Shown: positions 1-64,000 of the stretch, one piece after another | How positions within the stretch are numbered: the first letter of the stretch is position 1 | Layout of the letters: the number at the start of each line of letters is the position of its first letter | NCBI RefSeq assembly: GCF_900660745.1 | Contig: NZ_LR215048.1 | Span: 1 to 64,000 of the forward strand | Length of the DNA stretch: 64,000 bases | Direction of reading: 5' to 3' | Source of the DNA: Haploplasma axanthum | GTDB taxonomy: Bacteria > Bacillota_I > Bacilli_A > Acholeplasmatales > Acholeplasmataceae | The notes under the pieces: model-generated | Seen by the model: the letters and a program-made list of their open reading frames with translations, nothing else | What the model was told of the DNA's origin: nothing | Databases searched by the model: none | Program-made: the position numbers and the translations under genes

Positions 1-66
1 ATTATCGTGCTAATGAAAGTTCTATTTTTAAAATTGGAATCTAAAGTATTTTCTATTTATCCTTAT

Positions 67-452
67 TTATTTCTTTATTAAAAAACTTGCAATATTTATA
101 ATAGGTAAAACATATGGTGGTAATGGGTGATTCATTGTTAACTCAGCCAATTTACTTCGTAAATATGGATATAATATCGCGGTAGCATTATCAATATAAT
201 TAGTATTTTTTTTCCATTCATTAAGTTTAAATTGACCTATTACACTTACTTTAACTTCAAACGGAATAATCTTATTTTGCTGGTTTTTAATAATTTTAAC
301 CTCAAGAAGTACCTCAAAAGAATCATTACTCTATCTATTATTTCGCGTGTAAATTCAGGGTTAATAACAATATCCTCTTCTATATTAGTTTTCACTAGTT
401 TATAGTAAAGTTCTTGATTATATATATTTTCTAATTTTAGCAAACTTGACAT
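67..452 (-). pseudogene. SecB-like chaperone of a toxin-antitoxin-chaperone operon, frameshifted
   Basis: The first part reads MSSLLKLENIYNQ to about position 330. The frame then shifts by one, and the downstream frame continues to a TAA at 67-69. That downstream part has SecB-family features: alternating beta segments (FEVLLEVKI, FEVKVSVIGQF), then ATAILYPYLRSKLAELT and LPPYVLPIINI, which resemble the SecB 'ILFPYLR..I..LT....PP..LPPINF' signature. In known TAC systems a SecB-like chaperone protects the antitoxin. Here it directly follows an MqsA-like antitoxin remnant, which fits that role. One frameshift makes this copy broken unless it is a sequencing error. The family call rests on motifs only. 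Confidence 0.6.
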
Positions 453-978
453 ATATCTTCATTTCCTTTCCCTATCTCGAAAGCAGTCTTGAAGGTAACT
501 TTATTAGTTGGACTATATGTAAATACAGCATTTTGATTTTGAAATACAAGTTTTTTATTTTAGCGACCAATTTACCATTATTGCTTAATTTCAATATTTG
601 TTCAAATGATTCTTTATCATCAACCAATCTCATCAAAATATCATTTGATTTATCTTGAATATATCCATTTTCATATCTTGTTACTGTTTTTTCTCCAAAA
701 CCTAAAAGTTGAGACATTTCTTTTTGACTAATATTATATTTCGATCTTATTTTTCTTATTTCTTCACTTGTTAATAAACCTTTAATTTTTCTATATTCAT
801 CATAAACGATGATATCATTATTAACTTCATTTTTTTTATCATAAATTAATTCATTACATTCAGCACAATAAATTCTAGTAATAGTAACATCGATAATTTC
901 ATCTTTAACTTCATATGTTTTCTTTTCTTTTTCTTTATCACTTCAACATCTTTATCGCATTGTGCAATACATTTTCAT
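437..978 (-). pseudogene. MqsA-like HTH antitoxin, frameshifted at both ends
   Basis: The longest frame contains an N-terminal zinc-type domain with two CxxC-like pairs (KCIAQC in one frame, YCAECN in another), then a helix-turn-helix of the Xre/MqsA kind (SEEIRKIRSKYNISQKEMSQLLGFGEKT, given here in part as NISQKEMSQLLGFGEKT) and VTRYENG. At least one frameshift separates the first Cys pair from the second (around 915-950), and another near 530 breaks the C-terminus, whose alternative frame reads on to a TAA at 437-439. The order toxin, zinc-finger HTH antitoxin, SecB-like chaperone is that of MqsRAC-type TAC systems. Lost function is inferred from the multiple frame breaks. Confidence 0.6.
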
Positions 979-994
979 ATTTTTCTCCTTCATT

Positions 995-1288
995 CTAATG
1001 TAAACTAATAACAATACATTTTCTCTTATCATCTTTCATAGTAATCTTAATGTAAAATTCATAGTTATACTTTGAAAATATACTTCTTAAAAATCCAGAC
1101 TTCGCCTTTATTAGAATCATAATTTAATTCTGGACCATAACAATAATCTCCATGACTTAATCCTCTTATTATCTCATCTCTATCATCATCAAGAAGTGCA
1201 TATTTTCTCCATACCATTTCATTTTATCTCTTAATATGTATATCAAATCATACTCCTTAATATTCCCTATACATTCATCAAGCGTCAA
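995..1288 (-). pseudogene. MqsR-like toxin remnant
   Basis: A first frame starts at a TTG near 1288 (TLDECIGNIKEYDLIYILRD). A second holds LSHGDYCYGPELNYD and KGEVWIFKKYIF, and a third YNYEFYIKITMKDDKRK followed by CIVISLH. Put together these resemble the 'DYxxGPexD..GEvWvFkk...yYIKikl....vcISfH' core of Firmicute MqsR/GinU mRNA interferases. The gene lies first in the operon, directly before the antitoxin remnant, whose ribosome-binding site (AAGGAG) overlaps its end. Two or more frameshifts make it a pseudogene. The MqsR assignment is inference from motif and gene order; a DUF4258-type toxin is an alternative. Confidence 0.5.
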
Positions 1289-1313
1289 TAAAATCATCCC
1301 CCATTCATAAAAA

Positions 1314-1358
1314 GGTATCATTTGATACCATTATAGCGTATTTAGACTAGTTTTGCAA
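1314..1358 (-). promoter_or_regulatory. Promoter and operator of the decayed toxin-antitoxin-chaperone operon
   Basis: On the minus strand a -35 TTGCAA (1353-1358), a 17-nt spacer and a consensus -10 TATAAT (1330-1335) are followed at once by the dyad GGTATCA-N2-TGATACC (1314-1329). A dyad just after the -10 is where an autoregulating antitoxin would bind. The site looks intact although the genes behind it are broken. Confidence 0.6.
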
Positions 1359-1814
1359 GTTCTATAGATTATCTATCATAAATTGTATCAACGACTGAAA
1401 ATGAATTTAGTTTCTTCTTTTGCATCAATAATATCATAGCAAATAGCAATGTAAAATTAACAAAAAAGCGAAAACAACTAAATTAAAATTAATCCCTCAT
1501 CTATTAATTCCAAGTTCAAATTACTTAAAGCAGCAATTTCATTTTCTTTATTCTTATAAAATGTTTTTGTAATATTTGTAATCTCATATATACTTCTCCC
1601 ATTTTATGCTTATCCTTAAAACGATTACTTCTATGTAAATTCTAAAACTATTCTTTTTTATTTTCAACTTCAATTGACATTCTTTTGGCAATTAAAATAT
1701 TTCATGATGCCAAGCATATTCTATTTATAAATTTCTTATTGTAATAGGTATGTTATTTTATCTTTTTATAATTTGAATCTTATGATTACAGTGAATAGAT
1801 TTAAATCAAGCAAA
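1359..1814. other. Non-coding decayed stretch
   Basis: There is no open frame of useful length on either strand. It holds the scrap of an ABC ATPase described separately (1478-1605) and otherwise AT-rich sequence with frequent stops. It looks like eroded coding DNA between the TAC remnant and the broken phosphotransferase. Confidence 0.5.
1478..1605 (-). pseudogene. Scrap of an ABC transporter ATP-binding protein N-terminus
   Basis: After a possible start (MGEVYMRLQ) and a frame change, the minus strand reads ITNITKTFYKNKENEI followed by AALSNLNLELIDEG and then a stop. This matches the usual first strand and loop of an ABC ATPase ('L.nitKtY....ALknvnLei.eGE'). Nothing of the Walker A motif or later is present. 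The identification is tentative because the fragment is about 40 residues long. Confidence 0.3.
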
Positions 1815-2701
1815 CTAAATTGTTTCTTTTGAATACCAACTTGGTATTACATTATTGAAATTATCAAAGTATTCCAAGATATTATTAGCAATTTCAATTG
1901 ATAAAATCGATTTGTTCTTGATCAAACTTATGTGCCCATGGTATATGCGAAATAATTGATTCAGCAGCATATAGCGCTAAGATATTAAAGAATTTTGTTT
2001 ATCCTTATTTTTAAAATAACTATTTATAAACCATTTTCAAAATGAACCTTTCTCTTACATTCCAGATAAAAGGCTTAAATTCTGAATAAATATCTTCAAA
2101 TCCTAATTTATCAAAATCAATTATGTAAATATCATCATTATTAATAATCATATTACCTAAATGATAATCGGTATGTGCTAATACTCTTCTAATATTTTTT
2201 ATTAAATGACGATTATCTTTTATATATTGAATTACTAAATCATACTTTGGAATAATATTTTATATTTTATACTTTCATTTATTTTTCTATCAAGTTTCTT
2301 ATTATATATCTTACTCCATGAATCTTTATACTCTATTTTTGTCTTATGAATTCTTTTTAATATTTCTCCAACTTTATATCCAAACATATATTGCTCATGC
2401 TCAGTATAATTCTTTATGATGCTAGTAGCATCCACTCCATCAATATACTCAAAAACAGTATATACTTTTTCTTCATTAAATAATCCAAAATCAATTACTT
2501 TAGCAATATTAATATCTAGAGTCTTAAGCTTTAGAAGTTCATCATATTGCTTCTTTCGATATTCATATCTTTTAATATCTGATATCCTAACTAGATACTT
2601 TTGGTCAAAAGTATTAGTAACAATATATTTTACATCACTACTAAATCCCTTATTTAATTTTTAATATCTTTAATCCTACCTAACACTTTAATCTTATCCA
2701 T
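1815..2701 (-). pseudogene. Aminoglycoside/choline-kinase-like phosphotransferase, multiply frameshifted
   Basis: The ATG at 2699-2701 (MDKIKVLGRIKDIKN) runs into a stop at about 2658. A one-base shift restores GFSSDVKYIVTNTFDQKYLV, RISDIKRYEY and later VFEYIDGVDATSII. After a further break near 2235 the catalytic loop VLAHTDYHLGNMII and the metal-binding IIDFDKLG are readable, the HxDxxxxN plus DFD signature of the APH fold. The tail ends IPSWYSKETI at 1815. All key elements of an APH-type kinase are visible but in at least three frames, so the gene is dead. The former substrate cannot be told. Confidence 0.7.
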
Positions 2702-2731
2702 GCAATCACCTCACATACTCTTAAAAAGAAA

Positions 2732-2750
2732 AAACACTCTAAAAGTGTTT
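2732..2750 (-). terminator. Intrinsic terminator after the left tRNA-Glu
   Basis: Stem AAACACT / AGTGTTT with a 5-nt loop; on the minus strand it is followed by a T-rich run. It is probably the original terminator of the host tRNA-Ser/tRNA-Glu operon, now separated from its promoter by the prophage. A second short dyad (2771-2790, TAAGGCT/AGCCTTA) lies between it and the tRNA. Confidence 0.65.
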
Positions 2751-2803
2751 ATTTTTCCTTACTATCTCTATAAGGCTAAGACAAGCCTTAATCTATTCCT
2801 AAT

Positions 2804-2879
2804 TGGTGACCCGTACGGGATTCGAACCCGTGAATGCATGCGTGAAAGGCATGTGAGTTAACCGTTTCTCCAACGGGCC
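2804..2879 (-). tRNA. tRNA-Glu(TTC), left copy
   Basis: 76-nt cloverleaf with anticodon loop CTTTCAC (TTC) and encoded CCA. It is identical to the copy at 12456-12531. In the integrated state the sequence upstream of it on the minus strand is phage DNA with only weak promoter-like elements, so this copy is probably poorly expressed. Confidence 0.95.
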
Positions 2880-2881
2880 AA

Positions 2882-2904
2882 TGGCGGAGTGAGAGGGAGT
2901 CGAA
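2882..2904 (-). pseudogene. 3'-end remnant of tRNA-Ser(GCT)
   Basis: 23 bases, from the 3' CCA up to the T arm, identical to 12534-12556. It is the original tRNA-Ser end displaced by phage insertion; the intact gene is at 12534-12624. Confidence 0.85.
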
Positions 2905-2936
2905 TTATTTAACCCTTATAAATAAGATTGAATTAT

Positions 2937-2954
2937 AAACGCATATTAGCGTTT
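2937..2954 (+). terminator. Terminator-like hairpin at the left phage end
   Basis: AAACGC-ATATTA-GCGTTT followed by a T run on the plus strand. In the excised circle it lies just past attP and before the early operon, so it would stop plus-strand read-through into the hairpin region. Confidence 0.6.
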
Positions 2955-2979
2955 TTTTTATTTTATGGGCGAAACATTA

Positions 2980-3110
2980 ATAACATTTTAAAGGGATAAA
3001 TTAAAGGAGCCCATGCCTTAATTTGTCCGTTTAAAGTGTTATTTTATTTAACACTTTGTGTCCCTTTATTCCTACGACGTTAACGCCGGCATTGTTGACG
3101 TCGTAATTGG
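2980..3110. other. Hairpin cluster before the early operon: candidate phage replication origin or packaging signal
   Basis: Nested dyads fill the only large plus-strand gap of the phage. One is a perfect 9-bp stem with 7-nt loop (AAAGTGTTA / TAACACTTT, 3033-3057) inside flanking AAAGGGA (2990-2996) / TCCCTTT (3061-3067). A second is a 12-bp stem (TACGACGTTAAC / GTTGACGTCGTA, one G-U pair, 3073-3105) with a 9-nt loop containing GCCGGC. Filamentous phages carry origins and packaging signals as hairpins in their intergenic region, so this is the natural candidate. The function is inferred. A GACGTC core in the last stem (3097-3102) resembles the dispersed TGACGTCA motif. Confidence 0.5.
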
Positions 3111-3147
3111 AGGGGGAACAAACAACAATTAAAGGGAGGTTCATCAT

Positions 3148-3636
3148 ATGAACAAAGATTTACAAGCAGTATTTAGCAATCGTACAGACGATTGGGCGAC
3201 ACCAGAGATTATATTTGATTATCTGGAACGTTATTGTGAGGTTAAAAAAGACGAATGGTTTGACCCATGTCCTCTTGGTGCATTCGATAAAGGTTATGAC
3301 GGTTTAAAAGTTGATTGGAGTAATCACGAAAATATTTACATCAATCCACCTTATAGCAATATTAAAGGTTTTGTTGAGAAAGCAATTGAAACACATACTA
3401 ACGATAGAACTAAAGCAATTTACTTCTTAATACCTGCAAGAACTGACACAAAGTATTATAAGCTTCTTTTCGAGTATGGTTGTAATTTCGAGTTCATTGA
3501 GGGACGTTTGAAGTTTGGAAAATCAAAACATTCAAGTACTTTTCCTAGCGTATTGGTTCAACTAAATGGCGACGGAGTAATGAGAAATCAAATATATTAT
3601 ATTAGCAAAAATAAATTACATGGGGGCAATAAATAA
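3148..3636 (+). CDS. Phage DNA N6-adenine methyltransferase (Dam family PF05869-like)
   Basis: 162 aa, preceded by a good Shine-Dalgarno (AAAGGGAGG). Visible landmarks are WATPEIIFDYLE near the start, DPCP at residues 39-42, the catalytic INPPYSN (NPPY at 66-69), FLIPARTDTKYY and EGRLKFGKS. These match the phage-type adenine methyltransferases, which transfer methyl from S-adenosylmethionine to N6 of adenine. It is the first gene of the early operon and its stop overlaps the next start (TAATG). It could modify phage DNA, perhaps at the repeated TGACGTCA palindrome, or help evade restriction. The target site is not deducible from sequence. Confidence 0.85.
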   Translation: MNKDLQAVFSNRTDDWATPEIIFDYLERYCEVKKDEWFDPCPLGAFDKGYDGLKVDWSNHENIYINPPYSNIKGFVEKAIETHTNDRTKAIYFLIPARTDTKYYKLLFEYGCNFEFIEGRLKFGKSKHSSTFPSVLVQLNGDGVMRNQIYYISKNKLHGGNK

Positions 3637-3848
3637 TGAAAAAAAGAATTAATAAAAAAGATTTAATGGCGTTTTTAAAAAGCGAAAAAGGCTTTTTAAA
3701 ATTAGATACAATGTGTTGGCGTGCTTTTGTTGAAATTGATGGTGTTGATTACACTGTCAATTTCGATACATATTTAAAACTTGATTTAATCAAATTGAAA
3801 AGCGACTTTATGACTAAATACTATGTACTTAGAAAGGTGGCTAACTAA
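3636..3848 (+). CDS. Small phage protein of unknown function
   Basis: 70 aa, basic N-terminus (MKKRINKKDLMAFLKSEKG). Its start overlaps the methyltransferase stop by one base and its own stop overlaps the next start in the same way, which indicates translational coupling. No membrane segment and no recognised domain. The mid-part (TMCWRAFVEIDGVDYTVNFD) looks like a small beta-sheet fold. Confidence 0.65.
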   Translation: MKKRINKKDLMAFLKSEKGFLKLDTMCWRAFVEIDGVDYTVNFDTYLKLDLIKLKSDFMTKYYVLRKVAN

Positions 3849-4069
3849 TGAAAAAAAGAATGTTGGAATATAAAGGAATGTTATATACTGAGGAAGATTT
3901 ATTTGAAAAACTGGAAGACGATGAAATAATTGAATCATCTGTACTTGTTAATTATTATTACAATGGAAATTTTATAGGTAATGACAATGGATTTTCAACT
4001 AAAGAAATGCTTGATGAGATTATAGAAAGCGGCAATTTAAGTATATCAGAGGTAAAAACTAATGACTAA
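3848..4069 (+). CDS. Small acidic phage protein of unknown function
   Basis: 73 aa; coupled by TAATG to the previous gene and overlapping the next by 8 bases. The centre is acidic (EEDLFEKLEDDEIIESS) and there is no membrane segment. No family recognised. Its place in the early operon suggests a DNA-transaction or regulatory accessory role, but that is only position. Confidence 0.6.
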   Translation: MKKRMLEYKGMLYTEEDLFEKLEDDEIIESSVLVNYYYNGNFIGNDNGFSTKEMLDEIIESGNLSISEVKTND

Positions 4070-4325
4070 AAATGAAATGTTAGAACTCAAAAATGGCGAC
4101 TTTGTGCAAGTAAAAAAAGGAAATAAATGGTACAACGGCATAGCAATTCAACATAAAGAGAATAGTCTTCTTTTTGATGATGACGACTTATTTTTATATG
4201 TTATTTATTTTCCTGATAGTGAAACTAATATGTATGACGCCCATAATTTTTTTAGCCGTAACGAAATTAGACTACCAAATTATGACGTCACAAACAATGA
4301 AACTCTTAAAAAAGTTAAAAGTTAG
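4062..4325 (+). CDS. Small phage protein of unknown function
   Basis: 87 aa, start overlapping the preceding gene. The N-terminus (ELKNGDFVQVKKGNKWYNGI) resembles an SH3/KOW-like barrel opening, a low-confidence impression. The first TGACGTCA octamer (4283-4290) lies in its 3' part, reading as Asp-Val codons GAC GTC. Confidence 0.6.
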   Translation: MTKNEMLELKNGDFVQVKKGNKWYNGIAIQHKENSLLFDDDDLFLYVIYFPDSETNMYDAHNFFSRNEIRLPNYDVTNNETLKKVKS

Positions 4326-4358
4326 TAGATCAATTAGTTGTTAAAGGTGGTAAATAAT

Positions 4359-4532
4359 ATGTATATTTTAGAAAAAAATAATCAATATGTTTCAAATATT
4401 ATCGTAGTTTTTAACAACAAAAAAGCAAAATGTATCTTATCTGATAACGTTAATTTCGCAGTGAAATTCTATGATAAAAAAGATGCAAAAGCACAGGCAA
4501 AACGATTTAAATGTAATCTAAAGGAGTTGTAG
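4359..4532 (+). CDS. Small basic phage protein of unknown function
   Basis: 57 aa if started at the ATG at 4359, which has AAAGGTGG about 8 bases upstream. An in-frame TTG at 4338 lacks such a site. The C-terminus is lysine-rich (KDAKAQAKRFKCNLKEL). No domain recognised. It lies directly before the winged-helix gene. Confidence 0.55.
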   Translation: MYILEKNNQYVSNIIVVFNNKKAKCILSDNVNFAVKFYDKKDAKAQAKRFKCNLKEL

Positions 4533-4535
4533 AAA

Positions 4536-5288
4536 TTGAGTAAGAAAAAAGATTTTATTGTTGAAAAAGCAAGTTTCACAACGATAGAAAATGATATATT
4601 TTTCTATCAAAATAATGGTGAAAAACTATCACTTGAAGCGTGGGGATTGTACGCGTTCATGTTATCACTTCCCGACGCTTGGGACTACACTATTAACGGG
4701 CTGAAATCAGTTGTAAACGCTGGACGTGATAAGGTTTCAAAAACGTTAAAAGAACTTGAAAATGCAGGCTTTTTAGAGCGTCAACAAAGTAATGAAAATG
4801 GGCGTTTTGGTAACATGCAATACAAGATAATTCGTAGACTTCAAACACCGTTGACTGAAAAACCGTTAACGGAAATACCGTCGACGGAAAATCAGATACA
4901 ACTAATTACTAAAGAACTAAAAGATCTTGATAAATTTAAAGATAAAGGGGAAATTTCTTTCCCCCAAACGTTCCACTACCTAACTAAAGAATTGATTAAT
5001 AAAAAATACATCAGTGCTTTAGATTTTGATGTCGAAAAATATAACGATTTGTTTAGTACATTAGATTCAAGATATGGTTATCAAAATGTACTTGAAGTCA
5101 CTAGGTATGCATTAACTTATTCGCTGAAAAATGTTGAACGAATTAATAACAAATTATCGTATTTATCAAGTGCCATTATGAGCGAACTTGTTAAACGTGA
5201 AAAAGCATCATCAAATGAACCTGCTTGGTTAGATGCATACATGAAAGAATTATTTCATAAGGATGAGTTGACTGATGAATATTTTTAG
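4536..5288 (+). CDS. Winged-helix DNA-binding protein, candidate replication initiator
   Basis: 250 aa from a TTG start behind AAAGGAG. Residues 1-110 form a replication-initiator-like winged helix: LSLEAWGLYAFMLSLPD, then SVVNAGRDKVSKTLKELENA and GFLERQQ, with the pattern helix, recognition helix and wing (GRFGNMQYKI). A polar linker with repeated TPLTEKPLTEIP-type residues follows (about 113-130). The rest is alpha-helical (about 140-235), reminiscent of DnaD/DnaB-like phage replisome organisers. No HUH or tyrosine nuclease motif is seen. As the largest early protein it is my best candidate for starting replication; it could instead be a transcription regulator. Confidence 0.6.
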   Translation: MSKKKDFIVEKASFTTIENDIFFYQNNGEKLSLEAWGLYAFMLSLPDAWDYTINGLKSVVNAGRDKVSKTLKELENAGFLERQQSNENGRFGNMQYKIIRRLQTPLTEKPLTEIPSTENQIQLITKELKDLDKFKDKGEISFPQTFHYLTKELINKKYISALDFDVEKYNDLFSTLDSRYGYQNVLEVTRYALTYSLKNVERINNKLSYLSSAIMSELVKREKASSNEPAWLDAYMKELFHKDELTDEYF

Positions 5289-5499
5289 AATGATTTTAGA
5301 TAATGTATTTTCGATTACTAATTGCGAATATAACATTCAAGAAATTGATACTAATAAAATTGACGTCATAACTAATAGTGCAGTCTTTCATTTTGAAAAT
5401 CAAACTTTAATAATGGTTAACGGAAATTATGATTTTGTTAAAGTTAAGCACATTAAAAATATTGTTGAAAGGATGGTTCAAGATTTTGGAGAAAACTAA
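5275..5499 (+). CDS. Small phage protein of unknown function
   Basis: 74 aa, starting inside the end of the winged-helix gene and overlapping the start of the DUF2786-like gene. The pattern is mixed alpha/beta (FHFENQTLIMVNGNYDF) without membrane segments. A TGACGTCA octamer lies at 5361-5368, again as GAC GTC codons. Confidence 0.55.
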   Translation: MNIFRMILDNVFSITNCEYNIQEIDTNKIDVITNSAVFHFENQTLIMVNGNYDFVKVKHIKNIVERMVQDFGEN

Positions 5500-6049
5500 C
5501 GACAACATAAAACAACTTTTAGAAAAAATCAAAGCATTAGCAATTAATGGAGTTGACGGCGAAAAAGAAAATGCGCAACTTCTTCTTAAAAAGTTAATGC
5601 ATAAATATAAAATCACTGATAATGATCTAGAGATTAACAAACGTGATTGGAGAAATGTTACTCTACCACGTTTTAGATTACATAACAAACTTTTCTGGGC
5701 AATCATTCAATCAACATACGATATTACTGCGTATCGTAAAACTTCCAAACGTGACGTCATAAAACTATTTATAACGCAAAGTGAATTAGTTGAGATTATT
5801 GCTAAGTACAATTTTTATGTTTATCACTTCGATGTTGACATTGATGCCTTTGCTATTTCTTTCATTTCTAAAAATAAACTCTTTCCAGTGACTGAACGTG
5901 CTGGAACTCCTAGAGAAATGACAGAGCGTGAATATCAACGCTGGCTTAAAGCTCACGCAATCGAAACATCAAAATATAACTATAATTCTGGGCAACTTGG
6001 TAAGGAACAGTTGCAACTAGATTTTGAAGAAAAGGAGGAATTGCAATGA
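5486..6049 (+). CDS. DUF2786-like phage protein
   Basis: About 187 aa from a TTG at 5486. An ATG at 5429 would overlap the previous gene by more than 70 bases and add residues not expected for the family. The N-terminal helical pair IKQLLEKIKALAINGVDGEK plus AQLLLKKLMHKYKI matches the DUF2786 core ('I.kLLa.A...gt..EA..A..kA..Lm.kygi'). The rest (HNKLFWAIIQSTY, YVYHFDVDIDAFAIS) has no clear match. DUF2786 proteins occur in phages and plasmids with unknown role. The octamer at 5752-5759 is inside. The stop overlaps the next start as ATGA. Confidence 0.65.
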   Translation: MEKTNDNIKQLLEKIKALAINGVDGEKENAQLLLKKLMHKYKITDNDLEINKRDWRNVTLPRFRLHNKLFWAIIQSTYDITAYRKTSKRDVIKLFITQSELVEIIAKYNFYVYHFDVDIDAFAISFISKNKLFPVTERAGTPREMTEREYQRWLKAHAIETSKYNYNSGQLGKEQLQLDFEEKEELQ

Positions 6050-6273
6050 ATGAATTAAAACAGCTTATAAGTGATTTATTGGTTGAATATGACGAGGTTA
6101 GCATGGAGCATAGAGCAACAATGCCACTTGATTATGACTTTCGAAAAAAATGGCTACTTCCTCTTGCTGAAAAAATTAACAATCTAGATATGAAAATCGA
6201 GGTTATAAAAATATCTTCTAAAATCATTCATGAAAGCAATGCACTAGATGCTTATGACGACGAAGAGGATTAA
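6046..6273 (+). CDS. Small acidic phage protein of unknown function
   Basis: 75 aa, ATGA overlap with the gene before and a strong Shine-Dalgarno (AAGGAGG) inside the upstream coding end. Predicted all-helical with acidic C-terminus (NALDAYDDEED). No family recognised. Confidence 0.6.
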   Translation: MNELKQLISDLLVEYDEVSMEHRATMPLDYDFRKKWLLPLAEKINNLDMKIEVIKISSKIIHESNALDAYDDEED

Positions 6274-6287
6274 GGAGGTGATTAAAA

Positions 6288-6659
6288 ATGAAATCAACTA
6301 AACAAGCATTTATAACTAAATTGATAGATTATACGTTAGACTTTTTTAAAGTCAAAACTGAGGATCAAGAGCACATCATAAGTTTTAAAGGTGAGCATGT
6401 CATAATCTCACTGAAAACAAAAGAAACAATACATGAACTTGCTAAGATTGCTTTTGACTTCGAGGAAGATGACGGACTTGATTTTCTAGCATCTGTAATT
6501 AATGAATTAGCATTATCAGATGATGCGATTAAAGATGCTAACGATGTATTAACAGCATTTTATCAAGAAGATTATCAAGAAGATTATAATAATCTGCAAG
6601 AGGAAATCGAAAGAGATATTCAACAAGAAATGATTGATAATAATGTTGAGCCTGATTAA
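6288..6659 (+). CDS. Acidic phage protein of unknown function
   Basis: 123 aa with an excellent ribosome-binding site (AAGGAGGTG). It is strongly acidic, with a C-terminal tandem QEDYQEDY and no membrane segment. It is the last gene before the structural block. In filamentous phages this spot is often the single-stranded-DNA-binding protein, but no OB-fold signature is evident, so I leave the function open. Confidence 0.6.
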   Translation: MKSTKQAFITKLIDYTLDFFKVKTEDQEHIISFKGEHVIISLKTKETIHELAKIAFDFEEDDGLDFLASVINELALSDDAIKDANDVLTAFYQEDYQEDYNNLQEEIERDIQQEMIDNNVEPD

Positions 6660-6758
6660 TAAAAATGATAATAACATGGGGGAAAAAGATAGAGTTGAAA
6701 GACTTCTTCTATTCTTCCATTTTTTTATAAAAAACAAAATAAAAAGGAGAAATAAGAA

Positions 6759-8354
6759 ATGAAAAAATTAAAATTATTATTGGTTGCACTATTAGTTGCA
6801 ACATCAAGCCTACTTATGACGTCAAAAGTTAGTGCAGCATCTAAGACTGTTACATTGACATCTAATAAGTTTAGTCAAAGTGATTTAATTTTAGAGCATC
6901 AAGGTGGTGGCATTTTTACAGTAATCATTGATCAAGAAGCATGGTTCCCAGTTTTAGCAAGTCCATGGGATGACAATGTATCAATTGGTTTAACTAGTAA
7001 CGACTTTAAAAAAATTAAAGTGATATTGAATGGAACTGAATATATTAAAGATTTTGGTTCAGGCTTCACTTTCGATTTTGAACCATTAGCAAACGAACAA
7101 TGGGAATTATCAACAAATATTAGTGGAACATTTACAAGATATACTATTCCAGCATATGACTTAAAAATACAAGTTGCTGATACTTTTGATATCAGAAAGC
7201 CAGCATCTTCAGGTAAAGATATAATTATTAATAATGTTGAAAAGCCATATACTTTAGAGCAATTAAAAGCAAATGCTTTATTTAAAGTTACAGACGAATA
7301 TGATGGCGATATTACTGATAAAGCGCAAATTATTAGAGATACTTACACACCAAATAAATCAGTTCCAGGAACATTTGAAATTGAATGGCAAACAACAAAC
7401 TCTGGTGGACTTTCTACTAATTATATTTTGAAAGTTTTAAATCAAGATTTTGATGCACCAGATATTGATGGACCAGATTTAGAATACTTTTCATATACGC
7501 AAGAATTAACTCTTGCTGACATCGCTAATAAGTTTACAGCAATTGATAATATTGATGGAACTGTTCCAGTAACTATTTTGCAACATGATTATGTTCAAGG
7601 TGCAGTTGGAACATATGAATTCACAATGCAAGCCGTAGACAAAGCAGGTAATAGAAATACTCATTATTATAAAGTTATTATCCAAGATGATGTACTGCCA
7701 GTAATTACAGATGAAAACAACGGGAAAATACAAATCAATTGGAAAGATGACGTCAATACTCAAACATTACTTTTAGGACTTTCTGCAACTGATGCAGTTG
7801 ATGGAAATCTAACAAGTTCGATTAAAATTGTTGAAAATAATATAGTAAACAAACTAGGTAAATACATTGTTAAATATGAAGTATCTGATGAAGCAGGAAA
7901 TATTGCTGAGTATCAAAGAGAATATGAAGTTATTACTTTAGAAAGTCCCAAATATTGGATTAGCCAAAATATTTTATCAGTTGAAGACATCAACAAAATG
8001 ACAGTAGATCAACTTGCTAGAATATATGCGAATTATGAAAATATTGAAATGAAGTCTTTCGAAGTAATTACTAATGAATATTTAAACAATGAAGAAACTC
8101 CAGGACAATATTTATTGTCAATGAAAATCGTTGACACTAATAACGAAACTCATGAAATAAATAGAATGATTAGAGTTTTTAATGAAAGTGAGTTGCCTAA
8201 GGAAAATGAAGAACCTAAAGCAAAAACAATATGGCAAAAAATAGCGGACTTCTTCATCTGGATTTTCAACAATATAATTCTTCCTGTTTGGAAAGTTATA
8301 GTGTGGATTTGGGAACATACGATAGGTGCAATTTTCAAATTAATAACTAAATAA
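6759..8354 (+). CDS. Secreted multi-domain phage protein, candidate adsorption (pIII-like) protein
   Basis: 531 aa. It has a typical signal peptide (MKKLKLLLVALLVATSSLL, cleavage after VSAA) and, from about residue 150 on, Ig-like DUF5011-type repeats, recognisable by AIDNIDGTVPV, AVDKAGN, ATDAVDGNLTSS and VSDEAGNIAEY. The C-terminus is a tryptophan-rich hydrophobic segment (FFIWIFNNIILPVWKVIVWI) ending in short basic residues. A signal peptide, extracellular repeats and a C-terminal membrane anchor before the assembly ATPase is the layout of a filamentous-phage attachment protein. Two octamers (6817, 7748) lie in it. It is followed 27 bases later by another secreted protein. Confidence 0.75.
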   Translation: MKKLKLLLVALLVATSSLLMTSKVSAASKTVTLTSNKFSQSDLILEHQGGGIFTVIIDQEAWFPVLASPWDDNVSIGLTSNDFKKIKVILNGTEYIKDFGSGFTFDFEPLANEQWELSTNISGTFTRYTIPAYDLKIQVADTFDIRKPASSGKDIIINNVEKPYTLEQLKANALFKVTDEYDGDITDKAQIIRDTYTPNKSVPGTFEIEWQTTNSGGLSTNYILKVLNQDFDAPDIDGPDLEYFSYTQELTLADIANKFTAIDNIDGTVPVTILQHDYVQGAVGTYEFTMQAVDKAGNRNTHYYKVIIQDDVLPVITDENNGKIQINWKDDVNTQTLLLGLSATDAVDGNLTSSIKIVENNIVNKLGKYIVKYEVSDEAGNIAEYQREYEVITLESPKYWISQNILSVEDINKMTVDQLARIYANYENIEMKSFEVITNEYLNNEETPGQYLLSMKIVDTNNETHEINRMIRVFNESELPKENEEPKAKTIWQKIADFFIWIFNNIILPVWKVIVWIWEHTIGAIFKLITK

Positions 8355-8381
8355 TAACAATCACAAAAAGGATGTGATAAA

Positions 8382-9545
8382 GTGATTAAAAAAATACTAA
8401 TAATTATATTTATCGGGGTTGCAAGTTTTCTTCTTGCAACTCCAAAACTATATGCAGCGGAAACTGCAAAGCCTTCGCCAAGTATTGAAATAACTGATAT
8501 AACTAGAAATCAAAATACAATAACAATACAAACAAATGAAACTGATTTAATTACACATGCAGTTGTTGAATACGTGTTTCTAGAAAACACACAACGAATA
8601 TCAATGCTTAAAACTTATGACGTCAAAAATAACACCTTTACAATCGAAAGTAAAATAACTGATTTAAAGATTTGGCAACTTAAAAAGATACGAAAAGAAA
8701 CTTCAACACTTCATATGACTAGTGGAAAAAACACGATAGGAACAATTGAAAATGTGGAACGAAGAAACATATCAGAGATTGAAACAGTCGCATCTAACAT
8801 CGTTGATACTGGCTTATTTTTAGATAAGAATACTGGTAAACACATTGGACCAGGTAGATTAGATGTTAAATTAAAATATTTTGAGTTTTATTTCAAGTTT
8901 GAAAAAACACATGACAAAGTCATATCAATTGATGTTAACTATGTTTTTGGTGATTTAAATTATGATGAAACAAGTCTAATAAATACTGAAAATATATCCG
9001 AGCGTATTTTTCCTGATGGCGTTGAAATTGAAGGTTACGAAATAATATGGGACGCTATAAATTATTCTAAAAATACATTTAAAAAACTAGCGGTACGCGG
9101 ATTAGATAACAATTTCATTGCTTCTATCGACGCAAACTATGTAACAAGAGTTTTCCCGATTAAAAATGCTGCATCTAACATTGAGCGACGTGGTAGAGGC
9201 TCTCGTGCAAGTTTCGCATATGGTGTATCTAACTTCGCTATCATTAAAATACAATATATGGTTGATGGCGTTTTCTTTGAAGATGACGTCATAAATCCAC
9301 CAGTTGATCCTGTTGAGCCTGTGACTCCTGAAGATACATTAGGTTGGCTTCAAGAATTGATAGCAAAAATTAAAGAAATAATCCAAAAATTAAAAGATGC
9401 TTGGGGTAAATATTCAACAATTGTATTGACTGTTATATATATTCTTATTGTTTATATTTGTTATAGAATTCTCAAAGCATGTTGGGGATTGATTCAACTG
9501 CCATTTAAGTTATTAAAAGTTTTATTTATACCAAAGAAAAAATAG
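8382..9545 (+). CDS. Secreted, C-terminally anchored phage protein
   Basis: 387 aa from a GTG preceded by AAAGGATGTG. Signal peptide MIKKILIIIFIGVASFLLA with cleavage near LYAA. The middle is beta-rich without a recognised domain. Near the C-terminus there is a proline-rich hinge (NPPVDPVEPVTP), an amphipathic helix (LIAKIKEIIQKLKDAWGKY), a membrane helix (IVLTVIYILIVYICYRIL) and a basic end (KLLKVLFIPKKK). It is a plausible second minor coat protein of pIII or pVI type. The last residues resemble the end of the next, 53-aa protein. Two octamers (8618, 9284) lie inside. Confidence 0.65.
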   Translation: MIKKILIIIFIGVASFLLATPKLYAAETAKPSPSIEITDITRNQNTITIQTNETDLITHAVVEYVFLENTQRISMLKTYDVKNNTFTIESKITDLKIWQLKKIRKETSTLHMTSGKNTIGTIENVERRNISEIETVASNIVDTGLFLDKNTGKHIGPGRLDVKLKYFEFYFKFEKTHDKVISIDVNYVFGDLNYDETSLINTENISERIFPDGVEIEGYEIIWDAINYSKNTFKKLAVRGLDNNFIASIDANYVTRVFPIKNAASNIERRGRGSRASFAYGVSNFAIIKIQYMVDGVFFEDDVINPPVDPVEPVTPEDTLGWLQELIAKIKEIIQKLKDAWGKYSTIVLTVIYILIVYICYRILKACWGLIQLPFKLLKVLFIPKKK

Positions 9546-9556
9546 GAGGAATTACA

Positions 9557-9718
9557 ATGATTACAGATTTTTTTATGTTTATATTTTCACTACCAAAAAA
9601 GGGGTGGAAGATTTTAGTTAAAGTTGGTAAAGGAATTAAAAAAGGATTTCAAGTTTTATTTGTTCCAAAGAAAAAAACTAAAAAACGTGACGTTAAAAAG
9701 CAAAGTGGTAAAAGATGA
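9557..9718 (+). CDS. Small, very basic phage protein (53 aa)
   Basis: ATG at 9557 with AGGAGGA seven bases before it; TGA overlaps the ATPase start (ATGA at 9715). The protein begins with a hydrophobic stretch (ITDFFMFIFSLP) and ends in a highly basic tail (VPKKKTKKRDVKKQ). LFVPKKK repeats the end of the preceding protein (LFIPKKK). Its size and position next to the assembly ATPase make it a coat-protein or DNA-packaging candidate. It lacks the long central membrane helix and signal peptide of classical pVIII, so this is only a suggestion. Confidence 0.6.
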   Translation: MITDFFMFIFSLPKKGWKILVKVGKGIKKGFQVLFVPKKKTKKRDVKKQSGKR

Positions 9719-10671
9719 TAAAACACGATTGGCGTTACAATTTGGCACACTTCCCAGATGCGTTATTCCTAGCATTTGGAAAATTGCTAAAATTGATTTT
9801 ATTTTCATTTAATAACATCTTAAGGAAGTGGCAAAGTTTTCTAGACGTCTGGAACAATAGCGACGTTTGGAGGTTAGCGAGATACTTAACTTTTCCACTT
9901 CATTGGATTTGGATACTTGCATATAAAGAAAGCAAAAAGAAAAAGTATGATAGCAACCTCTTCGATATCCCGGGCTTACAAATAATCAGTGGAAATACTG
10001 GAGCGGGTAAAACGTCTCTTGTATATGAAATTATTGAACGTTATAGAATACTTTTCGGAAAGCCTTGGTATATCAATTCGGACTTTGAAAAGCCACGATA
10101 TAACGAGCCATTACAAGCGTATATTAGATATCATAGATATATGGAGTTTGGAAACGTCTGGAATGATTTTGAAACAAAAATACAACTAAATAAAAATCTA
10201 TATGGTGGCTATGTTCTAGATGAGTTTACACGAATATTCGACCACCGCCAAAATCAAACAACGGAGTATTTAAGTAAGTTTGTTCCATTTAGGGATTACA
10301 CTGTATTGATTAGAAAAAACATTGAGCGCATCATTGGAATAACGCAATTAGATAGATTAGATATACATTTAATGTATCTAGTCAAAATGTGGCATAAGCC
10401 AAGAATTGACATAGGATTTGACTATGAAGATTGGATGTTAAAGTCTGGGCTATTTAGATTTAAAATAAAGGGTTGGTATATCGACTCTTACACTATCAAC
10501 ACTAGCGACCAATCAAATATGCTTGTTCCGTTTAAATCGTGGTATTTAAAAGCCGAATACGCTGACTTTGAATATTATGATACTTATGCTTATTCGGACG
10601 CTTATAATCATGTTCCGTTAGATATGCCGAACATGAAATACAATCAAGGAGGATTAAGAAATGCAAATTAA
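9715..10671 (+). CDS. Zot/pI-like phage assembly ATPase
   Basis: 318 aa. A hydrophobic N-terminus (membrane-associating helices around residues 13-35 and 52-70) precedes a P-loop domain with Walker A GNTGAGKTS at 93-101 and Walker B YVLDE at 166-170, followed by an FVPFRDY segment. Filamentous-phage pI/Zot proteins are inner-membrane ATPases that drive virion extrusion. Usually the membrane helix follows the ATPase domain, whereas here it precedes it. It is coupled to the small basic gene by ATGA and overlaps the next gene. Single-membrane hosts need no outer-membrane pIV, and none is seen. Confidence 0.8.
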   Translation: MIKHDWRYNLAHFPDALFLAFGKLLKLILFSFNNILRKWQSFLDVWNNSDVWRLARYLTFPLHWIWILAYKESKKKKYDSNLFDIPGLQIISGNTGAGKTSLVYEIIERYRILFGKPWYINSDFEKPRYNEPLQAYIRYHRYMEFGNVWNDFETKIQLNKNLYGGYVLDEFTRIFDHRQNQTTEYLSKFVPFRDYTVLIRKNIERIIGITQLDRLDIHLMYLVKMWHKPRIDIGFDYEDWMLKSGLFRFKIKGWYIDSYTINTSDQSNMLVPFKSWYLKAEYADFEYYDTYAYSDAYNHVPLDMPNMKYNQGGLRNAN

Positions 10672-10996
10672 TGACGTCATAAATGTTGCTAAAATAGTTT
10701 TAATTATTGGAGGTACAATTTCAATAACTGCATTTTTCTTATTATCAATTTTATTCATGCCTAGTTTCTTTCAAAAAATGGTTAACTTAAAAAGAGCTGA
10801 GCACATCATGCAAGAAAACTTAGAGATTGTAGAGAAAGCAACATTCTTTCAAACTAATCAAGACTTTAATAAAATCATAGATGAGCAAATGGATACGATT
10901 AGAAAAAATGCTGCTAAACTAAAATCACTACATGCCGAAATAGATCAATTAGGAAAAGATTTATCGAATAAGAAAAAAGGGCAACAAAAATCCTAA
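10661..10996 (+). CDS. Membrane protein with coiled-coil tail
   Basis: 111 aa, overlapping the ATPase end by 11 bases. One strong membrane helix (about residues 9-33, VAKIVLIIGGTISITAFFLL) is followed by a long helical, probably coiled-coil region with basic end (NKKKGQQKS). It is the last gene of the structural block and could be an assembly partner of the ATPase, comparable in place to pXI. An octamer starts 11 bases into the gene (10672). Confidence 0.65.
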   Translation: MQINDVINVAKIVLIIGGTISITAFFLLSILFMPSFFQKMVNLKRAEHIMQENLEIVEKATFFQTNQDFNKIIDEQMDTIRKNAAKLKSLHAEIDQLGKDLSNKKKGQQKS

Positions 10997-11002
10997 TATA
11001 AT

Positions 11003-11022
11003 ACATATACTTTAGTATATGT
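11003..11022. other. Perfect hairpin after the structural genes
   Basis: ACATATAC-TTTA-GTATATGT. It lies shortly after the last structural gene and before the terminator. It may be part of transcript 3'-end processing or a second single-strand structure in the phage genome. Confidence 0.5.
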
Positions 11023-11062
11023 TTATATAAGTTTATATATCGGCGGCAATCGACGTGATATG

Positions 11063-11108
11063 ACGAGTTGAAATTTCATTTATTGAATATCTATCAACTC
11101 GTTTTTTA
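11063..11108 (+). terminator. Intrinsic terminator of the phage structural operon
   Basis: Stem ACGAGTTGA / TCAACTCGT with a 22-nt loop, followed by a run of T. It separates the structural operon from the integrase. Confidence 0.75.
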
Positions 11109-11198
11109 TTTGAGCGTTATAATAATAAGACTGGGATTTTTTTAGGGATTTGCTACCTCATAAAATATTAAAAAACAATACATGAGGAGATTAACAAA

Positions 11199-12083
11199 AT
11201 GAAAATTAAAGATGTTTTTAAAGACTATTTAGACTATGCAGAGTTTTATTTAGAGTTTGATACTTGGAGAACTTACAAAAGAGATTTAAAACTAATTACA
11301 AAGGTTTTAGACGTCATGCATATTTATGATACAACACAATTAGATGCAAATATCATTGACAAGCTTAATAGATATTTAAAAGGAAATACTGAAAAGAAAA
11401 ACAGCAAAATAAATGATACAGTGTCAACTTTTATATCTTCACTTAATCATTCAAATATTAGCACTAAACATTTTAAAATGATAAGATTAAAAAACGATAC
11501 AATCGGTTATAAGCCACTTCCCGAAAATGAGTTGATACTTATGTTAGATTATATAGAAAAACTCAATACAAGCGAAACTAACAATCTTTCATGGGTTGCT
11601 AGCATATACATTATGTTAGACACTGGGGCAAGAATTAATGAAGTGACTAACATATTAACAAAAAATGTTGACGTCAGTGGTAGAAGAATATTATTAGAGG
11701 AAACTAAAAACGGAAAAATGCGTATAGTTCCTTTTGGGGATTTATCTGCTGATATAATCAGTAAAATATATGATCCTAATCATTCACATTTATTATGGAA
11801 TTATTACAGCAATATAAAACTATCAAGGGTATCACTTCACAAGTTTTTAAAACGTTTATCTGATAAATTAAATCTTACATCTGGGAACATTACATCACAT
11901 AGATTTAGAAAGACATTTGCAACTAGATTATTAAAAATGAAATGCCCTATTACAACAATTCAAAAACTGCTAGGACATTCAAGTATTTCAATAACTATGA
12001 GATATTTAGAAATAGACGATTACATGTTAGAAAAAGATTATATCGAACATTATAGTTATAATGCATTAAAAAAAGCGGACTAA
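11199..12083 (+). CDS. Phage tyrosine integrase
   Basis: 294 aa with AGGAG before the ATG. The N-terminal SAM-like core-binding domain covers about residues 1-95. The catalytic domain shows R145 (DTGARINEV), H234-x-x-R237 (SHRFRKTF), H260 (LGHSS) and the nucleophile Y269 (ITMRYLEI), i.e. the R-H-R-H-Y set of the family. It would recombine attP with the tRNA-Ser/tRNA-Glu locus. The stop overlaps the bidirectional terminator shared with the convergent repressor. Two GACGTC sites lie in it (11310; octamer 11669). Confidence 0.92.
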   Translation: MKIKDVFKDYLDYAEFYLEFDTWRTYKRDLKLITKVLDVMHIYDTTQLDANIIDKLNRYLKGNTEKKNSKINDTVSTFISSLNHSNISTKHFKMIRLKNDTIGYKPLPENELILMLDYIEKLNTSETNNLSWVASIYIMLDTGARINEVTNILTKNVDVSGRRILLEETKNGKMRIVPFGDLSADIISKIYDPNHSHLLWNYYSNIKLSRVSLHKFLKRLSDKLNLTSGNITSHRFRKTFATRLLKMKCPITTIQKLLGHSSISITMRYLEIDDYMLEKDYIEHYSYNALKKAD

Positions 12084-12094
12084 AAATCCGCTTT
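12072..12094. terminator. Bidirectional terminator between integrase and repressor
   Basis: AAAGCGGA / TCCGCTTT with a 7-nt loop and A/T runs on both sides. It overlaps the stop codons of the two convergent genes. Confidence 0.75.
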
Positions 12095-12337
12095 CTTCTT
12101 TGTTATATTTTTTAATTGTTCAGAGTATTCTTTGTGTATTTTTTCAAATTGGATTAACTCATCGACTGTTACATCTAACAATACCGCCATTTCGATTGCA
12201 CGTTCTAAACTTGGATTAATCTTACTTCTTTCATAGTCAGATATGATAGTTCTATCAATTTTAAGCCTGTTTGCAAGTTCTTGCTGAGTTAGTCCCTTTT
12301 TTTGTCTAAACTCTTTAAGATTTAATTTAATCGCCAT
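12080..12337 (-). CDS. Xre-family (cI-like) phage repressor
   Basis: 85 aa from the ATG at 12335-12337, which has AAAGGTG at proper distance; a further ATG upstream (12361) lies before that site. The protein is an HTH_3 domain (LKEFRQKKGLTQQELANRL, then KIDRTIISDYERSKINPS) and a short helical tail. It is convergent with the integrase, and two GTGGA-N6-TCCAC dyads lie directly before it. It is the probable lysogeny repressor. Too short for an autocleavage domain. Confidence 0.85.
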   Translation of the reverse strand: MAIKLNLKEFRQKKGLTQQELANRLKIDRTIISDYERSKINPSLERAIEMAVLLDVTVDELIQFEKIHKEYSEQLKNITKKKADF

Positions 12338-12361
12338 TTTAACACACCTTTCTATTGACAT

Positions 12362-12405
12362 GTGGACTATAATCCACTATAATTCATTTGTGGACTATGT
12401 TCCAC
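12362..12405. promoter_or_regulatory. Paired repressor operators
   Basis: Two dyads GTGGA-N6-TCCAC at 12362-12377 and 12390-12405, 28 bp centre to centre, lie immediately upstream of the repressor gene. I did not find the same dyad elsewhere in the phage. They probably mediate autoregulation. Confidence 0.7.
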
Positions 12406-12421
12406 TATCAAAATTAAAAAA

Positions 12422-12438
12422 ATATGTGTTAAACATAT
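12422..12438 (-). terminator. Phage-supplied terminator after the right tRNA-Glu
   Basis: ATATGT / ACATAT with a 5-nt loop and a T run on the minus strand. It follows the right tRNA-Glu and stops tRNA transcription before the phage repressor. Its sequence differs from the terminator at 2732-2750. Confidence 0.6.
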
Positions 12439-12450
12439 CTTATTTATTTA

Positions 12451-12556
12451 CTAATTGGTGACCCGTACGGGATTCGAACCCGTGAATGCATGCGTGAAAG
12501 GCATGTGAGTTAACCGTTTCTCCAACGGGCCAATGGCGGAGTGAGAGGGAGTCGAA
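12451..12556. repeat. attR: 106-bp direct repeat
   Basis: Identical to 2799-2904. Here the tRNA-Ser end is continuous with the rest of the gene, so phage insertion reconstituted an intact tRNA-Ser followed by a full tRNA-Glu. Confidence 0.9.
12456..12531 (-). tRNA. tRNA-Glu(TTC), right copy
   Basis: 76 nt, anticodon loop CTTTCAC, CCA encoded. It is two bases downstream of tRNA-Ser and behind its promoter, so it is the copy most likely expressed. It came with the phage if the left copy is the original. Confidence 0.95.
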
Positions 12557-12624
12557 CCCTCGCACCGTTTTACCGGTCTAACGCGTTAGCAGTGCGCCCT
12601 CTTCGGCCTCTTGAGTATCACTCC
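12534..12624 (-). tRNA. tRNA-Ser(GCT)
   Basis: 91-nt class II tRNA, anticodon loop CTGCTAA, long variable arm, CCA encoded. Its 3' 23 bases are shared with attL. The order Ser-Glu equals the end of the B. subtilis trnB cluster. Confidence 0.95.
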
Positions 12625-12652
12625 AACTAGGCATGTAAAACCATGCCTATAT

Positions 12653-12681
12653 AGTGTATCGTATTTTTATTTTAATGTCAA
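12653..12681 (-). promoter_or_regulatory. Promoter of the tRNA-Ser/tRNA-Glu operon
   Basis: -35 TTGACA (12676-12681), 17-nt spacer, -10 TACACT (12653-12658) on the minus strand. A short hairpin (AGGCATG/CATGCCT, about 12629-12648) lies in the leader before the tRNA. Confidence 0.7.
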
Positions 12682-12688
12682 CCTTTTT

Positions 12689-14854
12689 TTATTCTTTTAT
12701 CATTGTTAAGCCAACTTTTCCACGTTCTTTATCAATATTAAGAACATAGACTTTAATGATGTCTCCGACATTTAAAACATCACTTGGATGTTTAACAAAT
12801 GATTTAGAAATTTTTGAAATATGGACAAGTCCATCTTCTTTTAATCCGATATCAACAAAGGCACCAAAATCAACAACGTTTCTTACAGTTCCTTCTAATT
12901 CCATACCTTCATTTAAGTCATCAATATTAAGAACATCAGATTTCAAAATTGGTTGACTAAATTCATCACGTGGATCTCTCATTGGTGCAATAAATGCATC
13001 TAAAATATCATCAAGTGTATATTTATCAACTTTTAGTTCTTTCATTAATTCTTCACGACTAATTGAATCAATTATTTCTTTAACTTCTGGTTTACCAAAG
13101 ATTGCTCCATTAATATTAAGTTTTTTCATAATTGTTTTAGCAATATTATATGATTCAGGGTGAACAGCCGTTCTATCTAAATACTCGTTGCTATCTGGAA
13201 TTCTTAAGAATCCTATAGCTTGTTCAAATGTTTTTGCTCCAAAAGATGGAACATCTTTCAATTGTGAACGATCACCAAATTTACCAATTTTATCACGATA
13301 CTTGACAATATTATTAGCACTAGTCTTATTAAGACCCGATACATACATTAATAATGCTTTTGATGCTGTATTAACATTTACACCAACTTGGTTTACTGCT
13401 TGAGTAACAACAAAGTTTAATGACTCATTTAGTTTTTTAGGCGTAACATCGTGTTGATATTGACCAACACCAATTGATTTAGGATCTATTTTAACAAGTT
13501 CACTTAATGGATCTTGAAGACGTCTAGCAATTGATGCCGCACTTCTTTCTTCAACATTTAAATCTGGAAATTCTTCTCTTGCTAAATCTGATGCTGAATA
13601 AACTGAAGCTCCAGCTTCATTAACAATTACATACTTAACGTTTAATTTAGTTGATTTAATTAAATCAGCAACAAACTTTTCTGTTTCTCTTGAAGCCGTT
13701 CCATTACCAATCGCAATTATATCAACTTTATATTTATTAATTAATTTAATAAGTGTTGCTTGTGAATCAGCAACTTGTTTTTCAGAGATTTGTGCACCTA
13801 TTGATTTCTCATGAGGATAAATCACTCCTCTATCAAGTGGCTGACCTTGTGGATTTACAACTGTTAATTTACATCCTGTTCTAAATGCAGGGTCAATCCC
13901 AAGTACTGTCATTCCCTTCATTGGTGGTTGTAATAATAGTTTTTGTAAATTAATTGAGAAAATATCGATTGCTTGTTCTTCAGCTTTTTCAGTTAATTCA
14001 GCTCTTATTTCTCTTTCTAAACTTGGGAAAATTAATCGTTTATATCCATCAGCAATTGCTTCTTTAATATGTGGAGTTGCAGTAGAACTTTGGTCTTTAA
14101 TAAACTTATAATTCAAATAATTAACAAGTTTTTCATCATCAATTGTAATTTTAACTTGTAAAACTTTTTCTTTTTCACCACGATTAACTGCTAAAATTCG
14201 ATGTGGTGGCATTTTAATCACTGGTTCTTTATGTTCGTAATATATTCCATATGTTTTTTTAGGATCATCAGCATTCTTTTTAACTGATGTTTCAATTAAA
14301 CCATCATTAAATAAAGTCAAACGAAGACTTTTACGATACTCAGCATTATCACTAACAATTTCCGCAATAATATCTTTAGCACCTGAAATTGCAGCATCTG
14401 CACTTTCAACTGCATCAGTTATATACTTTTTAGCTTCATCTGAAACACTTGTCTTTGGATATGTAAGCATCCACTTAGCCAGTGGTTCTAAACCTTTAGC
14501 AATTGCATCTGTAGCACGAGTTTTTTTCTTTTCCTTATAAGGGCGATATAAATCTTCAACTTCAATTAGTTTAGTTGCTTTTAAGATTTCTTGTTTTAAC
14601 TCTTCAGTTAACATACCACGCTCATCAATAAGTCTAATAACATCTTCTTTTCTTTGTAAAAGATTTTTAGCGTAGTTCCATGATTGAAATATTTCATTTA
14701 TTTCTTCTTCATCTAATCCACCAGTTGCTTCTTTACGGTAACGAGCAATAAATGGAATAGTATTTCCTTCATTAAGTAAATCAAGGACAGTTAAGATTTG
14801 CTTGTCACTTGCTTTTACTTTTTGTTTCACTTCTAATAACACTTGATTATCCAT
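12689..14854 (-). CDS. tex: Tex-family RNA-binding transcription accessory protein
   Basis: 721 aa, full length for Tex. The N-terminal helical Tex domain contains PFIARYRKEATGGLDE. The YqgF/RNase H-like domain starts at GIDPAFRTGCKLTVV, the helix-hairpin-helix part reads VGVNVNTASKALLMYVSG, and a C-terminal S1 domain (GTVRNVVDFGAFVDIGLKED) covers about residues 648-718. Tex binds nucleic acids and affects transcription and decay of transcripts. It has a strong ribosome-binding site (AGGAGGGA) and no terminator before the tRNA promoter downstream. Confidence 0.95.
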   Translation of the reverse strand: MDNQVLLEVKQKVKASDKQILTVLDLLNEGNTIPFIARYRKEATGGLDEEEINEIFQSWNYAKNLLQRKEDVIRLIDERGMLTEELKQEILKATKLIEVEDLYRPYKEKKKTRATDAIAKGLEPLAKWMLTYPKTSVSDEAKKYITDAVESADAAISGAKDIIAEIVSDNAEYRKSLRLTLFNDGLIETSVKKNADDPKKTYGIYYEHKEPVIKMPPHRILAVNRGEKEKVLQVKITIDDEKLVNYLNYKFIKDQSSTATPHIKEAIADGYKRLIFPSLEREIRAELTEKAEEQAIDIFSINLQKLLLQPPMKGMTVLGIDPAFRTGCKLTVVNPQGQPLDRGVIYPHEKSIGAQISEKQVADSQATLIKLINKYKVDIIAIGNGTASRETEKFVADLIKSTKLNVKYVIVNEAGASVYSASDLAREEFPDLNVEERSAASIARRLQDPLSELVKIDPKSIGVGQYQHDVTPKKLNESLNFVVTQAVNQVGVNVNTASKALLMYVSGLNKTSANNIVKYRDKIGKFGDRSQLKDVPSFGAKTFEQAIGFLRIPDSNEYLDRTAVHPESYNIAKTIMKKLNINGAIFGKPEVKEIIDSISREELMKELKVDKYTLDDILDAFIAPMRDPRDEFSQPILKSDVLNIDDLNEGMELEGTVRNVVDFGAFVDIGLKEDGLVHISKISKSFVKHPSDVLNVGDIIKVYVLNIDKERGKVGLTMIKE

Positions 14855-14878
14855 AAAAAATCCCTCCTAATAAACACA

Positions 14879-14895
14879 AAAGGGCAATGCCCTTT
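14879..14895 (-). terminator. Hairpin between the 230-aa membrane protein gene and tex
   Basis: AAAGGGC-AAT-GCCCTTT, a short strong stem between the two genes. The T run after it is weak, so it may be an attenuator rather than a full stop. Confidence 0.45.
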
Positions 14896-14900
14896 CAATT

Positions 14901-15593
14901 TTACGCTTCTGTTTTTGTTTCAAAATCCTTTAATATTTCGATTATTTTAGTATCTTCTCTATTAAGTTTAAATGGGTTAACATCATTTTTCTTATCTTCT
15001 AAATTAAATGTAATAATAAATGTTTGATATACTAAAACATCATTACCTTTTTTATCTTTTTCTGTTCTATTTAATGTTGCAGAAATATCATTACCATCTT
15101 TTAGTAAATCAGCACTTTTTGATAAATAATCTTTAAAAGTTTGACTTGCAGTTTCTCCCTCTTTTGGAGCAACTTGATCAGCTTCTAGATTAACAAAGAA
15201 TATTGGTGATTTTTCTTCAATATTTGAAATTAAATCTAACGTTTCTTTTGAGATATTCTTTTCTAGACTAGCATAATAAAAATAGAAAAAGATATTTGTT
15301 TCATCTGTAGTTTCTTTAAGAATATCATTCACCTTTTTATTAGCAAGTATAACATCATCTTGATATTCCCCGGCTTCAATAAGTTTGAATTCTTCTAATG
15401 TAACTGAAACTTTATCTTCAAAAATACTTGGTTTTTCTTTATTTTTCTTAACCAATTCAACTATTACTAATGTTACTACTACAACTAAAGCAACCATTAC
15501 AGCAATTAATGAAATTTTTATAATCGCGGCCAGTGTTGGATTTATTGTATCTCCACTTCTAACCTTTGGTGCTCTTGCATTATTATCTGACAT
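14901..15593 (-). CDS. Single-pass membrane protein of unknown function
   Basis: 230 aa. A short basic cytoplasmic N-terminus (RAPKVRSG) is followed by one membrane helix (about 24-48, IKISLIAVMVALVVVVTLVI) and an extracytoplasmic alpha/beta domain with no recognised motif. The FFYFYYASLEKN segment and an acidic lysine-rich end suggest a thioredoxin-like or small binding fold, but this is an impression. It stands alone between acpS and tex. Confidence 0.7.
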   Translation of the reverse strand: MSDNNARAPKVRSGDTINPTLAAIIKISLIAVMVALVVVVTLVIVELVKKNKEKPSIFEDKVSVTLEEFKLIEAGEYQDDVILANKKVNDILKETTDETNIFFYFYYASLEKNISKETLDLISNIEEKSPIFFVNLEADQVAPKEGETASQTFKDYLSKSADLLKDGNDISATLNRTEKDKKGNDVLVYQTFIITFNLEDKKNDVNPFKLNREDTKIIEILKDFETKTEA

Positions 15594-15674
15594 TTCATTT
15601 CACTTCCTTATCATTAAAATTATACTTAATATTGCTTAAAAATACAAGTATAAGTGGAATAATCACTTAATATT

Positions 15675-16028
15675 CTATTTTTCAATTACGATATATGCTA
15701 GAGCATATTCATCAGTGTGTGTCATCGTTAAATGAATTATTCCATCAATTCCTTTATAGTTTGTTTCAACGTATGTTGAGCCATCTTTCTCATTTAAAAC
15801 TGCAAAGTCATGGTAGTCTAAGTTTTTATTATATTTTCTTAGTGCTTTAAAGATTGCTTCTTTCGCAGCATACCTACCAGCAATAAACATTGCTTGTCCT
15901 TCAGTTGATGGGATATTATCACATAATTTTTTTTCTTTTTCATTTAAAATTAAATCACGGTAATGATCTAATCCACCTTCAAAAACTTCTTTTAATTGTA
16001 CTAAATCAATTCCAATTCCAACAATCAT
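15675..16028 (-). CDS. acpS: Holo-[acyl-carrier-protein] synthase
   Basis: 117 aa, the usual length. The metal-binding start GIGIDLVQLKE and the catalytic FIAGRYAAKEAIFKAL are present. AcpS moves phosphopantetheine from CoA to the serine of acyl carrier protein. Its ATG overlaps the whiA stop, so the two are coupled. Confidence 0.94.
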   Translation of the reverse strand: MIVGIGIDLVQLKEVFEGGLDHYRDLILNEKEKKLCDNIPSTEGQAMFIAGRYAAKEAIFKALRKYNKNLDYHDFAVLNEKDGSTYVETNYKGIDGIIHLTMTHTDEYALAYIVIEK

Positions 16029-16963
16029 TTTTTTCTTCCCTCTCTTATTCCATCTGCAATTTTTTTAATCTTTCCAAATCGATGATTAAGTCCTGATTTA
16101 CTAATTGTTTCACCATATTCTTTTTCAAATATTTCTGTTAGTTCTCTTAAATTAGCTTCAGGATATTTTTTTCTTAAGTCGATTGCTTGTGTTGTTTTTA
16201 AATCTAGCTCTCCCCCGATATAATATTTATTTATTAATTTTATATCATTTAGTTGTTCTTGAGATGCTATAACAGATTTTTTTTCATTAGCAATTTCACA
16301 ATTCATTATTCGATTAATTGAATTATTAAAGTCCCTTTTAATTCTGCTATCTTCAAATTTAAAAACTGCATTTGTAGCACCTAAAAGTTGAATAAAGTCA
16401 CTGATTGATTCTGCATCTTTTAAATATGCAATGTAACCATTTCTTCTTTTAGTAATTCTCGCATTTAAATTAAAATCATTCATTAACCATTGAATAAAAA
16501 TAATTTCTTCTTTTTTATTTGAGAAAATTTCTAAATGATATTCAGCAGTCTTTGGATCATTAATAGAACCTGTAACTAGAAACGCTCCTCTTAAAAATGC
16601 TTTTTTCTCTTCTTTTGTATTTGTAATCATTCTTGCATTTTCAATTGGATCTTCTAAATAACCATGTTCTAAAATAATTTTATCAATTTGAGTAGTTAAT
16701 CGCAAGATAATAAGCGGTTTTTTAGTAAACATTTGTTGATCTTTTTTTAATAAAATCGTTTCAGACTGATAAAGTGTTTTAGTAAGCAACAAAAACCGTT
16801 TTGTAACGGTTGGATTTTTCGTAAGAAAATCAATCATTTTTTGACTGTTTTCAATATGAAATTCACATCCCAAATTTAAGAAGGCTGAAAACTCAGCTAA
16901 CATCTCAGTGTGACTTATCGGGATAGTAATAAGTTCGTTTTTAACGGTTTTTGCAAAAGTCAT
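16025..16963 (-). CDS. whiA: WhiA, LAGLIDADG-fold DNA-binding protein
   Basis: 312 aa. The N-terminal LAGLIDADG-like halves include FLRGAFLVTGSINDP and GYIAYLKDAESISDFI. The C-terminal helix-turn-helix (RKKYPEANLRELTEIF, then GLNHRFGKIKKIA) completes the WhiA architecture. In Firmicutes WhiA affects chromosome segregation and division, not sporulation. It sits in the conserved neighbourhood with trxB, a phosphatase and lgt. The usual partners rapZ and yvcK are absent here. Confidence 0.92.
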   Translation of the reverse strand: MTFAKTVKNELITIPISHTEMLAEFSAFLNLGCEFHIENSQKMIDFLTKNPTVTKRFLLLTKTLYQSETILLKKDQQMFTKKPLIILRLTTQIDKIILEHGYLEDPIENARMITNTKEEKKAFLRGAFLVTGSINDPKTAEYHLEIFSNKKEEIIFIQWLMNDFNLNARITKRRNGYIAYLKDAESISDFIQLLGATNAVFKFEDSRIKRDFNNSINRIMNCEIANEKKSVIASQEQLNDIKLINKYYIGGELDLKTTQAIDLRKKYPEANLRELTEIFEKEYGETISKSGLNHRFGKIKKIADGIREGRKK

Positions 16964-16964
16964 T

Positions 16965-17882
16965 TTAATTTAGGGTTTCTAGATATTTTAAAGCATTTTG
17001 AACAGCAATTGCTCCATCAGATGTAGCTGTAACAACTTGTCTAATTTGTTTAACATTTGAATCACCAGCACCATAAACACCAGCAACCTTAGTTTCCATT
17101 TTTTCATTTGCTTCAATATATCCGAATTTATTTGTAATTCCTAATTTTGATACGAATGTCGTAACCGGAATTAATCCAATATACTCAAATGCACCATCAG
17201 CATTAATTACTTCTTTTTCACCTTTAGAATTTGTGATTTCAACACCTAGCATTTCACCACTATTTCCTAAAACAAATTTATTGACTTTCGAACTAAATCT
17301 AAAATCAACATTAGCTTTTGAAGTTAATATATCTTGAGCTTTTTTATCAGCTGTTAAATGTGGCATATCTTGAATCACTGTTACTTTCGTTGCAAGTGTT
17401 GCTAAATATGATGCTTCTTCAACAGCACTATTTCCACCACCAACAACAATAACTTCTTTATTCTTATACATCGGACCATCACAAATAGCACACCAACTTA
17501 TTCCACGACTTGCAAGCATATCTTCATTTTCAACACCTAAACGTCTTGGAACTGTTCCTGATGCAATTATAACAACTTTTGTTTCATAAGTAGCATCCGG
17601 AGTAACAACTTTTTTAACTTTACCTTCATCTATTACTTCAAGTACTTCTTCGTACTTAATTTCAACACTTAATGATTCTGTATGCTTTAACATATGAGTA
17701 GCTAATTCATACCCACTCATTTTTTGATAACCGGTATAATTTTCAATTTCTGCTGTATTGATAATTTGGCCACCTGGTGCATATTTTTCAAATATAGCTA
17801 CATTCAAATTTGCTCTTTTAGCATATATTCCTGCTGTCATCCCTGCTGGACCAGCACCAATAATTAGAACATCATATAACAT
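16965..17882 (-). CDS. trxB: Thioredoxin reductase
   Basis: 305 aa from MLYDVLIIGAGPAG, whose ATG has GAGGTAG at proper spacing; an in-frame ATG 18 bases upstream is less likely. FAD-binding GAGPAG at 9-14, redox pair C131-A-I-C134 (WCAICDGP), NADPH-binding VGGGNSAVEEA, and the C-terminal FAD contact GVYGAGDSN are all present. It reduces thioredoxin with NADPH. Confidence 0.95.
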   Translation of the reverse strand: MLYDVLIIGAGPAGMTAGIYAKRANLNVAIFEKYAPGGQIINTAEIENYTGYQKMSGYELATHMLKHTESLSVEIKYEEVLEVIDEGKVKKVVTPDATYETKVVIIASGTVPRRLGVENEDMLASRGISWCAICDGPMYKNKEVIVVGGGNSAVEEASYLATLATKVTVIQDMPHLTADKKAQDILTSKANVDFRFSSKVNKFVLGNSGEMLGVEITNSKGEKEVINADGAFEYIGLIPVTTFVSKLGITNKFGYIEANEKMETKVAGVYGAGDSNVKQIRQVVTATSDGAIAVQNALKYLETLN

Positions 17883-17899
17883 TTTATCTACCTCTTCCA

Positions 17900-18535
17900 T
17901 TAAAATATTTCTTTTATGTTATTTAAGTTATTAAATACATAATCAGGTTTTTCATTCATTGCTTCTTTTAATCGATATGTAAAACCTACTAAACCAGTTT
18001 TCATATAAGCATTTTTACCTGCTTTGATGTCATTTTCATGATCACCAATGTAAATAGCATTTTTTGCTGGCTTGTTTAGTTTTTCTAATGCATATAATAA
18101 CGGCTCAGGATTTGGTTTGTGAAGAACTGTATCATTAGATGTAACTATAACATCAAACAAATCTTCTAAACCTACATGACTTAAATTCTCATGGACAGTT
18201 TCAAAACTTTTTGATGTAACAATTCCAACACAATATCCCTTGCTACGTAAGTATTGTATAACACTTTTAGCATTTTCATAAGCATTAAGCATTTTTAAAG
18301 ATAATTCATTAGTATAAGTCTTAAATGTATCAACTAATGAATTATAATGCTCTTCATTTTTAGCATGTCTTTCAAAGGCTTTTATTAGTGTAAATCCTAA
18401 TATTTCTGTTTTTTCATCTTCGGTAATAATATGATTTGGATTATGAACCCTTAGTGCTTCAACATATCCTTCCATAATAATTTCAGGACTATTAATTAGT
18501 GTTCCATCCAAATCAAATAAAAACGTATCAATCAT
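17900..18535 (-). CDS. HAD-family phosphatase (PpaX/phosphoglycolate phosphatase type)
   Basis: 211 aa. HAD motif I FLFDLDGTLINSPE, motif II TSKSFETV, motif III region KPNPEPLLYAL and motif IV YIGDHENDIKAGKNA, with a helical cap between I and II. Next to lgt this is commonly pyrophosphatase PpaX, but hprK, its usual partner, is not visible, so the substrate (pyrophosphate or phosphoglycolate) is undecided. Start and stop overlap neighbouring genes, suggesting one operon with lgt and trxB. Confidence 0.85.
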   Translation of the reverse strand: MIDTFLFDLDGTLINSPEIIMEGYVEALRVHNPNHIITEDEKTEILGFTLIKAFERHAKNEEHYNSLVDTFKTYTNELSLKMLNAYENAKSVIQYLRSKGYCVGIVTSKSFETVHENLSHVGLEDLFDVIVTSNDTVLHKPNPEPLLYALEKLNKPAKNAIYIGDHENDIKAGKNAYMKTGLVGFTYRLKEAMNEKPDYVFNNLNNIKEIF

Positions 18536-19524
18536 TAATTTCTTCCTTTAAAAGAGTTTATATCATAATCTGTTACTTCAACATAATATTTTTCTTCTTT
18601 ATTAAATACTCTCTTTAAAATTAAGAATAAAACTCCACCACCAACAAATAAAACATATGACAATAAGATATTAACTGGAACTCCTAATATTTCTTTTAAT
18701 TGGTCAGTTCTGAATGGTTCAACAAGTGCTCCACGACCAAATCCATACCAAATTAAGTATAATCCAATCATATCTCCAACTTTTAAGAATTTCATTCTTC
18801 TTATTACAAAAAGAATTGTTAACCCTAATAAATTCCACATACTTTCATAAAGAAATGTTGGTTGATATATGCTTCCAGATCCTACTAAATTGCTTGAATA
18901 ACTACTAAACTGCATTTGATATTTCACAAAACCTGGTAGTACATTAAATAAAAACTTACTATCAGTAACTCCACCATGTGCTTCTGCATTCATAAAGTTA
19001 CCCCAACGACCAGTAATTTGTCCCATTAATAAGCCTAAAGCTAAAATATCAGCCAAGACCATAACATTAATTTTCTTATATCTTGAGAAGATTATGATAC
19101 CGATTGTTGCAACAATAATACCTCCATGGATTGCTAGTCCACCCTCCCAAATAGCAATAACATCAATAAATGATTCAGGTTTCCCTGCTGGATCAAAGAG
19201 TACATAATAAAGTCTCGCACCTATAATTGCTAATGGAACAATTATTAATAATCCGTCAAATAAATCATTTGTGTTTAAATCAATTCTTTTAAACTCATAA
19301 TATGCCATCGTTGCAGCAAGAATTATTCCTGAAATAATAAAGATTGCATACCATTGAATGCTGAAATTTCCAATTTGAATCGCCGTTGGATTAAATGCTC
19401 TTTGATTTGCTACTGCACTCTTGTATTGTGGTAAAACAGCAATCATCACCAATAATAATATAATACCTATAAATCCAAAATATATTGATAAGTCTAACTT
19501 ATTCTTTTTTATCCAATTCTTCAT
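18535..19524 (-). CDS. lgt: Prolipoprotein diacylglyceryl transferase
   Basis: 329 aa, seven or eight membrane helices. The Lgt signature GRWGNFMNAEAHGG is in the centre and the H-containing IWEGGLAIHGG segment precedes it. Lgt attaches diacylglycerol to the cysteine of prolipoproteins. There is an N-terminal extension with an additional helix (LSIYFGFIGIILLLVMIAV) relative to many Lgt proteins. Confidence 0.93.
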   Translation of the reverse strand: MKNWIKKNKLDLSIYFGFIGIILLLVMIAVLPQYKSAVANQRAFNPTAIQIGNFSIQWYAIFIISGIILAATMAYYEFKRIDLNTNDLFDGLLIIVPLAIIGARLYYVLFDPAGKPESFIDVIAIWEGGLAIHGGIIVATIGIIIFSRYKKINVMVLADILALGLLMGQITGRWGNFMNAEAHGGVTDSKFLFNVLPGFVKYQMQFSSYSSNLVGSGSIYQPTFLYESMWNLLGLTILFVIRRMKFLKVGDMIGLYLIWYGFGRGALVEPFRTDQLKEILGVPVNILLSYVLFVGGGVLFLILKRVFNKEEKYYVEVTDYDINSFKGRN

Positions 19525-19542
19525 GTTTTTATTCTCCTTTAA

Positions 19543-19992
19543 TCATCGTTTTTTCATTATATAACGTTGATATATAATAATTAACATTGTTCTTAATAGT
19601 AAAAAAGAACAAGTGAAAATCAAAATACTTAATATCTTACTACCAGTAAAACTAATTTCTTCTTTAAACAATAAACTAGTTACATAAAAAATCAATATTT
19701 GTAATCCAAGAAAAACTGTTGCAAAACTTTTTAAAACTATTAAAATAAAATATCGTAAGATAAATATTTTAGTTAATACTTCTATTAATGTTGAAATTAC
19801 AATAAATAGAATAAAGCCAACAATTTCAAATTTAATCAATGGATACTTAGAAATTTCAAATAAACCAGTTATTGTTACTGCTGTTATTAGATTTAAGGTT
19901 AATACAATTAATAAATGTATACCTAAATTAGGGTGTAAAAAGAATGCAAATTTTGCTCTAAATGAATTATAAAAATCATTTTTATTATTCAA
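19543..19992 (-). CDS. Polytopic membrane protein of unknown function
   Basis: 149 aa with four predicted membrane helices (e.g. LLIVLTLNLITAVTITGLF and LKSFATVFLGLQILIFYV) and basic ends. In Bacillus the gap between uvrA and lgt holds yvl genes including a holin-like protein of similar size, so it may be a distant YvlD relative. That rests on position only. Its start overlaps the uvrA end. Confidence 0.6.
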   Translation of the reverse strand: MNNKNDFYNSFRAKFAFFLHPNLGIHLLIVLTLNLITAVTITGLFEISKYPLIKFEIVGFILFIVISTLIEVLTKIFILRYFILIVLKSFATVFLGLQILIFYVTSLLFKEEISFTGSKILSILIFTCSFLLLRTMLIIIYQRYIMKKR

Positions 19993-22815
19993 GCTTATCA
20001 GCCCCTTTTAAAACTTTTTTTAAATATTTACCTGTATAACTTACTTCACTCTTTGCAATCTCTTCTGGTGTTCCTATAGATACTATATATCCACCCGCTT
20101 CTCCACCTTCAAGACCTAAGTCAATAATGTAATCTCCACTCTTAATAACATCTAAATTATGTTCAATGATTACCATCGTTGCACCTTCGTCAACAATTTT
20201 ATTAAATACTTTAAGCAATTTCTTAACATCATCAGTATGAAGTCCCGTAGTTGGTTCATCTAGTATATAGATTGTCTTATCTGTGATTTTCTTATAGAGT
20301 TCGCTTGCTAATTTAACTCTTTGTGCTTCACCACCAGATAATGATGGTGCTGGTTGACCAAGTTTTATATAGTCAAGTCCCACATCAACTAAAACATTTA
20401 ACTTATGACTAATCTTAGGATGATTTTCAAAAAACTTAGCTGCTTCTAAAACTGACATATCTAGAACATCTGCAATACTTGCTCCACGATATTTAATTTG
20501 AAGTGTTTCATGATTGTATCGTTTTCCATGACAAACTTCACATGGAACGAAAACATCTGGTAAGAAGTGCATTGAAATCTTTTTAACCCCATCACCATTA
20601 CATGCTTCACATCTACCACCACGAAGGTTAAATGAGAATCTTCCTTTTTGATATCCTCTAGCTTTAGCTTCATTTGTATTTGTAAACAAATCTCTAATAT
20701 CATCAAATACACCAGTATATGTTGCTGGATTACTTCTTGGTGTTCTACCAATTGGTGATTGTGATATCTCAACAACTTTTTCAATCATATTATTATCATC
20801 AATTTTATCATGATCACCAGGAACATCTTTATTTTTATAGTACTTTTGTAAAAGACCTTTTAAAAGTATTTCATTTACTAAACTTGATTTACCTGAACCA
20901 CTTACTCCAGTTACTACAACCACTTCTCCTAACGGAAAATCAACATCAATATTTTTAAGGTTATTAGCTCTTGCTCCTCTAACTTTAATAAAGTTTCCTG
21001 TTCCTTTTCTTCTTTGTTCAGGAACTTCAATATTTAGCTCCCCAGTTAAGTATTTACCAGTTAAACTATTTTTATCTTTCATAACTTCTTCTGGTGTTCC
21101 AGCTGATACTACATGTCCACCTTCAAGACCAGCTCTAGGTCCTATATCTATTAAGTAATCAGCAGCAAGCATTGTATCATGATCATGTTCAACAACAATT
21201 AATGAGTTTCCTAAATCTCGCATTTTCTTTAATGTATCTATTAAACGATCATTATCTTTTTGATGCAATCCGATTGATGGTTCATCAAGAACATACATAA
21301 CACCTGTTAATTTTGATCCTATTTGAGTAGCAAGTCTAATTCTTTGTGCCTCACCACCAGACAATGTACTTGCAGTTCTTGCAAGTGTTAAATAGTTTAA
21401 ACCCACATCACTTAAAAATGATAATCGACTTTCAATTTCATTAAATGCTAATTTAGCAATTTGTTTTTCTTCATTGTTTAATTCTAAACTTTTTAAGAAA
21501 TCAAGCATTTTTTCAATTGATAATAGTGTCATTTCATAAATGTTTTTTCCACCAATTTTAACTGATAATGCACCTTCATTTAATCTTGCACCATGACATT
21601 TATAACAAACTGATTCTGTCATAAATGATTCAATCCAGGTTCTAATCCACTCTGATGTTGTCTCTAAATATCTTCGCTCTAAATTAACAATAATTCCTTC
21701 ATAATAAGCTTTTTTCATATGAAGTCTTCCACTTGAAGATTTCATATTAAACTCTAATTTTTCTTTTGAACCATAAAGAACAATATTTAATTTATCTTTA
21801 GGAATGTTTCTAATTTCAGTATCCATATCAATATCGTAATGATTACATAGTGTTTCTAATTCTAAAATATTTAAAGAATCTTCATCATTATTTTTATATG
21901 GTAAAATCCCACCATCTCTTAATGATTTATTATAATCAACAACTAAATCTTGAGATATCTTCATATTAATTCCTAATCCTCTACATACCGGACATGCTCC
22001 AAGAGGCGTATTAAATGAGAATAAACGTGGTTCTAAATCAGGAATTGTAAAATCAGTATCACAAACGTAATTTTGATTCATTGTTATAAAGTCAGTATCA
22101 TTTACCCATACTTTTGTTTTTCCGTTTGCAAGTTTAGATGCAAGTTCTAAAGAATCATAGACCCTACTTCTTATACCATCTTTAACTACTAATCTATCGA
22201 TGATTAAATATAATTGGTGTTTTTCTTTATTTGAAATCTTTGGTCTTTCTTCTAATAAGTAAACTTTACCATCTAAATAAAATCTAGCATATCCACTTCT
22301 TTGCCATTCATCAAAAAGTTTGTCATATTCAGCTTTTGTATTTTCAACAATTGGAGCCATGATATAAATTTTACTACCTTCTTCAAGTTCTAAAACTTTT
22401 TTAGTCATAGCCTCTATTGAATACTTAACAACTGGTTCATCTGAACCTGGGCAATATGGTCTTCCTATTCTTGCATAAATAAGTCTTAAATAATCATATA
22501 TTTCTGTAACAGTTCCTACAGTTGATCTTGGATTATTTGAAGTTGTTTTTTGATCAATACTTATTGAAGGACTTAATCCATCAATTGAATCCACATCTGG
22601 TTTTTCAAAGTTTCCTAAGAACTGTCTAGCGTATGCATTAAGTGATTCCATATATCGTCTTTGGCCTTCTTGATATAACGTATCAAATGCTAAAGATGTT
22701 TTTCCTGAACCTGATACACCAGTCATAACAACAAGTTTATTTTTAGGAATTTCTATACTTATATTTTTTAAATTGTTTTCTCTTGCTCCAACAACCTTAA
22801 TTACATCTCTCTCCA

Positions 22816-22816
<1 letters not shown>
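19985..22816 (-). CDS. uvrA: Excinuclease ABC subunit A
   Basis: 943 aa, full length. First ATPase half with GVSGSGKTSLAFDTLYQEG, ABC signature LSGGEAQRIRLA and LDEPSIGLH. Second half with VSGSGKSSLVNEILLKGL, LSGGEAQRVKLA and LDEPTTGLH. Zinc-binding CPVCRGLG, CYKCHGARL and CEACNGDG...CEVCHGKRY are present. UvrA recognises bulky DNA damage and loads UvrB. It overlaps ligA by one base (both transcribed leftwards), a compact repair operon. uvrB is not in the window. Confidence 0.97.
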
Positions 22817-25307
<2,491 letters not shown>

Positions 25308-25329
25308 AATCTGGCTCCTTAATTTACAA

Positions 25330-25360
25330 AATAGGAGTAAGTTTTAAGCTTACCCCTATT
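25330..25360 (-). terminator. Terminator of the ABC exporter operon
   Basis: Near-perfect stem AATAGGAGTAAG / CTTACCCCTATT directly after the second exporter gene, which is transcribed leftwards. Confidence 0.65.
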
Positions 25361-25365
25361 ATTTT

Positions 25366-27102
25366 TTATTCGTCTTTAGCGAATTGACTCATATAAAGTT
25401 TTGCATAAAATGCATCTTTATTCATCAATTCTTCATGTGTTCCATATTCAACAATATTACCTTTATCCATAGCAATTATAATATCAGAATCAACAATTGT
25501 TTTAAGTCTATGTGCAATAATAAATGTTGTTTTACCCTTCATTACTCTTGCAAATGTTGTTTGAATCTCTTGTTCCATTAAACTATCAATGTTACTAGTT
25601 GCTTCATCTAATATTAGAATTGGTGGATCTATTAAGATTGCTCTTGCAATTGTTAATAATTGTTTTTGTCCTACAGATAGATTTGTACTATCACTTAATC
25701 GTGTTTTATAACCATCTTTTAAATTCATAATAAAGTCATGACAATTAGCTTTTTTAGCTGCTTCAATCATTTCTTCATCTGTAGCATCTTTTCTACCATA
25801 TTTTAGATTCGATTCAATTGTTCCATTAAATAACCATGGTTCTTGTAAAACTAATCCAAAACTTAAACGTAGTGCTTTTCGGTTATAATCTCTAATATCT
25901 TTACCATCAACAATAATCGCACCATTATTAACATCATAAAATCTCATTAATAGATTAATCATTGTTGATTTACCAGCACCAGTTGGTCCTACTATTGCAA
26001 CTTTTTGACCTCTCTTAACTTTTAAATTGAAATCTGTAATAAGTTTTTGATTTTTTGTATACGCGAATTCAACATCATTAAAATCAATATTCCCCAAAAC
26101 TGCACGATCATTAAATTCGAATGGAATCTTTTCAAGTTCTACGTTTAATTCTAATACTTCTGTAATTCGTTTTAACCCTGCTCGACCAGCCATAAAGTTA
26201 GCCGTTAAAACGCTAAAATCATTGAATGGTCTAGCAAACATTGCCGAATACATAATCATACTAGTTAATGTTGCTACCTCAACTTTATGTCCGTTAATTG
26301 TTAGTAAAATTGACACTAGTCCTAATAATGCATATGAAATATTTGTAAATAAACGATATGTTGGGTTATTAATTGAAGCAGCAAAGTATGCTTTTTCACC
26401 AACAACCGTTAATTCATCATTAAGTTTGTCAAATTTTTGTTTGGCATTTTCTTGATAATTATATGCTTGAATAAGTTTCTTTTCATCAAAATATTCTTTT
26501 GCTGTTCCTGTTAATTCACCAATAAGTTTTTGTAGAACAACAAATCGCTGATTTCTTTTTGTTTTTGTTGCATTCGAATAAATGAAAATCACTGGAACCA
26601 TAGCAACAACAACAAGCGTTAGCCATATATTCAAATAAATCATAATCCCTAGTGAGAATAAAATCGTTGTTGCTCCTTGGAAGAAATACATAAAGAAATG
26701 TGATAAAGCATCAAATACTAAATCAATATCTTGTGAGAATCTTGCCATTATATCTCCGGTTTGCGTTCTATCTAAATATGATATTGGTGTATGTGTAATT
26801 GTATGAAATGCATGATTTCTTAAATTCCTAGTAATAATTGTTGCATAGTTATGTGAACAAACTTGGCTAAACCATAATAACATTGTTCCAAGCAAATATA
26901 ATATTCCAACTAATATTAAATATTTAATAATATAATTAAAATCAACATTAGAAACTCCTACAGCTTTTTTAACGATAAATCCGATTATTAATGGGTTAAC
27001 TAGGATAAATAAATTCCCAATAAACGCTGTTATAATATTTAAAAATAACCATTTTTTCGCATTTTTACTATATGCTCTTAAGTTCATAATTAATTCAATC
27101 AT
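25366..27102 (-). CDS. ABC exporter, membrane-ATPase half 2
   Basis: 578 aa: six membrane helices (residues about 15-300) fused to an ATPase. Walker A GPTGAGKSTMIN, Q-loop LQEPWLF, signature LSVGQKQ (non-canonical) and Walker B LILDEATSNID with the catalytic Glu. It pairs with the upstream gene, which it overlaps by 4 bases. Together they form a heterodimeric exporter of the multidrug type (YfiBC/LmrCD-like). Confidence 0.9.
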   Translation of the reverse strand: MIELIMNLRAYSKNAKKWLFLNIITAFIGNLFILVNPLIIGFIVKKAVGVSNVDFNYIIKYLILVGILYLLGTMLLWFSQVCSHNYATIITRNLRNHAFHTITHTPISYLDRTQTGDIMARFSQDIDLVFDALSHFFMYFFQGATTILFSLGIMIYLNIWLTLVVVAMVPVIFIYSNATKTKRNQRFVVLQKLIGELTGTAKEYFDEKKLIQAYNYQENAKQKFDKLNDELTVVGEKAYFAASINNPTYRLFTNISYALLGLVSILLTINGHKVEVATLTSMIMYSAMFARPFNDFSVLTANFMAGRAGLKRITEVLELNVELEKIPFEFNDRAVLGNIDFNDVEFAYTKNQKLITDFNLKVKRGQKVAIVGPTGAGKSTMINLLMRFYDVNNGAIIVDGKDIRDYNRKALRLSFGLVLQEPWLFNGTIESNLKYGRKDATDEEMIEAAKKANCHDFIMNLKDGYKTRLSDSTNLSVGQKQLLTIARAILIDPPILILDEATSNIDSLMEQEIQTTFARVMKGKTTFIIAHRLKTIVDSDIIIAMDKGNIVEYGTHEELMNKDAFYAKLYMSQFAKDE

Positions 27103-28808
27103 TTCGCACCTCCAGCAACTTGTGTTTCATAAAGTGCACGATATAAATCATTGTTTTCTATTAATTCTTCGTGTTTTCCTGTTGCAATAATTCTACCACC
27201 ATCAAGAATAATTATTTTATCTGCATTTGCTAAACTACTTAATCTCTGACTAATAAAAATTGTTGTTTGTTTTAAATCTCTTCTTTGAAGCTCTCTTCTA
27301 ATTTTAAAGTCTGTCATATAATCTAATGCACTAAACACATCATCTAAAATCAAAATTCCTGAGTCTTTAACTAACGCTCTAGCAAGCGCTAAACGCTGTC
27401 TTTGTCCACCTGAGAAGTTAACACCTTGTCTTAAAACTTCTTCATTAATACCATTGTCTCTTTTCAATATAAAGTTTGATTGGGCTTCTTTCAAAGCTTT
27501 TTCAACCTTTTCATTTCCATAATCATTAGCCATTTCAATATTCTCTTTTACATCACCTTGAAGTAAAGCAGCCTTTTGTGATGCATAAGCTATACCATCT
27601 CTTAAACTAGTTAAGTTATAGTTTTTAACATTTATATCATTAATTAATACTTCCCCTTCTGTAACATCATGGAATCTCATAATTAAATCGATAATCGTTG
27701 TTTTACCACTCCCTGTTAATCCAACAACACCAATAGTTTCTCCTGGATTAATTACTAAATTTATATGATTTAGAATATTGTTACTATTATCTCCATATCC
27801 AAAACCAACATTTTTGAACTCAATTTTAGCAGGTTTATTATCAAGTATTAAATTATCTTCTTCTTTAATAGAATTTTGTTTGTCTAATAGTTTATTTAAT
27901 CTAATTCCAGCTGAATATGTTTTTGTATATAAGAGAATTAAGTTCATTACTGAAATGATTGCCAGTGTTAATTGTGTAGTATATGTTATTACTTGAATTA
28001 ATTGCGACTGATCCATTTGTCCATTATTAATATCTAATGCTCCAGCATAAATCATTGCAATCAATAAAATGTTTAAAGCTAAAGTTGTAAATGGTGATGA
28101 TAATGATGTTATTTTTCCTAATTTAACCATAATACTAGATAAAACACTATTTTTATCATCAAATCTTGACTCCTCATGCTCAACTTGTGCAAATGCTCTA
28201 ATCATTCTTGAACCTTCAACGTTATCTTTAACAACTTCTAATAATTTATCATTTTGTGTTTGAAATTTTTGGAATATGCGCATTGAAGCATACATAATAA
28301 AAATCAATATTACAATAACAATTGGTAAACCAATAACAAGAATAAGTGCAACTTTAGGACTTACAATAAACAATGATATTATACTTCCCACCATCAATAC
28401 TGGTGCACGACTTGCAATTCTAATAGTCATTGCTAAACCATTTTGTAAATGAGAAACATCTAGGTTTAATCTGTTGATTAAACTACTTGATGAAAACTCA
28501 TTAGTATCTTCAATTGATAAATCTTGAACCTTATAAAAAACGGCTTGTCTTAAATTCTTAGCAAAGTCTTGTGAAACTTTTGCAGCTAACTTATGAGCAA
28601 AAACTGTCGACATATATCCCAGCGAACAAAATAAAACAATTAGTCCAACCATTAGATATCCATCTTTATAGTTTCCACCTTCTAACCCTTTTTTCATTAA
28701 AGCTGCCATAAAAATTGGAAGAAATAGTTCTAAAACTACTTCCACAGTTTTTATTAAAAAACCAGTTATAAATGATTTTCTATATTTAATATAACGTAAC
28801 AATCTCAT
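27099..28808 (-). CDS. ABC exporter, membrane-ATPase half 1 (degenerate ATP site)
   Basis: 569 aa with six membrane helices and an ATPase. Walker A GLTGSGKTTIID, signature FSGGQRQR. In Walker B the catalytic glutamate is replaced by aspartate (LILDDVFSALD). One canonical and one degenerate site is the known arrangement of heterodimeric type IV ABC exporters. First of the two-gene operon. Substrate not deducible; no regulator adjacent. Confidence 0.9.
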   Translation of the reverse strand: MRLLRYIKYRKSFITGFLIKTVEVVLELFLPIFMAALMKKGLEGGNYKDGYLMVGLIVLFCSLGYMSTVFAHKLAAKVSQDFAKNLRQAVFYKVQDLSIEDTNEFSSSSLINRLNLDVSHLQNGLAMTIRIASRAPVLMVGSIISLFIVSPKVALILVIGLPIVIVILIFIMYASMRIFQKFQTQNDKLLEVVKDNVEGSRMIRAFAQVEHEESRFDDKNSVLSSIMVKLGKITSLSSPFTTLALNILLIAMIYAGALDINNGQMDQSQLIQVITYTTQLTLAIISVMNLILLYTKTYSAGIRLNKLLDKQNSIKEEDNLILDNKPAKIEFKNVGFGYGDNSNNILNHINLVINPGETIGVVGLTGSGKTTIIDLIMRFHDVTEGEVLINDINVKNYNLTSLRDGIAYASQKAALLQGDVKENIEMANDYGNEKVEKALKEAQSNFILKRDNGINEEVLRQGVNFSGGQRQRLALARALVKDSGILILDDVFSALDYMTDFKIRRELQRRDLKQTTIFISQRLSSLANADKIIILDGGRIIATGKHEELIENNDLYRALYETQVAGGAK

Positions 28809-28823
28809 TTCTAATCATCCTCT

Positions 28824-29975
28824 TTATATTTTTAATTCTTTAATAAACTTTGATTTTTTATTACTTGATGTTAAATAAAGTCGTGTTTTTGCTCTTGTAA
28901 CAGCAACAAACATCAATCTTCTTTCTTCTTCTATTTCTAAATTTTGGTTATTTATAATTGATGGGAAAGTATTCTTATTTAAACCAATCAAAAACACAAC
29001 ATCAAACTCTAATCCTTTAGATTCATGAATTGATAGAACACTAACTTCATGATTATTATAAAAATATTTTTTATATAAAAATCCTTGTTCATGATTTCTA
29101 AAAAGAATAGCAAATGTTTGATACTCGACTTTAATACTTAAGTACATATTAATAATAAATCTATATTCTTCAATATCATTATTAAAGCCATAGTACTTAA
29201 TCATTCCAACTTCCTTTTTTATAACACTTAATTTCTTAGAAATTCTATTAACATTAAAATCAATTAAACTATTTGCTGACTTGACTATTTCGTTTGTAGA
29301 GCGATAGTTATTCTTTAATATTATAACACTACTATCATATTTTTTAATAAATTTATTTATTATTGTAAAATCAGCACCACGAAATCCATAAATACTTTGA
29401 TCTGGATCTCCAACAACAAAAGTTTGTGTATTCTTATTAATTAAACTAATAAAAATTTGATACTGCAAACTATTAGTATCTTGAAACTCATCAATTAATA
29501 TATAATTATATGTGATTTTTTTATTCTTAATAATTTCTAATGCTTTATACTCTAAATCATTAAAATCTAAAATACTATTTTCATTTTTATATTTTTCATA
29601 ATCATCATATCTTTTTGGTTTTAAACCTTGTTTCAAATTTATATCATATAAACTAAAAGACAATATCTCCTTACTAGAAAAATTGATATTGTCTTCAACA
29701 AATTTAATTGTTTTATCATTTAATAATTGATAACAAAATGAGTCAAATGTTTTTATTAAAACATCATTATTCTTAAGTCTTTCTCTCATTTCAATTGCTG
29801 CTTTTTTTGTAAAAGTAATTGCAAGTATTTCACTTGAAATAACATTATCATCCAAGAGTTTCTTTATTCTTTGAATTAATACGGTTGTTTTTCCACTTCC
29901 AGCACCTGCAATTACAGCTGTATGTTTACTTTTTGAATTAATTGCTGCTAACTGTTCATCACTATATTTTCTCAT
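28824..29975 (-). CDS. Compact UvrD/PcrA-like helicase
   Basis: 383 aa, about half the length of PcrA, yet with all ATPase motifs: GAGSGKT (24-30), TFTKKAA, DEFQDTNSLQYQIF, VVGDPDQSIYGFRGAD, NNYRSTNEI, SIHESKGLEFDVV and VAVTRAKTRLY. The 1B and 2B insert domains are strongly shortened or missing. It follows a full-length PcrA on the same strand with a short gap. Either a natural minimal SF1A enzyme or a paralogue reduced by deletion; the clean frame favours the first. Confidence 0.82.
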   Translation of the reverse strand: MRKYSDEQLAAINSKSKHTAVIAGAGSGKTTVLIQRIKKLLDDNVISSEILAITFTKKAAIEMRERLKNNDVLIKTFDSFCYQLLNDKTIKFVEDNINFSSKEILSFSLYDINLKQGLKPKRYDDYEKYKNENSILDFNDLEYKALEIIKNKKITYNYILIDEFQDTNSLQYQIFISLINKNTQTFVVGDPDQSIYGFRGADFTIINKFIKKYDSSVIILKNNYRSTNEIVKSANSLIDFNVNRISKKLSVIKKEVGMIKYYGFNNDIEEYRFIINMYLSIKVEYQTFAILFRNHEQGFLYKKYFYNNHEVSVLSIHESKGLEFDVVFLIGLNKNTFPSIINNQNLEIEEERRLMFVAVTRAKTRLYLTSSNKKSKFIKELKI

Positions 29976-29998
29976 ACTAAATAATAGTATGGATATAT

Positions 29999-32104
29999 CT
30001 ATATTTCTTTTTTGATACTTGGATGATTTTTAAGTAACTTCTTAATTCCATATTCAACATTAAAAGCAATCGTTATTATATCATCTTTAACTTCAACAAC
30101 AACACCTTTACCAAATGAATCATGAACAACAATATCTCCAGATTTAAAATCATCAGAACTTGTATTTTTATTAATTGTTTCTCTTGAATACTTTTTAGGA
30201 AGAATCTTTTCTTCATCATTTTTGATTTCTCTTAAAAATACAGAAGGAATATTATTCTTAATTTGTCCATAAACCATTCTTCTTTGAGTATTTGTTACAT
30301 ATAGACGCTCTTTTGCTCTTGTAATTGCAACGTAGAAAATTCTTCTTTCTTCCTCAAGTTCAAAAGGATCCATATATGATCTATCACTTGGAAATAATCC
30401 ATCTTCTAATGCTACAACAAAAACAACTTTAAATTCTAATCCTTTAACTTGATGAACAGTTGCCAGTTTTACAACATTTAAATCTTGATTATCTTTATCA
30501 TGATCAGTATATAATGCTAGTTCATCTAATATTTGTTTAATCTTCTCAATGTTATTTCCTTCATAGTTCCAATCGCCTTGTCTAAAAACGTTTTTTAATT
30601 CCATAATATTTTCTTTACGTTCTTTAGCCTTATCATCAGTTTCTTCTTTTAAAAACTCATAATAACCACTTCCTACAAATAGAACATCAATAATATTAAC
30701 AAGTTCTTTTGTTTCTTCAATTTTTTCTTTTAATTCATTTATTATATTTTTAAATTCTTTTAAACTATTTGCTGTCTTAGCTGAAAATTTCACATAGTCA
30801 ATTGCATCAAACATGGACATATTATTAAAGTTTGCATACTCTTCTAGTTTGTTAATAGTTACATTTCCTATTCCTCTTGTCGGAGTATTAATAATTCTTT
30901 TTAAATAAAAATTACTATTTGTATCAACAACTACCTTTAAATATGCGAGAATATCTTTAACTTCTTTTCTTTCATAGAATGAAATTCCTCCATAAATAAT
31001 ATATGGTATTTGCGTTTGCATAAAACTATGTTCAAACAATCTACTTAAATGATTATTACGATATAAAACTGCAATATCTTCATAATTATATTTATGACTT
31101 GTCAAATTAATTATTTCATTAGTAACTGTTCTAACTTCATCAAAATCATCACTCGCAAGATGAACTACAATAGGCACACCATCTCCAAAACTACTTACTA
31201 AATTCTTGTCTGTTGTTCTACTATTATTATTTTTAATCAGTTTATTAGCTGCTTTTAAAATATTATTTGTTGAGCGATAATTTTCATCTAAAACAATAAC
31301 TTCAGCACCGAATTCTTTAACAAATAATTGATTATTTTCATATCTAGCACCTCTAAATGCATAAATACTTTGATCTGGATCTCCCACTACAAACGTATTT
31401 TCGTTATTAAGAAGTTTAATTATTTCATATTGAACTTTATCGGTATCTTGAAACTCATCAATTAAGATATGTGTAAACAATGTTTGATACTTTGTTCTTA
31501 CTAAAAGATTTTCTTTAAATAGTTTATTCGTATAAACAATAAGATCATCAAAATCCATTAATTGTTCTTTGATAAGTTCTAACTTATATCTGTCATAAAC
31601 ATCTCTAACTACTTCATCATCAATATTTCTAATAAAAGTTTTTTCATTTGAAATAAAATTTTTAATCATTCTTGGTGGATATTTTTTAGCATCAATATTT
31701 TGTTTCTTAATAATATCTCTAATAATTGCTAGGGCATCATCTTCATCAATAACGGTAAAGTCATTTTTATATCCTAAATTCAAATTTACAGCATTTTCTC
31801 TTAATACTCTAAGACCAAAAGCGTGAAATGTATAAAGCCATGCTCCCATTTGATTTGGATAGATTAAATCATTAACTCGATGTCTGATTTCTTTTGCTGC
31901 TTTATTAGTAAATGTTACACCAAGTATTCTATTTGGATCGACATTCATTTTTTCAATTAAATAAGCTATTCTTGTTGTTAGAGTTTTAGTTTTACCAGTT
32001 CCAGCACCTGCTACAACAAAAAGCGGTCCATTTTCGTGGATAACCGCTTTTCTTTGATTATTATTTAATCTACTTATCTCATAATCTAATTTTTTATCAT
32101 TCAT
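29999..32104 (-). CDS. pcrA: UvrD/PcrA-type DNA helicase
   Basis: 701 aa. Q-motif LNNNQRKAV, Walker A GAGTGKTKTLTTRI, DEFQDTDKVQYEII, GDPDQSIYAFRGARYEN, LDENYRSTNNIL, and VHQVKGLEFKVVF. The C-terminal small barrel (GDIVVHDSFGKGVVVEV) is the RNA-polymerase-binding Tudor-like domain of PcrA. Translocates 3' to 5' in repair, displacing proteins. Confidence 0.93.
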   Translation of the reverse strand: MNDKKLDYEISRLNNNQRKAVIHENGPLFVVAGAGTGKTKTLTTRIAYLIEKMNVDPNRILGVTFTNKAAKEIRHRVNDLIYPNQMGAWLYTFHAFGLRVLRENAVNLNLGYKNDFTVIDEDDALAIIRDIIKKQNIDAKKYPPRMIKNFISNEKTFIRNIDDEVVRDVYDRYKLELIKEQLMDFDDLIVYTNKLFKENLLVRTKYQTLFTHILIDEFQDTDKVQYEIIKLLNNENTFVVGDPDQSIYAFRGARYENNQLFVKEFGAEVIVLDENYRSTNNILKAANKLIKNNNSRTTDKNLVSSFGDGVPIVVHLASDDFDEVRTVTNEIINLTSHKYNYEDIAVLYRNNHLSRLFEHSFMQTQIPYIIYGGISFYERKEVKDILAYLKVVVDTNSNFYLKRIINTPTRGIGNVTINKLEEYANFNNMSMFDAIDYVKFSAKTANSLKEFKNIINELKEKIEETKELVNIIDVLFVGSGYYEFLKEETDDKAKERKENIMELKNVFRQGDWNYEGNNIEKIKQILDELALYTDHDKDNQDLNVVKLATVHQVKGLEFKVVFVVALEDGLFPSDRSYMDPFELEEERRIFYVAITRAKERLYVTNTQRRMVYGQIKNNIPSVFLREIKNDEEKILPKKYSRETINKNTSSDDFKSGDIVVHDSFGKGVVVEVKDDIITIAFNVEYGIKKLLKNHPSIKKEI

Positions 32105-32115
32105 TATATCAATCC

Positions 32116-33747
32116 TTAATAAGACTTCTTCAATGAAACAATTTCGTTTAAAACTAGTAAGTCTTTTGTTGTTTCTTTATCAACATTAAAGAAACCATGT
32201 CTTAATAATTGAAATTTATCATTAATACTACAATTAATAATAGATTTTTCAACAAAACCTTCTTTAATTTCCCATGAATCCTTATTAAATCTTTCAAGTA
32301 AGTCTAAATTACTATCAGTATCTAATATCATTGGCTCAAAGTAATTAAATTTCGTTTTTAGAAGGTTTTTACTACTTACAAATTGAATAGTTCCATTTGG
32401 TTTTCTAGCATCAAATCCGCTGCCACTCTTAGTTTCAGGATCATATGTTGCAAGAATTTCAATTATATTTCCATCTTTATCAAATCTTGCTTCATTAGCT
32501 TTAATAAAATATGCGTGAAATAGTCTTACTTCTATTCCAAGTGCTAGTCTCTTATATTTCTTATTTGGTTTTTCTAAAACAAAATCTTCTCTATCAATAT
32601 ATATTTCTCTTGAGAAAATAACATCTCTTGAACCAAGTTCTTCATTATCACTATTATATGGAACACCAATATGTTCAACTTCATTCTCTGGATAATTAGT
32701 TATAGTTACTTTTAATGGGTCAATAACACCCATAACTCTTTTAGCCTTATTTTGTAAGTCATCACGAAGTGCTGCTTCTAACATATCGCTACTTACTGTT
32801 GAATTGATTTTTGATAAACCAGTTGATAAAATAAAGTTTTTAATAGCGTCTTTAGTATATCCTCTTCTTCTAAGTCCTGATAAAGTTGGCATTCTTGGAT
32901 CATCCCAGCCTGTTACAGTTTTACTTTGAACTAATTGTAACAAGTATCTTTTACTCATTACCGTATTTTCAATACCTAGGCGACCAAATTCAATTTGTCT
33001 AGGAACAAGTGGCATTTCAGTTTCTTTAACAACCCAATCATATAATGGTCTATGATCTTCAAATTCTAAACTACATAATGAATGAGTAATTCCTTCAATA
33101 GCATCTTCTAAAGGATGCGCATAATCATACATTGGATAAATGCACCATTTATCTTTTGTGTTATGATGGTGGGCATATGAAATACGATAAAGAATTGGAT
33201 CTCTCATATTCATATTAGGGCTTGCCATATCAATTTTAGCTCTTAATACACACTCGCCTTCTTTGAATTCTCCATTACGCATTTTTTCAAATAATTCTAA
33301 ATTTTCTTCAATACTTCTATTTCTATATGGTGATAATTTCCCTGCAACACCAAGTGATCCACGATCTTCTGCTATTTGCTCAGGAGTTGAATTATCAACA
33401 TATGCTAATCCTTTTTTAATAAGAATAATTGCTCTATTATACATTTCTTCAAAATAATCTGATGCGAAATAAACATTAGCAGGAGTGTATCCTAACCATT
33501 CAATATCTTCTCTAATTGATTTAACATATTTATCTTCTTCTTTTGCTGGATTAGTATCATCATATCTAAGGTTAGTATAACCTCCAAAATGCTTAGCAAG
33601 TTCAAAATTTTGAATGATTGCTCTTGCATGTCCTATATGTAAAAATCCATTTGGTTCAGGTGGAAATCTTGTTACTATTTTTTTATGTTTTCCACTTTCT
33701 AAGTCTTGCTCCATAATCGTTTTAATAAAATTTGATTGATTTTCCAT
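32116..33747 (-). CDS. glnS: Glutaminyl-tRNA synthetase
   Basis: 543 aa from the ATG at 33747, which has GGAGGTG at good spacing; an ATG 15 bases upstream is part of that site. Class I motifs: HIGH as [10 protein letters not shown] and KMSKS as VMSKRYL, with PPEPNG before HIGH and the C-terminal two-barrel anticodon-binding region. It charges tRNA-Gln directly, whereas many Bacillota form Gln-tRNA through GatCAB. Probably ancient horizontal origin. Confidence 0.95.
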
Positions 33748-33921
33748 TTGAAGCACCTCCATATCTTCTTTATTATATGATAAAAGTGCTGATTTAACAA
33801 TGTTTAAGTACCTAAAACGTATATTTATTCTATTAGAATAAAGAGAAAACGATAAGGAATGTTATGATTATTTATTATTATATAAATATTCGTAAAATCT
33901 AACATATTAAGTATCGTTTCA

Positions 33922-33950
33922 TTTACAATATTAGAAAAATACTATATGAT
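33922..33950 (+). promoter_or_regulatory. Promoter of the SatP-like gene
   Basis: TTTACA, 17-nt spacer, TATGAT, about 40 bases before the start codon. It is the first plus-strand host promoter after a long minus-strand block. Confidence 0.6.
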
Positions 33951-33990
33951 AGATATGATATTAATTATTAAAAAATAAGGAGAAAAAAAT

Positions 33991-34542
33991 TTGGAAACAA
34001 CTAAAAAAATAAACCCTGCACCGCTTGGTTTATTAGGATTCGGATTAACAACAATTTTACTTAATTTACACAATAGTGGAATTATTCCATTATCGATTGT
34101 TATTGTAGCAATGGGTATTACCTTTGGGGGAGTTGCTCAGATTATTGCCGGCATTTTAGAATTTAAAACTGGTAATAATTTTGGTGGAACAGCTTTTACA
34201 GCATACGGTTTCTTTTGGTTATCATTAGTCTTAATTTGGATTTATAAACCAAATGGTATTGCTTTAGCTGATAAAGAATCAATGGGATTTTATTTACTAC
34301 TATGGGGATTATTTACAATAGTAATGTTTATTGGAACATTAAAACATAATGTAACTAGTAGAATAGTATTTGGTTCACTTGCGATTTTATTTATTTTACT
34401 TTCAATTGGTGATTTTGCACATAGTGAAGTGATTACTAGAATTGCTGGTTATGTAGGTATAATTTGTGGTTTGTCTGCATTCTATAATGCAAGTGCTCAA
34501 ATCATTAATGCTGAGTTTAATAAAAATATATTACCATTATAA
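33991..34542 (+). CDS. GPR1/FUN34/YaaH (SatP)-family acetate/succinate carrier
   Basis: 183 aa from a TTG with AAGGAG before it. The family signature NPAPLGLLGFGLTT is at residues 8-21, followed by six membrane helices; GGVAQIIAGILEFKTGN in helix 2-3 is typical of the family. It would move acetate or succinate across the membrane. Own promoter and terminator, so monocistronic. Confidence 0.88.
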   Translation: METTKKINPAPLGLLGFGLTTILLNLHNSGIIPLSIVIVAMGITFGGVAQIIAGILEFKTGNNFGGTAFTAYGFFWLSLVLIWIYKPNGIALADKESMGFYLLLWGLFTIVMFIGTLKHNVTSRIVFGSLAILFILLSIGDFAHSEVITRIAGYVGIICGLSAFYNASAQIINAEFNKNILPL

Positions 34543-34547
34543 AAAGA

Positions 34548-34602
34548 AGACCTTTAAATCATTAAATTTGCAACTGCAAATAAATGACAAAGGTCTTTTT
34601 TT
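34548..34602 (+). terminator. Terminator of the SatP-like gene
   Basis: Outer stem AGACCTTT / AAAGGTCT with an inner ATTTGCA / TGCAAAT stem, then a T7 run. Confidence 0.8.
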
Positions 34603-34621
34603 GTATTAATACGTCTTCAAA

Positions 34622-34996
34622 TTACATCTTAAACCATTTCTCAACAAATTCATCAAACGATTTATTAAATAAAGTTGGTTTAGATCCACTTTCATACTCT
34701 GTTGTATATCTACCAATTCTTATTATTTCATTTTCATATCTAAGTTCAATAAAAAAACTTCCTTTAGTTTTAACATTTGTACTTTTACTCTTATATTTTT
34801 GATTATTAAGTTCGTTCAAAAAAGTTTCAAAATCATCATTACTAAGTTCTTTCTCGCTATTTTCATTAATAAGAATAATCTTTTCTAATCCTTCACTCTT
34901 AAAACTAAATGTCTTCTTTGGTTTATAAAAAAGAACAATTAGTACAATAAAAACTATTAAAACAAGTCCAATCAAAACTTTCATTTTATATTTCAT
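34622..34996 (-). CDS. Small membrane-anchored protein of unknown function
   Basis: 124 aa: N-terminal membrane helix (MKVLIGLVLIVFIVLIVLFY after MKYK) and an extracytoplasmic beta-rich domain with FSFKSEGLEKIILINEN and GSFFIELRYENEIIRIG. No lipobox. Likely in one transcript with the next upstream membrane-protein gene and rlmD. Function not recognised. Confidence 0.65.
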   Translation of the reverse strand: MKYKMKVLIGLVLIVFIVLIVLFYKPKKTFSFKSEGLEKIILINENSEKELSNDDFETFLNELNNQKYKSKSTNVKTKGSFFIELRYENEIIRIGRYTTEYESGSKPTLFNKSFDEFVEKWFKM

Positions 34997-35025
34997 ACTA
35001 TCCCTCCATTAAAAATCTCTAACAA

Positions 35026-35871
35026 TTATATTAATTCATCACCATATTCTAGTTTTTCAATTGATGGTTTCTGAGTTAAACTAAAATTTGCTGAATTTAT
35101 TTTATATGTATGTAATCCATCCCCTTCAATAATAGTTGGATTAGTAAAGTATAACTCACTTATACCTTTAATTTTTACTCCCAATATACTAACAACACTT
35201 AAAAATATTTTTATCTTAGAAAACTTATTTAATTCCTCTTCACTAAAATAACCACTATCTTTATTAAATACTAGATTAATAATTAAGTTATTTCTCTTTG
35301 TTTGTTCGTTATAAAGAATGTATCCTTGTGTCTCAGTTCTTCCATATGCAGGAATAAAATTAAACTTTACTCCTTCACGTTCAAATCTAATTTTTTGTAG
35401 CTTAATCTTTCCAGCCGTTTTTCCCTCAATAACTTTAAATGGAATTCTAATCGTATAAAAATCAACTTCTTTTTCCATATCTAACGTATCTTGAACCATA
35501 TGAAATGTTGGTCTATCATCATTATAAAATCTTGGAATATATCGCTCTGATTCATGATATATTAGCATACGATCATTAAACTCAATAATGGAATAATTAC
35601 TAGATGCAAATTGTAATTCTCTAAATAGTTCTGCTCTTCTATTTGAATCATCATTTATTTTACTAACGGTTTTATTATGTAGATAAACCATTAAGCTAAA
35701 CATAGTACTAGCAACAAATGCTGCAAAAGAAACAATTAAAACAGCAATTCTTATCCCTATAACATCAAAAGTTGCAGCAAGATAATCTCCAGCTAATAAA
35801 GAGACAACAGCAAGCACAAAAACAATTCCAACAATAACAACTAAAACTTTAAAGCTTTTATCTTTTTTCAT
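35026..35871 (-). CDS. Two-helix membrane protein of unknown function
   Basis: 281 aa from the ATG at 35871, which has GGAGA before it; the longer frame overlaps rlmD by 23 bases. Two membrane helices (about residues 7-30 and 39-62) are followed by a large soluble domain with repeated beta strands (NDRMLIYHESERYIPRFY, FNFIPAYGRTETQGYI). No family recognised. Translationally coupled to the methyltransferase gene upstream. Confidence 0.7.
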   Translation of the reverse strand: MKKDKSFKVLVVIVGIVFVLAVVSLLAGDYLAATFDVIGIRIAVLIVSFAAFVASTMFSLMVYLHNKTVSKINDDSNRRAELFRELQFASSNYSIIEFNDRMLIYHESERYIPRFYNDDRPTFHMVQDTLDMEKEVDFYTIRIPFKVIEGKTAGKIKLQKIRFEREGVKFNFIPAYGRTETQGYILYNEQTKRNNLIINLVFNKDSGYFSEEELNKFSKIKIFLSVVSILGVKIKGISELYFTNPTIIEGDGLHTYKINSANFSLTQKPSIEKLEYGDELI

Positions 35872-35872
35872 A

Positions 35873-37144
35873 CTATTCTCCGTTTCTATAATCAAGAATA
35901 ACTAATGTTTCAAATGAATTTGTCTCAGGAAACATTCTTATTGGATAAACTTCTTTAACTTCATATACACTATTAAAAATTCTTAAATCTCGTGCCAGTG
36001 TTCCAAGATCACAAGATAAATATATAATTCTACTGATCTTTTTACTTATTACTTCATTAACAAATGTTTCATACAATCCTGCTCTTGGTGGATCAACAAT
36101 AATTGTATCTGCACTATAATCTTTAATAACATCTTCAGCATTACCATTAACAATATTAATATTTGAATAAGCATTTTCATTCATTATCTTTTCAGCAAGC
36201 TTAACATTACTAATATTATTTTCAATCATTGTTATTTCATAGTTTTTATCTAAAATCTTATAACTTATACTACCAACACCACTATACGCATCGATAACTC
36301 TATTACCTTTAATATATTCCTTTATTTTTTTATAAGTAAGATTCATAACTTCCGTATTAATTTGCATAAAACTTTGATCATCAACTATAAGCATATCTTC
36401 TCTAATCTCATTAACACCATAAACTAATATTGATTCTTTTCCTAAAATTCTTTCATTAGTTTCCTTTATATTTATAGTTATTCCTTTTACTTTATCAAAA
36501 GTTTCTAACAAATCTATCAATTCATTAAGCCCCTTAAATTTTTTATTAGTTGTTATTATAGTTACTAAAATATCATTATTTGAATTACTCTTAAACATTA
36601 TATTTTTTAGCTTTGAACTATCAATGTTAATTTTTGATTCATTTATTCTATGAACCACTTCATTAACATACATATTAGCAAGAACAAAATTATCAACTCT
36701 AACTAAATCTAGACTATTTCTTTTGTATAATCCTAACTCAATCTTTTCTTTATCAAGAACATGATAAATAACTTTATTCCTATAATTAAGCTTTTTATTA
36801 TCTGTTATCGTATTAAAAACATTTAATTCCTTCTTTAAAGCTCTTTCTAATGTTTTCTTTGTAGTATTCATTTGCCACTCTAATTGTTTATCAAAACTTA
36901 AATGGGCTAAATTTAAACTTCCTAAAATATTATAATCACTTACTCTGTCAAGTGATTTCTTATTAACACTTTTTAATTCAGCAAAAGCTACATTCTTTTT
37001 TATTTTCTTTACTTCTACAGTTACTTCTTCATTAGTCAATGCTCCTGGAATATAAACATAAAATTCTTTATATTTTGCTACCCCATCAGCCTTGTAATCT
37101 AAATCTAGAACCTTAACTTCTATAATATCATTAACTTTCAACAT
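35873..37144 (-). CDS. 23S rRNA (uracil-C5) methyltransferase, RlmD/RlmCD type
   Basis: 423 aa: N-terminal TRAM domain (KVLDLDYKADGVAKYKEFYV), SAM-binding DAYSGVGSISYKIL, catalytic-loop DPPRAGLYETF and YLSCDLGTLARDL with the nucleophilic Cys. The first Cys cluster of RumA-type enzymes is absent: where CGGC would be, the sequence reads LGSLNLAHLSF. It may therefore lack the iron-sulfur cluster. Target uridine(s) not deducible. Confidence 0.88.
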   Translation of the reverse strand: MLKVNDIIEVKVLDLDYKADGVAKYKEFYVYIPGALTNEEVTVEVKKIKKNVAFAELKSVNKKSLDRVSDYNILGSLNLAHLSFDKQLEWQMNTTKKTLERALKKELNVFNTITDNKKLNYRNKVIYHVLDKEKIELGLYKRNSLDLVRVDNFVLANMYVNEVVHRINESKINIDSSKLKNIMFKSNSNNDILVTIITTNKKFKGLNELIDLLETFDKVKGITINIKETNERILGKESILVYGVNEIREDMLIVDDQSFMQINTEVMNLTYKKIKEYIKGNRVIDAYSGVGSISYKILDKNYEITMIENNISNVKLAEKIMNENAYSNINIVNGNAEDVIKDYSADTIIVDPPRAGLYETFVNEVISKKISRIIYLSCDLGTLARDLRIFNSVYEVKEVYPIRMFPETNSFETLVILDYRNGE

Positions 37145-37315
37145 ATTATCACCACTTATATTTTATCATAAAAAAGCCTCATAAATATATGTCTCTTATT
37201 TAAGATGAAAACACCACTTATTTCATAACTTATAAGATTTAAATTAACGAAAAAACATATCATCATTTAATCTAGAATTAACTATTTTAAGTTATTTATA
37301 GATATATTTTAACAT

Positions 37316-37344
37316 AAAAGGGCTTAAAACTATAAAGCCCTTTT
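37316..37344 (-). terminator. Terminator after the 513-aa protein gene
   Basis: Ten-bp stem AAAAGGGCTT / AAGCCCTTTT with 9-nt loop, downstream of the leftward gene. The region from here to 37144 is AT-rich and holds nothing else I can support. Confidence 0.65.
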
Positions 37345-37377
37345 GTTAAATAACATATTTAATTATTTATTTATGAT

Positions 37378-38919
37378 TTATATTAAATTATTAATTAAAT
37401 CTAGAATTTCGTTTTTTTCTTCTTCTGATAAATTATCAATTAAGTCAATCATTTCATCAACTGCAGTACTAATATCACTATTAGTTTGAATTAATCCTAA
37501 AATTTCAGTTGCTTTTGCTGCAATTACTGGAGACACCGTATTTCCAATCAAATTATCTAATACATCGCTTAATCCTGAAAAGTCATAATTAAAATGAATT
37601 AAATCATTATTGATTGTAATTGTTGTAAATGTGATTCCTTGTTGATCAAATTTAGCAAAGAAATCTTGAAGTAAAAATTTGTTGTTGTCAAATCCCATTT
37701 CTTCTGTTGCAAACATTGTTAATAATGCTGATATTTCAGTATTATCAAAATTTATCTCGCCAATGTTTAAATTTTTAATTTCAATTCCTAAATCAGAATC
37801 AATTTTTTCTAATCCAACATTAGCAATGATTGTTGTTTTAAAATAATTATTATCTTTACCAATCTTTATTGGGACGTTTAAATATACTTCATTATCTTTA
37901 ACTTCGATATAGAAAACTCCAATGATTATTTCATAATCTTTATATACTACTTGTTTCGATAAAACCCCATTTTCTAAAGCAAGTGAGTTTGCAAGTGAAT
38001 AATCAATTACTTTATTTAAATCTAGAGCACTAAATGAAATTGATTCTTCTTGAGAAATCAAACTTTGAAGTGCTTTATTTCTTAAGAAAATTTCTAACTC
38101 TATTTCAGAATTTATTTTATCGACTGCACTAATAACAACAGCCGCTTTATCATTCTTAATCTTGTTTAAATCTAGAGTTAGACCAAGTTTATTTGTACCA
38201 TTATCATCTTTAATACCAAATTCAACTAAGTCATTCTCAAATAAAACATCTAAAAGTAATGTCAATAATTCTTTATTCTCGTTAGCTTGATCAGCAAGCT
38301 TATATAAATCAACCTTTAATTCACGTTTTTTAATATCAAATGTTCCAATATCCCCAAGTATATTAGTCACCATTTGATTTAGATCTTGACCTGTAAATGT
38401 TTTTAAAATATTGGGTGACATACTAACAAGCCATGCAAGTGGTAAATTACCTACATTAATCTTTTTTAATTTAAGTACTATTTCTGATTTAGTGTTAACT
38501 ATTTCAAATGATAATGAAACACTTGTTTTATAAGTCATAATTTTCGCATTAATATGAACACCTGATATCACATTAATTGTATTTTCTTTATACTCAATCC
38601 ATGCTCCTTGAAACTTAATATTTTCATCTTCGTATAAGTATTCTGGATTAGTACTTGCAGTGAATTGTTTTAAGAGTTGTTTTTTTATCTCAATATTAGC
38701 AGTATTCTCTGAAATGCCTATATTAAGTGTTTTATCATTATTTGTATCATCTATTAATTCATCTAACTCTTCAATGACAATTGTCTCTAAATCTTTAGAT
38801 ACTGTTATATCAGGAACTTTTACAGATTTATGCATTAAAACTAAAAGTATTGTAACTAATAAAAGAATTATTCCAATTATCCATAATAATATTTTAATAG
38901 GTGCTAGAAGTAATTTCAT
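37378..38919 (-). CDS. Large extracytoplasmic anchored protein of unknown function
   Basis: 513 aa. A single N-terminal membrane helix (IKILLWIIGIILLLVTILLV) is followed by about 480 residues of repeating amphipathic beta and helix segments, such as NKLGLTLDLNKIKNDK, SALDLNKVIDYSLANS and IGEINFDNTEISALL. No catalytic motif, lipobox or LPXTG. The pattern resembles large lipid-binding-like beta scaffolds (TULIP/AsmA types), which is speculation. Monocistronic. Confidence 0.7.
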   Translation of the reverse strand: MKLLLAPIKILLWIIGIILLLVTILLVLMHKSVKVPDITVSKDLETIVIEELDELIDDTNNDKTLNIGISENTANIEIKKQLLKQFTASTNPEYLYEDENIKFQGAWIEYKENTINVISGVHINAKIMTYKTSVSLSFEIVNTKSEIVLKLKKINVGNLPLAWLVSMSPNILKTFTGQDLNQMVTNILGDIGTFDIKKRELKVDLYKLADQANENKELLTLLLDVLFENDLVEFGIKDDNGTNKLGLTLDLNKIKNDKAAVVISAVDKINSEIELEIFLRNKALQSLISQEESISFSALDLNKVIDYSLANSLALENGVLSKQVVYKDYEIIIGVFYIEVKDNEVYLNVPIKIGKDNNYFKTTIIANVGLEKIDSDLGIEIKNLNIGEINFDNTEISALLTMFATEEMGFDNNKFLLQDFFAKFDQQGITFTTITINNDLIHFNYDFSGLSDVLDNLIGNTVSPVIAAKATEILGLIQTNSDISTAVDEMIDLIDNLSEEEKNEILDLINNLI

Positions 38920-39207
38920 TCTATCCCTCCTTTTGCTGTAATATTATATTATTTTTAATGAAAAAGCAAACACTTTGAATGTTAAAGTAATTAAATATTG
39001 TTGAATTATTTTCATTCTTCTTTCCAAGATAAAAAATCATAACATTATGACAATATTATAAATATAAAAACTATGAATACTTTTTCAAGATTGTAACCCA
39101 TTATTAAAATTATAGTTATGCTTTTGATTACTCTTTTCACTATTTTTTCTCTTATTTAAAAAGCAATTTTCATAATCATTTGATAGATTCTTGTAATAAT
39201 AAAAAAA

Positions 39208-39224
39208 CATTCCAAAAAGGAATG
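39208..39224 (-). terminator. Terminator of the tsaD operon
   Basis: CATTCC-AAAAA-GGAATG followed by a T run on the minus strand, just after tsaD. Confidence 0.75.
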
Positions 39225-39229
39225 CCATT

Positions 39230-40225
39230 TTAATATTCATCTTTAGTTGAAAAGCCTTTAACCAAGTAATTATGTGTTGGTTCTTCATGTTTTATTTGTT
39301 CAAATGCTGCTGCTGCAATCATTGCCGCATTATCTGTACAATATTTAAAACTTGGAATAACTATTTCATAACCTTCTACTTCATTAAATATTCTTTCTCT
39401 TAAACTCTTGTTTGCTGCAACACCACCTGCAAGAATTATTTGCTTAACTTTAAAATTTTCTGCTGCAAGCTTAGTTTTAGAAATTAAAACATCAATAACA
39501 CTATTTTGGAAAGAAGCACACATATCATTAATATTTACTTCTTCACCCTTTTGATTTAAATTATGAACCTTATTTATAACAGCACTTTTTAATCCTGAAA
39601 AACTAAAGTCATAACTATCTTTCTCTAACGTAACTCTTGGAAGGTCATATGTATCTTTACCTTCTTTTGCTAATCTATCAACAACAGGTCCTCCTGGATA
39701 TGATAAACCAAGTGTTCTAGCTACTTTATCATAAGCTTCACCTACTGCATCATCAAGAGTCGATCCAATTATTTTAAAATCAAAATGATCTTTCATATAA
39801 ATAAGTTCAGTATGTCCTCCACTAACTAATAATGCTAAAAGTGGAAATTTCATTTCATTTTCAATACTTGATGCATAAATATGTCCAATTAAATGGTTAA
39901 CACCAATGATTGGTTTATTATGTGCAAAAGCAAATGCAGTTGCTGCATTAATACCTACTAATAATGAACCAATTAAACCTGGACCTTTTGTCACAGCAAC
40001 TAAATCAATATCTTTAATGTCAATATTTGCATTAGTAATTGCTTCATTAAAAACTTTCGTTACATGAGCTACATGGTTTCTACTTGCTATTTCAGGGACA
40101 ACTCCACCATATAGTTTATGAATATCTATTTGAGATAGTACAACATGTGATAATACTTCTTTTCCATCTTTTAAGATTGCTACACTAGTTTCATCACAAC
40201 TACTCTCTACTGCTAAAATTATCAT
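39230..40225 (-). CDS. tsaD: tRNA N6-threonylcarbamoyltransferase TsaD
   Basis: 331 aa. ASKHA/Kae1 fold with the metal ligands [41 protein letters not shown] and [11 protein letters not shown]. Transfers threonylcarbamoyl to A37 of ANN-decoding tRNAs together with TsaB and TsaE, both encoded just upstream in the same operon. Confidence 0.96.
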
Positions 40226-40228
40226 TAT

Positions 40229-40657
40229 TTACACTTCCTTCATTAATACTAAAGCATCTTCATTTTCATAATAGTTCTTTCTTGTATATGCTTTTAAAAA
40301 ACCATTTTTAGTATAGAAGCGTTTAGCCTTAGTATTACTCTTTCTCACTTCAAGAGAAATATTTTTAACATTTAATTTTGTAATATATTCCAAACAGTAA
40401 TCAAAAAGTTCTTGACCATACCCTTGATTTTGATGATTGGTACTAATAACAAAATTCATCATCTCAGCAGAATCATCATAAATTCTAAATCCAATATATC
40501 CAATTATTTCATTATTAATCAAATAAACAAAATAATGGGCAAATGGGTTAACATTTAATTCATCATATAAAAAATCAATTCCTAATGTATTTCCTAAAAC
40601 TTTACTTTCGATTTGTGTGACTTTAACAATATCACTTATGATCATTTTTCTTATCAT
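40229..40657 (-). CDS. rimI: RimI-like protein N-acetyltransferase
   Basis: 142 aa GNAT: AEMMNFVISTNHQNQGYGQE is the acetyl-CoA loop and SLEVRKSNTKAKRFYTKNGF the RimI-type beta-bulge and helix. Between tsaB (26-bp overlap) and tsaD, the standard location of rimI. Likely acetylates an N-terminus, classically of ribosomal protein S18. Confidence 0.88.
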   Translation of the reverse strand: MIRKMIISDIVKVTQIESKVLGNTLGIDFLYDELNVNPFAHYFVYLINNEIIGYIGFRIYDDSAEMMNFVISTNHQNQGYGQELFDYCLEYITKLNVKNISLEVRKSNTKAKRFYTKNGFLKAYTRKNYYENEDALVLMKEV

Positions 40658-41213
40658 AGTTAGTTTCTGCTTCCGTCTTTCTTAAGTAATTTGGTTCAAG
40701 CTCATGAATATTTTCATTTAAAATTGAGTTTTCACTTACTAAATGTAAGTCAACTTTAATTGTTTCTGGTGTTATAACAATTAAATTTTTCTCATTTTTA
40801 ATTTCATCAAATGATAAATAATCATCTTCCATAATTGTTTTTCCATTTTCAAATTTACCAACAAAATAATACCCTCTTCTTGCATCAATTGCTGATAATA
40901 CATTTTGATATCCTGTTGATAATAAATTTAAGCTGCTAATTGTTTTTAGTTTAATATTTTTCGTATAAGCAAGCATCTTAGCAACAGTTACTGCAACTCT
41001 TGCTCCCGTATATGAACCTGGGCCAACACCAACTATGATTGTTTCAATATCGTCAATTTTAAGATTATTTTTTTCTAGTAAATCCTTAATCATTTCTACT
41101 ACATATGCTGCATTATCATTCTTACCAATTCTAGTTATATAGTCAGCTTCTTTTTCATTAATTAATCCGATATATAAAAGATTAGTTGATGCATCAATAA
41201 TTAATTCTTTCAT
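40632..41213 (-). CDS. tsaB: TsaB, partner of TsaD in t6A synthesis
   Basis: 193 aa. Opening IDASTNLLYIGLI, and the family motif GVGPGSYTGARVAVTVAKML. TsaB is the inactive Kae1 paralogue that scaffolds TsaD. Overlaps tsaE and rimI by a few bases. Confidence 0.93.
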   Translation of the reverse strand: MKELIIDASTNLLYIGLINEKEADYITRIGKNDNAAYVVEMIKDLLEKNNLKIDDIETIIVGVGPGSYTGARVAVTVAKMLAYTKNIKLKTISSLNLLSTGYQNVLSAIDARRGYYFVGKFENGKTIMEDDYLSFDEIKNEKNLIVITPETIKVDLHLVSENSILNENIHELEPNYLRKTEAETNYDKKNDHK

Positions 41214-41662
41214 ATTTTATCTATTACCTCTTTATAATTACCTTGATATGTTATTTCAAATTCACGATAGTCATTATTACCCGTTATTGAAATTTTAATG
41301 AATTCTTTTGGTAATAATTCTATAACTTGAAATGGCCATTCAATAACAACAACGCTATCTAAATCATCAACATATTCTTCTAAATCAAAATCCATACCAA
41401 CTTCTGTTAAACGATATAAATCTAGATGGTATAATTTTTTAGAATTATTTTCATATTCTTTTAAAATAGTAAATGTTGGACTCGTTATAGTTGATTTAAT
41501 CCCTAGTCCTTCGGCAATTCCTTTCGTTAGAGTTGTTTTGCCTGCTGCAAGATCACCATCAAGTAAAATAACTATATGCCTATCTCCAATAGCTTTTCCA
41601 ATCCTTATTCCTAGATCAATTGTTTCATGATAACTATTAGTCTTTACTATCATCTTTTTCAT
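41210..41662 (-). CDS. tsaE: TsaE, ATPase of t6A synthesis
   Basis: 150 aa. P-loop LDGDLAAGKTTLTKGIAEGL, switch-like SPTFTILKEYEN, and LYHLDLYRL. It opens the TsaBD complex with ATP. Overlaps the S1 gene upstream; an internal ATG (MIVKTNSYHET) is an alternative start. Confidence 0.93.
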   Translation of the reverse strand: MKKMIVKTNSYHETIDLGIRIGKAIGDRHIVILLDGDLAAGKTTLTKGIAEGLGIKSTITSPTFTILKEYENNSKKLYHLDLYRLTEVGMDFDLEEYVDDLDSVVVIEWPFQVIELLPKEFIKISITGNNDYREFEITYQGNYKEVIDKI

Positions 41663-41984
41663 TTTCCTTCTTCTTTTCTAAAATCCATTTAGGTAATTGT
41701 CTATTTAAAGAATGAAATCCAATTTTCATTGGAACACTTTTTACTATTTTCTTGTGGATATGATGATTTCTCTTGTAACTTAGTTTTAATCTATTTTCAT
41801 CACAAACTTCTAAAACAAGTAAATCAACCAAATCTCCAACCATAAAAATCTGCTCAATACTATTAATATATTGATCAGATATTTCCGAAATATGGACTAG
41901 ACCTTCATATTCGCCACAATTGACAAACATACCATAGTCTTGAAATCCAACTATTTTACATGTAATAACTTTATTCTTTTTCAT
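41637..41984 (-). CDS. Small S1-domain RNA-binding protein
   Basis: 115 aa: one S1 domain (KIVGFQDYGMFVNCGEYEG, LVHISEISDQYI) over residues 1-70 and a basic-acidic tail. Similar to the YabR/YugI (CvfD) class of ribosome-associated general-stress proteins. First gene of the tsaE-tsaB-rimI-tsaD operon, an unusual partner. Confidence 0.8.
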   Translation of the reverse strand: MKKNKVITCKIVGFQDYGMFVNCGEYEGLVHISEISDQYINSIEQIFMVGDLVDLLVLEVCDENRLKLSYKRNHHIHKKIVKSVPMKIGFHSLNRQLPKWILEKKKENEKDDSKD

Positions 41985-41999
41985 ATTAAAAACCTCATT

Positions 42000-42816
42000 T
42001 ATAATTATAGCATAATTTAGTATTTATTAATTATTTTAAGTTTTCAATTTTTAAATATTATCAACAATTCCATATATAAAAATAGCAGATTACAATCTAT
42101 CGTATTATTATCAAACAAACTAAATTACATTGGTGTTTTTAATAAATATATTAAAATAGATAAAAGTTTCTTAATCAATTCAATTTATTGAATCATTTTA
42201 AACTCACTATTTATTGTAAATAATATTTTCTCATATAAAAAAACAAACTAATTTTGAGTTTTATCGTCTTCTAAACAAACCAGAAGTAATCTAAAATTAT
42301 CTCTTGCTAGTTTTAAAAAACCTTTAATTACTTCAAACACTAGATATCAAAAATTAGCATAAATTATTGCAATTTCACTCATAACATAAATTTTTAAACT
42401 CTTATATATACAATAATCACCAATATTGTAAAATTCAAAGATTAGTACTTATTATTATTTGCAGCGTTAGCGATTTTATCAAGACTATATTAGAATATTT
42501 GAAGTTTCTTTTAATGCTTTTAAAACTATATCATTTCTTTACTTAACAGTTTTTTTGTATTATTACGTAAAAAAACAAGTATTGTTATATTTCAAACTTT
42601 ACTTGTTTTGCATGTTTATTTATTATCCACAATCTTTCAGTATTTTCAACAAAAATAATAGTATCTACAAATAAACTAAAAGTAATATATATGAAAAAAT
42701 AACCTTATTCTTACAATTCTAAAATTAAAAAATCTTACTAAATTCCACTTTATCAAACCTTTATTTATAACTACAAAATATTTACTTAATTATGGATTTT
42801 AGAATCCATTTAGAAC
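42000..42816. other. AT-rich gap with a terminator-like hairpin
   Basis: No gene is supported. A 10-bp stem AAAACAAGTA (42572-42581) / TACTTGTTTT (42600-42609) is followed by TTT-rich DNA, and around 42230-42350 the minus strand has a short open run (FLKLARDNFRLLLVCLEDD) that may be the eroded end of a gene. Upstream of the S1 operon on the right side of 41984 there must be a promoter, but no strong consensus is visible. Confidence 0.45.
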
Positions 42817-44541
42817 TTACTTGTAACCAAACTTTATATCACCAATAACAATTCTGCCTAAATTTCTTGTCCCATTTGGATCATCATGTTCAAGAATAAT
42901 TCTAAGTTTTGATATACTGCCAAAAGAAAAATAATATTTTTTAGAATTGTCTTTACCTCGTAATATATCATACATTACAAAATTGTAATGTTTTCGCCAT
43001 ACTTTTCCATCAAAAACTTCAATATACATCCTTGAATTATTATCATGTAGGTTTTCACTACTTCCCCACATTGATAAACTTATATCCATACTAGTTATTT
43101 TAACATTAGAAAACTCATAATCAATAAAAGCTTTTCCAGCATTTTTCTTATTAGAAGAAAGGACTAGGTATTTTTCTTGTGGTTTATTATTAGAATCGTA
43201 GCTTTGTACATATCCACTTCTCAATCTCGTAATTTTTAAGTCGTTTTGTTCAATAAAGGAATGTTTAGTTTCTCTTGAATCAAAAAAATATTGACCTGGA
43301 AATCCATAAAAATGTGGATTAATTGATTTAAAATTTTCTACTTCTTCAGTAACTATTACTCCCCATAAGCTACCATCAATTAATGCTTCCATATCTAAAT
43401 ACGTATACTTATTTTGACTATAACCAAAATTTGGTCTTGTTAAAAACATTATATCCTCATGTTTTTCCCCATTATCATCGATTGTTATCCATTTTTCATA
43501 TCCGTATATTCCAAAATAATGTGATGAATAATTCGTAATATCTTTAAGCCACGAATAACTATCAGTCATAAGTGACGTCCAAACAACTACAGGCATACCT
43601 TTGTTTATAGACTCATATATTGCATTTATTTTAGTTGCGTTTTTATTAAGCAAATTATAATGACTTATTTTAAAAGAATCCTCATAACCATAACTTTTTA
43701 AAGTCATTTTTAATCCTTTAATATAATCGGTAGGTTCGCAAAAAGTTGATTTATCACCAATACCAATCTCATATGTTTTTGTGTTACTAAAAACTCTTGT
43801 TGCTAAATCAACTCTTTCATTAAATTCTTGTGGTGTATCAGTAGCAATAACATTATCTCTTGCATTTGATAGAATTCTTTTATATCCTTTATACCTACCT
43901 AAAAAATCTAAATGTCCAATCATAGACAATGGTCCACATCCACCATACGAACTTTTAATACCACTATTCTCTTTAGCTTTTGCTAAATCACCATTTGTAA
44001 TTTCCATATCTGCATATGTTATTCTTCCTTGTACTTCTACTGGAATACCGTTAGTGATATCATTTATATTCTTCATTTCTTTACTATAAGTAGTTATTCC
44101 GTTATATTTTGCAAGCAAGTAATCATCAATTGTTTTTATTATAATACTCCTGCTAAATGCATATTGAGCTATAAAATGTTCATCATTAACAATGATTTCA
44201 TCATAATTCCATATCTTACCATCACTATCTTTCTTCCAACCTTGAAAAAGCAAATTCATGACTCCCCCATTAATATTTACTTTTTTTGTTGGTGCCGTAA
44301 TATACGGCAGTACTTCGTATCTTTCATATACACGAGGCTCCATATACTTAGATCCATTTAATTCGCCACCGTTCAAATCAAATGTAACAGTGCACTTAGT
44401 CACTGTATCATAATCATCATATCCATTCACTGAATTTAGAACAATGGAATCGCTTTGTACTAGATCGTAATCTTTATTTTCTTTACTAGTGAAAATAAAC
44501 AAAACAATAATCATTTGAATAATTAATAGTATTTTTCTCAT
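42817..44541 (-). CDS. Secreted C39-like cysteine peptidase with an InlB-type repeat
   Basis: 574 aa from ATG 44541 (AAGGA just before), which puts the hydrophobic export segment ILLIIQMIIVLFIF at the N-terminus; a start 51 bases upstream would bury it. Residues about 50-125 look like a Listeria-Bacteroides (InlB B) repeat: VTFDLNGGELNG ... FQGWKKDSDGKIWNYDE. The catalytic core follows: SSYGGCGPLSMIGHLDF with C202 and NYSSHYFGIYGYEKW with H341, the Cys/His pair of papain-like C39-type peptidases. The C-terminal part is a beta-sandwich (VKITSMDISLSMW), maybe carbohydrate-binding. Monocistronic beside an IS element. Confidence 0.75.
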   Translation of the reverse strand: MRKILLIIQMIIVLFIFTSKENKDYDLVQSDSIVLNSVNGYDDYDTVTKCTVTFDLNGGELNGSKYMEPRVYERYEVLPYITAPTKKVNINGGVMNLLFQGWKKDSDGKIWNYDEIIVNDEHFIAQYAFSRSIIIKTIDDYLLAKYNGITTYSKEMKNINDITNGIPVEVQGRITYADMEITNGDLAKAKENSGIKSSYGGCGPLSMIGHLDFLGRYKGYKRILSNARDNVIATDTPQEFNERVDLATRVFSNTKTYEIGIGDKSTFCEPTDYIKGLKMTLKSYGYEDSFKISHYNLLNKNATKINAIYESINKGMPVVVWTSLMTDSYSWLKDITNYSSHYFGIYGYEKWITIDDNGEKHEDIMFLTRPNFGYSQNKYTYLDMEALIDGSLWGVIVTEEVENFKSINPHFYGFPGQYFFDSRETKHSFIEQNDLKITRLRSGYVQSYDSNNKPQEKYLVLSSNKKNAGKAFIDYEFSNVKITSMDISLSMWGSSENLHDNNSRMYIEVFDGKVWRKHYNFVMYDILRGKDNSKKYYFSFGSISKLRIILEHDDPNGTRNLGRIVIGDIKFGYK

Positions 44542-44550
44542 TTTTTCCTT

Positions 44551-44590
44551 GTATACTCTATTTATGATTATAGTAGTTAAACGAGTATAC
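44551..44590. promoter_or_regulatory. Inverted repeat around the peptidase -10 box
   Basis: Perfect 8-bp arms GTATACTC (44551-44558) and GAGTATAC (44583-44590) enclose a minus-strand TATAAT (44567-44572), directly before the peptidase start. Likely an operator. No cognate regulator is adjacent. Confidence 0.5.
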
Positions 44591-44624
44591 ATTCCTTTCT
44601 TATATTTTTATACTATAATCTATA

Positions 44625-44797
44625 TATGGTACTGTGGATTTGGTTCATTTTTTTGTAGCTTTGACTACCCTAAGGAGACTCTTACCACAGTCCTATTTTT
44701 TAACTAGCAATAAGTTATTTAGCGCATGACGCTCGATCACAAGAATATAGGAAATAGGATCTCGTGTGCAAACAACAGTGCCAAATAAATTAAAGAG
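44625..44797 (+). ncRNA. Candidate IS110 bridge RNA / structured left end
   Basis: A TATAAT at 44614-44619 is placed to start a transcript at about 44625. Dyads follow: ACTGTGG (44631-44637) / CCACAGT (44685-44691), CCTATTT (44692-44698) / AAATAGG (44752-44758) and AGCG-CATGA-CGCT (44721-44733). In IS110-group elements the 5' non-coding end encodes a bridge RNA that pairs with donor and target DNA. Function assigned by position and structure only. Confidence 0.5.
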
Positions 44798-44806
44798 GTG
44801 ATTCAT

Positions 44807-45973
44807 ATGTATCTAGTCGGTATCGACATCGCTAAATACAGCCACCAGTGTTTTATGGCTACAACACATGGTGAAGTTATCAATGAATTTTCATTTGATA
44901 ATAATTATAACGGGTTTAAGTTACTACTTAAACATTTAAGTGCTCTAGATCAATCTTTAGAAATAAAAATAGGTCTTGAAGCTACAGGACACTACGGCAA
45001 TACTTTAAAACAATCATTAAGTGCACACGGTTATACCTTCTTAGAGTTTAACCCTTATCTTGCCAAACAGTTTTTTAAATCCACCACGATAAGAAAAACT
45101 AAAACCGACAAGGTTGATGCACGATTATTATCAAGTATGTTAGCGTCTGTAGACTACAAGACCTTACATACTAAATATTACCATATTAATGAATTAAAAT
45201 CACTTACTAGAACTAGAAGTAGTTTAATTGACTCTAGATCAAATACTTTAGTACAAATAACTAACGCTCTAGATATTATCTTTCCAGAGTTTAAATCTCA
45301 TTTTAACAATAGATTAGGCCTTACAGCGCTTTATATTCTAAAGAAGTATAAAACTCCTGAAAGAATAAGTAAATTGTCTAAAGACCAATTTGAAGCAATT
45401 TCAAATAAATCAATGGGTAAATTTACCTATCCAAAGTTTTTAAAACTTAAGGAATTAGCTAGTGATACCATTGGTATAAAATCCAATTCTATCGTTACAG
45501 TAATGTTAGTTCACATTGATTTATTCCATTCCATTAATAATAATATTGAAATGCTAGAAACTGAAATTAAATCTATAATGAATTTAACAAATTGTAAAAT
45601 GATTACTATTCCAGGTATATCTTTGATGTCTGCCGCTACTATACTTGGTGAAGTGACGGATTTTAATAACTTTTCTAATCCTTCCAAATTAATAGCATTT
45701 ACAGGTTTTGATATAGCAATACATCAATCAGGCGAATCCATGTCTCATGGTAGATTAGTTAAACGCAGCTCTTCTTTACTTCGAAAGACTATTTGGAATT
45801 TAGTCATCGGAAGTATTAGATTAATACCTGAAATAACTGAATATTATCATAAGAAGCGTGCTGAAGGAAAACATCGTAATGTTATTTTTTCAGCAATATC
45901 TCGTAAACTAATTCGCATCATATATCATTTAGAAACTAATAACATTAATTACGATAAAACTAAGATTAGATAA
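44807..45973 (+). CDS. IS110-family DEDD transposase/recombinase
   Basis: 388 aa from the ATG at 44807 with AAAGAGGTG before it. N-terminal RuvC-like DEDD domain: VGIDIAKYSHQC, GLEATGHYGNTL, KTDKVDARLL. C-terminal Tnp_20 domain: TIPGISLMSAATILGEVTDF and HQSGESMSHGRLVKRSSSLL with the candidate catalytic serine. Full length, no frame break, so probably active. Confidence 0.92.
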   Translation: MYLVGIDIAKYSHQCFMATTHGEVINEFSFDNNYNGFKLLLKHLSALDQSLEIKIGLEATGHYGNTLKQSLSAHGYTFLEFNPYLAKQFFKSTTIRKTKTDKVDARLLSSMLASVDYKTLHTKYYHINELKSLTRTRSSLIDSRSNTLVQITNALDIIFPEFKSHFNNRLGLTALYILKKYKTPERISKLSKDQFEAISNKSMGKFTYPKFLKLKELASDTIGIKSNSIVTVMLVHIDLFHSINNNIEMLETEIKSIMNLTNCKMITIPGISLMSAATILGEVTDFNNFSNPSKLIAFTGFDIAIHQSGESMSHGRLVKRSSSLLRKTIWNLVIGSIRLIPEITEYYHKKRAEGKHRNVIFSAISRKLIRIIYHLETNNINYDKTKIR

Positions 45974-46016
45974 ATATTACATAGCCAATTATTTATTTAA
46001 TAAATCCTTTTTTATT

Positions 46017-46043
46017 AACCTAATACTTTCAATTAGGTTTTTT
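46017..46043 (+). terminator. Terminator after the IS110 transposase
   Basis: AACCTAAT / ATTAGGTT with 7-nt loop followed by a T run. Confidence 0.75.
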
Positions 46044-46184
46044 CGTCTTTATATATTTATTTACTTGACTTATTAATAGTTATCTCCTTATTTTATCTAC
46101 CACAATTATTTAATTCATATATACCTACTTTACATTACAATTATATCATAATTAAATTAAAATTAACGAAAAATTAACTTAATA

Positions 46185-47333
46185 TCAATCTTTTATTTTT
46201 TCCCTCTTTGATTCTATAATTTTACTTTCTCCTTCTAAAACACCTATTATTGGAATAAGTAAAAATGCCAACCAAGATATTTGCCAAGCAGCATAGAAAT
46301 ATCCAAAACTGAAGAACAATGCAAGAGCTATAAATGGAGTTATTGATGTCATTCTAAATTTGTTTTTTTGACTTGATTCAATAACTACAGCAAAAATTGG
46401 GATTAATAATAACACTTGCCAAATATATATCCAATTTTTAAAGATAACTCCTAAAACAACAAATGCAGCAATAATAAGAACTGAAAGCATTGTAAATAAA
46501 ATAGTTTTTTTACTTTTGTCAATTTCAATTGTTACATTAATATGGTCTGTCCATATTCCAATAACTAATGGAATAAAGAATGAACAAAGTGCTAATGGTA
46601 TAGTTACTTTACTAAAAACTAAAACAATGTATAAAATAATTGCAGTTATTGCACTTATAAAAAAGATTATTTCTTTTGGTTTATTTTTATCTCTAAATAA
46701 TGGTGTAGAAAGAATAACTAATAAAAAGAATAACCACGCATATTTCCATTCAAGTATTCCAAAGTATGTTACTAAAAATGCTGCAATTATTCCAATAAAA
46801 ACACTTAGACCAGCAACTTTATTTTTAAATGATTCTTTATCAGTTAAAACACCCAATATTGGAATAAGTAAAAATATCAACCATGTCGGATGCCAAACAT
46901 TAAAGAAATGACCTATTAGTATATAAGTTGCAGTAGTAAGAAATGGTGACATTCCTAATAACGTATTTAATAAATTTTTTCCAGAAAACATTACACCAGA
47001 AAGTGGGACAAAAAGAAATACTAGCCATGTTGGATGCCATACTTTTGTAAAATACCCTATTAAAACAAATGCTAATACTGAAATAAAAGGTGAAACAGCA
47101 ATTGCTTTTGATTTCCAAGTTTCTTCTTTAATTGTTATAACAGTATTTCTAATATTTTTATAAATTGTTCTTGGTCTTCCTAATCTTTCTATTATTTCTT
47201 CTTCAGATAAACCACGATTACTATATTCTTCATAGAACTCTTGATAATCAGCAATAATCTCATCAATTTGATTTTTACTAACATCTTTATCTTCTAAATA
47301 TTCTCTTAATTCTTCAATAAATTTATTTTTCAT
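46185..47333 (-). CDS. HAAS (DUF1700-type) membrane protein with repeated helix hairpins
   Basis: 382 aa. The N-terminal HAAS domain (FIEELREYLEDKDVSKNQI and EEYSNRGLSEEEIIERLG) is cytoplasmic and typical of PadR partners. About ten membrane helices follow, built from five related units that each end in a W-x-FLLIPI motif: VWHPTWLVFLFVPL, VWHPTWLIFLLIPI, WKYAWLFFLLVIL, IYIWQVLLLIPI, AWQISWLAFLLIPI. Starts inside the end of the PadR gene. Function unknown; such proteins are often linked to envelope stress. Confidence 0.8.
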   Translation of the reverse strand: MKNKFIEELREYLEDKDVSKNQIDEIIADYQEFYEEYSNRGLSEEEIIERLGRPRTIYKNIRNTVITIKEETWKSKAIAVSPFISVLAFVLIGYFTKVWHPTWLVFLFVPLSGVMFSGKNLLNTLLGMSPFLTTATYILIGHFFNVWHPTWLIFLLIPILGVLTDKESFKNKVAGLSVFIGIIAAFLVTYFGILEWKYAWLFFLLVILSTPLFRDKNKPKEIIFFISAITAIILYIVLVFSKVTIPLALCSFFIPLVIGIWTDHINVTIEIDKSKKTILFTMLSVLIIAAFVVLGVIFKNWIYIWQVLLLIPIFAVVIESSQKNKFRMTSITPFIALALFFSFGYFYAAWQISWLAFLLIPIIGVLEGESKIIESKREKIKD

Positions 47334-47646
47334 TTGTCTCTCCTCCTAATATACTATTAACTTCATTTAAGAAGTTTTTCCATTCTTCTAAATTTGTTTT
47401 CAATGATTCACGCCCTTGATCAGTAATCTGATAATACTTTCTTGGTGCACCATTATTTGTTTCTTTTTGGTATGTCACAAATAATCCTTGTGTTGTTAGT
47501 CTTCTAAGTAATGGATAAACGGTATTCTCATTAACATCAAGTTTATCATTTAATGTTTCCATAACTTCAAAGCCATACATATCTTTATCATTTATTATTT
47601 TTAAAACACAAAGTTCAATGATTCCTTTTTTAAACTGAGTAGTCAT
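47323..47646 (-). CDS. PadR-family transcription regulator
   Basis: 107 aa with KKGIIELCVLKIINDKDMYG, the winged helix (DVNENTVYPLLRRLTTQGL) and wing GAPRKYYQITDQGRESL, the PadR signature. It precedes and overlaps its HAAS membrane partner. An operator lies immediately upstream, which suggests autorepression. Confidence 0.92.
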   Translation of the reverse strand: MTTQFKKGIIELCVLKIINDKDMYGFEVMETLNDKLDVNENTVYPLLRRLTTQGLFVTYQKETNNGAPRKYYQITDQGRESLKTNLEEWKNFLNEVNSILGGETNEK

Positions 47647-47657
47647 TTTTACCTCCT

Positions 47658-47709
47658 ATTGTGTATTGCACAATACTATTATATATTATATATGTGCATT
47701 ACACAATAC
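47658..47709 (-). promoter_or_regulatory. PadR promoter with two operator dyads
   Basis: On the minus strand TTGTGT-N17-TATAAT forms a promoter. One copy of the element TATTGTGxAATxCACA covers its -35 and a second (with ATTGTG/CACAAT arms at 47658-47674) lies after the -10. The pair of sites fits a dimeric PadR repressor. Confidence 0.65.
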
Positions 47710-47720
47710 CAAAATAAAAA

Positions 47721-47739
47721 AAAGAGAATTACTCTCTTT
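47721..47739 (-). terminator. Terminator of degV
   Basis: AAAGAGA-ATTAC-TCTCTTT overlapping the degV stop, followed on the minus strand by a long T run. Confidence 0.8.
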
Positions 47740-48572
47740 TACTTGGTCACTAAATATATTCCCATTCCACCAAGACCAACATGGGCTGATATTACAGGAC
47801 TTAAAATACCTTTTATCTGAACATTAACTTTTCCATTATTAATGTTATTAATAGTTTCTTCTAATGTTTTAGCATATTCGATATTATCAACATAAGTAAT
47901 TCTTACAATTACATCACTATCTGAAATAAGGCTTACAACTTGTTCTTTTATATATTTAAAAACTGCCATTAAACCTCTTACTTTAGCTTCAACTGTTAAA
48001 ACACCTTCCTTAAATCTTAAGATTGGTTTTATTTTTAATATACTTCCAATTAAAGCAGATACTTTACCTAATCGACCATTCTTCACAAGTGTAGATAAAT
48101 CATCAACACTAAAAATTAATGATCCTTTAGTAATAATCTCGTTTATATGGTCAATAACTTCATTAACTTCCATACCTTTATTTGCAAGTTTCAAAGCTTC
48201 TTCTAAAATATAATCAGAACCAACACTTGCAGTTTTAGTATCAATTATAAAAATATTCTCATTTTCTAAAATACCTTTAGCAACATTTGCTCCATTTATA
48301 GTTCCACTTAGGGCACTTGATATTGTTAAACAAATAACATAATCATATCCATTTGAAAATTGTTTTTCAAATGCATCAACAAACATACTTGGCGCTGGCT
48401 GGCTTGTTTTAACATCTCTTTTTTCTTTCATTGTATTAACAACTATTTCATTACTAAACTCACCTTCAACATATTCATATCCATTAATTATTACTTTTAA
48501 TGGCACTATTGATACATCTTCGTTTCCTTTATAACCAAATGTTGAATCAACAACAAAACCAATTTTTCTCAT
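47739..48572 (-). CDS. DegV-family fatty-acid-binding protein
   Basis: 277 aa. IGFVVDSTFGYKG at the start, KTSQPAPSMFVDAFEK in the phosphate-binding strand-loop, ICLTISSALSGTINGA and the C-terminal SPVISAHVGLGGMGIYLV are the DegV landmarks. DegV/FakB proteins present fatty acids to the FakA kinase. fakA is not in the window. Confidence 0.9.
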   Translation of the reverse strand: MRKIGFVVDSTFGYKGNEDVSIVPLKVIINGYEYVEGEFSNEIVVNTMKEKRDVKTSQPAPSMFVDAFEKQFSNGYDYVICLTISSALSGTINGANVAKGILENENIFIIDTKTASVGSDYILEEALKLANKGMEVNEVIDHINEIITKGSLIFSVDDLSTLVKNGRLGKVSALIGSILKIKPILRFKEGVLTVEAKVRGLMAVFKYIKEQVVSLISDSDVIVRITYVDNIEYAKTLEETINNINNGKVNVQIKGILSPVISAHVGLGGMGIYLVTK

Positions 48573-48587
48573 GAATTATTTCTCCTT

Positions 48588-48815
48588 TTATAAACTTACA
48601 ACTCCAATTACACCTGGAACATTTTCTAATAACATACGTTCAATTCCCTCTTTTAATGTTATATCAATCGCGATACACCCATCACAAGCACCCATCATTT
48701 TTACGTATACAACGCCATCTTCAATTTTTAGTAACTCTATGTCTCCACCATCTCTTACAAGATATGGACGTACCTTATCTAGTAGAGATAGAACTTGTTC
48801 TTCTGTTTCATTCAT
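48588..48815 (-). CDS. NifU C-terminal-domain protein (Fe-S scaffold, NfuA-like)
   Basis: 75 aa, the complete NifU_C domain: VRPYLVRDGGDIELLKIEDG and the cluster-binding MMGACDGCIAIDITLK with CxxC. Assembles or carries [4Fe-4S] clusters. Overlaps yutD by 8 bases. Confidence 0.92.
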   Translation of the reverse strand: MNETEEQVLSLLDKVRPYLVRDGGDIELLKIEDGVVYVKMMGACDGCIAIDITLKEGIERMLLENVPGVIGVVSL

Positions 48816-49110
48816 CTACATTAATCTCCTTATCATCATTATTTTCTTTATATCTTTTTAATATATAATAAGCCGAGTTATAATTACATGATTCATTTAT
48901 ATAATCTGGGATTGCTCTAAATCCCCTTGGACTTTTTGAATCAGAATTAAATCCTTTTATACGTAAAAGACCAGATGCTATATCTCCAACAAGATATTGA
49001 TATCTATCAAAAGCAACATCAACATATTTCTCATTAAAAGCTGTTAAATCAAATGCTTCACGATAATTTTTAATTAATTCAAATTTCCCATGTTCTGTTT
49101 CAATAACCAT
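48808..49110 (-). CDS. YutD-family protein (DUF1027)
   Basis: 100 aa with the family core KNYREAFDLTAFNEKYVDVA, DRYQYLVGDIASGLLRIKGF and FRAIPDYINESCNYNSAYYI. Known from Bacillus near the Fe-S gene yutI; the same pairing here is a conserved neighbourhood. Molecular function unknown. Confidence 0.88.
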   Translation of the reverse strand: MVIETEHGKFELIKNYREAFDLTAFNEKYVDVAFDRYQYLVGDIASGLLRIKGFNSDSKSPRGFRAIPDYINESCNYNSAYYILKRYKENNDDKEINVDE

Positions 49111-49119
49111 GTCTTCCTC

Positions 49120-49635
49120 CTAATTACTTATATAATCATCAAGAGCAATATCCCATAAATCTTCATTAAAGTTTAATTCATAATTATCAAATAAAACTCC
49201 AATTTTTATTTTAGGTTGGTACTCTTTAATAAACTTATCATAAAATCCTTTTCCATAGCCTAATCGATAGTTATTTTTGTTTTTAGCTAAGCAGGATATT
49301 ATCAATAAATCTATTTCTTTATCAACTATTTTTCCATTTTTTGGTTCTTTAATTCCAAATTTACTTATTATCCATTTTGTTTTTTCATCAACAATTACGA
49401 ACTCCATTTTATCTTCTTTAATCCTTGGATAAGCAAATTTTGCATATTGATGTTTAAGTGTCGATATATCAACTTCGCTACCAAATGGAGCATATACTCC
49501 AATTATTTTTGCAGTTCTATATCTAATATCTTTCTCAATCTTTTGAATAATAATTTTACTTTTAATAATTCTTATTCCAAAATCTAAATTGTCTCGGTGA
49601 TTGATTGCTAGTGTTCTTGCTTCTTTCTTATTCAT
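49120..49635 (-). CDS. 5-formyltetrahydrofolate cyclo-ligase
   Basis: 171 aa. Phosphate-binding GYGKGFYDKFIKEY, early IGVYAPFGSEVD and the substrate strand KFAYPRIKEDKMEF match MTHFS. It turns 5-formyl-THF into 5,10-methenyl-THF with ATP. Overlaps the next upstream gene by 8 bases. Confidence 0.88.
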   Translation of the reverse strand: MNKKEARTLAINHRDNLDFGIRIIKSKIIIQKIEKDIRYRTAKIIGVYAPFGSEVDISTLKHQYAKFAYPRIKEDKMEFVIVDEKTKWIISKFGIKEPKNGKIVDKEIDLLIISCLAKNKNNYRLGYGKGFYDKFIKEYQPKIKIGVLFDNYELNFNEDLWDIALDDYISN

Positions 49636-51214
49636 TATTAACTAAATCCTTATAGAAAACACCATGATGAGAAAAACTTGGATTCTTAGCAATCTTTAAT
49701 GCTTCTTCAGCTGCTTGATATAAATGTTCTTCTTTAACAGCATCTTCTTTACTTACAGAAACTCCTGCAAAAACTTCAAGTTCACTTTGAATTGATCCAT
49801 AACGCATTGATAGATTTAGGAATGTTTCATTTGATCTTATTCCTTTTTGAACAAAATCCATCTTTCTTGGATCAGTGATTAAAACAACAAATTTTAAACC
49901 TGACATTCGATATACTCCGCCATTTTCAGTGACAAATGAACTATACATTTTATTGATATATTCAGCCATAAGCATATTGCCGACTTCCCATCCATATTCT
50001 TCATTTATTTTCGGAATATTTTTTAGTTCAATCAATAAAACATAGAAATAATTATCTTTATCAATAAGTTTTTTCATTTTAACTAATAATTCATGATAAT
50101 TACCTAAATGATCTAAAACTTCAATGTTTGTTGATCTAAAATGTTTCGCATTTATTGGATTTAATGTTCCCATAATTGTCGTTGTTGTATGATCATCGAA
50201 AATTCTTTTTCCACGTTCTTCAACCCAAATGTAATTACCATCTTTTAAAATTCGATATTTCAAATAATATTGTTGTTTAGAAAGGCTTAATTCACCAATT
50301 ACTGATAAATATGTTGTTAGATCTTCTGGATGGAATAATTTTCTAAAATCATTTAATTCCAGCGTATTATCTGGCAGATTAAGTATTTGAACTAATGCAT
50401 CGCTTGCCCAAATTATTCTTTGATCTAAATCAATATAGAATAATCCTTCTTTACTAATCTCTAAAGTAGCAATAAATTTAAGTTTAATACTTTCTAAGTC
50501 TTTATTACTTTCACTTAATTTCTTTTCAACACCTAATAAATCAAAATCAGTTTTTCTTTCACCAACAACAATTCTTCCTTTAAATTTACCAAGTACAAAT
50601 ACTGGTTGCATCATTAATTTGAAAATAACTTGCTTACCTTCAGAGTTTAAAATCACATGTTCTTCAACAAAATCATCACCAATTTGAGCTTTTTTACGAT
50701 ACTCTTTATAATAGTTTTCTAAAGCACGATTGTTAATTTCTGTTCCATTAAACTGAATAAATCTAATTGTTTTATTAAAAACATTAAACAATTTTTTTCC
50801 AATCACTTCTTCTTTTTCCATATTTATTTCATCTAAAAAACTTTGTGAAATATCTTTTATTCTTTCATTTTTATCAACAACATAATAAGCATTCCATTTA
50901 CTCTCTTTAATAGATTTAACAAATAACTGATAATGATTAGCTTTTAATATTGATGTTTTAAACGATGTTATAAAGACAACGAAATAGAAAACATAAACAA
51001 ATATTGAATAATATGAATATACTTGTTCATAGATTTTTTTAGATTCAATATATGGTTTATAGACAATTAAGACCACTATTGCAATTGTAATATTCAAAAA
51101 AGCAAGTGCAATACTTTTCTTAAGTAACTTTTCACTTTGAATACTTTGAATAATAACCATAAACAAAGTAAATACAGTCATTATTAGTGGAAATATTGGA
51201 TCTTGTAAAAACAT
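49628..51214 (-). CDS. Membrane PAS protein with degenerate GGDEF domain
   Basis: 528 aa. About three to four membrane helices in the first 105 residues, a PAS domain (NAYYVVDKNERIKDISQSFL), a second PAS_3-like domain (EGLFYIDLDQRIIWASDALV ... HPEDLTTYLSVIGELS) and a GGDEF-fold C-terminus. In the last, the GGDEF signature is replaced by SGLKF (YRMSGLKFVVL), so it should not make c-di-GMP. It may be a sensor or bind nucleotide, near the c-di-AMP cyclase gene. Confidence 0.8.
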   Translation of the reverse strand: MFLQDPIFPLIMTVFTLFMVIIQSIQSEKLLKKSIALAFLNITIAIVVLIVYKPYIESKKIYEQVYSYYSIFVYVFYFVVFITSFKTSILKANHYQLFVKSIKESKWNAYYVVDKNERIKDISQSFLDEINMEKEEVIGKKLFNVFNKTIRFIQFNGTEINNRALENYYKEYRKKAQIGDDFVEEHVILNSEGKQVIFKLMMQPVFVLGKFKGRIVVGERKTDFDLLGVEKKLSESNKDLESIKLKFIATLEISKEGLFYIDLDQRIIWASDALVQILNLPDNTLELNDFRKLFHPEDLTTYLSVIGELSLSKQQYYLKYRILKDGNYIWVEERGKRIFDDHTTTTIMGTLNPINAKHFRSTNIEVLDHLGNYHELLVKMKKLIDKDNYFYVLLIELKNIPKINEEYGWEVGNMLMAEYINKMYSSFVTENGGVYRMSGLKFVVLITDPRKMDFVQKGIRSNETFLNLSMRYGSIQSELEVFAGVSVSKEDAVKEEHLYQAAEEALKIAKNPSFSHHGVFYKDLVNNE

Positions 51215-51234
51215 TTAGATCATCTCCTTGATTT

Positions 51235-51411
51235 TTAATAGAAATATATAAAATATATAACGAATATTGTTATTACAAAAGCTAATATATATAATACATA
51301 TTTATGTTTACTTGCAAACTTAGTAATTCTTTCGGTTATTCCAGAGGTTCCAAATCTTCTGAATGGTTCAATTATAAATAATAATATTTTTTTAATTATT
51401 TCCATATTCAT
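51235..51411 (-). CDS. Small membrane protein downstream of cdaA (58 aa)
   Basis: ATG 51411 behind a perfect GGGAGG site. An amphipathic basic N-terminus (IIEPFRRFGTSGITERI) is followed by one membrane helix (YVLYILAFVITIFVIYFIYF). It begins nine bases after cdaA ends, so it is co-expressed. In Bacillus the cdaA partner cdaR is far larger; no YbbR repeats exist here. Possibly a small regulator of the cyclase, by position only. Confidence 0.7.
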   Translation of the reverse strand: MNMEIIKKILLFIIEPFRRFGTSGITERITKFASKHKYVLYILAFVITIFVIYFIYFY

Positions 51412-51419
51412 TTTCCTCC

Positions 51420-52190
51420 CTATCGCATAAACATGCTTAGATATTCCATTAATTTCTCTTTATCATTCATTTTTAATAAAATACCTTCAACAGCAATAGA
51501 AACATCCCCAGTTTCCTCTGAAACAATAATTGTTAATGCATCTGTTACTTCACTTATCCCAAGTGCAGCACGGTGTCTAGAGCCCATTGTCTTATCTTCT
51601 ACTTCTTTTTCAGATAAAATGAAATATGCACCTGCACATAAAATTTCATCACCACGAATAATAACTGCTCCATCGTGCAGTGGTGTATTAGGAATAAAAA
51701 TATTAATAATTAATTCTTTAGAGATATTTGAATGCATCATAATCGCTCTATCAGCAAATTGATCTAGAGTATTATGTTTTTCAATAGTCATTAACGCTCC
51801 AATTCGTTGCGATGATAAATAAAACGCTGCATCAACAATCGCATCTCTTGTTGACTCATTACCCATAATAGCTATATCTTTTTTCTTATCTTTTTTCCAA
51901 GCAAATTCAATTGATCTTCTAAAATCAGGTGCCATAATAACAATCAAAATTATTGGATACCATTCAATTATGTATTCTAAGGCTGGAGTGCTAGCCTTTA
52001 AGCCAAGTTTGTCAGTTACAAATCGAGCTATTAAAAGAACTACAAATATTAATGCAAAATTTAAAATTCGACTATTTGCAAATATAGTTTTAATAACTAA
52101 TAATACTAATAACCATATAATATAAGTATCAAGTAATAATCTCCATATATCATAACCTTGTATTTGTATTGCTAAAAGCATAAGTATCAC
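51420..52190 (-). CDS. cdaA: Membrane diadenylate cyclase (c-di-AMP synthase) CdaA
   Basis: 256 aa. Three N-terminal membrane helices and a DisA_N cyclase domain with the nucleotide-binding NTPLHDGAVIIRGDEIL (DGA motif) and GSRHRAALGISEV (RHR motif). Makes c-di-AMP from two ATP. It faces hflX across a 95-bp divergent promoter region. Confidence 0.95.
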   Translation of the reverse strand: MILMLLAIQIQGYDIWRLLLDTYIIWLLVLLVIKTIFANSRILNFALIFVVLLIARFVTDKLGLKASTPALEYIIEWYPIILIVIMAPDFRRSIEFAWKKDKKKDIAIMGNESTRDAIVDAAFYLSSQRIGALMTIEKHNTLDQFADRAIMMHSNISKELIINIFIPNTPLHDGAVIIRGDEILCAGAYFILSEKEVEDKTMGSRHRAALGISEVTDALTIIVSEETGDVSIAVEGILLKMNDKEKLMEYLSMFMR

Positions 52191-52234
52191 TCCTTTTTCA
52201 TGTTATATTATAACATAATATATAATATGTTTAC

Positions 52235-52263
52235 TTGCAAATAGATATAATAAAACTTATAAT
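52235..52263 (+). promoter_or_regulatory. hflX promoter, -35 palindrome shared with the cdaA side
   Basis: TTGCAA (52235-52240), 17 nt, TATAAT (52258-52263). TTGCAA is self-complementary and could also be read leftwards, where a weak TATGTT stands 17 nt away. A TGTTATA/TATAACA dyad (52201-52215) lies in the cdaA leader. Confidence 0.6.
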
Positions 52264-52285
52264 TAAATAGAAACGTGGTGATATT

Positions 52286-53536
52286 ATGGAAAATAAAAAA
52301 GATCGAGCAATCCTTGTTGGATTAGAATTATTAACAAGTAAATACAGTATGAGTGATTCCTTAGATGAATTAGAACATTTAGCAAAAGCACTAGAAATTC
52401 ATACTGTTGATAAAGTAATTCAAAGAGCGGAAAAAGTAAGTCCAAGATTTTATGTTGGTAGTGGAAAAGTTTTAGAGATTAAAAAAATGGTTGAAGTTTT
52501 AGGTGCTACAATCGTTATATTTGATGATCCACTTTCACCAACTCAAATCAATAATTTAGAAAAGGAATTAGAATGTCAAGTAATTGATCGTAGTTTTCTT
52601 ATTCTTTCAATCTTTTCTGAACGCGCACAGTCAAAACAAAGCATCCTTGAAGTTTCTCTTGCTCAAAAAGAATATATGCTCCCAAGGCTAATCGGTTTAG
52701 GTAATAGTTTATCTAGGCAAGGTGGTGGAAGCTATAACGCTAAAGGTCCAGGTGAAACTAAACTTGAACTTGATCGTAGAAAACTATTAAAAGAAATTTC
52801 AAATATAAAAAAAGAACTTGTTAAGATTAGTTCCGAAAATGAAGTTTCAAGAAAAAAAAGAAAACAAAACGGAATTCCAATTGTTGCTTTAGCTGGATAT
52901 ACGAATGTTGGTAAATCATCGTTAATGAATAGTTTAAGTGAAAAACTCAATTCTGTAACTGAAAAAGTATTTGAAAAGGACATGCTTTTTGCAACACTAG
53001 ATACTAAAACTAAAAGAATGCAAAAAGATAATAATCCACCATTCTTACTTGTTGATACCGTAGGATTTATAAAAAAACTTCCGCACGAGTTAATTAGATC
53101 ATTTGAATCAACACTAAGAGATGTTATTGATGCAGATTTATTAGTTATTGTTGCTGATGGAGCATATTTTAATGATTATCAAATAAGTTCAACACTTAAT
53201 GTTTTAAATAGCATTGGAGCATCTTCTATTCCTAAGTTATATGTTTTAACTAAGAAAGAAATCGCAATTACAGAACCACTATTTAATGAAGATTATATTT
53301 TTGTTTCAAATGTTACAAAAGAAAATATTGATACATTAATTAATACAATTTACTCAAATATCTATTTAGATAGTAGGATTGCAAACTTAAAGCTTTCTTT
53401 TAACAATAGTAATGTTTTCAGTTATTTAAAAGAAAATGCAACAATCTTAAAAACTGATTACTTAGAAGATGGTTACTTAATTAAGGTTGTTCTATCAAAG
53501 ACAGATCAAAAAAAATATGAAAAATACATAATTTAG
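52286..53536 (+). CDS. hflX: HflX ribosome-associated GTPase
   Basis: 416 aa. N-terminal HflX domain (VGSGKVLEIKKMVEVLGA, QIDR-like QVIDRSFLILSIFSERAQS, and GPGETKLELDRR), then the G domain with GYTNVGKSSLMNSL, DTKTKRM, LVDTVGFIKKLPHELI and the TKKE nucleotide motif. Splits stalled ribosomes. Confidence 0.95.
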   Translation: MENKKDRAILVGLELLTSKYSMSDSLDELEHLAKALEIHTVDKVIQRAEKVSPRFYVGSGKVLEIKKMVEVLGATIVIFDDPLSPTQINNLEKELECQVIDRSFLILSIFSERAQSKQSILEVSLAQKEYMLPRLIGLGNSLSRQGGGSYNAKGPGETKLELDRRKLLKEISNIKKELVKISSENEVSRKKRKQNGIPIVALAGYTNVGKSSLMNSLSEKLNSVTEKVFEKDMLFATLDTKTKRMQKDNNPPFLLVDTVGFIKKLPHELIRSFESTLRDVIDADLLVIVADGAYFNDYQISSTLNVLNSIGASSIPKLYVLTKKEIAITEPLFNEDYIFVSNVTKENIDTLINTIYSNIYLDSRIANLKLSFNNSNVFSYLKENATILKTDYLEDGYLIKVVLSKTDQKKYEKYII

Positions 53537-53538
53537 AG

Positions 53539-53559
53539 AAAAAGGCAATTAGCCTTTTT
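53539..53559. terminator. Bidirectional terminator between hflX and the sugar kinase
   Basis: AAAAAGGC-AATTA-GCCTTTTT with T/A runs both ways, overlapping the convergent gene ends. Confidence 0.8.
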
Positions 53560-54484
53560 TATTTTTATAATCATTAACCTCATCTAAATACGGCATAGCA
53601 TCCATTGCACCAAACTTAGTTATTGTTAAACTAGCAACAATACTTGCAAACTTCAAATATTCGCATAAAACGTCTTTTTCATATGATTCCCCATAAATGC
53701 TAATTCTATTTAAAAAAGCTCCTATAAAGGAGTCTCCTGCTCCTGTAGTATCAACAACATCAACTTGATATGATGGAACATCAATAACAAAATCTTTTGT
53801 ATATAAAGTTGCTCCTTTATTGCCTTTTGTTATAATTAAATATTTGAGCCTTGGTAAATTTAATAATAAAGTTATTGCTTCATTATAATCACTTTTTCTA
53901 GTTATAAATTCTAGTTCATTATCTGCAACTTTTAGAATATTTGCATATTTTAAATACATATTAATAGTTTGATGATATTTATCATGATCATCCCAAAGAT
54001 TCAACCGAATATTAGGATCAAAAGATATTATTGATCCTTGGCTAATTGCTTTCGAAAGTAAATAGTCATGAGAATCTCTTATCGGGTAATCACCTAAACT
54101 AACTGAACAAAAATGAACAATGCTATCTCTAAAATCCAAATCACTAATATTGTCAGCAATATACAATTGATCAGCACCAGGATTTCTGTAAAACAAAAAA
54201 GAACGTTCCTTATTTTCATCTAACGTTACAAATGCTAGAGATGTATTTGCACTACTACTCTTTTTCAAATACTTAATATCAACATTAAATCTTTTTAATT
54301 CATTAATTAGAAATTTACCAAAAGAATCATTACCAACTTGACCAACAAAGAAAGATTTTCCTGATAGTTTTGCATTAGTAACAGCAACGTTAGCTGGTGC
54401 TCCACCAGCTTTCATTGTATAACTATTTTTTTCTTCTTGTATAAAATCTATTAATAATTCACCGATACTTATAATTTTTCTCAT
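53549..54484 (-). CDS. PfkB-family sugar kinase (fructokinase-like)
   Basis: 311 aa. GGAPANVAV near the start and the catalytic/anion-hole DTTGAGDSFIGAFL at the end define the PfkB family; GELLIDFIQEE and FVGQVGNDSFGKFL are typical of fructokinases. Phosphorylates a sugar (probably fructose) with ATP. Monocistronic. Confidence 0.88.
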   Translation of the reverse strand: MRKIISIGELLIDFIQEEKNSYTMKAGGAPANVAVTNAKLSGKSFFVGQVGNDSFGKFLINELKRFNVDIKYLKKSSSANTSLAFVTLDENKERSFLFYRNPGADQLYIADNISDLDFRDSIVHFCSVSLGDYPIRDSHDYLLSKAISQGSIISFDPNIRLNLWDDHDKYHQTINMYLKYANILKVADNELEFITRKSDYNEAITLLLNLPRLKYLIITKGNKGATLYTKDFVIDVPSYQVDVVDTTGAGDSFIGAFLNRISIYGESYEKDVLCEYLKFASIVASLTITKFGAMDAMPYLDEVNDYKNKKG

Positions 54485-54522
54485 TATATCACCACATTTT
54501 AATTATACTATAAAAACAAAAA

Positions 54523-54538
54523 AAGCGGTTCTCCGCTT
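54523..54538 (-). terminator. Terminator of the rRNA/tRNA transcript
   Basis: AAGCGG-TTCT-CCGCTT with a T run on the minus strand, after the last tRNA. Confidence 0.8.
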
Positions 54539-54574
54539 AACAAATCTATGTAAAATAAAATTAAGTTTACTAAA

Positions 54575-54650
54575 TGGTGGCTCCGGACAGAATCGAACTG
54601 CCGACACATGGTTCTTCAGACCATTGCTCTACCAACTGAGCTACAGAGCC
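54575..54650 (-). tRNA. tRNA-Phe(GAA)
   Basis: Anticodon loop CTGAAGA, CCA encoded; last tRNA of the cluster. Confidence 0.96.
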
Positions 54651-54657
54651 AAATTAG

Positions 54658-54733
54658 TGGCGGTCCCGACGGGAATCGAACCCGCGATCTCCTGCGTGAC
54701 AGGCAGGCATGTTAACCGCTACACCACGGGACC
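54658..54733 (-). tRNA. tRNA-Asp(GTC)
   Basis: Anticodon loop CTGTCAC, CCA encoded. Confidence 0.96.
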
Positions 54734-54738
54734 ACTAT

Positions 54739-54815
54739 TGGTTGCGGGAGAGGGATTTGAACCCACGGCCTCCGGGTTATGAGCCCGACGAGCTACCAAA
54801 CTGCTCCATCCCGCG
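54739..54815 (-). tRNA. Initiator tRNA-fMet(CAT)
   Basis: Anticodon loop CTCATAA. The first base pair is the C1/A72 mismatch (CGCGGGA ... CCCGCA-ACCA) that marks bacterial initiator tRNA. Confidence 0.95.
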
Positions 54816-54830
54816 ATATAAAGTTTTCAA

Positions 54831-54921
54831 TGGCGGAGAAAGAGGGATTCGAACCCCCGCGCCTTTTACAGCCTGTCGGTTTTCAAGACCGATCCCTTCA
54901 GCCAGACTTGGGTATTTCTCC
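54831..54921 (-). tRNA. tRNA-Ser(TGA)
   Basis: Class II, anticodon loop CTTGAAA, CCA encoded. Confidence 0.95.
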
Positions 54922-54938
54922 ATTAAGATATAATGATT

Positions 54939-55015
54939 TGGTGGACCCGGTAGGACTCGAACCTACGGCCGACCGGTTATGAGCCGGTAGCTCTAACCAA
55001 CTGAGCTACGGGTCC
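54939..55015 (-). tRNA. tRNA with CAT anticodon, probably tRNA-Ile2 (lysidine-modified)
   Basis: Loop CTCATAA. Its place between Met and Ser(TGA) equals that of tRNA-Ile2 in the Bacillus trnB cluster. Of three CAT tRNAs here this one is most likely read as isoleucine after tilS modification. The anticodon alone cannot tell it from Met. Confidence 0.85.
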
Positions 55016-55018
55016 AAA

Positions 55019-55095
55019 TGGTAGCGGCGGGGGGGATCGAACCCTCGACCTCACGGGTATGAACCGTACGCTCTAGCCATCTGAGCTACACCGCC
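55019..55095 (-). tRNA. Elongator tRNA-Met(CAT)
   Basis: Loop TTCATAC. The acceptor stem GGCGGTG and TACGG anticodon stem match the Bacillus elongator tRNA-Met type. Confidence 0.9.
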
Positions 55096-55175
55096 ATATG
55101 GCAGAACTGTTAAATTCGCCCGCAGTATCATTATAATATAAAAATAGTTGTTACACTATAGTTTTTAACTTTTTT

Positions 55176-55251
55176 TGGTGGAGCCTAGGGGGATCGAACC
55201 CCTGACCTCCTGCGTGCAAGGCAGGCGCTCTCCCAGCTGAGCTAAGGCCCC
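55176..55251 (-). tRNA. tRNA-Ala(TGC)
   Basis: Loop CTTGCAC, CCA encoded. An 80-bp gap with a minus-strand TATAAT follows before tRNA-Met, so the distal tRNAs may have an extra promoter. Confidence 0.96.
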
Positions 55252-55264
55252 ATAAAAAACTGGT

Positions 55265-55352
55265 TGGTACCCGGAGCCGGACTTGAACCGGCACGAGCTC
55301 ATCACTCATGGGATTTTAAGTCCCACGTGTCTACCTATTTCACCATCCGGGC
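55265..55352 (-). tRNA. tRNA-Leu(TAA)
   Basis: Class II, loop CTTAAAA, CCA encoded. Confidence 0.95.
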
Positions 55353-55360
55353 AAATAAAA

Positions 55361-55436
55361 TGGTGATCCCTGAAAGATTCGAACTTTCGACACCTTGATT
55401 AAAAGTCAAGTGCTCTACCGACTGAGCTAAGGGATC
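55361..55436 (-). tRNA. tRNA-Lys(TTT)
   Basis: Loop CTTTTAA, CCA encoded. Confidence 0.96.
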
Positions 55437-55442
55437 GATTAG

Positions 55443-55519
<77 letters not shown>

Positions 55520-55543
55520 GCTTAAAATTTAAAATAATATTAA

Positions 55544-55619
55544 TGGTGGAGGATGACGGGATCGAACCGCCGACCCTCTGCTTGTAAGGCAGATGCTCTC
55601 CCAGCTGAGCTAATCCTCC
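55544..55619 (-). tRNA. tRNA-Val(TAC)
   Basis: Loop CTTACAA, CCA encoded; first tRNA after 5S. Confidence 0.96.
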
Positions 55620-55631
55620 ATTTAAATGAGT

Positions 55632-55744
55632 GTTTGCCTGGCAACGTTCTATCTTCGCCCCATAGGACTATTGTCGACGCTGAAATGCTTAACTTCTGTG
55701 TTCGAGATGGGAACAGGTGTGTCCATTTCGCCATCGTCACCAGA
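55632..55744 (-). rRNA. rrf: 5S ribosomal RNA
   Basis: Recognised by the conserved CCCATCTCGAACACAGAAGT core and complementary ends (GTCTGGTGACG / CGTTGCCAGGC). Ends approximate to a few bases. Confidence 0.93.
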
Positions 55745-55797
55745 CAATCTCTCAAAACTAGATAAATTCAAATTGTAACAAATAAAACGTAAGTTAT

Positions 55798-58645
<2,848 letters not shown>

Positions 58646-58747
58646 GCGCTTAATTATTGCTAATTAAACTTTTTTATTATTTGTTACGACAGAATTTATC
58701 TACTTTTCAAAGATCTCATTTACCAGACTACTATAGCAGCCTTATAA

Positions 58748-58824
<77 letters not shown>

Positions 58825-58914
58825 TAATAAATATTATTAGAAGGAAAATCCTTCAAAACTGAATATGACGAGAGAGTAGAGTTTTTGTAAGTTATTCTTA
58901 CTGTTATGCTCCTT

Positions 58915-60440
<1,526 letters not shown>

Positions 60441-60522
60441 TTTATTTTGAATTTGATTATTGCTCTATTTTTTTATTCTTTATTACGCTCTCATCATCAT
60501 TCAGTTTTCAAAGATTTTCCGC

Positions 60523-60575
60523 ATGTCATGTTTAACATGCTTACTTATTTTATCATTATAAAATGACCTTGTCAA
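60523..60575 (-). promoter_or_regulatory. rRNA operon promoter and leader hairpin
   Basis: TTGACA (60570-60575), 17 nt, TAAAAT (60547-60552) on the minus strand, about 110 bases before 16S. A GCATGT/ACATGC hairpin (60523-60542) follows in the leader. Confidence 0.7.
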
Positions 60576-60638
60576 CCCTAAAAGAATCTTTTTTTTATTT
60601 TGTTAAATCTTCTTTTATTGAAGGCCTAAATTATAAAA

Positions 60639-60722
60639 TGGTGGAGGGGGGCAGATTCGAACTGCCGAACCGTTAGGAACAGATTTACAGTCTGCCGCGT
60701 TTAGCCACTTCGCTACCCCTCC
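60639..60722 (-). tRNA. tRNA-Tyr(GTA)
   Basis: 84-nt class II tRNA, anticodon in CTGTAAA, CCA encoded. Its own promoter lies upstream, and the rRNA promoter follows. Confidence 0.95.
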
Positions 60723-60740
60723 GTTTTGGTTTGCCTATAT

Positions 60741-60769
60741 ATTGTATACTATACATTTTTAAAATGCAA
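60741..60769 (-). promoter_or_regulatory. tRNA-Tyr promoter
   Basis: TTGCAT (60764-60769), 17 nt, TACAAT (60741-60746) on the minus strand, about 20 bases before the tRNA. Confidence 0.65.
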
Positions 60770-60820
60770 CCTTTTTTTAGACTTTTTTCTCTGATTTTGT
60801 TTATTCGTTAAAAAAGATTT

Positions 60821-60991
60821 TTATTTTAATTTTTTTCGGCTATCTATATCGCTTGGCAAAAGGGAAATAACCCTTTTACAGCCACAACACTCAAGTTTAA
60901 TCATTGCACCCAAGGTTTGTACCTTCCATTCATTACTTCCACATGCATGATTTTTCTTAAATAAAATTGTTTGATTAATTTGATATCGCAT
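60821..60991 (-). CDS. DUF951-family protein (56 aa)
   Basis: Reads MRYQINQTILFKKNHACGSN, then EWKVQTLGAMIKLECCGCKR and VISLLPSDID, the DUF951 pattern with a Cys pair (CCGC) and basic end. The start overlaps the parB end by 17 bases. DUF951 genes sit next to parB/ychF near the origin in many Bacillota. Possibly zinc- or nucleic-acid-binding; function unknown. Confidence 0.85.
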   Translation of the reverse strand: MRYQINQTILFKKNHACGSNEWKVQTLGAMIKLECCGCKRVISLLPSDIDSRKKLK

Positions 60992-61829
60992 TTTTTATCA
61001 GTTGCTCCAAAACACTTTTTAATTGCTCTTCATCATCTATTTTAAACACTATTTTATTATTTTTAATACTTACTTTTGCACCATAGTATTTTTTTAAAAG
61101 ATTTTTTTCTTCTTTAAATACTTTTCTTGCACTATTTTTTTTCTCATTAACTTGTTTTTTCACTTCATCTTCAGATATTTCTTCGATATCTCTTACACTT
61201 AAGTTTTCTTTAATTATCTTATTTGCCAACTCGATAATCTTTTTCTCGTCTTTTAATTTACTTAATGTTCTTGCATGACCCATTGTTAATTTTTTTTCTA
61301 ACAACATATCTTGAACACTTTGTGGTAATTTTAATAATCCAATAATATTTGTAATGTGTGATCTACTTTTTCCAACTTTATTTGATAATTCCAATTGTGT
61401 TATCCCTAAACCATCAATAATTTTTTTATATGCATTTGCTTCCTCAATTGGAGTTAAATCTTCTCTTTGTAAATTTTCAACCAAACTTATTTCAGCAATT
61501 TTTGTATCGCTATAATTTCTAACAACTGCAGGTATTAGTTCTAATCCAACTTTTTTAGATGCTCTAAATCTTCTTTCGCCCGAAACAATAATATAACCTT
61601 CATTAGTTTTCTTAACAATGATTGGTTGAAAAACACCATGTTCTTTAATTGATAACGCTAATTCATTTATTCTATCTTCATCAAATACTTTTCTTGGTTG
61701 AAAAGGATTAGCTTTAATATCATTAAGTTTAATCTCTAAAATCACTTCACCGTCTAATACTTTATCAATATTATGTTCTTCAATTAAATCTTTTAATCCA
61801 CGTCCTACTAATTTATTTTTTTCTTGCAT
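60975..61829 (-). CDS. parB: ParB chromosome-partitioning protein
   Basis: 284 aa. N-terminal CTPase/ParB motif with IKANPFQPRKVFDEDRI and GERRFRASKKVGL, central helix-turn-helix (LSNKVGKSRSHITNIIGL), and a C-terminal dimer domain. Loads on parS sites and spreads; ParA is encoded upstream with overlapping ends. No parS site was noticed in the window. Confidence 0.95.
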   Translation of the reverse strand: MQEKNKLVGRGLKDLIEEHNIDKVLDGEVILEIKLNDIKANPFQPRKVFDEDRINELALSIKEHGVFQPIIVKKTNEGYIIVSGERRFRASKKVGLELIPAVVRNYSDTKIAEISLVENLQREDLTPIEEANAYKKIIDGLGITQLELSNKVGKSRSHITNIIGLLKLPQSVQDMLLEKKLTMGHARTLSKLKDEKKIIELANKIIKENLSVRDIEEISEDEVKKQVNEKKNSARKVFKEEKNLLKKYYGAKVSIKNNKIVFKIDDEEQLKSVLEQLIKNAISN

Positions 61830-62601
61830 TATTTTTAATTATCTCCTTTGCTAAAGATTTATACAATCTTGCAGATTGAGCTTTTGAATTATATGTCAAT
61901 ATCGGTACACCATATGTAGGAGCAACTTGAGCTGCAACATTACTAGTGATTATTGTATCAAAGACTCCATCTCCAAAATAACTTTTAACCTCATGAACAA
62001 TTTCCCATCCAGCTTTTGTTCTTTTATCTAGCATTGTTAATAAAACGCCTTCTATTTCTAAATTTCGGTTATTGATTTTTAAATTTTTCTGTACAATTCT
62101 AATCGTATTTAATAATTGTGTTAAACCATCAATTGCTAAAAACTGACATTGAACAGGAATTAATATTGAATCTGCTGCGTAAAGAGCACTTAACGTTAAT
62201 AAATTTAGTGAAGGGGGACAATCAATTATAATATATTCATAATTGTCTTTAATTTTTTGAAGTTTATCAAATAAAACAAAGTTTCTTTCTTCATGATCAA
62301 TTTTTACTTCAACTGTTGCAAGTTCAATTGTTGCAGGAATTACATCAAGTTTAATTTTATCGAGTTGAATAATACTCTCTTCAATATTTTTTTCTCCTAC
62401 TAGAACATTATAAATAGTCGAATACAGCATACTTCGATTAATTCCTAAACTTGTTGTCGCTGAACTTTGAGGATCCATATCAACTAATAATACTTTTTTA
62501 CCATAGAAAGACAAAGATGCAGCAAGATTAACACTTGTTGTCGTTTTACCAACCCCACCTTTTTGATTTGAAATTGCAATAATTTTCCCCATTTCATTCA
62601 T
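61813..62601 (-). CDS. parA: ParA chromosome-partitioning ATPase
   Basis: 262 aa. Deviant Walker A KGGVGKTTTSVNLA, DMDPQSSATTSLG and the Walker B region YIIIDCPPSLNLLT. Start at MGKIIAISNQ or three codons earlier (MNEMGK). Acts with ParB in origin segregation. Confidence 0.96.
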   Translation of the reverse strand: MNEMGKIIAISNQKGGVGKTTTSVNLAASLSFYGKKVLLVDMDPQSSATTSLGINRSMLYSTIYNVLVGEKNIEESIIQLDKIKLDVIPATIELATVEVKIDHEERNFVLFDKLQKIKDNYEYIIIDCPPSLNLLTLSALYAADSILIPVQCQFLAIDGLTQLLNTIRIVQKNLKINNRNLEIEGVLLTMLDKRTKAGWEIVHEVKSYFGDGVFDTIITSNVAAQVAPTYGVPILTYNSKAQSARLYKSLAKEIIKNNARKK

Positions 62602-62608
62602 CCTTTCA

Positions 62609-63304
62609 TTACAATGGTTTTTTTAACATTTGTTGATACTCTCTTGGATAACCATTTATATGATTAATCTTTCTAATTAGAAAAATACTTCTCTCACCAT
62701 AATCATTTGGCAACTCTAAATACATTGAATTTATTAGTTTTCCACCAGTTTTTTGAATTGCCTGTTTTGCGTCAGTTAATTCTTCTTTACCTTTTGAACC
62801 CTTCATAGCAATAAACTCCCCGTTAACTTTTAACATTGGAATTGCCATTTCAGTTATCAATGTCATATTTCCAAGTGCGCGAGCTGTAACATAATCAAAC
62901 TTTTCTTGATTATTTTGCCCATATTCTTCAATTCTTTGATGAGCTAGATTAACATTATCAATCCCTAGTTCTTCAACTAGTTCTGATAGAAACTTAATTC
63001 TTTTATTAGCTGAATCAATAATTGTCACTTTAAGTTCTGGAAAGATAATTTTTAAAGGTATTGATGGAAATCCAGCGCCACTCCCCATGTCACATAGACT
63101 TCCATCTTTTATATTAACAAATGGAATTAAAGTTAGAGAATCATAAAAATGTTTATAATAAACATCTTCTTTCTCAGTAATTGTTGTTAAGTTTGTATGT
63201 GTATTGTACTCTATTAGTTTATCATAATATTTTGAAAATTTTAATAGTTGTTCATCACTTAGTAAAATATTAAAACTTTTCCTGATATCTTCCTTAAAAT
63301 CCAT
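62609..63304 (-). CDS. rsmG: 16S rRNA (guanine-527-N7)-methyltransferase RsmG
   Basis: 231 aa. TNLTTITEKEDVYYKHFYDS, the SAM-binding LCDMGSGAGFPSIPLKI, and VTARALGNMTLI are RsmG landmarks. Overlaps the mnmG end by 11 bases, the standard mnmG-rsmG pair. Confidence 0.94.
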   Translation of the reverse strand: MDFKEDIRKSFNILLSDEQLLKFSKYYDKLIEYNTHTNLTTITEKEDVYYKHFYDSLTLIPFVNIKDGSLCDMGSGAGFPSIPLKIIFPELKVTIIDSANKRIKFLSELVEELGIDNVNLAHQRIEEYGQNNQEKFDYVTARALGNMTLITEMAIPMLKVNGEFIAMKGSKGKEELTDAKQAIQKTGGKLINSMYLELPNDYGERSIFLIRKINHINGYPREYQQMLKKPL

Positions 63305-64000
63305 GACTTTTACCTCTTGACTCTAAATAAATCATAAGTATTTGAATATCAGATGGATTAACCCCAATTATTCTTGAGGCTTGTCCTAGAGTTTCGGGTC
63401 TTATCTTTTCCAATTTTTCCCTAGCTTCATTAGATAAATTAGGAATTTCAGTATATTTTACATTTTGAGAAATTTGCTTATTTTCAAGTTTTAACATTTT
63501 TTCAACTTCACGCAAAGCTTTTACAATATATCCATCATACTTAATTTGAATTTCAACTTGTTCATAAACATCTTCACTATATTCATTACCCAAATAATGT
63601 TTTATATCATCTTTGTCTATTTCTGGTCGCTTTAATAAATCATGAAGAGATACCTTTTCATAAATCTTTGCTGATTGTCTTCCTTCTAAGTAATCAAGAT
63701 TTTCTTGTGTTGGATAAACATAAAATGCTTTAACTTCTTCAATTAACTTTGAAACATTTGCTTTTCTTATATTGAATTTTTCAAACGTTTCTTCATCAAT
63801 CATACCAAGTTTATATCCATGTTCAGTAAGTCTTAAGTCAGCATTATCATTTCTTAATAATAAACGATGTTCCGCACGAGATGTTAGTAATCGATATGGT
63901 TCTTTTGTTCCTTTAGTTACTAAGTCATCAATTAAAACTCCGATATATGCTTCATGTCTCTTTAAAACAAACGGTTCTTTTTCATCAACCTTTAATGCGG
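63294..64000 (-). CDS. mnmG: tRNA uridine 5-carboxymethylaminomethyl synthesis protein MnmG, C-terminal part
   Basis: Partial: the frame runs past the right window edge, so the N-terminal FAD domain is outside. Visible are EAYIGVLIDDLVTKGTKEPY and RLLTSRAEHRLLLRNDNADL, followed by the helical C-terminus and QASRIIGVNPSDIQILMIYL. With MnmE it modifies U34 of tRNAs. Confidence 0.95.
   Translation of the reverse strand, partial: ALKVDEKEPFVLKRHEAYIGVLIDDLVTKGTKEPYRLLTSRAEHRLLLRNDNADLRLTEHGYKLGMIDEETFEKFNIRKANVSKLIEEVKAFYVYPTQENLDYLEGRQSAKIYEKVSLHDLLKRPEIDKDDIKHYLGNEYSEDVYEQVEIQIKYDGYIVKALREVEKMLKLENKQISQNVKYTEIPNLSNEAREKLEKIRPETLGQASRIIGVNPSDIQILMIYLESRGKSHGF

Follow-up and report, generated by a model that had tools for sequence, protein, structure and literature searches.

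The 8-bp palindrome TGACGTCA occurs far above chance in a prophage, where it is selected at synonymous positions, and its frequency in the host is at chance level. The prophage lies in the window, the whole 64-kb stretch of DNA that we have analyzed. Only two of the 17 plasmavirus-like prophages compared contain the octamer array, that of the window and L036, which is found in another genus (truncated L033 is not counted among the 17). We propose that the octamers serve as docking sites spread over the double-stranded DNA of a plasmavirus, and that a dimeric protein encoded by the phage itself binds them sequence-specifically. We give this explanation as a whole a probability of about 40%. The sites, with three variants that share the GACGTC core, are the following:

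4283..4290, TGACGTCA, in gene 4062-4325, Asp-Val
5361..5368, TGACGTCA, in gene 5275-5499, Asp-Val
5752..5759, TGACGTCA, in the DUF2786-like gene (KRDVI); L036 has GACGTC at the same codons
6817..6824, TGACGTCA, in gene 6759-8354; the sole copy read as ACG TCA
7748..7755, TGACGTCA, in gene 6759-8354, Asp-Val; no GACGTC there in L036
8618..8625, TGACGTCA, in gene 8382-9545, Asp-Val; no GACGTC there in L036
9284..9291, TGACGTCA, in gene 8382-9545 (DDVIN); L036 has GACGTC at the same codons
10672..10679, TGACGTCA, codons 5-6 of gene 10661-10996
11669..11676, TGACGTCA, in the integrase gene; L036 has GACGTC two codons off
3096..3103, variant TGACGTCG, right arm of the intergenic hairpin preceding the early operon
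9843..9850, variant AGACGTCT, in the ATPase gene
11309..11316, variant AGACGTCA, in the integrase gene

These nine perfect copies are those reported by a first-pass annotation of this DNA, which was also right that the window has just one further copy, within 16S rRNA; it lies at 59265. About 0.1 copies are expected in the 9,652-bp phage circle. The octamer is the top-ranking 8-mer of this circle (9 against 0.075 expected under a Markov model of order 1, 0.12 under order 2), and dinucleotide shuffles of the whole window (n=100) contain 0.29 copies on average, with a largest value of 3. Control palindromes are scarce: there are 96 palindromes of eight bases with four G/C, and the other 95 add up to 6 copies in the phage circle. 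The core GACGTC is found 12 times, and any other 6-bp palindrome with at least four G/C at most once. T and A flank 9 of the 12 cores, which indicates that the whole octamer counts. When prophage copies are excluded, the host genome contains 5 octamers against 5.07 expected, a value extrapolated from the 51.5 kb of the window beyond the prophage; there is no host-wide enrichment of the kind known for Chi, uptake sequences or KOPS.

All nine copies are intragenic, eight of them read as GAC GTC and one as ACG TCA. This bias is partly forced, since the third phase contains the stop codon TGA and the ACG TCA phase requires a preceding codon ending in TG. The codons GAC GTC are used at 10 of 20 Asp-Val pairs, against 0.86 expected from codon usage. 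Asp-Val is encoded by eight of the nine copies, as would be the case if the octamers were a by-product of a codon or amino acid preference. However, synonymous-codon shuffles of the phage (n=2000), which keep its proteins and codon usage, yield 0.33 copies on average and never more than 3, and the T and A on either side of the core are in excess as well; the probability of this alternative is almost negligible. Shuffling L036 in the same way gives 0.46 GACGTC, against 8 observed. In genes shared by the two phages, only two of nine GACGTC sites are found at the same codons in L036: there is a turnover of sites with retention of the motif. Both the shuffles and these differing positions bear out the view that the sites are selected. 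Genes that are closer to other lineages also bear the motif. For example, gene 10661-10996 has an octamer, and its 53%-identical homolog in L034 contains no GACGTC.

The sites had also been described as evenly spread, 390-1390 bp apart. Such distances apply from one site to the next along the window; the two sites on either side of the att site are 2266 bp apart, unless the variant at 3096 is included. Evenness is only mild for the nine sites (sum of squared gaps, p = 0.0175; largest gap, p = 0.16). When 3096 is added (10 sites), or all 12 GACGTC are taken, p falls to about 5e-5 (1 in 20,000 draws), with sets that were picked post hoc. By eye, the L036 sites look uneven, with gaps of 71-2268 bp.

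The phage is not the inovirus that the first-pass annotation took it for. It resembles Plasmavirus L2, which infects Acholeplasma, has dsDNA and no capsid, and is released by budding. The main features of the prophage are:

2880..12531, + strand, plasmavirus-like prophage unit of 9,652 bp, between tRNA-Glu copies 2807-2879 and 12459-12531
3148..3636, + strand, Dam-family (PF05869) DNA methyltransferase; no L036 homolog found
about 5489..6049, + strand, DUF2786/phrog_421-like protein, candidate octamer reader; start uncertain
8382..9545, + strand, envelope-type protein; two of the 88 family genomes have a match, those of the window and of L036
9715..10671, + strand, ATPase, homolog of Plasmavirus L2 ORF3
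12080..12361, - strand, Cro/C1-type repressor (HTH_3), rival reader; the only leftward gene assigned

By tblastn the ATPase matches L2 ORF3 (E = 5e-9; 25% identity, 69% of the query covered), and the integrase matches PF00589 (E = 5.3e-30), with tRNA-Glu copies at both ends of the unit. Acholeplasma virus L2 and related proviruses share with the window phage homologous ATPase and integrase, a similar gene order, integration in tRNA genes and related envelope-type proteins. Plasmavirus virions contain supercoiled dsDNA, have electron-dense cores and no regular capsid, and enveloped budding is known for L2 (ICTV profile). The window phage thus resembles a Plasmaviridae provirus, and an enveloped dsDNA virion, as known for L2, would be expected for it. 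Unlike the window phage, L2 has neither GACGTC nor any extreme palindrome, so the array cannot serve a need common to all plasmavirus packaging.

This placement bears on the idea that the octamers are self-pairing points of a single-stranded virion genome. The motif is indeed self-complementary, but the virions of plasmaviruses contain double-stranded DNA. When folded (RNA parameters, 208-base windows), the octamers are not unusually unpaired either: 0.33, against 0.39 for 150 control 8-mers with four G/C, an unremarkable accessibility. We consider such a role very improbable.

Among the other plasmavirus-like prophages, three related ones from a third genus are enriched in another palindrome, CATCGATG. 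L217, which has no DUF2786-like gene, shows a mild excess of GACGTC (7 against 1.1) and zero octamers. A profile search yielded five more loci: four belong to the order and one to the class, and all lack the octamer array. In viral_contigs, neither the ATPase nor the envelope protein, nor small alignments of them, led to a confirmed relative.

A protein that reads the octamer would probably be encoded by the phage. As to which protein this might be, the DUF2786/phrog_421-like product is our tentative candidate. Its gene is the only early gene common to both array phages (46% identity with L036). The array is found in both prophages with this gene and in none of the 15 which lack it, a co-occurrence that may reflect a single shared ancestry. 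The product matches PHROG 421 (E = 6.7e-7) and Pfam DUF2786 with 16.1 bits, below the curated cut-off of 23.9. Its structure model has a mean pLDDT of 79.8, and Foldseek finds no solved structure for it at E <= 0.001. The best VIA comparison (Z 7.0, rmsd 3.2, 72 residues) is within the common range. Against solved-structure sequences there is a weak TAL-effector match (E = 1.5e-4), with no stretch passing alone. The protein is not named in the titles or abstracts of the papers found on DUF2786.

The first-pass annotation had suggested a protein-binding array for replication or segregation. We favour this class of explanation, and replication or segregation may be the function served. Because plasmaviruses have no regular capsid, we propose another possible job, that the octamers mark the phage DNA and help to condense it for budding. 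We know of no explanation of how capsid-less plasmaviruses choose their own DNA for budding; a selected, phage-private site present once per kilobase gives a concrete handle on this choice. If the DUF2786-like protein is the reader, it would also provide a functional lead for a family found in unrelated phages. A more speculative version, which we regard as unlikely, would have the evenly spread octamers tag the capsid-less genome, with the DUF2786-like protein reading the tags, separating phage DNA from the host chromosome and condensing it into budding particles; related plasmaviruses would use other palindromes as private tags.

The docking sites might be read by a repressor instead. The phage repressor (12080-12361 or another) would then bind octamers in the rightward prophage genes and halt transcription, as stoperators do. 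The octamers are in rightward genes and none is present in the leftward repressor gene, but an octamer-free stretch of this length tells us little. For a dimer of the Cro/C1 type, 8 bp without a spacer is a short site. The window repressor is nearer to that of L039 (45%), which has a different palindrome, than to that of L036 (36%), which has the same one, and by eye the recognition helices do not follow the motif. The stoperators of mycobacteriophages L5 and Bxb1 are asymmetric, mostly oriented with transcription, and their motif varies among relatives (PMC6550527). The motifs of our prophages also differ among relatives (GACGTC, CATCGATG). Both systems have many short phage-specific sites over one genome, mostly off promoters in the mycobacteriophages and all nine within genes in the window phage. 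On the other hand, the site of the window phage is a perfect 8-bp palindrome inside genes, so its orientation relative to transcription is uninformative. We consider silencing by roadblocks rather unlikely; if it is correct, mollicute phages would have their own equivalent of stoperators, palindromic and located inside genes.

Modification or restriction is less likely still. A methyltransferase or restriction enzyme would act at GACGTC, and selection would favour the site either for its protection or for a benefit of modified sites to the phage. The phage does encode a Dam-family methyltransferase, whose target the octamer was suggested to be. Nevertheless, L036 has the array, and no methyltransferase was found in its prophage by blastp families or by Pfam on nine of its proteins other than the three large ATPase and envelope-type ones, which makes the phage enzyme an unlikely reader. 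The host has no match to PF00145 (C5 methyltransferase), the only methyltransferase family searched in hosts (G000 none, G009 one match). Both array phages contain little GATC, which makes restriction pressure likely. Vibrio Queuovirinae phages suggest that such pressure can enrich palindromes: they also have a palindrome, GCCWGGC, scattered over the genome far above expectation. CCWGG is depleted elsewhere in these genomes and the pattern is independent of the DUF2786-like gene, which suggests modification or restriction as its cause. In the window phage, three GACGTC sites are not part of an octamer, against about 0.6 expected, so there is no depletion like that in the Vibrio phages, and the chance-level count in the host also argues against this explanation.

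Other known systems resemble the array in part. The MetJ met box and the CRE octamer share the GACGTC core and are likewise unspaced 8-bp palindromes; the Pfam matches of those phage proteins that were scanned include neither a MetJ-like nor a bZIP family. Pseudomonas phage KPP23 has a DUF2786-like gene and an unspaced 8-bp palindrome, GTCCGGAC, with 16 copies in the 40 kb fetched. By eye, many of these are in promoter-like DNA, and not inside genes as in the window phage. No such array appears in the titles or abstract beginnings found on over-represented or evenly spaced phage palindromes.

A general link between DUF2786-like genes and palindromes looked strong at first, but it failed in length-matched windows and in Vibrio sisters without the gene. 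In the first test, 8 of 61 chunks from 30 gene-bearing loci passed 1e-6, whereas none of 92 control chunks did and, among 31 chunks from 18 gene-less relatives, just one, that of L039. L036 entered the test as its trimmed phage interval, the window as its phage unit; L001-L004, L048-L049, L053, L057 and L059-L065 were left out as copies, near-copies or fragments. The control chunks, those of at least 5 kb without the gene from 120 contigs, were mostly shorter than the gene-bearing loci. In 8-kb windows, 4 of 30 with the gene passed 1e-6 against 0 of 67 controls without it (61 random contigs and six chosen phages); the corresponding counts were 4 and 1 at 1e-5, and 5 and 3 at 1e-4. The four loci that passed the strictest of these thresholds are the two array phages and a pair of Vibrio phages, and the Vibrio palindrome is also present in all three close sisters examined (L213-L215), where the gene was not found. 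Palindromes are also in excess in L082 (CCGNCGG, 24 against 3.4) and L056 (CCCGGG, 35 against 10). CTGCAG in L052 looks, by eye, like codon usage.

The octamer TGACGTCA, an 8-bp palindrome with a GACGTC core, is found nine times in the prophage of the window (2880-12531, 9,652 bp, compared as a circle), and all nine positions reported in the first-pass annotation were confirmed. Between 0.075 (Markov order 1) and 0.12 (order 2) copies are expected, with a Poisson tail of about 1.6e-14. There are 96 eight-base palindromes of this composition (four G/C), and the other 95 have at most two copies each in this phage. The core itself is present 12 times, at three places without the full octamer:

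3096-3103, GACGTC core
9843-9850, GACGTC core
11309-11316, GACGTC core

The whole host genome contains 37 octamers, 32 of them inside mapped prophage copies. The other five compare with 5.07 expected, a value extrapolated from the 51.5 kb of the window beyond the prophage: The host is at chance level.

The suggestion that the sites are selected is upheld by synonymous-codon shuffles of the phage genes, which give a mean of 0.33 octamers and a maximum of 3 in 2000 trials. Ten of the 20 Asp-Val pairs are coded by GAC GTC, 0.86 being predicted by codon usage. The codon phase shared by eight of the nine octamers is largely a coding constraint, because one phase creates a TGA stop and another requires a preceding codon ending in TG.

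Matches to the ATPase of this prophage were found in 9 of 88 genomes of the family, 13 of 160 of the order and 11 of 395 of the class, overlapping sets which include the window's own genome. We have compared 17 prophage intervals, whose limits were judged by eye on clusters of ORFs, with near-identical copies counted once and the truncated L033 dropped. The array is present in two of them, the window phage and L036, a relative from another genus with five octamers among its 10 GACGTC (0.56 expected); the remaining 15 have no octamer array, with 0 or 1 copy each. L036 likewise exceeds its synonymous shuffles, with 8 GACGTC observed against a mean of 0.46 (maximum 3 of 1000) and 3 octamers against 0.07 (maximum 2). 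Six gene pairs are common to both phages, and nine GACGTC sites of the window phage in these genes were compared: Two are found at the same codons in L036 (KRDVI and DDVIN), one is shifted two codons and six are not GACGTC. That two phages which have diverged keep one motif, but largely not at the same positions, is the best sign that the DNA word itself has a function.

We conclude that the octamers form a phage-private array under selection. In the simplest reading they would be docking sites for a protein, and we lean towards an array which would mark or condense the genome of a capsid-less phage. The closest rival is that they act as putative transcription roadblocks; a putative modification or restriction site comes third.

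The element had been described as an inovirus, which was not borne out. It encodes an L2-type ATPase, an integrase and envelope-type proteins, it is flanked by tRNA-Glu copies, and its gene order is of the same kind as in Plasmavirus L2 of Acholeplasma; it is therefore a plasmavirus-like provirus. By analogy with L2 (ICTV profile), its genome would be dsDNA. A replication-initiation-like protein (PHROG match) and a Cro/C1-type repressor (12080-12361, minus strand) are also encoded. A strong intergenic hairpin (about 3073-3105; 3060-3120 folds at -25.9 kcal/mol), with a TGACGTCG variant in its right arm, lies ahead of the early operon and may serve as an origin or as part of a leader. Positions 1-12556 are duplicated near the far end of the contig (G000:C1:1855475-1883099) at 99.7%, all differences being indels, which makes an overlap of the contig ends probable. 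At the far end the prophage is in tandem, with two complete copies and a third that is cut.

The only early gene common to both array phages (blastp) is DUF2786/phrog_421-like (about 5489-6049), a candidate for the reader of the octamer, and a profile search did not find it in the other 15 prophages. Its protein model (mean pLDDT 79.8, pTM 0.55) has two N-terminal helices followed by a beta-alpha-beta-beta-alpha part, with basic residues in a beta hairpin, whose sequence is YRKTSKRDVI in this phage and YKKTRKRDVI in the L036 protein. That this modelled hairpin reads the DNA is a guess. The repressor is a poorer candidate for the reader, since repressor similarity does not track the motif. A general link between DUF2786-like genes and palindromes failed in a wider test: Beyond these two phages, such loci are no richer in palindromes than controls after length matching, Vibrio phages set aside.

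Palindromes were scored whose half-sites are 3 or 4 bases long and either adjoin or lie one base apart. None reached 1e-6 in 92 random viral contigs or 67 length-matched control windows, so such arrays are rare in the sample examined. Five Vibrio Queuovirinae-type phages (L086, L087, L213, L214, L215) have 37-50 GCCWGGC per 50 kb (about 3 expected), with 76-86% of CCWGG sites within it; L211, L212 and L216 lack this pattern, which may reflect a putative deazaguanine modification protecting GGC. In 40 kb of Pseudomonas phage KPP23 (L067), GTCCGGAC is found 16 times, frequently with a TTGAC-like box on one side and an ATAATA-like box on the other; by eye, it looks like a promoter operator. Contig CALMNM010000128.1 (L082), which also has a DUF2786-like gene, contains 24 CCGNCGG (3.4 expected), 16 in the first 2.6 kb.

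Other words are found among the plasmavirus-like prophages. L217 has 7 GACGTC (1.1 expected, p = 1.7e-4) and zero octamers. Prophages L034, L038 and L039, from one genome of a third genus, have 5, 4 and 8 copies of CATCGATG (0.13-0.25 expected), often extended to GACATCGA or TCGATGTC. With one duplicated L039 gene left out, 4, 4 and 6 copies compare with about 0.3 in synonymous shuffles, reached in none of 1000. They count as one observation, since they are related, and the excess is relative, because that 1.6 Mb genome has 59 copies, prophages included, against 8 of a control word. GATC is below expectation in all 17 prophages (9 against 29.5 in the window phage and 7 against 23.2 in L036; the deficit is smallest in L044, at 40 against 49.5), which suggests restriction at GATC. 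L043, a separate 9,492 bp contig (G004:C2), has the same prophage genes and ORF lengths as the chromosomal L042 (G004:C1) and is perhaps an extrachromosomal form.
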